From a virus, in the IMG/VR virus record IMGVR_UViG_3300023174_004943, positions 1-30,555 of that record: a DNA stretch of 30,555 nt; one strand, 5' to 3'. The notes under the pieces are model-generated. The model saw only the letters and a list, made by a program, of their open reading frames with translations, did not search any database and was not told the DNA's origin. Shown here in pieces: positions 1 to 30,555 of the stretch. The position numbers and the translations under genes were made by a program. Each line of letters opens with the position of its first letter. The stretch's first letter is position 1.

Positions 1-501
1 CCCGTTAATGGCCTTTTGGATCGGCTACTTACTGAACAGATTGTGGGAGTTGCCTCCGGCAGAGCTGAGTTCGGCCCCCGCGCACTCGGAAACCGTAGCC
101 TCCTTGCAGACCCTAGAGGCAGCGAGATCAAGAAGAAAGTAAATGATATTAAAAAACGACAGCAGTTTAGACCCTTTGCGCCAGTTATTCTGGAGGAGTT
201 GGCTGACATGTATTTTGATATGCCTCGCGGCTTCAGTCACAGTAGGTATATGCAGTCAGTCGCTCGTTGCAGGGTTCCTGAGTTATTTCCTGCTATCGTT
301 CACGCTGACGGCACTAGTCGTGTACAGACAGTGCCGAAAGATGGATCAGGAATACGAGAACTGCTTGAAAAATGGTACGTAATGACTGGCTGTCCCATGT
401 TGCTCAACACATCACTCAACATTCGGGGCGAGCCCATGGTCAACGATAGGGCAGATGCTGACCGTTTTGAAAAATTATATGGGGTAACTGTTTGCTCATG
501 A
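1..501 (+). CDS. Carbamoyltransferase, C-terminal part (partial, 5' end outside window)
   Basis: The reading frame is open to base 1, so this is the last 166 codons of a longer gene. The family (NodU/CmcH/TobZ type, usually about 550-600 residues) moves a carbamoyl group from carbamoyl phosphate to a hydroxyl of a sugar or antibiotic. The visible segment carries the C-terminal domain hallmark GRAEFGPRALGNRSLLADPR, followed by QFRPFAPVILEE and NTSLNIRGEP, all typical of this domain. The TTG at base 16 is only a reading-frame artefact. In this phage it probably decorates a sugar, together with the epimerase, aminotransferase and glycosyltransferase genes in the window; the acceptor is unknown. 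Confidence 0.9.
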   Translation, partial: PVNGLLDRLLTEQIVGVASGRAEFGPRALGNRSLLADPRGSEIKKKVNDIKKRQQFRPFAPVILEELADMYFDMPRGFSHSRYMQSVARCRVPELFPAIVHADGTSRVQTVPKDGSGIRELLEKWYVMTGCPMLLNTSLNIRGEPMVNDRADADRFEKLYGVTVCS

Positions 502-521
502 CACTGCGTGTGTGCTATAAT
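492..521 (+). promoter_or_regulatory. Sigma70-like promoter for the plus-strand dCMP deaminase operon
   Basis: The -35 box TTGCTC (492-497) is separated by 18 bp from a consensus -10 box TATAAT (516-521), which is preceded by TGC, an extended -10. The -35 lies inside the 3' end of the carbamoyltransferase gene. Transcription would start near 528, about 20 bases before the deaminase ATG. It is the only good plus-strand promoter seen. Confidence 0.6.
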
Positions 522-548
522 AATACTCTAGATTATTAATTGGTGCAT

Positions 549-986
549 ATGAAAACAAAATTAATTAAAGCATATATGAAAACTGCGGAGACATTCGCAG
601 AATTATCACATGCTCGACGACTGCATGTGGGTGCTATTGTGGTCAAGGATGACAGGATAATCAGTATTGGCTACAATGGTATGCCGGCAGGTTGGGATAA
701 TGACTGCGAAGATCAGATCTATCACGAAGATGGGTTTCACATTACTTTAAAAACTAAACCGGAGGTACTACATGCTGAAACTAATGCGATCGCTAAATTG
801 GCAAGGTCAAATGAATCTGGCCTTGGCAGTGATATGTTTGTTACCCACGCTCCTTGCTTAGACTGTGCCAAACTTATCTATCAAGCAGGCATCAAACGAG
901 TATGGTTTGGTGCTGCTTATAGGGATGGTGCCGGAGTAGATTTTCTTAAGACGTCGGGAATCGAAGTAGAACAGGTAAACATATAA
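549..986 (+). CDS. dCMP deaminase
   Basis: This 145-residue protein is a cytidine/deoxycytidylate deaminase-fold enzyme that converts dCMP to dUMP, the substrate of the ThyA enzyme also encoded in this window. The zinc and catalytic motif HAE is at residues 75-77 and PCLDC supplies Cys103 and Cys106. Length and motif order match phage dCMP deaminases. I start at the ATG at 549 rather than the in-frame TTG or GTG just upstream, because the protein then begins MKTKLIKAYM as in relatives; no clear Shine-Dalgarno is present. The stop overlaps the next start as TAATG. A strong extended -10 promoter lies just upstream. Confidence 0.92.
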   Translation: MKTKLIKAYMKTAETFAELSHARRLHVGAIVVKDDRIISIGYNGMPAGWDNDCEDQIYHEDGFHITLKTKPEVLHAETNAIAKLARSNESGLGSDMFVTHAPCLDCAKLIYQAGIKRVWFGAAYRDGAGVDFLKTSGIEVEQVNI

Positions 987-2953
987 TGTGGTACATTCCT
1001 GATTACATTGATCCCGACAGTGTGGATCAATCTTGGCAACCACCATTAAATGAACCGCCGTTTGTTTATAACTTTCTAAGCCAACATCGAGCTACAGACA
1101 GCAAAGTGTTAGCAGTGGGCGTAAGCGGCGTCACTTATACAGTGCCCGGTGCAACTCACAACAGAGTGGTAAGCGAAATGACTGTTCGTGCCATACCTTT
1201 AATGAACAGATGGACTGTGCCCGACCATATAGATGTCGGCTCAGTTGATTTCACATGGCACCCCAATGCATTTGACCCCCCGTTCATATATCATTTTGCC
1301 AGCACACATCAGAAAAGTTCGGGACTTGTGTACACAGTGCCTGGAGCAACTGATATTAAATTTATAAATCCTTTTACTGTAACAACATTGGCGCAGATGG
1401 ATAAATGGTCTGTGCCCGATAACGCAGATGTAAGTGAATTTGATTTTGCGTGGCACCCGGATTCGTTGGACCCTGATTACGCCTATTACTTTCCCACACA
1501 ACATCAAAGGCAAGGCGGGCCTATTTACAATATCAAGGGCTCAGCTGGAATCAAGTTCACACAGTCACAAAAGATACGCACTGATGCCACGCAAATTTTC
1601 TACATGGATTTTCTCAATCCTGAAAGTACAAAACAACTAGAAGAATTAAAAATCAAATGGCCCAATATTAAATCCACTAGATATGTGGACAACCATTTGA
1701 ATGTTCTTAGACGTGTTGTTACACAAGCAGACACAGAGTTCATATGGGTAATCAGTAGCATTGCTAATTACAGTGAGTTTGATTTTACATGGCATCCCGA
1801 AGCATTTCAAAACGAAATGATACATGTGTTTCCAGCGGACAATCAGGTTCGGGGTGACACATTCTACATCAATGTTAGATCATTTAGATCACAAATGGTT
1901 GATTTGGATATACTGGATTGGTTCAATGTGATATGTTATCATAAAGACATGGCAGTGCCGAGGTATCGTCCCGAAACTGTGTATTATGGGGGCGACGACT
2001 TGATCACTGTTATCAAAAATCATCAGTTTAAAACACCCTATGTGGGGTTCTCTAATTTGCCAAATGTCTATGTGGAAAACGATCAATGCTTGTGGAGTGC
2101 AAAAGATCGCAAAGTAGACTGGTATAGTTTCAGTAAAGGTGTTACTCTGGCACCCAAAGAAATAAAACTGTATCTTGAGACACAAATTTACGATTATCCT
2201 TACCTGGAAGAGTCGAATTCATTAAAAAATTTGTATGTAGATGAGCCTTTAGACATTGTGTATATCAGTAATGGCGAACCCGATGCGGAACACTGGTACA
2301 ATCATTTGTGTAATGTTATGGCACAGGAGCAGGGAAAGACACCTTATTTAAAATACAAAAACGAAATCAAACGTGTGCAAAACATTAATGGTCGTACTGC
2401 AGCATATCAAGCGGCGGCCCGGGCCAGTAACACTCCGTGGTTCTTTGCAGTATTTGCCAAATTAGAAGTTGCGCATGATTTTGATTGGGACTGGGAACCG
2501 GATATGTGGCAAGGCCCAAAGCACTACATTTTTAATAGCCGAAATCCCGTAAATGGTTTAGAATATGGCCATATGGGCATGATTGCTTATAATAAGAATT
2601 TGGTATTGACAAACGATGGCACAGGCTTGGACTTTACACTTAATCAGCCACATGAATCGGTGCCTGTACTAAGCGGCACAGCACACTATAATCAAGATGC
2701 ATGGACCACTTGGCGCACAGCATTCCGTGAAGTTGCCAAACTTAAATATTTTAATAAAGTTAGTCCTAGTGTAGAAACTGATTACAGACTTAAAATTTGG
2801 TGTAATAACGCACAAGGATCACATGCAGAATGGAGTCTTAAAGGTGCAGCTGATGCAGTTGAATACTACAATTTAATTGATGGTGACTACCATGAACTAA
2901 TGAAAACCTACGAATGGGATTGGCTACGCAAGCATTTTGACAATAAATACTAG
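986..2953 (+). CDS. Large repeat-containing glycosyltransferase-like phage protein
   Basis: This 655-residue protein contains diverged internal modules with the pattern W-x-(V/I)P-D...(V/F)DF-x-WHP...PP-(F/Y)-(I/A)Y-x-F. They begin near residues 1, 73, 138 and 252, so the N-terminal half is modular. The C-terminal part (about residues 425-655) holds NINGRTAAYQAAARASNTPW, FAVFAKLEV, WEPDMW and YGHMGMIAYNK, a block I associate with glycosyltransferase-like proteins of marine phages. No signal peptide or membrane segment is visible. It is coupled to dCMP deaminase (TAATG) and ends directly against the ParB-like gene. A role in sugar transfer is plausible given the nearby carbamoyltransferase, but the catalytic residues are not certain to me. 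Confidence 0.75.
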   Translation: MWYIPDYIDPDSVDQSWQPPLNEPPFVYNFLSQHRATDSKVLAVGVSGVTYTVPGATHNRVVSEMTVRAIPLMNRWTVPDHIDVGSVDFTWHPNAFDPPFIYHFASTHQKSSGLVYTVPGATDIKFINPFTVTTLAQMDKWSVPDNADVSEFDFAWHPDSLDPDYAYYFPTQHQRQGGPIYNIKGSAGIKFTQSQKIRTDATQIFYMDFLNPESTKQLEELKIKWPNIKSTRYVDNHLNVLRRVVTQADTEFIWVISSIANYSEFDFTWHPEAFQNEMIHVFPADNQVRGDTFYINVRSFRSQMVDLDILDWFNVICYHKDMAVPRYRPETVYYGGDDLITVIKNHQFKTPYVGFSNLPNVYVENDQCLWSAKDRKVDWYSFSKGVTLAPKEIKLYLETQIYDYPYLEESNSLKNLYVDEPLDIVYISNGEPDAEHWYNHLCNVMAQEQGKTPYLKYKNEIKRVQNINGRTAAYQAAARASNTPWFFAVFAKLEVAHDFDWDWEPDMWQGPKHYIFNSRNPVNGLEYGHMGMIAYNKNLVLTNDGTGLDFTLNQPHESVPVLSGTAHYNQDAWTTWRTAFREVAKLKYFNKVSPSVETDYRLKIWCNNAQGSHAEWSLKGAADAVEYYNLIDGDYHELMKTYEWDWLRKHFDNKY

Positions 2954-3403
2954 ATGCGCATCAATGAAGTAATCATAGAATACAAACATCGCAGAGAAGT
3001 TGTTCGGGAAGAAACAAATTCTGCAAATATTGCATCTGCCGAACAGGTGTGGAATTATGTAGATCAGCTACATCCTGAAGATCAAAAGGGCGGCGGCTTC
3101 TTAAAGGGTTTGATCATGCGTAACCCACAGTATGAACTACAACGTGTGCCGTTGTCTGTAATACACATACCAGACCAAGAGTATGATGATGAAGAACAGG
3201 AGCCCGAAGAAGATCCTTATAATCGAGTGCAGGTGATAGATCCAGACCATGCAGGTGAATACAGTCAGCATTATGTAGATCGGAATCCCATTGTGATAGA
3301 TTCACAAGGTTATATCTTGGACGGCAATCATAGAGCTTGGGCCGCGGCTGAGTTGTTGAATCGATCGGATATCATGGCCTGGGTTCCTGTCAAACTTAGA
3401 TGA
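2954..3403 (+). CDS. ParB/Srx-like domain protein
   Basis: The 149-residue protein begins immediately after the preceding stop codon. Its C-terminal third has the ParB/sulfiredoxin-like signature, PIVIDSQGYILDGNHRAWAA, with the G-N/G-H-R core that binds phosphate or nucleotide in ParB N-terminal domains. The middle contains an acidic run rich in Asp and Glu at about residues 75-87. There is no recognisable DNA-binding helix-turn-helix, so this is not a full partition protein; stand-alone ParB-like domains are frequent in phages and some are nucleases or CTPases. The function is unknown. It is the last gene of the plus-strand block before convergent transcription. Confidence 0.75.
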   Translation: MRINEVIIEYKHRREVVREETNSANIASAEQVWNYVDQLHPEDQKGGGFLKGLIMRNPQYELQRVPLSVIHIPDQEYDDEEQEPEEDPYNRVQVIDPDHAGEYSQHYVDRNPIVIDSQGYILDGNHRAWAAAELLNRSDIMAWVPVKLR

Positions 3404-3412
3404 TAGAATATA

Positions 3413-3430
3413 AGTGGAAAGATTTCTACT
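3413..3430. terminator. Inverted repeat in the convergent intergenic gap (possible bidirectional terminator)
   Basis: An 8-bp imperfect inverted repeat (AGTGGAAA and TTTCTACT, one G-U pair) sits in the only gap where plus- and minus-strand transcription converge. The plus-strand side is followed by A/T-rich sequence ending in five Ts at 3449-3453, but there is no immediate U-tract, so termination activity is uncertain. Confidence 0.3.
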
Positions 3431-3434
3431 GATA

Positions 3435-4547
3435 TTAGGATATAAAATTTTTAACTTCGATAACAACTGATTCAACTTCGGCATCAGTCATTTCTGGATA
3501 AATCGGCAGACTTAAACATTCGCTAGCAAACGCACTGGCTTCCCTGTACAATTCACTAGCATAATTTATATATGGATAACCTACGCCGTAATCGTATAAC
3601 GGTGTGGAATAATGTATTTTAGTTTCGATTCCTCGTTGAGCTAAATGCCCACGCATCTGCAATCTATCATGATGTTTAATTACATACTTGTGCCATGAGT
3701 GAACTGTTCCTTCAGTGACTCGGGGACAGTCGACCAACTCCGACAATTCTTGTGTGTAGTATTCTGCTATATCCTGTCTTCTATCTTGCCAGCGATCAAA
3801 ATGCTTCAACTTGATTAATAATTGAGCACATTCGATTTCGCTCATCTTGCTATTAGTGCCTAACATATCGTGTCCACTAGCTTTGCCGTTATCTTTATAA
3901 CTTTGGAGTAATGTTTTAACTTGTGGATCGTCTGTCAGTATCATGCCGCCTGATCCGTAACTGTTTAAATTCTTTGTTGGGTCAAAACTCAATACGCTGA
4001 CATCGCCCAAACTGCCACTGGGTCTGCCTTTATAAGTGGCTCCGAAACTTTGAGCAGCGTCTTCAATAATAACCAAGTCTTCGTTAAAGAATTTAGCAAT
4101 AGTGGTAAATCTGTCGTAATCAACGGTATTGCCGAACATATTAACATACATGATAGCTTGTATATTCGCACCCTTTACTGCGTAATCCATACTTTCCAGA
4201 TCTATCAATGCTTGATCGTCTACATCACAAAATACAGGAGTAATGCCATTCATTAAACAACTGTTGAGTGTTGCAACAAAACTAATTGTGGGTATTAACA
4301 TCTTGGCGTCCGATAATCCTGCAGGCATTGTGGCCAACTGGGCCAATATCAATGCTTGGGTTCCGCTGTTTACGGTCACCGCGTGTTCTCTGTCACAACG
4401 AAAGGCCATTTGCCTTTCAAATTCCTGTGTGTATTGTCCATCCAACACTTGCCCGGTAGAATAAATCTTATCAGTTATATCAAGTATTTCTGTTCGAAGA
4501 AATTTATATTGACGATCTATACCGAAAAACGGAATCGGATATTTCAT
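3435..4547 (-). CDS. DegT/DnrJ/EryC1-family PLP aminotransferase
   Basis: A full-length, 370-residue sugar aminotransferase of the DegT/DnrJ/EryC1/StrS family, which transfers an amino group to a keto-sugar nucleotide using PLP. Visible motifs are NSGTQALILA (residues 60-69), the PLP-contacting IEDAAQSFGA (Asp163) and the Schiff-base lysine in SFDPTKNLNSYGSGG (Lys192). The ATG at 4547 overlaps the epimerase stop as ATGA, which argues for this start over the more upstream in-frame ATG at 4586. The adjacent epimerase suggests that the two enzymes act in sequence on one sugar nucleotide. It is the last gene of the minus-strand block. Confidence 0.93.
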   Translation of the reverse strand: MKYPIPFFGIDRQYKFLRTEILDITDKIYSTGQVLDGQYTQEFERQMAFRCDREHAVTVNSGTQALILAQLATMPAGLSDAKMLIPTISFVATLNSCLMNGITPVFCDVDDQALIDLESMDYAVKGANIQAIMYVNMFGNTVDYDRFTTIAKFFNEDLVIIEDAAQSFGATYKGRPSGSLGDVSVLSFDPTKNLNSYGSGGMILTDDPQVKTLLQSYKDNGKASGHDMLGTNSKMSEIECAQLLIKLKHFDRWQDRRQDIAEYYTQELSELVDCPRVTEGTVHSWHKYVIKHHDRLQMRGHLAQRGIETKIHYSTPLYDYGVGYPYINYASELYREASAFASECLSLPIYPEMTDAEVESVVIEVKNFIS

Positions 4548-5515
4548 TTTAGTTTTTTCGACCAGTAAGGACTCGCCATGAACCACTCATAATAACGACG
4601 GAATCCTTCCTCTACGTCTACTTTGGGGTCGAATCCAAAATCTCGACGTGCTGCATTGATGTTTAATGCACCGCGACTTGGAAAGTCTGCATCTTTGTTA
4701 CGCACTTCTACTGTGCCTTTGCCGGCAATATTGATAGCAAGACTGGCTGCTTCTAATAATGTAGTACTGTGGCTCTTTGTGATATTGTATATATTGTTCA
4801 CAGCATTATTGCTTAGTGTGGCGCCAACAACACCGGCAGCCGCATCTTCTACATACGTGAAATCAAGTGTTTCATTTGCTCCATTGACTCGTAGAGTTTC
4901 GCCGCGCATAGCACTAAGCATAAACTTACTAACCACACGATCCTCGACATCGTACTCTCCATAGACAGCAGAGGGACGAATAATAACATGATCAAAACAA
5001 CCGCGACGAGTATAATCTTTAACAAGGTGCTCTCCCATTAATTTCATTATGCCATATTGGCCTTGTGGGCGACAGTTATAGTCTTCGGTAACGTCATTAT
5101 CAAAGTTGCCGTAAACCATGCTGCTACTGATGTAAACAAACTTTGGAATCTTGTGACGTTTGGTTTCTTCAAGCAAGTTAACAAGAGCAGTTGACATTAC
5201 TTCGCTACCCCAAACAGGATTGGCGCTTACTACTTTCTGTCTGGGAAAACTAGCAAGATGAATAACAGCAGCAACACCGTTAGAGAAGTTTAAAAAGAAA
5301 TTTGCCACAGCTTTGTGGTTACGCAAGTCCACATAATGTGTGCCTGCCTTTTTACGTGAATTACGTTCTTTTGTTAAGTACTCTAATTCGTCTTTGTTAA
5401 CGAATCCATAATTAGTTACACTGTCTAATACAAAACATTCGTGCCCTAATTCTTCTAGTTGTTTGACTACATTGTGGCCAATGAACCCTGCACCACCTGT
5501 CACAATATATTTCAT
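4544..5515 (-). CDS. NAD-dependent sugar epimerase/dehydratase (extended SDR)
   Basis: This 323-residue protein has the Rossmann motif TGGAGFIG at residues 6-13, the catalytic serine region SSSMVYG (about 130-136) and the YxxxK pair Tyr154/Lys158, all diagnostic of extended short-chain dehydrogenases acting on nucleotide sugars (UDP-glucose 4-epimerase or dTDP-glucose dehydratase type). The start at 5515 forms ATGA with the stop of the preceding gene; an in-frame ATG 12 bases upstream is less likely. The neighbouring aminotransferase makes an amino-sugar pathway the natural reading. The exact substrate cannot be read from sequence. Confidence 0.93.
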   Translation of the reverse strand: MKYIVTGGAGFIGHNVVKQLEELGHECFVLDSVTNYGFVNKDELEYLTKERNSRKKAGTHYVDLRNHKAVANFFLNFSNGVAAVIHLASFPRQKVVSANPVWGSEVMSTALVNLLEETKRHKIPKFVYISSSMVYGNFDNDVTEDYNCRPQGQYGIMKLMGEHLVKDYTRRGCFDHVIIRPSAVYGEYDVEDRVVSKFMLSAMRGETLRVNGANETLDFTYVEDAAAGVVGATLSNNAVNNIYNITKSHSTTLLEAASLAINIAGKGTVEVRNKDADFPSRGALNINAARRDFGFDPKVDVEEGFRRYYEWFMASPYWSKKLK

Positions 5516-5754
5516 ACCATTCCCCATCTTAAATTAAAATATGTTACATTTTTCTCGTCGAGCTCGGCTGTTATCCTAACGACATGCCCCCAATGATACG
5601 GGTCACCGCCTAAATAATAAACAGGAGTTTCGATTGCATTTTGCATTACCCATTGCCCCTGTTCACTCTGTTCCCACTTGTACAACGGTTCGGCCGCATA
5701 TATCATAGGGTCTTCGACATCTCCCAATTTAAATTCATGTACTACAATTTTCAT
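5512..5754 (-). CDS. Small conserved phage protein downstream of thymidylate synthase
   Basis: An 80-residue acidic, Trp/Tyr-rich protein starting MKIVVHEFKLGDVEDP. It is linked on both sides by overlapping codons: TAATG with thyA and ATGA with the epimerase. It resembles small hypothetical proteins I associate with marine T4-type phages, where the LGDVEDP and WEQSEQGQWVM segments recur. No enzyme motif, membrane segment or signal peptide is visible. Tight coupling to thyA suggests expression with the nucleotide genes, but no function can be assigned. Confidence 0.8.
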   Translation of the reverse strand: MKIVVHEFKLGDVEDPMIYAAEPLYKWEQSEQGQWVMQNAIETPVYYLGGDPYHWGHVVRITAELDEKNVTYFNLRWGMV

Positions 5755-6671
5755 TATACAGCCATTGGGGCAGCTATAGTTCCGTACGATTCATATCCGT
5801 CCAAACGAATGTCTGTCATAGTGAATCCGTTGATATCTTTGACATCTGGGTTAAGCCAAAGAGTTGGAGTAGATAATGGTTCACGTGATAATTGTTCTTT
5901 TACCTGTTCAACATGATTCAAGTATATATGTGCGTCGCCGAGTACGTGAACGAACTCGCCTACAGCTAATCCGCACACTTGTGCAATCATGTGTGTGAGT
6001 AGACTGTAGCTTGCAATGTTAAATGGGACGCCTAGAAACATGTCGCAACTACGTTGATACATTTGACAACTTAGTCGATTGTCTGAACTAACGTAAAACT
6101 GAGCAAAGCAGTGGCACGGGGGCAAGGCCATGGCATCTAATTCGCCTGGATTCCATGCTGATATGATATGTCGTCGTCCGTGTGGATCTTGCTTAATACC
6201 GTCAATCAATTGTTTAAGTTGATCAACTTCCTTGAAGTGGACACTTCCTGCTCTATTATATGAAGTGCCAAAATCATCCTTGAAAGAATATGCTTCATGT
6301 TCCACTGGGGTGCGCCAGTGGCGCCATTGTACACCATAAACACGACCTAAATCACCTTCAAATTTGGCTTTGGGTTGCCAGTAAGGTGCTGTGGCATTGG
6401 CAGTCCAGATGGTTGTCTTGCTAGACTCGGTGCTACCATGTAATAACTCTCGCAACCGCTTTTCATCCCCTGAACCTTCAATGAACCACAGCAACTCTGA
6501 AACTACGCTACGCCATGCTAGCTTTTTGGTCGTAATCGCCGGAAAAGATTCTGCAAGATTATATCGTTGTTGCATACCAAACAGACTAATAGTTCCAGTA
6601 CCCGTTCGATCCTGTTTAGTTGCTCCATTGGTCAACACTTCCTTTAAGGCATTTAAATATTGTTTTTCCAT
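5754..6671 (-). CDS. thyA: Thymidylate synthase (ThyA type)
   Basis: This 305-residue enzyme methylates dUMP to dTMP with methylene-tetrahydrofolate. It shows the ThyA hallmarks: QDRTGTGT near residues 20-26, LPPCHCFAQFYV with the catalytic cysteine (Cys186), RSCDMFLGVPFNIASY and GDAHIYLNH. It is about 40 residues longer than the E. coli enzyme (264), the extra length falling mainly in the middle (about residues 85-145). It lies 12 bases downstream of the DHFR gene, so the two folate-linked enzymes are co-transcribed, and dCMP deaminase on the other strand supplies the dUMP. No promoter is visible directly upstream. Confidence 0.97.
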   Translation of the reverse strand: MEKQYLNALKEVLTNGATKQDRTGTGTISLFGMQQRYNLAESFPAITTKKLAWRSVVSELLWFIEGSGDEKRLRELLHGSTESSKTTIWTANATAPYWQPKAKFEGDLGRVYGVQWRHWRTPVEHEAYSFKDDFGTSYNRAGSVHFKEVDQLKQLIDGIKQDPHGRRHIISAWNPGELDAMALPPCHCFAQFYVSSDNRLSCQMYQRSCDMFLGVPFNIASYSLLTHMIAQVCGLAVGEFVHVLGDAHIYLNHVEQVKEQLSREPLSTPTLWLNPDVKDINGFTMTDIRLDGYESYGTIAAPMAV

Positions 6672-6683
6672 ATTAACATTGTA

Positions 6684-7193
6684 TTACAGCGGCCTAAAAA
6701 TGTCAATGTTTTTGTAAGTCATCCAAATACATTTACGATCGGAACTTGGTGCAGCCCCTCTTGCTTGAAATATATTCAAATATTTTCTAAGATCCAATTT
6801 AGTATCTGCTCTGAATTGGCCTTTGAAGTGTGTCACATGTGCTTCATCTACCAGATCTTTAGTGGTCATTAAAATTTCTGGCCCACCAACAATCCATATG
6901 GTTTTATTTGGATTGTCCACAGCAATTTTTTTAATAGACTGAACTATATCGCCTTTGATAGTTTTAACATTGGTGTATCCGAATATGGGTCGATTGGTAA
7001 TCACAAACGTGGTTCTGTCAGGCAAAGGCTTGGGCATCTTAGGGTCGTCCCATGTACGGCGGCCCATGATGACTATATTGCCTGTTGTCTGTTCTTTAAA
7101 ATATTTTAAATCTTCGTTGTGGTGCGGCCATGGGAGGGAGCCATTGAAACCCATTCCTCCCCAATGATCTACTGCAAATATACTTTTAATCAT
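6684..7193 (-). CDS. folA: Dihydrofolate reductase
   Basis: A 169-residue type I dihydrofolate reductase that regenerates tetrahydrofolate from the dihydrofolate released by ThyA, which is encoded next. Motifs are GGMGFNGSLPWPHHNEDLKYF with the catalytic acid at Asp28, IVIMGRRTWDD in the NADPH-binding region and IWIVGGPEILM. Length is normal for the family. The start overlaps the previous gene's stop by ATGA. Together with ThyA and dCMP deaminase it completes a self-contained dTMP module, usual in T4-type phages. Confidence 0.95.
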   Translation of the reverse strand: MIKSIFAVDHWGGMGFNGSLPWPHHNEDLKYFKEQTTGNIVIMGRRTWDDPKMPKPLPDRTTFVITNRPIFGYTNVKTIKGDIVQSIKKIAVDNPNKTIWIVGGPEILMTTKDLVDEAHVTHFKGQFRADTKLDLRKYLNIFQARGAAPSSDRKCIWMTYKNIDIFRPL

Positions 7194-7528
7194 AATTTAT
7201 TAAGCAGCTTGTTAGTCTGTGGCTGGACTGTGGCTTCAACCGAATCTATGTCTATAAAATAATCAACATCGTCGATATACATATCCAATTCTTTTAAACG
7301 ATCTTCTATGTGTTCTTGAATTAGATCTGCGTCATGACCTTGTGACAACAACTGTTTGATATCAACTACCACAGTAGTACCATCCTTGAGATATACTAAA
7401 AGTTTTTCTAGTACATGAACAGGGACGGCTTTTTTATCTATATCTTTAAGAATATTTTTCCAGTGATTTCTGCTACTAAGATTAAGTCGCTTTGGCTTTT
7501 GTGGCTTTTTTGGTTTTTGTTGTGCCAT
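7190..7528 (-). CDS. Conserved phage hypothetical, Lys-rich N terminus
   Basis: This protein of 112 residues (118 from the ATG at 7546) begins with a Lys/Pro-rich tail (QQKPKKPQKPK), followed by HWKNILKDI, VVVDIKQLL and an acidic end with MYIDDVDYFIDID and VQPQTNKLLNKL. The second half resembles a small hypothetical family I associate with T4-type marine phages. Its first 47 bases overlap the Lys-rich 3' end of the upstream gene in another frame, and neither possible start has a clear Shine-Dalgarno. Stop and DHFR start overlap as ATGA. The function is unknown. Confidence 0.75.
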   Translation of the reverse strand: MAQQKPKKPQKPKRLNLSSRNHWKNILKDIDKKAVPVHVLEKLLVYLKDGTTVVVDIKQLLSQGHDADLIQEHIEDRLKELDMYIDDVDYFIDIDSVEATVQPQTNKLLNKL

Positions 7529-8168
7529 TTGTTGTCGTTGTACCATTTAGAGCGTTCGCTTCCTCTTGTAATCTTGCAGCTTCTGTCAATAATGACTGAG
7601 CTTCTCTTTTCATTTTTTCTGCCTGCGCCAAACGTTGTGTCGCTAGTTGTTCGTCGGACAATATGTCACTTAGTGCAACTGTGTTGTCTACTACAGCAGG
7701 GGTACTTCGACTTTCAGCCGGTGCACGGAGCTCTCCCATATCACGACCTTCGTTGACACGTTTCTTACCAGTCATACCACGACCGGCATCCAATTGGGCC
7801 ATTTCTTTAACTGCTTCTTCACCTAACGCCATCTTGTCTAAGATACCATTAAGCTCGTCTAATCTAACGTTGCTCTTCATGTCTGGGGTAACAATAACTT
7901 GATTAGTGGGTACTTTCTTAATCATACCTTCGCTGTGCAATGTTTGTAATGCGTTACTGCCGTCTACCATGGTATAACGGAATAAGTAATCGCTAAACTC
8001 TTTTGCCTGTTGTCCAGACTCGCTCTCCAATGCCTTCATGATATCATCGTGAATATGTCTTGGTAATGTGTCTGGATATACGACTAGACACATGTGGTCT
8101 TCGCCGGGAACTTTCCTCCATAAAATAGCAACTCTTTTGCTATTGTGTTTGCCTACGTGCTTGATCAT
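7482..8168 (-). CDS. Conserved phage hypothetical with coiled-coil and Lys/Thr-rich tail
   Basis: The 228-residue protein has a folded N-terminal part (KRVAILWRKVPGEDHMCLVV and PRHIHDDIMKALES), a middle linker rich in charged residues, a likely coiled coil around residues 170-205 (SDEQLATQRLAQAEKMKREA and following) and a low-complexity Thr/Lys tail (TKTKKATKAKAT). The coiled coil and basic tail suggest oligomerisation and nucleic-acid contact, which is inference. It is coupled to the upstream gene by ATGA. I recognise it only as a conserved marine phage protein and cannot name a function. Confidence 0.75.
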   Translation of the reverse strand: MIKHVGKHNSKRVAILWRKVPGEDHMCLVVYPDTLPRHIHDDIMKALESESGQQAKEFSDYLFRYTMVDGSNALQTLHSEGMIKKVPTNQVIVTPDMKSNVRLDELNGILDKMALGEEAVKEMAQLDAGRGMTGKKRVNEGRDMGELRAPAESRSTPAVVDNTVALSDILSDEQLATQRLAQAEKMKREAQSLLTEAARLQEEANALNGTTTTNGTTKTKKATKAKAT

Positions 8169-8392
8169 TCTTGATCTCCTTGTTGATTGGTTTGGGGTTG
8201 AGTGCGTTGAACTGCACCTGTGGATTCCAGGAACGCATAGAGTCTTTCGTAAACTCCACCGACCGTGGTAAATTCTTCGGGTTTAAATGCACCCCGATTG
8301 CTAGCTAATTGAAAGATTTCAAGTGCAGCTACTAAGTCTGTTAATTGTAAATTGACTTCTGACTGCGTTGGTTCAGTTGGTTGATCTGACAT
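8165..8392 (-). CDS. Small conserved phage protein (LQLTDLVAALEIFQLASNRGAF)
   Basis: A 75-residue, acidic, mostly helical protein. The core LQLTDLVAALEIFQLASNRG, followed by GGVYERLYAFLE, recalls a small hypothetical family common in T4-type myoviruses. Both ends are Gln/Thr/Pro rich and probably disordered. A good Shine-Dalgarno (CGGAG, five to six bases before ATG) fixes the start. Its stop overlaps the next start as ATGA. The function is unknown. Confidence 0.8.
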   Translation of the reverse strand: MSDQPTEPTQSEVNLQLTDLVAALEIFQLASNRGAFKPEEFTTVGGVYERLYAFLESTGAVQRTQPQTNQQGDQE

Positions 8393-8449
8393 TGTTACTC
8401 CGAATAATATACAACTATTTAAACCTGTATATCTCCGAAGAAAAATTTT

Positions 8450-8731
8450 TTAAAAAATATTATTTTCCCAACTGTTAATTTGATCCAAGAATAAGCTAAA
8501 ATAACTGGCTTCACTGTGAATTTCAAAAGCCACACAGTGCTGTATCTTAGAGTTTTCGTTATAAACGTTACCGGACCAAAATCTTCCTTGTAGATTTTCG
8601 TAAACCCAATCTTTGATATTTTTTTCTTTGGTAGCCAAATCAAATGCCACACGGCAAAAATGCGGAGGGCAATGTGGCAACTCTCTGAGTCCTGCCACGT
8701 TTAACGGATTTATTTCACCGTGTTTCAGCAT
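8450..8731 (-). CDS. Small conserved phage protein (GRFWSGN / SEASYFSLFLDQIN)
   Basis: A 93-residue protein with the blocks GEINPLNVAGLRELPHCPPHF, WVYENLQGRFWSGN and VAFEIHSEASYFSLFLDQIN, which I associate with a conserved phage family of unknown function. I start at the ATG at 8731, with AAGGA eight bases upstream, rather than at 8755, because the protein then begins MLKHGEINPL as in relatives. It overlaps the previous gene by 17 bases. Another overlapping minus-strand frame (8419-8652) lacks these conserved blocks and is rejected. Confidence 0.8.
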   Translation of the reverse strand: MLKHGEINPLNVAGLRELPHCPPHFCRVAFDLATKEKNIKDWVYENLQGRFWSGNVYNENSKIQHCVAFEIHSEASYFSLFLDQINSWENNIF

Positions 8732-9185
8732 CACTATGATCCTTGGACAACTCACACATCATAATAAATTGATCGTATGCGGCCCTCACACTTGCATTTA
8801 TCATCAATTTATCAGCTTCCATCTGCAAGGCACGGATGCCTGCTTCGGCAATGTCACGACTGCTTGCCCTGCTTAAACATCTAGCATCTTCTCCGAATAC
8901 CTTGATCAAATGTTCCCAAGCCGCCAGTTGTTCCGGTGTAAGAGCACGGGTTTTTGGTTGAATTTCACTAGCATTGCGAAGTGCTTGGCACATGGCTTCT
9001 TCAGCAATGCGCCCGGCTGCAATCAAGGCCGCATGGTTAGGGTCAACGTTGTAACGAGTTGATTTCCCACCGGGGTAGACATCAACAAGATGTGTGCCCT
9101 TGGGCAAACCATCTATTAGATTGCTGTCATACTCAGATACTGGATAATATCTGCGCCCACGTTTTTCATAAAAGATTTTTTTCAT
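8715..9185 (-). CDS. Conserved phage hypothetical (KGTHLVDVYPGGKSTRYNVDP)
   Basis: A 156-residue protein with an N-terminal block MKKIFYEKRGRRYYPVSEYD, a beta-rich region KGTHLVDVYPGGKSTRYNVD and a helical C-terminal two-thirds containing LTPEQLAAWEHLIKVFG. I recognise the pattern from marine phage genomes but know no function. There is no signal peptide and no Cys/His cluster. A 32-base gap separates it from the preceding gene and has no clear Shine-Dalgarno. Confidence 0.8.
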   Translation of the reverse strand: MKKIFYEKRGRRYYPVSEYDSNLIDGLPKGTHLVDVYPGGKSTRYNVDPNHAALIAAGRIAEEAMCQALRNASEIQPKTRALTPEQLAAWEHLIKVFGEDARCLSRASSRDIAEAGIRALQMEADKLMINASVRAAYDQFIMMCELSKDHSDAETR

Positions 9186-9217
9186 ATCAATGCAAAAGTG
9201 GATTTTATATGGATAGC

Positions 9218-9655
9218 TTACGAATGATCCGATAATCGCACACTTGTAAGACCGGCTAGCATCTGAAATTTATCCCACGCATCTTTAACTATTGCATTTT
9301 GATCTAATTCAGAGTCTGGCAAAACTGTTTCTAGCCAGTAGTAAGGCAAACGCCGGGGACTAGCACCAAACTTGCGTGGCTGATGCATCTTGCCTGTATC
9401 GTACAATTCAATGCTGACACTACGAAACTGATCTTCATCGTGGTAGCCAGCCCATTCAGGATTACTTTGACTAAACATATTGTGTTGGTAAGCATTTTCT
9501 GTGCCGCCGCCATAGCCAATCCAAATGCCTGACCATTGCGCATCATCATGTGGATCAAAATTTGTACGAGTAATTAACACAAGAACATCGTCGATATTTA
9601 CTTTACCATCCACAATGTCTCGGATACATCGGCTATAACTGAGTCCAATTTTCAT
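9218..9655 (-). CDS. Conserved phage hypothetical (MKIGLSYSRCIRDIVDGKV)
   Basis: The 145-residue protein starts MKIGLSYSRCIRDIVDGKVN and contains VLVLITRTNFDPHDDAQW, SNPEWAGYHDEDQF and LPYYWLETVLPDSELD. It is rich in Trp, Tyr, Asp and His, which suggests a compact cytosolic fold. It resembles a family of uncharacterised proteins seen in marine and other myoviruses. The start overlaps the preceding stop as ATGA. The function is unknown. Confidence 0.78.
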   Translation of the reverse strand: MKIGLSYSRCIRDIVDGKVNIDDVLVLITRTNFDPHDDAQWSGIWIGYGGGTENAYQHNMFSQSNPEWAGYHDEDQFRSVSIELYDTGKMHQPRKFGASPRRLPYYWLETVLPDSELDQNAIVKDAWDKFQMLAGLTSVRLSDHS

Positions 9656-9963
9656 TCTTTGTTCTTGGGTAAAATTACATTATTGTGAACATCACGAACA
9701 TGTTCTACGTCTTGGTGTTGTCTGCGTTCTTGCACGGTGCGACCGCCGTCTTGGCCTTTACGGGTATGTCGGGGATTGCCGCATAGTCCACACTTGGGAT
9801 TGCCGCAATCCATTGCATGATGTTTGGCCAAACGATGTGGTTGAGTATCGTAAATTTTATTATAACTATGTGCGTCTTTAGCAATTTTTAATTGTCTAGC
9901 AATCGCTACATCAGTTTTATGTCTACGTTTCGAATTAATAAATTTTGCAAGTTCGTTGCTCAT
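9652..9963 (-). CDS. Small basic protein with a Cys-rich zinc-knuckle-like motif
   Basis: This 103-residue basic protein contains CGNPKCGLCGNPRHTRKG near residues 53-70, with three closely spaced cysteines and a preceding HHAMD, which resembles a small metal-binding knuckle. The C-terminal QERRQHQDVEHVRDVHNN is His-rich and could provide more ligands. A similar DCGNPxCxxCxNPR motif occurs in small hypothetical proteins of phages and bacteria. It follows the VWA/metallopeptidase gene by eight bases, so it is likely co-transcribed with it. A nucleic-acid or protein contact role is a guess. Confidence 0.75.
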   Translation of the reverse strand: MSNELAKFINSKRRHKTDVAIARQLKIAKDAHSYNKIYDTQPHRLAKHHAMDCGNPKCGLCGNPRHTRKGQDGGRTVQERRQHQDVEHVRDVHNNVILPKNKE

Positions 9964-9971
9964 ATGTTAAC

Positions 9972-11264
9972 TCAAACTCCTGCAAGTCGTTTGGCTTCTT
10001 CATAGTGTGCCCACACACCAAACTCTGGTTCGACGTCGGGGTTGCCTTTAATGACCCATACTGTATCACAATAGTCTTTAATTTCATTTGGACGGAATCC
10101 AAAGAAACAGTAGTCTGTAAACATAATCAGTTTCTTGGGTTCGATATCGTTTTCTTTTAACCATTCCCAGACACAATGCGGATCAGTACCACCGCCACCA
10201 CCGGGTTCGTAACTGGTAATATCTTCCATGTTTTCGCTAGTATACAGCACAGGATTGTAGACTTCAGTGTCCCAGGTCAATATACGAACTTTATACTCGT
10301 CGTAGGCTTCCATAATGCCTTTAACTTCGCTCAAAAAGTCCTTCAAGTCTTGTTCACTGATACTGCCCGAAGCGTCAATTCCTACGCACACATCAATCTG
10401 TGTGCCCGGATTCATGCCAGGCATAACAGCATCCAAGTGCCAGCTACGACGATTTGGTCTCATCCAAGTAAAGTCGTCTTTAACAGTAGACTGGATTTGT
10501 TGTTCCAACAGCTCTTGCCAATTAACTACAGGTTTTGTCAAATCTTTAATTAGACGCTTAACACCAGCCGGCACATTACCCACGCCCACAGCCTGTGCAG
10601 CCTGCAACAATGCTTCACGGATTTCGTCTTTGATTTGACGACGTTCCTCGTCGCTTAAACGTGGCCTGCCTTTGCCTTCGCCTTCTTTTTCATCGCCGCC
10701 ATCACCATCGCCTTCGCCATCCAAGTGCTCATCGATCATTTGTTCTAGCAACTGACCGATGTCGATTTTTTCTGCGTTTTCGTACAAGTCGTCGTAGACT
10801 TCTTCGGCGCTCCAACCTTTGTATTTTACATCATACAAGCAAGGAGTAATTTTGTCGCCAATACGTTGTTCGATTAAGTCAGCATTAACACAAAAGTCAG
10901 CGGCACAATTAAATAGACGGGGGTCTCTATCCAAACCAACACGGGCCAAATGGTCATACACGTTATGCAACACTTCGTGACCAAACAAGAATTCAACTTC
11001 TTTGGGTTTGAGTTTGTTGACAAATTCAGTATTGTAATAAAAGTTTCGACCATCAGTTGCGGCTGTGGTCAACCAACTGTCAGCATTGACCAGTTTAAGA
11101 CGAGTAGCCAAGTTACCAAAAAACGGAGCCCGGAGCAAGAGTCCAATACGTGCAGTTACTAGTTTTTCTCGAACAGTAAGATCCAAACGAGCATCTACCG
11201 TGTCAGATAGACGGCCGCCTAATTTGGGATTAATTTTAGATTTTTCAGATGAAGTGGTTGCCAT
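9972..11264 (-). CDS. VWA-domain / zinc-metallopeptidase-like protein (DUF2201 type), MoxR partner
   Basis: The 430-residue protein has two parts. The N-terminal putative metallopeptidase-like domain carries a zincin HExxH motif, HEVLH, at residues 96-100. The C-terminal von Willebrand A-like domain has the metal-ion-dependent adhesion site DASGS (Asp297, Ser299, Ser301) and a glycine-rich GGGGGTDP loop. An acidic Gly/Asp/Glu linker around residues 180-200 joins them. The gene lies next to the MoxR AAA+ ATPase, the usual pairing of MoxR with VWA proteins, which together remodel or load metals into client complexes; the phage client is unknown. It has its own consensus promoter and an AGGAG ribosome site, so its level can be set separately from the ATPase. 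Confidence 0.9.
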   Translation of the reverse strand: MATTSSEKSKINPKLGGRLSDTVDARLDLTVREKLVTARIGLLLRAPFFGNLATRLKLVNADSWLTTAATDGRNFYYNTEFVNKLKPKEVEFLFGHEVLHNVYDHLARVGLDRDPRLFNCAADFCVNADLIEQRIGDKITPCLYDVKYKGWSAEEVYDDLYENAEKIDIGQLLEQMIDEHLDGEGDGDGGDEKEGEGKGRPRLSDEERRQIKDEIREALLQAAQAVGVGNVPAGVKRLIKDLTKPVVNWQELLEQQIQSTVKDDFTWMRPNRRSWHLDAVMPGMNPGTQIDVCVGIDASGSISEQDLKDFLSEVKGIMEAYDEYKVRILTWDTEVYNPVLYTSENMEDITSYEPGGGGGTDPHCVWEWLKENDIEPKKLIMFTDYCFFGFRPNEIKDYCDTVWVIKGNPDVEPEFGVWAHYEEAKRLAGV

Positions 11265-11287
11265 GTGTACTCCTGTTTAATACTTAT

Positions 11288-11316
11288 ATTATACTACAAT
11301 ATTGAATTTCGTGCAA
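11288..11316 (-). promoter_or_regulatory. Sigma70-like promoter of the VWA/peptidase operon
   Basis: On the minus strand the -35 box TTGCAC (11311-11316) is 17 bp from the -10 box TATAAT (11288-11293). The spacer starts GAAATTC, an element shared with three neighbouring promoters. An AACAGGAG ribosome site follows before the ATG at 11264. The rest of the 151-bp gap shows only a weak GGGG/CCCC inverted repeat after the MoxR stop and no gene. Confidence 0.8.
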
Positions 11317-11415
11317 GTAATACCTTGGTATTAATAATTAAAGACCACATTGTATCTAAATAAAATTGGGGGACTTACGGTCGAAAGGAGAGAAATGCCC
11401 TGCCCCGTGACTCTT

Positions 11416-12522
11416 TTATTTTTGGCTTGCGGCAATAATGTACTTACCGAAACGCTTGTGGAACTCGTCGAAGTTCTTGAGCTTGCCCGGAACAAAAGGC
11501 AAATCGTAAGTGGTAAGCGCAACTCGAGCACCCATAACAGTCAATTCTGTACTAAAATTATCCATCATGTACTTGAAGAAGTTATCCGCCATACTATGCC
11601 ATTCGTCTTTTGGCTTTTCGCCTTTGATTGGTGCCGCATCCTTCAACTCATAGCACATAGCAATAGTCAGGGAGTACATGGCGGACACTTCTTTAACTTT
11701 GAGGTCTGTTACTTTGCCACTCAAAATATCCGCAGGCTTGGGCAATTGACCTGCAACTTTACGGTGAGCCATGAACTTAACTGCAATACCTTCACCAACT
11801 GCACCTGCAATCAAATCAGTCAATTCGCCATCTGTCAGATCGTCTTCCAACAACTCCGACACAAAGTTCCAAGAACGGGGAGTAGCAAACGAACGTGAGC
11901 TAGAACGTGGATCAAAATCAAACAAGTCTTGCTTGGCAAAACCAACATAACCCACAACGTCCTTATGGACTTTATTGTGAACAGCCCAGTTCTCCCAACT
12001 AGAATGATCCACACGCATTTCCAAGTGGACAAAGCGGTTAGCCAACGGAGCAGGCATACGATAAGTGACACCTTTGTCACTTTCACGGTTACCTGCGGCA
12101 ATAACCACAACATTGTCTGGCAAATGATACTTGCCGATACGTCGATTCAAAATCAGCTGATATGCCGCCGCTTGAATACTGGGAGCTGCTGAATTCATTT
12201 CGTCCAAGAACAGAACAACCACAGGATGTTCTTTAGCAGTGGCTTCGCTAGGCAAGTCAATTGGTGGTGCCCAATCCATAAGACCCAAGTCTTTATTAAA
12301 ATAAGGAATGCCGCGTAAGTCTGTAGGCTCCATCTGCGCCAATCGCAAATCAATCATATGACCACCAAGTTCTTGCGCGATACTGGCTACCAATTCAGAC
12401 TTACCAATACCGGGAGGCCCCCACAAAAAGAGAGGACGTTGTTTCTTAAAACATGTCTTAATACTACGACGAGCAGATTCAGACGTCACTGTTCGGTGTT
12501 CACCGATTGCTTCTTTAGCCAT
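11416..12522 (-). CDS. MoxR-type AAA+ ATPase
   Basis: This 368-residue protein has Walker A GPPGIGKS (residues 35-42), Walker B VVVLFLDEMN (Asp107, Glu108), a sensor segment VVIAAGNRESD and an arginine-finger region APLANRFVHLEM, in the order expected for MoxR AAA+ ATPases. Such ATPases drive conformational changes in, or metal insertion into, client proteins with a VWA-domain partner. The partner gene follows after a 151-bp gap with its own promoter. A clear AGGAG site at 12529-12533 sets the start. Pairs like this are found in marine myoviruses, where their role is unsettled. Confidence 0.93.
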   Translation of the reverse strand: MAKEAIGEHRTVTSESARRSIKTCFKKQRPLFLWGPPGIGKSELVASIAQELGGHMIDLRLAQMEPTDLRGIPYFNKDLGLMDWAPPIDLPSEATAKEHPVVVLFLDEMNSAAPSIQAAAYQLILNRRIGKYHLPDNVVVIAAGNRESDKGVTYRMPAPLANRFVHLEMRVDHSSWENWAVHNKVHKDVVGYVGFAKQDLFDFDPRSSSRSFATPRSWNFVSELLEDDLTDGELTDLIAGAVGEGIAVKFMAHRKVAGQLPKPADILSGKVTDLKVKEVSAMYSLTIAMCYELKDAAPIKGEKPKDEWHSMADNFFKYMMDNFSTELTVMGARVALTTYDLPFVPGKLKNFDEFHKRFGKYIIAASQK

Positions 12523-12549
12523 TGCTAACTCCTTTGCATTAAAAAATAT

Positions 12550-12578
12550 ATTATAACTGATTTACGAATTATTGTCTG
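12550..12578 (-). promoter_or_regulatory. Sigma70-like promoter of the MoxR gene
   Basis: The minus strand reads -35 CAGACA (12573-12578), a 17-bp spacer beginning ATAATTC, then -10 TATAAT (12550-12555). The -35 is weak but the -10 is consensus, and the AATTC element at spacer positions 3-7 matches the neighbouring promoters. The ATG is 27 bases beyond the -10. Confidence 0.65.
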
Positions 12579-12604
12579 TTGTATTTTTGCAACAATTAAA
12601 CATT

Positions 12605-12820
12605 TTAATCCATGGGCACATCACGCATTGGTTTGCGTCCAGTCCAATGCCCGTAGGTTACACAAAGACCTTTGACTTTGATGCCCATCGGGGATTCGGC
12701 AGTTTCTACGGATACCTTTGCACTTTGGCATGCCCGTTGATCTTGCAACACCACATGTCGTTTGTCAAGATAATCACCGCCAGGACTAAACATGGAAATA
12801 ATCAATACCCATTGATTCAT
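12605..12820 (-). CDS. Small conserved phage protein (KVKGLCVTYGHWTGRKPM)
   Basis: A 71-residue protein with a hydrophobic start MNQWVLIISMFSPGGD and a C-terminal GIKVKGLCVTYGHWTGRKPM. The second block is one I have seen in small marine phage proteins. The N terminus is weakly hydrophobic but too short and too polar to be called a signal peptide with confidence. The start overlaps the preceding stop as ATGA. An overlapping plus-strand frame (12572-12835) is a shadow. The function is unknown. Confidence 0.72.
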   Translation of the reverse strand: MNQWVLIISMFSPGGDYLDKRHVVLQDQRACQSAKVSVETAESPMGIKVKGLCVTYGHWTGRKPMRDVPMD

Positions 12821-13128
12821 GCTGTCACCATCTGACCTTCAACAATCTCCAGCATGTTGGCCGGGATCTTCCACAGGCCGCCGTCCTTATCATTACGAAC
12901 TGTGACATATTTAATGGCAATCTTTTTTACAGTGCCTGTGGCACCCGCGGGGTTCTTGGAACTGACCCAACGCACTCGAATGCCCACATCCAGGTTGCGT
13001 TTGACCTGCTTGCGAAGACTGGTTTGGTTGAAACGTATAGCATCAGCCATGCTACGAAGTTCCACGTCAGTCCACTTGCCAAACATGATAGCAGAATTAA
13101 CCTGCTGAATTGATGTAAGTTTTTCCAT
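12817..13128 (-). CDS. Small SH3/KOW-like phage protein
   Basis: The 103-residue protein has a helical N-terminal half (FGKWTDVELRSMADAIRF) and a beta-rich C-terminal half VGIRVRWVSSKNPAGATGTV, then KKIAIKYVTV and GLWKIPANMLEIVE. The VGxRVxW...GxxGTVxKI pattern is like the KOW/SH3-like barrels that bind RNA or protein. It has a strong upstream promoter and an AACAGGAGCCCA ribosome-site context nearly identical to that of the next upstream gene. The function is unknown. Confidence 0.78.
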   Translation of the reverse strand: MEKLTSIQQVNSAIMFGKWTDVELRSMADAIRFNQTSLRKQVKRNLDVGIRVRWVSSKNPAGATGTVKKIAIKYVTVRNDKDGGLWKIPANMLEIVEGQMVTA

Positions 13129-13157
13129 TCTGGGCTCCTGTTAGTTTCTATACAAGT

Positions 13158-13186
13158 ATTATAACAAAATCTTGAATTATGGACAA
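13158..13186 (-). promoter_or_regulatory. Extended -10 sigma70-like promoter
   Basis: The minus strand reads -35 TTGTCC (13181-13186), a 17-bp spacer beginning ATAATTC and ending TGT, then -10 TATAAT (13158-13163). TGn before the -10 makes it an extended promoter. It serves the 103-residue protein starting at 13128, with an AGGAG site in the leader. Confidence 0.8.
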
Positions 13187-13192
13187 CCAAAA

Positions 13193-13444
13193 TCAGTTGG
13201 CCATTAAAGTGATTTGAACGTCAATGCCTTCGTGCGTGATGCTCACACCCACTGGGCGACCATCGCCTGTAAAGCTGCTGTGACGGCGATCGTAAGCCAG
13301 TTTTTGGATGGCCAGTCGCAGGGCAGCACCGTGGCTTGCTGTGGCTATTTTTGTGTAGATGTCATTGATGGTACCGTACATGCCAAAACCGTTGACGATA
13401 AAACGAATTTTTGTGCTGTTACTAAATCCTGATACGTGTCGCAT
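13193..13444 (-). CDS. Small conserved phage hypothetical (83 aa)
   Basis: An 83-residue protein starting MRHVSGFSNSTKIRFIVNGFG, with MYGTINDIYTKIA, GAALRLAIQKLAYDRRHSSF and a final GVSITHEGIDVQITLM. Alternating beta and helix suggest a small alpha/beta domain. There is no recognised motif. It stands alone between its own strong promoter and that of the next gene, so it may be expressed monocistronically or read through. An AACAGGAG ribosome site precedes the ATG. The function is unknown. Confidence 0.75.
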   Translation of the reverse strand: MRHVSGFSNSTKIRFIVNGFGMYGTINDIYTKIATASHGAALRLAIQKLAYDRRHSSFTGDGRPVGVSITHEGIDVQITLMAN

Positions 13445-13475
13445 TTGGGCTCCTGTTTTGTTACTCTATGTCTAT

Positions 13476-13504
13476 ATTATAGCAAAAAGGCGAATTTCGG
13501 ACAA
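13476..13504 (-). promoter_or_regulatory. Extended -10 sigma70-like promoter next to a terminator
   Basis: The minus strand reads -35 TTGTCC (13499-13504), a 17-bp spacer beginning GAAATTC and ending TGC, then -10 TATAAT (13476-13481). The -35 begins four bases after the terminator hairpin of the upstream operon, giving a compact terminator-promoter junction. Confidence 0.82.
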
Positions 13505-13508
13505 GAAA

Positions 13509-13529
13509 AACCCTGTATCGAACAGGGTT
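13509..13529 (-). terminator. Rho-independent terminator of the RNase H / radical SAM operon
   Basis: On the minus strand AACCCTG and CAGGGTT form a perfect 7-bp stem around a 7-base loop, followed by TTTCTTG. It lies 12 bases after the stop of the 119-residue protein and directly before a new promoter, so its role as an operon end is well supported. Confidence 0.8.
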
Positions 13530-13541
13530 AAAAAGTAGTAC

Positions 13542-13901
13542 TTAGGTGTTACTTTCTAAGTTGTTCAAATAAGTAGCTAAATCACTGCCCTGTAATTGTA
13601 GCCAAACAGCGTCCTGATCATCAAATACAATAAACTTATTGGTTCTACTCCAGTAGTAATATGGTCCAGGAAAAAACCGTTCCAACTGAAGTAAATTTTT
13701 ATTAGTTAATGGTTTGTCTAACTCGAATATATGTGTTTGGAGTTTGAGTTCTTTGACCACAAACTGATAACCCGTCATGCTAAATCTGAGACTATTTTTA
13801 TCGGTAAAATTATGCCAAAGGAATTTTAGAAATGCAGGTGATTTACCAACTTGCAGGGAAAATATTTTCGTTAACTGATCTTGATTATATCTTTTACCCA
13901 T
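13542..13901 (-). CDS. Conserved phage hypothetical (last gene of the radical SAM operon)
   Basis: A 119-residue protein with YNQDQLTKIFSLQ, FLWHNFTDKNSLRFSMTGYQ, PGPYYYWSRTNKFIVFDD and AVWLQLQGSDLATYLNNLE. The FDDQDAVWLQLQGSDL block resembles a family of phage proteins of unknown function. The first eight bases overlap the radical SAM stop, so translation is coupled. A strong terminator follows. There is no leader-peptide-like or Cys-rich region that would mark it as an obvious substrate of the radical SAM enzyme. Confidence 0.8.
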   Translation of the reverse strand: MGKRYNQDQLTKIFSLQVGKSPAFLKFLWHNFTDKNSLRFSMTGYQFVVKELKLQTHIFELDKPLTNKNLLQLERFFPGPYYYWSRTNKFIVFDDQDAVWLQLQGSDLATYLNNLESNT

Positions 13902-15093
13902 GCATAAACGGTTTTAAAAGACTGTACCATTCTGGAAATGCATCAGAGAAATTTTGATTTCTAATTTTATCTAACAAGGTCACTTCTTGACAAAAGATAG
14001 GCCACTGTACATCACAACCAGGCAAAGTCTGATCCAGTAATGTTTTGGATTTTGAATTAAAAATTCTCTTAGATAATATTTTTTTAACTGGTTCCGGGAT
14101 ATGACGTATATCGTAATGTTCGGGACTATGCACAAAATTTGTTTCTATGGGCAACTGATATTTTCTTAAATTTTTAATTATATTATCTAAATCAAATATG
14201 TTGTATGTTGACACAGTTAGTGTAATATGGCATTGGATATTACCATGACTGTTACAAAGTTGTTGATATTTTTCTAAATTGGTAAAAATTTGATCAGCAT
14301 TGGATTTATGACGAATGTATTCAAGTTGGGCACTGTTGTCGCTGTCTACACTAATACCTATGCTCACTGATTTATACTGTTTAAGTATTTCTATATATTG
14401 ATCCTGCCATATTGTGGCGTTTGTGTGCAACTGAAGATCTATATGACTGCTATAACCTTGATCCACTGCCAGTTTCAGACTTTCCCACATGCTAGGCGCC
14501 AACATAGGTTCGCCACCGTATATGTCAATGAACACTAATTGTTCAGCCCACTTATTTAATACAGGCCATATTTTATCATTGTCGGAATTAAACCCTAACC
14601 GTATGGTTTCAAATTGATTAGTGTAGTCTTTAAACGTTCCCACGAACTTGTTCCGTTCCGTATCCAATTGATAAAAATCTTGGTAAAGACTAGTACTGGT
14701 TGCAGGATTACACATTCGGCAGCCAAGATTACAAACGTTTCCGGGTTTAATAATTATTATTTTTGGTTGACTTTTTACAGGCTCTAAATCGCCTAATAGT
14801 CTATTCCTACTCTGACGAGGACTAGTTACTCCTGCATCTTCAAAATCCCAGCAAGCCTTGCATCCTGGTAGTCGGACACCTTTATCCAGGCCCGCGGCAA
14901 TCATTTTTCTAGTGGGGCTATTCCATGCAGATTCGAGACCGTGTTTGTGTAAATAGATTTTTTCTCTACCACCTGTTTCTAAACTTTGGGTGTTCAGATT
15001 GCAAACGCAAACATCGCCTTCGTTTTGCATGGCCAGACTAATGTGTGGCATCACGCAATATGTTGCGCTTTTAGGGAAAGATTTGGTCTCCAC
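13894..15093 (-). CDS. Radical SAM protein with N-terminal Cys cluster (twitch/SPASM-like)
   Basis: This 399-residue protein carries the radical SAM cluster motif CNLGCRMC (Cys121, Cys125, Cys128) and the IYGGEPM motif that contacts SAM. A second set of cysteines lies at its N terminus (Cys13, Cys29, Cys31, Cys78, Cys81), suggesting an auxiliary iron-sulfur site of the SPASM/twitch kind placed before rather than after the barrel. Related proteins occur in phages with unknown substrates. The start at 15093 overlaps the upstream gene by 23 bases; it is supported because YCVMPHISLAM, the usual N-terminal block, lies just after it. It is distinct from QueE, which is encoded separately. Confidence 0.9.
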   Translation of the reverse strand: METKSFPKSATYCVMPHISLAMQNEGDVCVCNLNTQSLETGGREKIYLHKHGLESAWNSPTRKMIAAGLDKGVRLPGCKACWDFEDAGVTSPRQSRNRLLGDLEPVKSQPKIIIIKPGNVCNLGCRMCNPATSTSLYQDFYQLDTERNKFVGTFKDYTNQFETIRLGFNSDNDKIWPVLNKWAEQLVFIDIYGGEPMLAPSMWESLKLAVDQGYSSHIDLQLHTNATIWQDQYIEILKQYKSVSIGISVDSDNSAQLEYIRHKSNADQIFTNLEKYQQLCNSHGNIQCHITLTVSTYNIFDLDNIIKNLRKYQLPIETNFVHSPEHYDIRHIPEPVKKILSKRIFNSKSKTLLDQTLPGCDVQWPIFCQEVTLLDKIRNQNFSDAFPEWYSLLKPFMHG

Positions 15094-15358
15094 TTTTCAA
15101 CAATGTTACAGTGAATTTGTCGGTCTTGAAAAGATTGTTTAGTTTCTTGGCTAGGTTAATGGCGTGACCTGGATTACTAAAACTAGTCTTTTTATATTTG
15201 GGACCAGGGTAATTGACGAGAATATTACCGGATTTCAAATTAATCGGTTGCTGGTCATAAAAGACAGCCCAGATACCTTCGCTCTCGAGTATTTGTTCAC
15301 TCTTGTAATTGGCTTTGTTTACGTATTCTATTAGAACGGTTGGTTTTGGTCTACTCAT
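15071..15358 (-). CDS. Small conserved phage protein (NILVNYPGPKYKKTSFSNPGHA)
   Basis: The 95-residue protein has PKPTVLIEYVNKANYKSEQI, GIWAVFYDQQPINL and VNYPGPKYKKTSFSNPGHAI, followed by LAKKLNNLFKTDKFTV. I recognise it as a widespread small phage family of unknown function; the length fits. No Shine-Dalgarno is visible before the ATG. A GATAAATA sequence (15380-15387) resembling a T4 late promoter (TATAAATA) lies about 20 bases upstream. Confidence 0.82.
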   Translation of the reverse strand: MSRPKPTVLIEYVNKANYKSEQILESEGIWAVFYDQQPINLKSGNILVNYPGPKYKKTSFSNPGHAINLAKKLNNLFKTDKFTVTLLKSGDQIFP

Positions 15359-15379
15359 AATAATTTTTGACTGGCTAAT

Positions 15380-15387
15380 TATTTATC
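15380..15387 (-). promoter_or_regulatory. Possible T4-type late promoter (GATAAATA)
   Basis: The minus strand reads GATAAATA in the 51-bp gap before the 95-residue protein gene, matching seven of eight bases of the T4 late consensus TATAAATA. The same octamer occurs before the desaturase start, but also once inside a coding region (near 18316), so background is not negligible. Confidence 0.3.
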
Positions 15388-15409
15388 CGATTAATATGCG
15401 CAGATAATT

Positions 15410-15631
15410 TTACCAGTTGCCACCGTCCATCTTGACATCGACTGTGTTTGCCACAGGTAAACTTTCCAATTTTTGACTTAGTGTAGCACAATGATTGAGT
15501 AAATCAAAAAGGTCTGCATGCAGATTCCTTGCCTCTTGCGCACTTAGTATAAGTTGTTTACTTTGTGAACTGTTTAACAGTTTGATTTTATCATTGAACA
15601 TTTTTAGATGGATCGTGAGATTATTTTCCAT
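15410..15631 (-). CDS. Small helical phage protein (LTAQEARNLHAD type)
   Basis: A 73-residue, mostly helical protein with KMFNDKIKLLNSSQSKQLIL, SAQEARNLHADLFDLLNH and ATLSQKLESL. The SAQEARNLHADLFxLL block resembles a small family conserved in T4-type myoviruses. It is probably a short coiled-coil protein. The start at 15631 (an ATG two codons upstream is an alternative) overlaps the previous gene by 11 bases. The function is unknown. Confidence 0.8.
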   Translation of the reverse strand: MENNLTIHLKMFNDKIKLLNSSQSKQLILSAQEARNLHADLFDLLNHCATLSQKLESLPVANTVDVKMDGGNW

Positions 15632-16097
15632 TTGCAACTCTTAACTGTTCTTGCATTTCTTGTTTACTAGTAAACGGTCCTTGAAATTCGTAACGATTCA
15701 ATGTAATGAATTTGGGACAATAACTCTTGACCCAGCCGTTATTAAATTTGATAATGTAATAACCTGCGCAATAATAACTTTTGCTCTTGTTGGTTTTGGT
15801 GTAAACAGGGAATTGATGTTTTACATCCCATAACACATTCCACGGTTTATGACTAGTGGGAAACTCGTAAGCACTATATTGTGCCATTGACTGTTTGGCT
15901 TTTTTTGTTTCTGTGTCAAATACCACATTGATGTCTTTACTTAACAATTTAATGCTGGGGTAAATTCGTCGTGACGCACCGTCGACATACACAAACCCGC
16001 CTTCTTCTATTGCTTGGATAGTTGCAATTTTTTCACCTTGCTCTTCCACAATCCAGTATTTGTTTTTTAAAATAGGTTTTGCAATTAATTCAATCAT
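15621..16097 (-). CDS. Conserved T4-type phage hypothetical (KSYYCAGYYIIKFNNGWVKS)
   Basis: The 158-residue protein has IAKPILKNKYWIVEEQGEKI, FPTSHKPWNVLWDVKHQFPV, SKSYYCAGYYIIKFNNGWVK and TLNRYEFQGPFTSKQEMQEQ. This combination matches a strongly conserved hypothetical family of T4-type marine myoviruses, in length and block order. AAAGGAG lies 9 bases before the ATG. The start overlaps the stop of a 51-residue gene as ATGA. The function is unknown. Confidence 0.85.
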   Translation of the reverse strand: MIELIAKPILKNKYWIVEEQGEKIATIQAIEEGGFVYVDGASRRIYPSIKLLSKDINVVFDTETKKAKQSMAQYSAYEFPTSHKPWNVLWDVKHQFPVYTKTNKSKSYYCAGYYIIKFNNGWVKSYCPKFITLNRYEFQGPFTSKQEMQEQLRVANGK

Positions 16098-16249
16098 GTG
16101 TGGCTCCTTTGATGTTTAAATTCTCGTTTTAACCAGTACTTGTACATTTGAAAATATCGATCTGAATCTAGTGTAGGCGCTTGTTTATATCCTTCGCACT
16201 CTGCCAGATACTCATACCATTTTTCTCTACACCAAAATCTAAAATTCAT
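16094..16249 (-). CDS. Very small conserved phage protein (51 aa)
   Basis: This short frame fills the otherwise empty 148-bp gap between two larger genes. Both ends couple by ATGA: its ATG overlaps the stop of the 74-residue gene and its TGA overlaps the start of the 158-residue gene. The product starts MNFRFWCREKWYEYLAECEG and ends with a basic YFQMYKYWLKREFKHQ segment, aromatic and charged, with no membrane segment. It looks like the tiny phage proteins with an R-x-KW-x-EY...YFxxYxxWLKREF layout. Coupling and composition support a real gene; the function is unknown. Confidence 0.78.
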   Translation of the reverse strand: MNFRFWCREKWYEYLAECEGYKQAPTLDSDRYFQMYKYWLKREFKHQRSHT

Positions 16250-16470
16250 AATAGAAATCGTTTTTGAATAGATTCTATACTCTTTTCGATGGTTGCTTCT
16301 ACCATGCCTAGATCAAATGTAGTAAAGGCATGATGCTTGTTGGTATTCTTTACGGCATCAAGGCATTCATCAATAAGCAATCGTGCAAATTGTTCTTGCA
16401 CGTCTGGATTAATCGACGGATAATGTGCGCCACCTGCTTGTAAACTTAGTTCTTTTAATTTTTCATTCAT
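16246..16470 (-). CDS. Small conserved phage protein (74 aa)
   Basis: A 74-residue protein, MNEKLKELSLQAGGAHYPSI, with VQEQFARLLIDECLDAVKNT and a C-terminal helix FDLGMVEATIEKSIESIQKR. This pattern recurs in small hypotheticals of T4-type cyanophages and related phages. The start overlaps the RNase H stop by ATGA and its stop overlaps the 51-residue gene. The function is unknown. Confidence 0.82.
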   Translation of the reverse strand: MNEKLKELSLQAGGAHYPSINPDVQEQFARLLIDECLDAVKNTNKHHAFTTFDLGMVEATIEKSIESIQKRFLL

Positions 16471-17474
16471 TTGGTGTTTCTCGGAATGCTTGCGGTTGCT
16501 TCAACTGCTGGGTAACTTGCTGATAAAAACTCTGCAAAACTGTTAGATTGATCGCTCAGTTTAATCAAATCATACTTGCCACAGAACTTTAAAAATTGTG
16601 CGCCGATCATTGGTCGATTCAACTGTTGACTGTTAGCGGCAATAGTTTCTGCAATCCAAACCTTGACATGGTCGGGCTGTGCAGCCAAATCTACCAGTAC
16701 ACGATTACGATAGTAGTCGTCTAATACTTTGTGTTCTTCGTTATTGTGATCAGTCCAACTTTGCAGCATGAGATTGTTCCACGCGAAGCCTTTGTTGTCG
16801 CGATCTTTGTACGCTTCTTCTAATTTGGTTTTACGTACACCAGGAAAGGCCGAGAACACATTGTCAGTGGGGTCACCACGCATGCATTTCTCAAACAAAA
16901 TCCAGTTAGGGTCCGGAATCTTCTTGGGTTCCTTGGTCTTCTTGTCAATGACCGGTTTGCCTTTTTTATCAAAGATACCTTTCAGTGTGTGTAGTTCATC
17001 GGCGATACCGTTATACTGATTCACATTGTCTGCCAGTAACTGATGAAAGTCTGTGTCCGAACTTACAATAGTGTGCTTATCTTCAGGGTGACTTTGGATC
17101 CATCCTGCCACCAAGTCATCTGCTTCCAAGTGTTCGTGCCGGATAACAGTACAATTTGTCTTTTCGCTGAGATAGGTTTTGAGAGCATCAAAAGTTTCCC
17201 AAAACAGTCGATCTTCTTCTGCTTCTGCTTCTGTGAGCGCCGCCCTTGCGACTGCCCGATTTTTCTTGTAGGGCTCATAGTAGTCCTTGCGCCACGAGCG
17301 ACCTTCTAAGCAGAAAACCACGTGATCTGCTTTTTGATCTCTCCATGCTTTGTTAACGCTACCCAGGGTAACGTGGATAGCGAAGCCCAGACGATCCCAG
17401 GTGTCACTTTGACGATGTGCCGCATGACGGGCACGAAAGAATGTATTGGCTGTGTCGACGATTAGATAATGCAT
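16467..17474 (-). CDS. rnh: T4-type RNase H / 5'-3' exonuclease
   Basis: The 335-residue enzyme belongs to the FEN-1/5' nuclease family; in T4 it removes RNA primers from lagging-strand fragments. The acidic metal-binding motifs are present in order: LIVDTANTFFRARH at the N terminus, EHLEADDLVAGW (near residues 114-125), SSDTDFHQLL and GDPTDNVFSAFPGV. Length fits T4 RNase H (305). It opens an eight-gene operon ending at the terminator at 13509-13529. The ATG lies six bases after a strong -10 box and has no Shine-Dalgarno, so its mRNA may be leaderless. Confidence 0.92.
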   Translation of the reverse strand: MHYLIVDTANTFFRARHAAHRQSDTWDRLGFAIHVTLGSVNKAWRDQKADHVVFCLEGRSWRKDYYEPYKKNRAVARAALTEAEAEEDRLFWETFDALKTYLSEKTNCTVIRHEHLEADDLVAGWIQSHPEDKHTIVSSDTDFHQLLADNVNQYNGIADELHTLKGIFDKKGKPVIDKKTKEPKKIPDPNWILFEKCMRGDPTDNVFSAFPGVRKTKLEEAYKDRDNKGFAWNNLMLQSWTDHNNEEHKVLDDYYRNRVLVDLAAQPDHVKVWIAETIAANSQQLNRPMIGAQFLKFCGKYDLIKLSDQSNSFAEFLSASYPAVEATASIPRNTK

Positions 17475-17480
17475 GATATA

Positions 17481-17509
17481 ATAATAGCATATTATAGGAT
17501 TCTCGTCAA
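17481..17509 (-). promoter_or_regulatory. Promoter with possible leaderless start before RNase H
   Basis: The minus strand reads -35 TTGACG (17504-17509), a 17-bp spacer ending TGC, and -10 TATTAT (17481-17486). The RNase H ATG begins only six bases downstream of the -10, so the transcript would start at or next to the A of ATG. A second TATAAT lies inside the spacer but lacks a good -35. Confidence 0.7.
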
Positions 17510-17974
17510 TGGTTTAATCAAATTGGCCGCCCATGCTTTTTGGGCAGTCTCACCAAAATAACCAAATTCGTTAGCCGTGTGTTTGTGATCCTGCATCCAT
17601 TTAATATAGTCTGCGTGAGGGTGGATAATAAATTTTACGTTATTCGATTTGAAGAAATCTGCCAGTTCCCGGACCTGCTGTTCTTCAAATTGGTCCAGTG
17701 CAATTATAGCTACAATCTGTTCATTGACAGGATTTTCCTTGATGAACTTTTTAGTAGCATCAACAATTTCGTTGTCTGACAGATACTGCCTAGCTTCTAT
17801 AATAGGTCTGGCTTTGAGTACTCTGCTTAACACACGCCCAAAACTCACATCAATGTTTTTGGGATGACCTACTCGACCCATCCACCATAAATCGATATCG
17901 TCATCAGCATGCATTGCATTGACAGCAGCATAGGCGGCTGCATAATGTTCATTTCCATTAATATAAAGAATCAT
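17492..17974 (-). CDS. SGNH-hydrolase-like paralogue lacking the catalytic residues
   Basis: The 160-residue protein begins MILYINGNEHYAAAYAAVNA and ends with YFGETAQKAWAANLI. These parts align with the MILYVNGDSH start and YGPDAHETWAKFLL end of the protein encoded just upstream. At the aligned positions the nucleophile Ser is Glu9, the catalytic Asp is Thr and the catalytic His is Gln, so esterase activity is unlikely. The internal VGHPKNIDVSFGRVLSRVL block is also typical of phage SGNH proteins. It is coupled to the active-looking copy by ATGA and may act as a binding or regulatory subunit, which is inference. Confidence 0.8.
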   Translation of the reverse strand: MILYINGNEHYAAAYAAVNAMHADDDIDLWWMGRVGHPKNIDVSFGRVLSRVLKARPIIEARQYLSDNEIVDATKKFIKENPVNEQIVAIIALDQFEEQQVRELADFFKSNNVKFIIHPHADYIKWMQDHKHTANEFGYFGETAQKAWAANLIKPLTRIL

Positions 17975-18612
17975 AGTTTGTCTATGTGTGAAAGTAAAAA
18001 TTTTGCCCAGGTTTCGTGTGCATCTGGTCCATAGTGATAGAATTTTGGATTAGCAGGTTGATATCCGTTATTTTGCAACCAATGGTAGTATGTGCTGTTT
18101 CGATCATATGGATCAATGTAATTATTACCCCAATCATATCTAGTTTTATTGTGTGCCACAGCATAAAAGAAGTGACTGTAACAGTTAAAAAATAAATGTT
18201 TAATTTTTTTATCTAGCAGTACTTGATGTAAGCACCAAATGTTTTCGTGATTTCGTTCTTCTACACGATTTTGAAATTCCGGGCTACAACTATCTATAAC
18301 CCACTGTTTGTATTTATCCGCTAGCGTAGGATGCACAGTGTCGGTACCGCTAGCTGTAATGTGATAAGATTGATCATAGTACCACCACGTTTCACGTTCC
18401 CAAGTACTCCAGCCAATAATTAATAGATCCGGGTGGTTATTCTCTAGGTACTTCATTGTACGGGAAATAATAGAGTCATTGCTACAAGCAGGAACAGCTT
18501 CGCATGCGAATTCTGCACCCAGTGAATTGGCTACGTGACGTCCATAACTGAATTCGGGCCCACCAGCATCGTGGCCAGCACTGTGACTGTCACCATTCAC
18601 ATACAGGATCAT
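17971..18612 (-). CDS. SGNH/GDSL-type hydrolase-like protein
   Basis: This 213-residue protein has the block I motif NGDSH with the nucleophile Ser9 and a C-terminal YGPDAHETWA with Asp197 and His199, as expected for SGNH hydrolases (esterases, lipases, sugar deacetylases). The middle carries IIGWSTWERETWWY and HLFFNCYSHFF, seen in the phage version of this family. I start at 18612, where ATG overlaps the previous stop as TAATG, rather than at the much longer upstream frame, whose extra 42 residues only read through the neighbouring gene. There is no signal peptide, so it acts in the cytoplasm. Removal of an acyl group from a glycan is possible; the substrate is unknown. Confidence 0.85.
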   Translation of the reverse strand: MILYVNGDSHSAGHDAGGPEFSYGRHVANSLGAEFACEAVPACSNDSIISRTMKYLENNHPDLLIIGWSTWERETWWYYDQSYHITASGTDTVHPTLADKYKQWVIDSCSPEFQNRVEERNHENIWCLHQVLLDKKIKHLFFNCYSHFFYAVAHNKTRYDWGNNYIDPYDRNSTYYHWLQNNGYQPANPKFYHYGPDAHETWAKFLLSHIDKL

Positions 18613-18986
18613 TAACTTACTTCTGTGCGACCGTTGCCCAAATCTTTCTTTTGAACACCAGTAAGGGGTCTGGGGTTGTTTGCTTCGTATTGCTCGTACG
18701 TTTCCATAACAACATTTCGGCAAACATCCTGGAACCATTGGTCCACTATTTGTGCATCATCTTTGCCTTTGTAGCCCGCACGTAATAACTTGGTAATAAA
18801 CTGTTCATTCCAATCCAATTCAAAGGCACCCTGTCCAATATTTTCGGGATCTAGTTCCACTTTAATAATAGATACATAAGGCTCTCCTTTTTTAGTAGCG
18901 TCTGCTTTGGGGTCTTTAGTTTTGATTACAGTGGTTGTTTTTTTCGCAGCCGTTGTCTTTGCGGCTGCTGGTTTCTTTGTTGCCAT
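18612..18986 (-). CDS. Lys/Ala-rich tailed conserved phage protein
   Basis: The 124-residue protein begins with a basic Lys/Ala/Thr tail (ATKKPAAAKTTAAKKTT), like histone-H1-type or nucleic-acid-binding tails, followed by a conserved phage block FELDWNEQFITKLLRAGYKG and VDQWFQDVCRNVVMETYEQY. The FELDWNExF...VDxWFQDVCRNV pattern is known to me from T4-type phages as a hypothetical. An AAAAGGAA ribosome site precedes the ATG. It heads the small operon with the SGNH pair. The function is unknown. Confidence 0.82.
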   Translation of the reverse strand: MATKKPAAAKTTAAKKTTTVIKTKDPKADATKKGEPYVSIIKVELDPENIGQGAFELDWNEQFITKLLRAGYKGKDDAQIVDQWFQDVCRNVVMETYEQYEANNPRPLTGVQKKDLGNGRTEVS

Positions 18987-19009
18987 GTTAATTTCCTTTT
19001 AATTTTCAA

Positions 19010-19038
19010 ATTATAAAATGTGTTTCTATCATCATTTG
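19010..19038 (-). promoter_or_regulatory. Weak promoter candidate before the Lys/Ala-rich protein
   Basis: The minus strand has a consensus -10 TATAAT (19010-19015), but at 17-bp spacing the -35 is only CAAATG (19033-19038), which overlaps the end of queE. It may be an activator-dependent promoter or chance. Confidence 0.35.
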
Positions 19039-19886
19039 CCCCAGCCGTTGCCCCAAAGATCAACATGTAGTCGTGGGCTATAGTAGTAGCCCTTGGTTAG
19101 TGCCCAGTCTGCAACCTTTACACGATTTGCAGCATATGGAGTGACAACACCACCTTGTGGCATAACATAAACAACTCCTGTAAAGCCGCCTGCACGAAAC
19201 TCGTTAACAGCCTTTTCGACTTCTGCAAAGTGTTCTTCTGTTTCCACCACAAACTTCAAATAGACTGTGCCGACTTCTTGATAACTGTTGACAACATCTG
19301 GACAAATAGCTTCTTCCCACTTTTCTCCCGATGCACTTAGTTTAGCACTAACACTGAATGTAATTTCTCTATTGGGACCAAATTTTTCTTTAAGATATTG
19401 TTTGAAACTTGATTGTAACTCCTGAGTACCATTTGTTTCGAATGTGATATTTTTTATGTCTGCCATATGTTCGTGACTTAGCAATTCTTCATACACACGT
19501 TGCCAACCTAGTAAAGGCTCACCGCCCGTGATCACAAGATGTACGTCATTGCCATTATCCTGTGTCCACTTGTGATTGGGTGTTAGTGTTAACATCTGTG
19601 CAACTAAGTCATTGGCTTCAATAGTAGGACTCAGATGTTTGAATGCAGGATGCCATGACGCATACGAATCACATCCGGTTTCTACTAGAGGTAGTTCTTC
19701 AAACTTGTTATATAGATGCACTACTTCGGCCACATCATCTGCACCTGTACTCTTTTCTCCTGGCTTACAACCAAACCCTGCACAGGTAAAGTTACAACCA
19801 AAGGTTCGTAAAAACACACTAGGAACGCCAACAAAACGTCCTTCGCCCTGTGCAGAATAAAATAGTTCACTTACTTTGAGTTTCAT
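19032..19886 (-). CDS. queE: 7-carboxy-7-deazaguanine synthase (QueE), phage type with insertion in the cluster loop
   Basis: The 284-residue radical SAM enzyme converts 6-carboxy-tetrahydropterin to 7-carboxy-7-deazaguanine, the third step toward preQ0. Supporting features are the typical QueE start VSELFYSAQGEGRFVGVPSV, FLRTFGCNFTC (Cys31, Cys35), TGGEP (residues 120-124) and a final DLWGNGWG. The usual CxxxCxxC is not contiguous: Cys35 is followed by a loop of about 36 residues before TGCDSYASW (Cys72), which resembles the end of the canonical CxxxCxxCDT motif; Cys40 is another candidate ligand. The first 20 bases overlap the MazG-like gene. Confidence 0.92.
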   Translation of the reverse strand: MKLKVSELFYSAQGEGRFVGVPSVFLRTFGCNFTCAGFGCKPGEKSTGADDVAEVVHLYNKFEELPLVETGCDSYASWHPAFKHLSPTIEANDLVAQMLTLTPNHKWTQDNGNDVHLVITGGEPLLGWQRVYEELLSHEHMADIKNITFETNGTQELQSSFKQYLKEKFGPNREITFSVSAKLSASGEKWEEAICPDVVNSYQEVGTVYLKFVVETEEHFAEVEKAVNEFRAGGFTGVVYVMPQGGVVTPYAANRVKVADWALTKGYYYSPRLHVDLWGNGWGK

Positions 19887-20166
19887 ATATGTTTGACCAT
19901 TGTTTAAGTTTTTGTTTCTTTGCAGATTTGGCTTCTTCCAAGGAACGTATATCCAATATTCCTTGCTGGATTAAAATATCAACCATGGCCAACACATCGC
20001 CCACTTCCGATTCGAACATTTTTTTATGTGTCATGTGTGTTTTATAATGCACAGAATCTATACCAAATCTACGGATTTTACTTACTTCGACGATAACTTC
20101 GGCACATTCTTCTTGAAGGATGCCTAAAGTTTCTAAAATTTGTTCTTGAGTTTTTCCAGGTTCCAT
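19867..20166 (-). CDS. MazG-like nucleotide pyrophosphohydrolase
   Basis: A 99-residue single-domain protein with the MazG-type metal-binding pattern: LQEECAEVIVEVSKI (E-E-C-A-E) followed by ESEVGDVLAMVDIL (E-x-x-x-D). Such enzymes hydrolyse nucleoside triphosphates and are frequent in marine phages. It lies between a membrane peptide and queE in the QueD operon and is likely co-transcribed with them. The ATG at 20166, two bases after the preceding stop, is preferred over an in-frame start nine bases further upstream that would overlap that stop. The substrate is not deducible. Confidence 0.85.
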   Translation of the reverse strand: MEPGKTQEQILETLGILQEECAEVIVEVSKIRRFGIDSVHYKTHMTHKKMFESEVGDVLAMVDILIQQGILDIRSLEEAKSAKKQKLKQWSNIYETQSK

Positions 20167-20168
20167 AA

Positions 20169-20339
20169 TTACCAATGTCTAATAACACCAGCCACAATAA
20201 AGCAGTTGGTTACGATGTATGTTAACACAATTACTGTACGAATGCAAGCAATACGATCAGCTTCTTTGTCTGTATTTCCGGATTTTTCTCCCAATGATTT
20301 GGCCCACATACGCCAAATTTTATTTCTTTGTAAACACAT
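20169..20339 (-). CDS. Small single-span membrane protein
   Basis: The 56-residue protein has a cytoplasmic basic part (KIWRMWAKSLGEKSGNTDKE, then ADRIACIRT) and one hydrophobic segment VIVLTYIVTNCFIVAGVIRH near the C terminus. The LGEK...KEADxxAxIRT...IVAGVIRHW layout resembles a small membrane protein family of T4-type phages. The start at 20339 has AGG a few bases upstream and overlaps the methyltransferase stop by 20 bases; an internal ATG at 20312 is an alternative. It might influence lysis or superinfection, which is only a guess. Confidence 0.75.
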   Translation of the reverse strand: MCLQRNKIWRMWAKSLGEKSGNTDKEADRIACIRTVIVLTYIVTNCFIVAGVIRHW

Positions 20340-21444
20340 AGATACCTTCCCACTTTTCTCTGCCGGTTTTTTTGTCATTTCCTACTCCGGGTCTAGTGTT
20401 TAACATCATTTTGATAATGCCCCGGTGACGGAAACCCGACTTCTCGGCAGTTTCGATCCATTTGTCTACTACAAAATATTCTTTGTTTCCATAACTCTTG
20501 TAATCAGCAATATTGGTAGCAAATACACCATCTGTGGTTAGACCATTATATATATTTTTCATTGTTGGGGCAGCATATAATTCAAACCAATCGTCTAGTG
20601 TGGCACAGCGAACCATACACTGTGTTGGCTCGTCGCAGTATTTTTCTAAATTAAAATATGGTGGACTACTAAAAGCAAGATCGATGTCCTCGGGTTGAAA
20701 ATTTTCACTGACATCGCAATGAATAGTGGCTGTACGACCATATGCTTGGTCTATTAGACTAGACAGATATTGTAGATTAGCAAATGTTTCTGTATTGGGG
20801 TCTATTCCGATATATTTGTAACCTAACTTGCTACTAGTGATGCCCAACATCCTGCCACCGTACCCTGCGGAATAATCATAAATATTCCCCCACATCACAG
20901 GACATAGATGTTCCGCAATGGCTCTGGCATTTTGCGGCTTAAAGTTTTGTATGTTCTCACCAGTTACCAATTCAAGACTTCTGCGTAAAGCAGTTGGGTG
21001 TACTAATTTGCTACCTTCCCTAAATTCAAAGCAAATTCGTATAGCACGTTCCAATTTAGCATCGTTTAAGAATCTATCACGCAAACTGTTTGATCCACGG
21101 CCTTTTGGTTCGGCAGTCATCATGTTAGGAAACATAAAACGGTTGATTGTTTGTCCCCGATTATTTCCTAAACTTATCACATTATTGGACACAGGGTTAA
21201 CACCTTTGCTTTGAAACAGTCTTAACTCGTTAATTAATCCTTGTTCAGTATAATAATCTATTGGTACTAGATTAATAGATCTATACAATTCTTTTACTTG
21301 ATTAATGGTATCTGCGGGATCTTTTTTATAAATCTCGACTGTAAATTTATCCAATTGATCGTATATGGGTTCGTATCCAGTGAAACAATCACCGTGTATG
21401 TTTGCTGGTTGTATACCCCACTGTTGATATAATTTCTCAATCAT
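20320..21444 (-). CDS. DNA adenine/cytosine-N4 methyltransferase-like protein
   Basis: The 374-residue protein has SAM-binding motif I-like DYSAGYGGRMLG (about residues 180-191), YIGIDPN (motif II region) and the catalytic motif IV SSPPYFN (249-255), which marks amino-methyltransferases (N6-adenine or N4-cytosine). The order I then IV fits the gamma-like arrangement. I start at 21444, where ATG overlaps the previous stop (TAATG), instead of 18 codons upstream. No restriction gene is adjacent, so it is an orphan methyltransferase, presumably protecting or marking phage DNA alongside the 7-deazaguanine pathway. Confidence 0.88.
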   Translation of the reverse strand: MIEKLYQQWGIQPANIHGDCFTGYEPIYDQLDKFTVEIYKKDPADTINQVKELYRSINLVPIDYYTEQGLINELRLFQSKGVNPVSNNVISLGNNRGQTINRFMFPNMMTAEPKGRGSNSLRDRFLNDAKLERAIRICFEFREGSKLVHPTALRRSLELVTGENIQNFKPQNARAIAEHLCPVMWGNIYDYSAGYGGRMLGITSSKLGYKYIGIDPNTETFANLQYLSSLIDQAYGRTATIHCDVSENFQPEDIDLAFSSPPYFNLEKYCDEPTQCMVRCATLDDWFELYAAPTMKNIYNGLTTDGVFATNIADYKSYGNKEYFVVDKWIETAEKSGFRHRGIIKMMLNTRPGVGNDKKTGREKWEGIYVFTKK

Positions 21445-21644
21445 TATGTTCCGCAATCCATTCGCCATGGGCATGTGCTTAACATTAGTGTTGAACAATC
21501 ATCTTCGCCAAAACACGGCGGTTTAAATTGATCATCTCTTTTTAATCTAATAAGCGTATGTATTTGCATACGTTCTGCGCTATCGACTTTTCCGACGTTA
21601 GAATACCTTGCCTCTGCATTTAATAATTCTTGCATTTCGGTCAT
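21444..21644 (-). CDS. Small Cys-rich conserved phage protein
   Basis: A 66-residue protein with an N-terminal helix MTEMQELLNAEARYSN and a C-terminal cluster PCFGEDDCSTLMLSTCPWRM followed by DCGT. The four cysteines (C-x5-C, then C-x5-C) suggest a metal or iron-sulfur site. The CFGxDDCST...CPWRxDC pattern resembles small phage hypotheticals. I start at 21644, after the queD stop, with a GGAAAG ribosome site; the longer frame to 21686 would overlap queD by 25 bases. The function is unknown. Confidence 0.75.
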   Translation of the reverse strand: MTEMQELLNAEARYSNVGKVDSAERMQIHTLIRLKRDDQFKPPCFGEDDCSTLMLSTCPWRMDCGT

Positions 21645-21661
21645 GTATTCTTTCCATTCTA

Positions 21662-22159
21662 TTATGCAAACAAGTCCTCGTTCCATTCTCTGTGTCCTTC
21701 ACGGTATGCCATGTTGCTTTGTGTTTCGCGAACTTCCACACGGTAGCACCATAAACGAGCTGCTTCACCTGGCCCCCACATTTCTGGAATGTAAACACCA
21801 TTAACATACTTGTACAGCATGTCACTTAGACCTTCACAACCCAGTCGGGGTAACACAACAATCTTGGCCATGTTCCGTTCTTGCAACAACTTGAATGTCT
21901 CCATCTCTGGATCATCTTGTGCCACAATAAGTGTATGGTCAAATTGATCTTCAAGTGTCTTCTTTAGTTCTTTCAACCCACCATAATCGGCCGCCCAGTT
22001 GCGGACATCTAGGTCATTTGTACCAAAGTAGAACTTCATTGAGAACGAGTAACCGTGTATCAAATTACAATGACTGTCTGCCCTCCACTGTCTGTATGCA
22101 CATGGAAATGCGTCGTGGTACTCTTTGGTTGAGGTATATTTGTAAACTACTGGTGTCAT
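21662..22159 (-). CDS. queD: 6-pyruvoyl-tetrahydropterin synthase / QueD-like protein (divergent phage type)
   Basis: The 165-residue protein resembles the QueD/PTPS fold: FPCAYRQWRADSHCNLIHGY, then FSMKFYFG, and later YGGLKELKKTLEDQFDHTL with the Asp-His pair. QueD converts dihydroneopterin triphosphate to 6-carboxy-tetrahydropterin, between FolE and QueE, both encoded here. The catalytic CxxxHG is present (Cys31, His35), but two canonical zinc histidines look replaced by tyrosines (Tyr22, Tyr37), so its metal site is unusual. It heads a six-gene operon with a perfect consensus promoter. Confidence 0.85.
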   Translation of the reverse strand: MTPVVYKYTSTKEYHDAFPCAYRQWRADSHCNLIHGYSFSMKFYFGTNDLDVRNWAADYGGLKELKKTLEDQFDHTLIVAQDDPEMETFKLLQERNMAKIVVLPRLGCEGLSDMLYKYVNGVYIPEMWGPGEAARLWCYRVEVRETQSNMAYREGHREWNEDLFA

Positions 22160-22167
22160 GCTGTTTT

Positions 22168-22191
22168 CTCCTATGTTAATTTTAGCATAGG
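22168..22191 (-). promoter_or_regulatory. Leader hairpin sequestering the queD ribosome site
   Basis: In the queD leader the minus strand forms CCTATG paired with CATAGG (6 bp, arms 22186-22191 and 22170-22175) around a 10-base loop. The 3' arm covers AGG of the AGGAG Shine-Dalgarno (22168-22172). A second inverted repeat, ACCGG/CCGGT, lies at 22207-22231. A translational switch is possible; I do not see a clear match to a known preQ1 riboswitch. Confidence 0.45.
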
Positions 22192-22251
22192 CGGCAGAGT
22201 TTGTATACCGGGATGAACGCCGAAGGCCGGTAATTGAATGTAATGAATCTA

Positions 22252-22280
22252 ATTATATTGCAATTTAAAAAAAATGTCAA
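22252..22280 (-). promoter_or_regulatory. Perfect consensus sigma70 promoter of the queD operon
   Basis: The minus strand reads TTGACA (22275-22280), a 17-bp T-rich spacer and TATAAT (22252-22257), an exact consensus at optimal spacing. The -35 includes the TGA stop codon of the desaturase gene. The predicted leader before the queD ATG is about 86 bases. Confidence 0.9.
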
Positions 22281-23101
22281 GTGTTTTCGGATGTTGATAC
22301 TGGTCGATACAATAATTTTTGAACGTAGTATTGTGTGTTAAGATACTTCCAATTTTTATTTATGTTGCTATCGGAGTAGTCCCATGGCTCATAATTTAAT
22401 CTTTTATCTTGATGGAATACATGATGACTTCTGTGCCATCCCTGATTGCATTGGAAAAACATCAAAATTACACTGTCTTTTCCTTTCCATTTATGGAAAT
22501 AAACATCTGTGACTTTACCTGCTGTAATTCCAATAATAGCAGGATAAACATAAAAAGTAACCCAAGTCCAAAAAGGAAAAAACAGCAACCAAATTAAAAT
22601 AGTACCTAAATGTATAGCAGGTCCGTATTTGTTAAAAAAATTCCAAGTGTCTTTGGAAAGTAATCCGCGATGATCGTCTTCGGTAAATTTAGATGCATCT
22701 AGTGCAGAATACATTCGCCCAAAACCTAAAATATATTTTAAAGCACCCTCAGCCCGAATCTTGAGATACACTGGATCTAAATGCGGTTTAACATCTGCGA
22801 ATTTATGATGCGTTACATGATGTGGTCTTTGATTTCTCATTTTAGCCCCGTATGCATGAAAAACAAAAAAACTAAAATATTCGATAAATTTATTTTTTGG
22901 TTTTAACACACCATGCAATAGGTATTCATGACGAACAGTTGTATAGACGGGTAAGAAAAACAAGTAGTAGTAAAGGTATCCGTACACCAAATATTCCACA
23001 GGATACATTACTAGTCCAAACAGTGTTGCTGATACTAGTATCAAATAATATTGAGCAAATAAAAAAGTTAAAATCTTATTAAGAAACTGTTTGATCATGA
23101 T
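22277..23101 (-). CDS. Membrane fatty acid desaturase
   Basis: The 274-residue integral membrane protein has the three histidine boxes of di-iron fatty acid desaturases: HEYLLH (residues 57-62), HHVTHH (93-98) and HRSHH (222-226). Hydrophobic segments flank them (about 10-50 and 164-192). Such enzymes insert double bonds into acyl chains and alter membrane fluidity, or process other lipids. The ATG at 23101 is preferred to a TTG at 23134 that would overlap the phosphoribosyltransferase. It is the last gene of its operon and its stop codon lies in the queD -35 box. It is a host-like metabolic gene, probably acquired from a bacterium. Confidence 0.92.
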   Translation of the reverse strand: MMIKQFLNKILTFLFAQYYLILVSATLFGLVMYPVEYLVYGYLYYYLFFLPVYTTVRHEYLLHGVLKPKNKFIEYFSFFVFHAYGAKMRNQRPHHVTHHKFADVKPHLDPVYLKIRAEGALKYILGFGRMYSALDASKFTEDDHRGLLSKDTWNFFNKYGPAIHLGTILIWLLFFPFWTWVTFYVYPAIIGITAGKVTDVYFHKWKGKDSVILMFFQCNQGWHRSHHVFHQDKRLNYEPWDYSDSNINKNWKYLNTQYYVQKLLYRPVSTSENT

Positions 23102-23118
23102 AGTTGTGTGATAATTAA

Positions 23119-23126
23119 TATTTATC
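23119..23126 (-). promoter_or_regulatory. Possible T4-type late promoter before the desaturase
   Basis: The minus strand reads GATAAATA followed by TTAATTA, overlapping the stop of the phosphoribosyltransferase gene, about 18 bases before the desaturase ATG. It matches seven of eight bases of the T4 late consensus, as does the octamer at 15380-15387. Support is weak. Confidence 0.3.
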
Positions 23127-23637
23127 GCCACCAACTTTCCCAGGGGAATTCAATCCAAACATCATTCTCGGCCTTGTTAATTTCTTCACCAACATAATCC
23201 ATTTTAATATTACATTTGCTAGACATATTGTCAAACAAAACTGCAAATTTCACATTGTGGTTCCAAACATCTGCCCATCGCGGATCGTTGGGTAAACAAC
23301 CACTGCGCCAGTCTTCCATAATCCAGTTAAAAGTCGCACCGCTGTCATTGATGTCGTCCACAATTAAAATATTAGGGGTGGAAATGTCCGGGTCATAACC
23401 GAATGCATCTTCCGCCATCCATAAGTTGCTTTCAGGTCCCATTCGATTATCACGCAAACTTACATTTAATGTATGCATCGGTACTCCCAAATAGTGGCTA
23501 ATCATAGTAGCAGGCACCAATCCTCCGCGATTGAGACCAACGATATAATCAGGCCTCCACTCGCTGTTACTGATGTCTTTGCAGATATTGGCAACTAATC
23601 CCAATAAATCTTTGTTGTTTAAGTGTCGTTTATTCAT
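23122..23637 (-). CDS. Phosphoribosyltransferase-like protein
   Basis: The 171-residue protein has the PRPP-binding loop ILIVDDINDSGATF, typical of type I phosphoribosyltransferases, and an earlier YIVGLNRGGLVPATMISHYL with the conserved glycine-rich turn. Members act in purine or pyrimidine salvage or transfer phosphoribosyl groups to other bases. With MazG and the deazaguanine genes close by, a role in nucleotide supply is likely, though the base is not deducible. A GGAG site lies 5 bases before the ATG. Confidence 0.88.
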   Translation of the reverse strand: MNKRHLNNKDLLGLVANICKDISNSEWRPDYIVGLNRGGLVPATMISHYLGVPMHTLNVSLRDNRMGPESNLWMAEDAFGYDPDISTPNILIVDDINDSGATFNWIMEDWRSGCLPNDPRWADVWNHNVKFAVLFDNMSSKCNIKMDYVGEEINKAENDVWIEFPWESWWR

Positions 23638-23690
23638 CTCTTCTCCAAAATTTTGTCAATTAGTCTTAGGCCAGTGCGTTCAAGCAACAT
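23634..23690 (-). CDS. Possible 18-residue minigene coupled to the phosphoribosyltransferase
   Basis: An ATG at 23690 inside the end of the upstream gene opens a frame of 18 residues (MLLERTGLRLIDKILEKR) whose TGA overlaps the phosphoribosyltransferase ATG as ATGA, so it spans the 42-bp gap exactly. The coupling fits a coupling peptide or tiny protein, but such short frames also arise by chance. Confidence 0.3.
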   Translation of the reverse strand: MLLERTGLRLIDKILEKR

Positions 23691-24006
23691 TGGTACTGAG
23701 CTCATTGTGTTCCTTTAAGTTGTGTTGAAATACTTTGTCCATAAATTTAAGCAAAAACATACTGGCCACGCTAGCATCCTTGCCTAAAAAATGTAATCTA
23801 ATAGATTCATTGCCGTAATGACAGCATTTATAATTGTTATACGCTACATAAGGTTTGGTGACTTCTGTTCCTTTGAAATTAAAATATTTGTCGTATGTTA
23901 CTATACCACCAATAGCATCGTACCATTGGACCATCTCGTCAGTTAGTTCCGTAATATCTACGGTAATGTTATAACATACCGTACAGCCATTGGGTAGTGC
24001 TATCAC
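23680..24006 (-). CDS. Conserved phage hypothetical (NGCTVCYNITVDITELTDEM)
   Basis: A 108-residue protein starting MIALPNGCTVCYNITVDITE, then MVQWYDAIGGIVTYDKYFNF and YKCCHYGNESIRLHFLGKDA, with a helical end. It has four cysteines but no standard zinc motif. It overlaps the cupin stop by ATGA and precedes the phosphoribosyltransferase by a 42-bp gap. I have no firm functional assignment. Confidence 0.72.
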   Translation of the reverse strand: MIALPNGCTVCYNITVDITELTDEMVQWYDAIGGIVTYDKYFNFKGTEVTKPYVAYNNYKCCHYGNESIRLHFLGKDASVASMFLLKFMDKVFQHNLKEHNELSTNVA

Positions 24007-24455
24007 TTTAACGCTCTTTCGTTAAGATATTGTTCATGTGGGATCCACTGACCCCTGTTCATGAATCCCCAATCTCGTTGCTGTGGGCCAGGCATGAAAA
24101 GAGTCCAGCATTCTATTTCGGGATCTAACTCAATTCGATGAAAACTTTTTGCACTGCAAAAGCGAAAATGCCCCGGACCACGCCACTTTGAAATTTCACC
24201 TGTCTTTTCATTTTTACTATTGTACACAGGTGACCATTCCCAATAACCGCCTTTGAGTATAAATGTAGCATACGGCCACGGATGATCGTGTAAATCATCT
24301 GGGTCGGATTTTAAAAACTTGTGTAAAAAAACATTAAACGGAAATCGTTTTCTATCTTTAAGAAACAAATAGTATCTCTCTAGATAGGGTTCATCATTGA
24401 CACGATCCATTACTACACGTTTCCGTCCTAGTCGTTCTAAGAGTTTAAGTAGCAT
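24003..24455 (-). CDS. Cupin-fold protein
   Basis: This 150-residue protein has a cupin-like metal site: DLHDHPWPYATFILKGGYWE (His56, His58 and a following acid) and SFHRIEL (His106), spaced as in the two cupin motifs. FMPGPQQRDWGF follows near the C terminus. This phage family is widespread but uncharacterised; cupins include sugar epimerases, dioxygenases and binding proteins. The sugar genes elsewhere in the window make a glycan-related role possible. An AAGGAA site precedes the ATG and a promoter lies inside the 3' end of the lipoprotein gene. Confidence 0.82.
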   Translation of the reverse strand: MLLKLLERLGRKRVVMDRVNDEPYLERYYLFLKDRKRFPFNVFLHKFLKSDPDDLHDHPWPYATFILKGGYWEWSPVYNSKNEKTGEISKWRGPGHFRFCSAKSFHRIELDPEIECWTLFMPGPQQRDWGFMNRGQWIPHEQYLNERALK

Positions 24456-24479
24456 CTGTTTCCTTGAAGTTTGTTGATC

Positions 24480-24508
24480 ATTATATTACGAAAATGTTTT
24501 AATTGCAA
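24480..24508 (-). promoter_or_regulatory. Sigma70-like promoter of the cupin-desaturase operon
   Basis: The minus strand reads -35 TTGCAA (24503-24508), a 17-bp spacer and -10 TATAAT (24480-24485). The -35 and most of the spacer lie in the last codons of the lipoprotein gene. The leader before the ATG at 24455 is about 18 bases and holds AAGGAA. Confidence 0.75.
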
Positions 24509-25787
24509 GATTAAGAACACCGTTTGTCATAGATGACACAATTAAGTACCAAACATTGTTAATTTTTATTGGCATGGCAGGAGCAATATAATTGGAATCT
24601 GCTGATGTCTCTTTTCCGAATGCGCTGATTTTGGCCGTAATAATATTTGATTGATTGAACGTGCCGCTGCCATTATTCAACCATAATTGATTGGGATTAA
24701 TATTCTCCCAGTCAAAATGCATTAACCAAATATCTTTATGACCATCACCATTGAAGTCAATGAATTTTGGAATATAAGAGCTATGAGTTGATGTGTTGTA
24801 ATTAATAATATTTGAATCTGTCGCATCTGTGAATACAAAATTTCCTTGATTGAGGTATAACTGCATCTTGCTTCGCTTGCCTCCTCCGTTGTATCCACTT
24901 ATGATAACAATATCGAGTAATCCATCCGAGTTCACATCTGATACTGCACAAGATACATCATGACTATATTCAACCCCAAATACGGTTTGTGTTAAACCCA
25001 AATTTCCTCTATCAAAATAAGGAACCGGCAAGGTATATGTTTGTGTTGGATTTAGGTTATTGTCTAATTCAAATATCATTGAATCCGAAATAGGAGAAAA
25101 TTGTGCATCAGTGTATATGTCTGTAATTAGCACTTGTGATCTTCCTGTGTTGTTGAAGTCAGCAATGCACACACCATTACCGTTCATTCCGGTGCCCGCG
25201 GATTTAAAACTAAAGTTTCCGCCCCCGTCATTAATCCACATGTGACCACTGCTGCTAACAACATCAATGTCGCCATCATTGTCAACGTCCCCGGCAGTGG
25301 CACCGTGATTATAAGTTGCCGTAGAGTATTCTGTTTTGGCATGCGATTGCCCGGGCCTACTGATATAAAACACACTCTTATAGGAATAAGGCGCCACATC
25401 CATAAATCCGGGCAAGAATATATCGTCTATGCCGTCTTTATTAAAATCTGCAATGATGGAATATTGTACAGACCAAGATACTGCTTCGCCTAAAATTTGT
25501 GTAGTAACATCAGTCAATCCCGAAGATTCTGCTTTGAAAATTTTCACCGGTGCAATCTTTGTTGAATTATTACTACTACTAGCCGATAGCCATCCGGTGG
25601 CTATAATGTGTGTTGCGCCGTCATTAGTAAAATGACCGGTATTAAGCGAAGGTACAAACCCGTTGTAATTTAACACGGTCTTATAAGAGACTGCATTAGA
25701 GGCAGGACTACTGCTTTCTCCGCCGCCGCCTCCGCCTCCGCATGCGGTTAATACTAAAGTAAACAAAAAAGGAATGAGTGTTTTCAT
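24486..25787 (-). CDS. FG-GAP/VCBS-repeat surface lipoprotein
   Basis: The 433-residue protein has a lipoprotein signal peptide, MKTLIPFLFTLVLTACGGGG, with lipobox LTAC and lipidated Cys16 followed by a glycine linker. The rest contains Asp-rich repeats of the FG-GAP/VCBS type: DFNKDGIDDI, DVDNDGDIDV, DVNSDGLLDI and DFNGDGHKDI, which bind calcium and fold as beta-propeller blades in integrin-like domains. It is probably anchored to the host outer membrane and displayed at or below the surface. The start at 25787 gives a standard signal peptide; a TTG five codons upstream is possible. The gene stands alone, with its own promoter, like a cargo (moron) gene. Confidence 0.9.
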   Translation of the reverse strand: MKTLIPFLFTLVLTACGGGGGGGESSSPASNAVSYKTVLNYNGFVPSLNTGHFTNDGATHIIATGWLSASSSNNSTKIAPVKIFKAESSGLTDVTTQILGEAVSWSVQYSIIADFNKDGIDDIFLPGFMDVAPYSYKSVFYISRPGQSHAKTEYSTATYNHGATAGDVDNDGDIDVVSSSGHMWINDGGGNFSFKSAGTGMNGNGVCIADFNNTGRSQVLITDIYTDAQFSPISDSMIFELDNNLNPTQTYTLPVPYFDRGNLGLTQTVFGVEYSHDVSCAVSDVNSDGLLDIVIISGYNGGGKRSKMQLYLNQGNFVFTDATDSNIINYNTSTHSSYIPKFIDFNGDGHKDIWLMHFDWENINPNQLWLNNGSGTFNQSNIITAKISAFGKETSADSNYIAPAMPIKINNVWYLIVSSMTNGVLNLAIKTFS

Positions 25788-25793
25788 TCCTTT

Positions 25794-25822
25794 ATTATAC
25801 AATCAACTTGATTTTTTGTCTG
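25794..25822 (-). promoter_or_regulatory. Promoter of the lipoprotein gene with internal palindrome
   Basis: The minus strand reads -35 CAGACA (25817-25822), a 17-bp spacer and -10 TATAAT (25794-25799), followed after six bases by the ATG. The spacer contains the palindrome AATCAAGTTGATT (25801-25813), which could be an operator. The only ribosome-site-like sequence, AAAGGA, abuts the ATG. Confidence 0.65.
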
Positions 25823-25833
25823 TTGTTTTTTTA

Positions 25834-26220
25834 CTACATGCGCAACATGTTCATACTGACAATTTCAGCGATCCTTGCAGATGCTTCTTCGTCATCGTGG
25901 ATCACATGATTGACCCAGTTGTGTGAATCTGTTTTACGGTCGTAGATCCTGACAGTGATCACCAGTCCTCCCCTTGCAGGTGTAACTTCAAATCTCATAC
26001 TATTTTCGGAATCAATTCCCTTGGTAGATCCAGAGTCAATTCGCAGGTCTTGTGTGTATGATGTGTCATCGCTATCCAACCAATTTTTAATCCAACTTTT
26101 AAAACTCATTTTTTTCCTTAATACTTGGGGTGCTTTTACAGTAATACCCTTTGACTTCAACACACTATTTGCATGTTTTGGCTTCATTTTTTGCGGAGCA
26201 AATATTTTACAATTTGACAT
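25834..26220 (-). CDS. Conserved T4-type phage hypothetical (SFKSWIKNWLDSDD)
   Basis: The 128-residue protein has a basic N-terminal tail, then KKMSFKSWIKNWLDSDD, LRIDSGSTKGIDSENSMRFE and VTPARGGLVITVRIYDRKTD followed by SHNWVNHVI. The second half is a beta-rich block I recognise from T4-type phages, where it has no assigned role. The start overlaps the preceding stop as TAATG. An internal ATG at the SFKSW segment could be the true start for a shorter form. Confidence 0.8.
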   Translation of the reverse strand: MSNCKIFAPQKMKPKHANSVLKSKGITVKAPQVLRKKMSFKSWIKNWLDSDDTSYTQDLRIDSGSTKGIDSENSMRFEVTPARGGLVITVRIYDRKTDSHNWVNHVIHDDEEASARIAEIVSMNMLRM

Positions 26221-26435
26221 TATTTACAAGTCGTTAACCACTGATCAAAAAGATCTACTGCTTCCTCAAATGCAATAGCCCAAACTTTAGCAGCAATTTG
26301 GTCTCCATCGATTTTGATATCGTACGGAATTAATCCATTAAATCTAAAATCATCGGGAAGTTCTGTAGTAACTGTAAATTCCTGTAAATTCTTTGCCCTA
26401 AAGATCAAGTTAGTGGCCATGTCGACTGAATTCAT
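26220..26435 (-). CDS. Small conserved phage hypothetical (71 aa)
   Basis: A 71-residue protein with NLQEFTVTTELPDDFRFNGL, IPYDIKIDGDQIAAKVWAIA and FEEAVDLFDQWL. The ELPxDFRFNGxxPYDxKI block recurs in small phage proteins. Coupling on both sides (ATGA upstream, TAATG downstream) supports it. The function is unknown. Confidence 0.8.
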   Translation of the reverse strand: MNSVDMATNLIFRAKNLQEFTVTTELPDDFRFNGLIPYDIKIDGDQIAAKVWAIAFEEAVDLFDQWLTTCK

Positions 26436-26671
26436 TTGTACTCCTTAATGTCCTTGTGCTTGACAATGATAAAGTTATATATGCGATTGTCATGCCGGAT
26501 AGGTAAATCTAAGTGTATGGTGATCTCAGGACCATCCCGGTGGTTGAGCAAACGATCGTTACCGACTGTGCCCACAAACGGAATCTTGTTCCACTTACCA
26601 AACACACGATCGCCCATGTTCCATACGGCTTGGTAGCCTATACGGTTAAAGTAATCAGTTTGATTGCCCAT
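26432..26671 (-). CDS. Small conserved phage hypothetical (79 aa)
   Basis: The 79-residue protein contains YQAVWNMGDRVFGKWNKIPF, VGTVGNDRLLNHRDGPEITI and HLDLPIRHDN. The GDRVFGKxxxIPFVGTVGND pattern suggests a small beta barrel; related sequences occur in T4-type marine phages without function. I start at 26671 (MGNQTDYF) rather than 16 codons upstream, because the extra residues overlap the membrane peptide gene and lack conserved content. Confidence 0.78.
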   Translation of the reverse strand: MGNQTDYFNRIGYQAVWNMGDRVFGKWNKIPFVGTVGNDRLLNHRDGPEITIHLDLPIRHDNRIYNFIIVKHKDIKEYK

Positions 26672-26840
26672 GCTGACCCATTTTTTTGCCAGACAGCAAC
26701 AAGTTTGCCACTGAAACAAACAGGCTCAAACTGCCATAAGTCATATCGCCTCGAGCAAAGTAATCTGCGGCAACCATCAAACTAACACCTGACACAAAGC
26801 CAGAAATAACATCTTGATGTTTTATTATCCATACGTACAT
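26655..26840 (-). CDS. Small membrane protein (61 aa)
   Basis: A 61-residue protein with two moderately hydrophobic stretches, VISGFVSGVSLMVAADYFA and YGSLSLFVSVANLLLSGKK, which could be a helical hairpin in the inner membrane. The N terminus is MYVWIIKHQD and the C terminus is basic. The start overlaps the preceding stop as TAATG. No known family is recognised with confidence; a lysis-related or envelope role is only speculative. Confidence 0.7.
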   Translation of the reverse strand: MYVWIIKHQDVISGFVSGVSLMVAADYFARGDMTYGSLSLFVSVANLLLSGKKMGQHGQSN

Positions 26841-27022
26841 TATGTTAAATCCTTAAACATTGTTTTGCGTCCGTCTTCACCAATGTGATAGTCGAACAAT
26901 TCTCTTGTGCGTTGCAACATAGCACAAGCCATCATCAATTGATCTTCACGGCTATCGCACATGAGGATCTGTTGCTCTATCGGACTCATGAGTTCGGTCA
27001 TGCGTTTTTGAATCTCGCTCAT
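26840..27022 (-). CDS. Small conserved phage hypothetical (60 aa)
   Basis: The 60-residue helical protein MSEIQKRMTELMSPIEQQIL contains MCDSREDQLMMACAMLQRTR and ELFDYHIGEDGRK. The DSREDQLMxACAMLxRTRELF block is of a type I associate with T4-type marine phages. The ATG overlaps the stop of the 408-residue gene as ATGA. The function is unknown. Confidence 0.78.
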   Translation of the reverse strand: MSEIQKRMTELMSPIEQQILMCDSREDQLMMACAMLQRTRELFDYHIGEDGRKTMFKDLT

Positions 27023-28245
27023 ATCTTTCTTTCGTGAATCATTGATTCAATCATATTGCCATCTTCATCTGCTGATGCTACGATTCTATCTAGTGAAACC
27101 ACTGGATCCCATGGTTTACAGTACTTGGCACGATTCTTGCGTCCGACTGCTGAGTCTGGATCATAGTCAATATAGGTAAACTCTGTGCCATCGCATTCGG
27201 GACAATGGTCGTTATAATCTGCATCTTCGCGACGCTCTGAACCCATTCCTACCCAACCGCATGCTTTATTATCACATGTTTGGTCTGGTGGCTCTGGTGG
27301 CTGATTGACCCAGCTACTGGTGTCCCAGTTGTACCCTGACCAAGTGACAATCTCTCCAGTGATGGGATTGAACTTGCCATATTCCCATTCACCAAACTGT
27401 GTGCCATCCCAGTAGGCTGATCCATATGTTGTTCCAAAGTGCTTCCATGTACAACTGTAGTAGCCGGGCAAAGTGGGTTGAACTTTCTTGAACTTGAATG
27501 TCTCGGACCGTTCCCAAGTAGCGGGACTGACGCCATGCGGAGGGTGACCCCAATCTTTTTCTTCAGGAGCATAAGTTTCCCAGGTGTTGCTGTCTTTCAC
27601 AAGATACATGCCAAAGTCACTGCTCTTGCCATCGGTGCTACCACCCCAATTGTCAATGTCTTCACCGTCATAGGTCACGCTGTTGACCAATTCTTCGCCA
27701 TCAATGTCATCGTAACCCAAGGTCAGTTTGGTGATATCGAATGGTTGTGTGAGATCAATATTGCCTTCAAAGAATGTGCCTTTTTCGTTGCTGGTACCAA
27801 TGAATACTACAGTGCCTGGGGGCTTGCTACCGACCCAGGCTTCATCATTGCATGACCATTCAGGGCCATCGTCGGTGCCGCCATCCATGTCTTCTAACCG
27901 CCGTTCAAATATAACAGTACCGTTCTCATCTTCAATCTGTAGTGTGCCGGCATTACGGCTAACACCATTGGTGTGTGCCATGTCGTCACATTCGTACCAT
28001 GATCCGGGTGTGAATGGCAACTGGTCTACATCAAGGTTCATGTCATCTTGAACAGTCTCCTCATCACTCCAGGCAATTTCGGAAAGATCAACAGAATGCT
28101 CCATGCAGTAGTCCCATATTGCTCGATCCACTGTGCCCATGACCTTTTCACCACCGTAGCCCCACATGCTGATTTTATATGTGCGTGGTGTGAATTTGAG
28201 AACTTCGATCAATTTTTCTTGTTCGGCGATAGTTGAGTTTGTCAT
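27019..28245 (-). CDS. Conserved phage protein with C-terminal zinc-ribbon-like motif
   Basis: A 408-residue acidic protein, with TPRTYKISMWGYGGEKVMGT at the N terminus and many Trp, Gly, Asp and Tyr residues, suggesting beta-rich domains. Near residues 335-362 it has CDNKACGWVG and HCPECDGTEF, two CxxC-like pairs (C-x4-C and C-x2-C) that look like a zinc ribbon. Relatives occur in marine myoviruses, but I know no function. The ribosome site AAAGGA, six bases from ATG, supports the start. It is coupled to the 60-residue gene by ATGA. Confidence 0.78.
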   Translation of the reverse strand: MTNSTIAEQEKLIEVLKFTPRTYKISMWGYGGEKVMGTVDRAIWDYCMEHSVDLSEIAWSDEETVQDDMNLDVDQLPFTPGSWYECDDMAHTNGVSRNAGTLQIEDENGTVIFERRLEDMDGGTDDGPEWSCNDEAWVGSKPPGTVVFIGTSNEKGTFFEGNIDLTQPFDITKLTLGYDDIDGEELVNSVTYDGEDIDNWGGSTDGKSSDFGMYLVKDSNTWETYAPEEKDWGHPPHGVSPATWERSETFKFKKVQPTLPGYYSCTWKHFGTTYGSAYWDGTQFGEWEYGKFNPITGEIVTWSGYNWDTSSWVNQPPEPPDQTCDNKACGWVGMGSERREDADYNDHCPECDGTEFTYIDYDPDSAVGRKNRAKYCKPWDPVVSLDRIVASADEDGNMIESMIHERKI

Positions 28246-28246
28246 A

Positions 28247-28357
28247 TTAGTCCTTTACTTGATATTGGGAATGTGGATAAGTTTGTTGCAACCATTCTAA
28301 CAAATCTTTGGCATAAGGGAGTCTTATATTATCGAACTTGTTGGTAATGTATTTCAT
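28247..28357 (-). CDS. Very small protein between folE and the 408-residue gene (36 aa)
   Basis: The 108-bp gap after folE is filled by a 36-residue frame whose ATG overlaps the folE stop (ATGA) and whose TAA ends one base before the next ATG. The product starts MKYITNKFDNIRLPYAKDLL and continues as a charged, aromatic helix-like segment. Its exact fit to the gap and its coupling support a gene, but it is too short for a family assignment. Confidence 0.6.
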   Translation of the reverse strand: MKYITNKFDNIRLPYAKDLLEWLQQTYPHSQYQVKD

Positions 28358-29100
28358 CGCGGTGCGAACTCTTGTTGCAATTTGATATTGTCAAAGAATT
28401 CTTTCTTAGTGCCCACATCTTCTTTAAATGCACCCCTTAGTACGGTTGTTTGGGTGAGACTACTATGTGCCATAATACCACGATTCTCACAACACCCATG
28501 GGTAGCCTGTATATAAACAGCAACGTCCTTGGATCCGGTTGCAAATTCGATTTCACGAGCAATATCCATACATAGTTCTTCTTGGAGAGTGCCACGTCGG
28601 GCACACCACTGTGCAATGCGGGTGTACTTCGATAAACCAATGAGTTTGGGACCAGCAATGATTCCAATATAAGCCACACCTGTAACAGGTTGGTGATGAT
28701 GCGAGCACATGCTCTTAAGCTCGCTACGCACCACCAGCATACCATCGTAGGCTCCGTCGGTGTCATTTGGAAAAGCTGTAGCATTAGGGCTCGTCTCGTA
28801 GCGCCCAGCCATGATTTCGTTGAAGTACATTTTTGCCAAGCGTCGCGCTGTGCCTTTTGAGTTTGGGTCATTTTCTCTGTCAATCAATAGTGCATCAAGT
28901 ACGCCTTCAAATGCTTCAGTGGCTTCATCAATGAGTTTTTCCTTGTCACCGTCATTGAGATATTCACTAATGTTGTCGCCTGCCCAGAATCTTTTACCGT
29001 CACGTTTGAACTTAAAGCGAAGATGATCACATACTCTGCCCAGGCCATAACCGCCGTTGCCTGCCATTGCGTCTAGTGCTGTTTCTTGTTTATCTGTCAT
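28354..29100 (-). CDS. folE: GTP cyclohydrolase I
   Basis: The 248-residue enzyme converts GTP to dihydroneopterin triphosphate, the first step of the preQ0 pathway and of folate synthesis. The zinc and catalytic motif is SMCSHHHQPVTGVAYIG (Cys132, His134-136), with the later HGCCENRGI holding the second cysteine ligand. It is somewhat longer than E. coli FolE (222). One base separates it from the mini-aminotransferase stop. QueD and QueE in this window are the following steps, so deazaguanine synthesis is the likely purpose; it may also feed folate for DHFR and ThyA. Confidence 0.95.
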   Translation of the reverse strand: MTDKQETALDAMAGNGGYGLGRVCDHLRFKFKRDGKRFWAGDNISEYLNDGDKEKLIDEATEAFEGVLDALLIDRENDPNSKGTARRLAKMYFNEIMAGRYETSPNATAFPNDTDGAYDGMLVVRSELKSMCSHHHQPVTGVAYIGIIAGPKLIGLSKYTRIAQWCARRGTLQEELCMDIAREIEFATGSKDVAVYIQATHGCCENRGIMAHSSLTQTTVLRGAFKEDVGTKKEFFDNIKLQQEFAPR

Positions 29101-29101
29101 G

Positions 29102-29707
29102 TTAGTCTATAATTGTGAATTGTCTTAAATCTGCATACTCAACGTATTTGGGTTTGGGTTTGTTTTCCTTAATACCTTGTAGTAATGCAATTCCTAGTTC
29201 TGCTTCTTCGGGCCTCGGTTTATAATGATACCCCACCTTGAACTCTTTTTGATTGGTCCATGGTACAGTATTTAGGTCACGTCCATCGTACCGCATACGA
29301 ATCAGTGATTCATATGCACTGCTGTCATCTAGTAGTATAGCACCACCACGCCCTATTTGTAAAGGCTTATCATAACCAAAACTTAAACATTGCATGGTTC
29401 CGGGTCTATACATGTTTTCTTCCAGTCTCCGGGCACTATCCCAAATTCTAGTCAAACCAAAAGAATATTCTCCAAGCCATTGTTCTTCACCGGTATATGT
29501 GTACTGGATACCTAACTTATGCATGGTCATAGGAATACTTAGATATGTCCGGGGAGTCATTCTAACTTCTTTAACATCATCATAACGCAAACACATTTCA
29601 ATTGCGTGGGTACAACAGTCAGTCATGATGGTATAAGGAGCACCTGTGTACTCTGCTAACGCCAGTTCGAATTGTTTAATTTTATCAAAGGCGTTTGAGT
29701 AATTCAT
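29102..29707 (-). CDS. Mini DegT-type aminotransferase-like protein
   Basis: The 201-residue protein aligns with the PLP core of DegT/DnrJ/EryC1 aminotransferases but is about half the family's size (about 370-400). Visible are TDCCTHAIEMCLRY (compare NSGTxAL), RTYLSIPMTMHKLG, IWDSARRL (Asp90) and SFGYDKPLQIGRGGAILLDD with the presumed PLP lysine Lys114. The C-terminal domain is missing. Because the key Lys and Asp are kept and similar short forms seem to occur in phages, it may be functional rather than degraded. It overlaps the glycosyltransferase stop by 23 bases. Confidence 0.82.
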   Translation of the reverse strand: MNYSNAFDKIKQFELALAEYTGAPYTIMTDCCTHAIEMCLRYDDVKEVRMTPRTYLSIPMTMHKLGIQYTYTGEEQWLGEYSFGLTRIWDSARRLEENMYRPGTMQCLSFGYDKPLQIGRGGAILLDDSSAYESLIRMRYDGRDLNTVPWTNQKEFKVGYHYKPRPEEAELGIALLQGIKENKPKPKYVEYADLRQFTIID

Positions 29708-30555
29708 CTGCGCTGAAGAAGTTATCGGTTAAGTTTTGTGTTTGTTTTTGCAATTCTGACAGTCTGCGATCATAGTGATCCATGTGTTGTATAATAGCAA
29801 AACACAAATTAGATCGATCAGCAACATAATGATTCCAACTTTCAGTCCAGCGGCTGGGATATTTGAACGTGTCGGAATACATTTCCGAATAACTCAAGCG
29901 ATCCGGAACCATAGGAATAGCATCTACTAATGCACCTTCATAACAACTGATGCCAAGGGTCTCTTGTAAGTTGGCACTGAACACCAATTTGGCTTGGCCT
30001 AGCAGATTATGATATTCGTTTTTTGTTAGTTGTTGGTCTTGACAAACAACAAATTCATATTGTGGCAAGTGTTCTTTTAAATCTCTAAAGATTTCAACCT
30101 GCTTCTCTGGAGCAATACGATGCGGGAACAGTATAAGGTCCCGCTTGAGCATGTTCTTATACATTGTCAGTGTTGAATCCATATACTCCATGGGCCAACC
30201 TGTGCGGACTATTTTACCACTGTTGTACCGTTCTTCAAAATCTTCTTGGTACCATGGATTCTCACTAGTAAAGCCATCGTGTAGTAATTCGTCTATAAAT
30301 AGTTTGACATGGAATTCTGTAGCAAAGTAGTTATGGTCAAATGCATAATACATACTTTTTTCAGCATGTCTCACCCAAGGTTTATCTCCAACTAAGCGTC
30401 CAAGAAAGTCTTGCGGATCATAACTGCCAGCATGCCACAATCCATGTAAGGTCCAGTTAAAGCCTAATAGGTCCGACATATATTTCAGTTGGATCACAGT
30501 GGGGTTCCACGCATCTGTAAAGATAAAGTGATCGTCGGGACTGGTCTTGCCTTGA
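29685..30555 (-). CDS. Glycosyltransferase (GT4/GT-B-like), N terminus outside window
   Basis: The frame is open to the right end of the window, so the N terminus is missing and the GTG near 30497 is not the true start. The 289 visible codons show FPHRIAPEKQVEIFRDL, YEFVVCQ, LTKNEYHNLLGQAKLVFSAN and LQETLGISCYEGALVDAIP, followed by VPDRLSYSEMY, which matches the C-terminal nucleotide-sugar-binding half of GT-B glycosyltransferases (the E-x7-E type segment). It precedes the mini-aminotransferase and so belongs with sugar-modification genes. Donor and acceptor are unknown. Confidence 0.83.
   Translation of the reverse strand, partial: QGKTSPDDHFIFTDAWNPTVIQLKYMSDLLGFNWTLHGLWHAGSYDPQDFLGRLVGDKPWVRHAEKSMYYAFDHNYFATEFHVKLFIDELLHDGFTSENPWYQEDFEERYNSGKIVRTGWPMEYMDSTLTMYKNMLKRDLILFPHRIAPEKQVEIFRDLKEHLPQYEFVVCQDQQLTKNEYHNLLGQAKLVFSANLQETLGISCYEGALVDAIPMVPDRLSYSEMYSDTFKYPSRWTESWNHYVADRSNLCFAIIQHMDHYDRRLSELQKQTQNLTDNFFSADELLKRL

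Follow-up and report, generated by a model that had tools for sequence, protein, structure and literature searches.

The virus record analysed here, a 30.5-kb piece of the genome of an uncultivated phage (30,555 bases, the whole stretch being called the window below), carries four neighbouring promoters that share an AATTC element inside the spacer between -35 and -10. The locus raises the question whether these promoters are copies of one regulatory cassette and, if so, what the shared element does there.

Four promoters and their surroundings

An earlier note, made from the sequence alone, had located four promoters with TATAAT and a 17-bp spacer in this region, and all four are present, on the minus strand, which that note had not given. 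The motif (G/A)(A/T)AATTC, named the box here, can be read directly from the sequence as the first seven spacer bases in each of them. The four promoters (P1 to P4) and a fifth, weaker member are the following.

13476..13504, minus strand: P4; TTGTCC (13504-13499), GAAATTC box (13498-13492), TGC extended -10, TATAAT (13481-13476); full sequence TTGTCC-GAAATTC-GCCTTTTTGC-TATAAT
13158..13186, minus strand: P3; TTGTCC (13186-13181), ATAATTC box (13180-13174), TGT, TATAAT (13163-13158); full sequence TTGTCC-ATAATTC-AAGATTTTGT-TATAAT
12550..12578, minus strand: P2, second subclass; CAGACA (12578-12573), ATAATTC box (12572-12566), TATAAT (12555-12550); full sequence CAGACA-ATAATTC-GTAAATCAGT-TATAAT
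11288..11316, minus strand: P1; TTGCAC (11316-11311), GAAATTC box (11310-11304), TATAAT (11293-11288); full sequence TTGCAC-GAAATTC-AATATTGTAG-TATAAT
25794..25822, minus strand: fifth, weaker member; CAGACA-AAAAATC-N10-TATAAT, preceding an FG-GAP lipoprotein-like ORF (24486-25802)

The -35 hexamers described earlier, TTGTCC twice and TTGCAC once, are found in P3, P4 and P1, and the leader AACAGGAGCCCA before the ATG is indeed common to both TTGTCC promoters; the site at 12550-12578, with its CAGACA, does not belong to the TTG type. WAATTC lies exactly 10 bp 5' of TATAAT in all four promoters. This arrangement, WAATTC-N10-TATAAT, was found four times in the window where 0.02 would be expected, and a count of four was reached by none of the dinucleotide shuffles. 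While the -10 is perfect, the -35 hexamers match the consensus at only three to four of six positions (CAGACA of P2 at four), and the extended -10 motif TGn occurs only in P3 and P4. Promoter-like TATAAT sites at 22252 and 24480 are without the box, as is the thyA promoter of the window (TTGACA-N17-TACAAT), indicating that the box marks only a subset of promoters. Lipoprotein-like genes similar to that of the window are also preceded by box promoters in two related contigs, G001 (283204) and G027 (85011).

The genes read from the four promoters, and the repeats next to their -35 hexamers, are these.

13193..13444, minus strand: 83-aa cassette gene, read from P4; no family match, homologue F36 in locus L024
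12817..13128, minus strand: 103-aa cassette gene F7, read from P3; its position relative to its neighbours varies
12605..12820, minus strand: 71-aa ORF after F7 in the same orientation, read from P3; weak phrog_3766 match
11416..12522, minus strand: MoxR-type AAA ATPase, read from P2; phrog_1297
9972..11264, minus strand: VWA-like/DUF2201 metallopeptidase-like protein, read from P1; PF13203 and PF09967, phrog_1314
13509..13529, minus strand: terminator-like hairpin AACCCTGTTCGATACAGGGTT then TTTCTTGTCC, directly abutting the P4 -35; 8 pairs, T tail
12577..12595, minus strand: short inverted repeat TTGTTG-N8-CAACA, touching the P2 -35; read from the sequence
11318..11333, minus strand: inverted repeat TAATACCAAGGTATTA, just upstream of the P1 -35

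The hairpin at P4 folds with a dG of -11.3, a value that none of 200 shuffles reached, and near-copies of it lie directly against promoters of the family in four other loci (L220, L222, L278 and L303). At the place equivalent to P2, the TGTTG...CAACA pattern recurs in MoxR orthologues; in G001 and L018, promoters are preceded by the inverted repeat of the P1 type, with AAGTAATACCTTGGTATTACTT in L174. RNA folding of the stretches upstream of P1 to P3 was no better than that of shuffles (for P2, a 51-nt stretch). Across 192 sites of the promoter family, a perfect stem of at least 7 bp was found upstream in 18%, versus 1.5% of shuffles and 2.6% of random genomic places. Within the window, only P4 appears to have a convincing terminator-like hairpin, at which termination is predicted.

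The phage group and its promoter family

A comparison of the first 25,000 bases of the window with 50,697 phage records returned no near match. For the MoxR-type ATPase, 80 relatives in viral contigs were kept, the closest with 86% identity; against cultivated phages the identity reached 50% at best, in the PA5oct group. Homologues of F7 occur in at least 80 viral loci, and none was found among the 50,697 phage records. Several related contigs measure 200-355 kb, indicating that some members of the group are jumbo phages. A late sigma factor of the gp55 kind (phrog_234) is encoded by six of eight large relatives, including G001, G003 and G009, and by PA5oct; in G001 and G003, the regions upstream of genes show strong enrichment of TAAATA. 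Taken together, the sigma factor and the TAAATA enrichment point to late transcription of the T4 type in the relatives. Neither gp55 nor a capsid gene was seen in the 30-kb window, which is a fragment. The TAAATA element of G001 and G003 is separate from the box promoters and lies upstream of other genes.

To the earlier note, the promoters had looked like copies of a single regulatory cassette set in front of different genes, and it had proposed looking for enrichment of AATTC among other promoters. Such enrichment was found in the relatives at the same position, which supports that suggestion. When loci were fetched by protein homology, without use of the motif, and AATTC-TATAAT distances from 0 to 35 were counted, AATTC preceded TATAAT by 10 bp 95 times and by 9 bp 21 times, with 0-13 occurrences at the other distances, near-identical contigs being included in these counts. 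WAATTC-N9/10-TATAAT was present at 34 sites in 12 large contigs chosen by protein homology, versus two sites of the reversed pattern; the 102 sites versus six in a wider set of 40 contigs are non-independent, as part of that set was found through the motif. The cultivated relatives PA5oct, Phosso and Atu_ph07 gave only background counts of a looser pattern (5, 0 and 9, versus 3, 0 and 3 reversed).

Weight matrices were seeded with strict sites in G001 (338.5 kb) and G003 (352.8 kb) and iterated, with the best score in the shuffled genome as cut-off. Above it, 40 sites were recovered in G001 and 33 in G003, and 69 of these 73 are on the strand with most coding. Their consensus reads GGTTGACC-N2-AAATTCCC-AATTTTGC-TATAATA, and the start region after it is conserved as well. 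The strict promoter form has only four matches in 84,980 prokaryote species genomes, scattered over unrelated taxa. The looser form occurs in at least 120 stretches in viral contigs and a permuted version of it in 57, several of which resemble real family variants, and the two counts are not to be read as a ratio of true to permuted matches.

Contig G012, a close relative by MoxR (86% identity to that of the window), has no exact box sites and the same promoter architecture, indicating that the box is not essential to this architecture, and G004 combines the same architecture with another spacer sequence (GGTTGACA...AATGGCTGTATAAT). The promoter orthologous to P2 is kept before MoxR in many relatives. 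Eighteen non-redundant MoxR promoters, collected by orthology and aligned on -35 and -10 regardless of the box, have a mean consensus frequency of 0.88 at the AATTC positions versus 0.49 at the other ten spacer positions. The box is therefore conserved beyond what common descent gives to neighbouring positions. In some relatives it varies to AATATTC or ATAAATC.

With regard to position, 82 unique sites with a -35 matching at least three of six bases have the box at 9 bp (N9) and 106 at 10 bp (N10), versus 0-8 at any other distance, in a set that includes motif-found loci. A single register dominates in each contig: only 11 minority sites were counted versus 35.9 expected, with a minimum of 23 in 10,000 shuffles, a comparison that includes near-identical contigs with shared descent and is not a formal p-value. 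On the MoxR tree, the states N9, N10 and none require 14 changes, versus a shuffled mean of 37.4; register is largely a lineage trait. Genes of the F7 family are preceded by promoters of the N9 kind in one set of phages and of the N10 kind in others. Since the -35/-10 frame is fixed at 17 bp, it is the box that moves by 1 bp inside the frame between lineages. The typical -35 match in N9 genomes is five of six. An AAATT-CCC-AATTT dyad, a candidate operator, is visible in the N9 consensus and weak in the four sites of the window. From a look at the sites of G001, it had seemed that AATTC might offset a weak -35; the comparison did not bear this out, as -35 scores in N10 genomes are equal with and without the box (4.0 versus 4.01, p 0.76).

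Between a conserved gene, F1, and MoxR lie one to four modules, each of a promoter and a small gene, whose order and content vary among relatives (P-F7-P-F9 in L005, P-F9-P-F7 in L029 and P-F36-P-F7 in the window). Within contigs, whole cassettes are near-identical, leader included. Such permutation is what shuffling of cassettes looks like, and we infer that recombination took place at the cassettes themselves.

Possible roles of the box

These data support the view that a single cassette of uncultivated, mostly giant phages is present in four genuine copies. We consider it rather probable that the four promoters belong to a sigma-70-type and probably early cassette family of largely jumbo-sized phages with T4-type late transcription, in which the box is an extra determinant under selection. 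Such a cassette would run from a -35, often with a hairpin at its side, through the 17-bp spacer and TATAAT to a conserved start region and a leader for ribosome binding. Standing in front of small genes subject to gain, loss and reordering, it would act like the promoter-early stem-loop (PeSL) cassettes of T4-type phages. The host RNA polymerase with its housekeeping sigma factor would presumably read -35 and -10 early in infection, from the predicted starts, and the box, at about -28 to -23, would serve as an additional promoter determinant.

Within this cassette account, the chances seem about even that a phage-specified DNA-binding protein reads the box, raising the activity of the promoters or later shutting them off. 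A phage-specific reader is suggested by the exact position of the box, which is typical of each phage genome. The earlier note had seen in the element a possible recognition site for a phage factor or a possible sign of altered sigma use. A phage factor is plausible from the sequences, selection on the box and its genome-specific register being compatible with it. With TATAAT in a 17-bp frame the promoters look sigma-70-type, and homologues of MotA or AsiA did not appear in the large relatives searched. A more specific proposal, put forward tentatively and with greater doubt, is that an as yet undescribed phage protein binds the box and controls an early regulon from within the spacer, sequence and register having co-evolved with this protein. 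If so, each lineage would possess a promoter dialect of its own (AAATTCCC at 9 bp, WAATTC at 10 bp and others in G004 and G012).

Other explanations dispense with a phage reader. An intrinsic effect on RNA polymerase, by which an AT-rich upstream half of the spacer beside an extended -10 strengthens the promoter, would agree with the frequency of TGn in box family promoters (N10 genomes: 75% versus 19% of other promoter-like sites; N9 genomes: 91% versus 38%), and additional conserved regions have been reported for T4 early promoters (in the T4 review PMC2988021). It is nevertheless somewhat unlikely: the box has a conserved C and an exact register that shifts by 1 bp between genomes at fixed -35 and -10, and a general polymerase preference would not predict the same architecture with other spacers in G004 and G012. 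The box may instead be a by-product of copying, whereby cassettes recombine within a genome, become homogenised and leave a genome-specific spacer dialect that nothing reads. Register and spacer dialect are indeed genome-specific and follow clades, and the near-identity of cassettes within contigs extends to the leader. However, in the CAGACA promoters before MoxR, other spacer bases drift between orthologues and AATTC stays, and the CAGACA and TTG subclasses have the box in common despite differing -35 and leader, so that we regard copying as an unlikely explanation. The conservation at MoxR argues against copying alone, and the dialects against a purely intrinsic effect.

It is quite improbable that these are activator-dependent middle promoters, at which a MotA-like system would appropriate sigma and the box, perhaps the whole of TTGCTCGAAATTC, would replace the -35. 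In favour are the position of the element around -30, close to that of the MotA box, and the often weak -35 of N10 genomes (TTGCTC, TTGTCC or CAGACA); yet the -35 in N10 genomes is, as given above, equal with or without the box, and in N9 genomes it is stronger with it. Moreover, the MotA profile phrog_1345 gave no match in eight large relatives or PA5oct (T4 control 1.3e-99), and the AsiA profile phrog_1166 none in five relatives or PA5oct (T4 control 2.4e-42). The relatives may encode a structurally unrelated activator or repressor, analogous to MotA. A promoter class captured from the host, with the box read by a host regulator, would account for the bacterial -35/-10 framework, but the four strict matches among the 84,980 species genomes, which may not include the host, fall in unrelated taxa, and the looser form is found in so many viral stretches (at least 120) that a host origin is very improbable.

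With the cassette family favoured here, an early-type promoter set of widespread uncultivated large phages becomes recognisable by its sequence, and their genes can be sorted by likely expression class from sequence, without RNA. It also provides a natural promoter series in which lineages differ by a shift of exactly 1 bp in a spacer element. Should the box be read by a phage protein, phages would be seen in a new instance to exert control from within the promoter spacer; if there is no phage reader, the family would allow a clean test of the extent to which copying of cassettes alone fixes spacer sequence.

Comparison with promoters of T4-type phages

T4 early promoters consist of UP, -35, TGn and -10 elements, the last three with excellent matches, and have additional conserved regions beyond these, according to PMC2988021. 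The box promoters resemble them in TATAAT, the frequent TGn, the 17-bp spacing and conserved positions outside the core elements, whereas the -35 hexamers of the window are weak and the conserved AATTC lies inside the spacer. In T4 middle promoters, the MotA box, WWWTGCTTtA, lies 12 +/- 1 bp from the -10, where it replaces the -35 (PMC2988021). Common to both is a phage-specific element near -30 joined to a sigma-70 -10; here, however, WAATTC lies at 9 or 10 bp, mostly together with a -35-like hexamer, and the MotA box is absent. T4 late promoters differ in having a single element of the TATAAATA type, where the present promoters have TATAAT and a -35.

The PeSL is a strong sigma-70-like promoter joined to a stem-loop terminator, located in variable regions and mediating gene gain, loss and exchange. 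PMC4503421, which cites Arbiol 2010 and Comeau 2014 for them, mentions that PeSLs mediate the shuffling of genes between T4-like phages. The present cassettes are alike in that a sigma-70-like promoter, in some copies with a hairpin, is repeated before small genes in regions of module reordering, and in that a T4-type late sigma factor is found in genomes of relatives of the window. With respect to the strong promoter, TATAAT, the 17-bp spacing and a downstream ribosome-binding site and ORF are present, the strength itself being predicted from these features. With respect to the variable region, permuted promoter-gene modules lie between conserved genes. A difference is that most sites here lack a clear hairpin. 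To our knowledge, a conserved spacer box with a genome-specific register is not part of the PeSL definition. Judged by comparison with PMC4503421, the new part is the spacer box with its lineage-specific register, in what otherwise appears to be a cassette like the PeSL of T4-type phages.

Nucleotide metabolism genes in the window

Two sets of metabolic genes were found in the window, together with a membrane-protein-like ORF. One set, comprising QueE-like, QueD/PTPS-like and FolE genes, covers most of the 7-deazaguanine precursor pathway on a single fragment, and the other serves thymidylate supply.

540-986 (+), deoxycytidylate deaminase-like gene
5754-6671 (-), thymidylate synthase gene
6684-7193 (-), dihydrofolate reductase-like gene
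13894-15093 (-), radical SAM ORF (PF04055)
19032-19886 (-), QueE-like radical SAM gene
21662-22159 (-), QueD/PTPS-like gene
22277-23134 (-), membrane-protein-like ORF; its clusters of histidines read HHVTHHKFAD and HRSHHVFH
28354-29100 (-), GTP cyclohydrolase I (FolE) gene

The three precursor genes scored under the curated NCBIfam cut-offs, while Pfam PTPS (QueD/PTPS-like gene) and GTP_cyclohydroI (FolE) exceeded their own. The co-occurrence of the three genes suggests that the DNA or tRNA of this phage is modified. The ORF at 22277-23134 matched no NCBIfam or Pfam family; judged by eye, its histidine clusters resemble those of a fatty-acid desaturase.

Gene order around MoxR

In the compared relatives, gene families F0 and F1 adjoin each other, whereas in the window they are separated by the radical SAM ORF at 13894-15093, which would thus be an insertion specific to this phage fragment. 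The MoxR-type ATPase gene adjoins the VWA/DUF2201 gene at 9972-12522 (-), each with its own box promoter, and this pairing is kept throughout the group of relatives. In phage PA5oct and Agrobacterium phage Atu_ph07, genes near MoxR are annotated as HNH endonuclease or hypothetical.

Promoter variants and late transcription signals

The 6.4-kb contig L088 (IMGVR_UViG_3300019093_000270) carries promoters identical to P2, P3 and P4 of the window, by which it is taken to represent the window's phage, or one almost identical to it, in a different sample. The related contigs G004 and G012 (L401-L422) share the architecture of the box promoters, with wholly different spacer sequences (for instance, GGTTGACA...AATGGCTGTATAATGCTATACATACACTAACAACAAGG in G004).

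Two large contigs, G001 and G003 (L161-L195), encode gp55-like sigma factors:

G001:207037-207393, gp55-like sigma
G003:202326-202700, gp55-like sigma

TAAATA lies upstream of 90 genes in G001 (13.5 expected) and of 83 in G003 (8.8 expected), a strong enrichment, and is probably a T4-type late promoter element in both.
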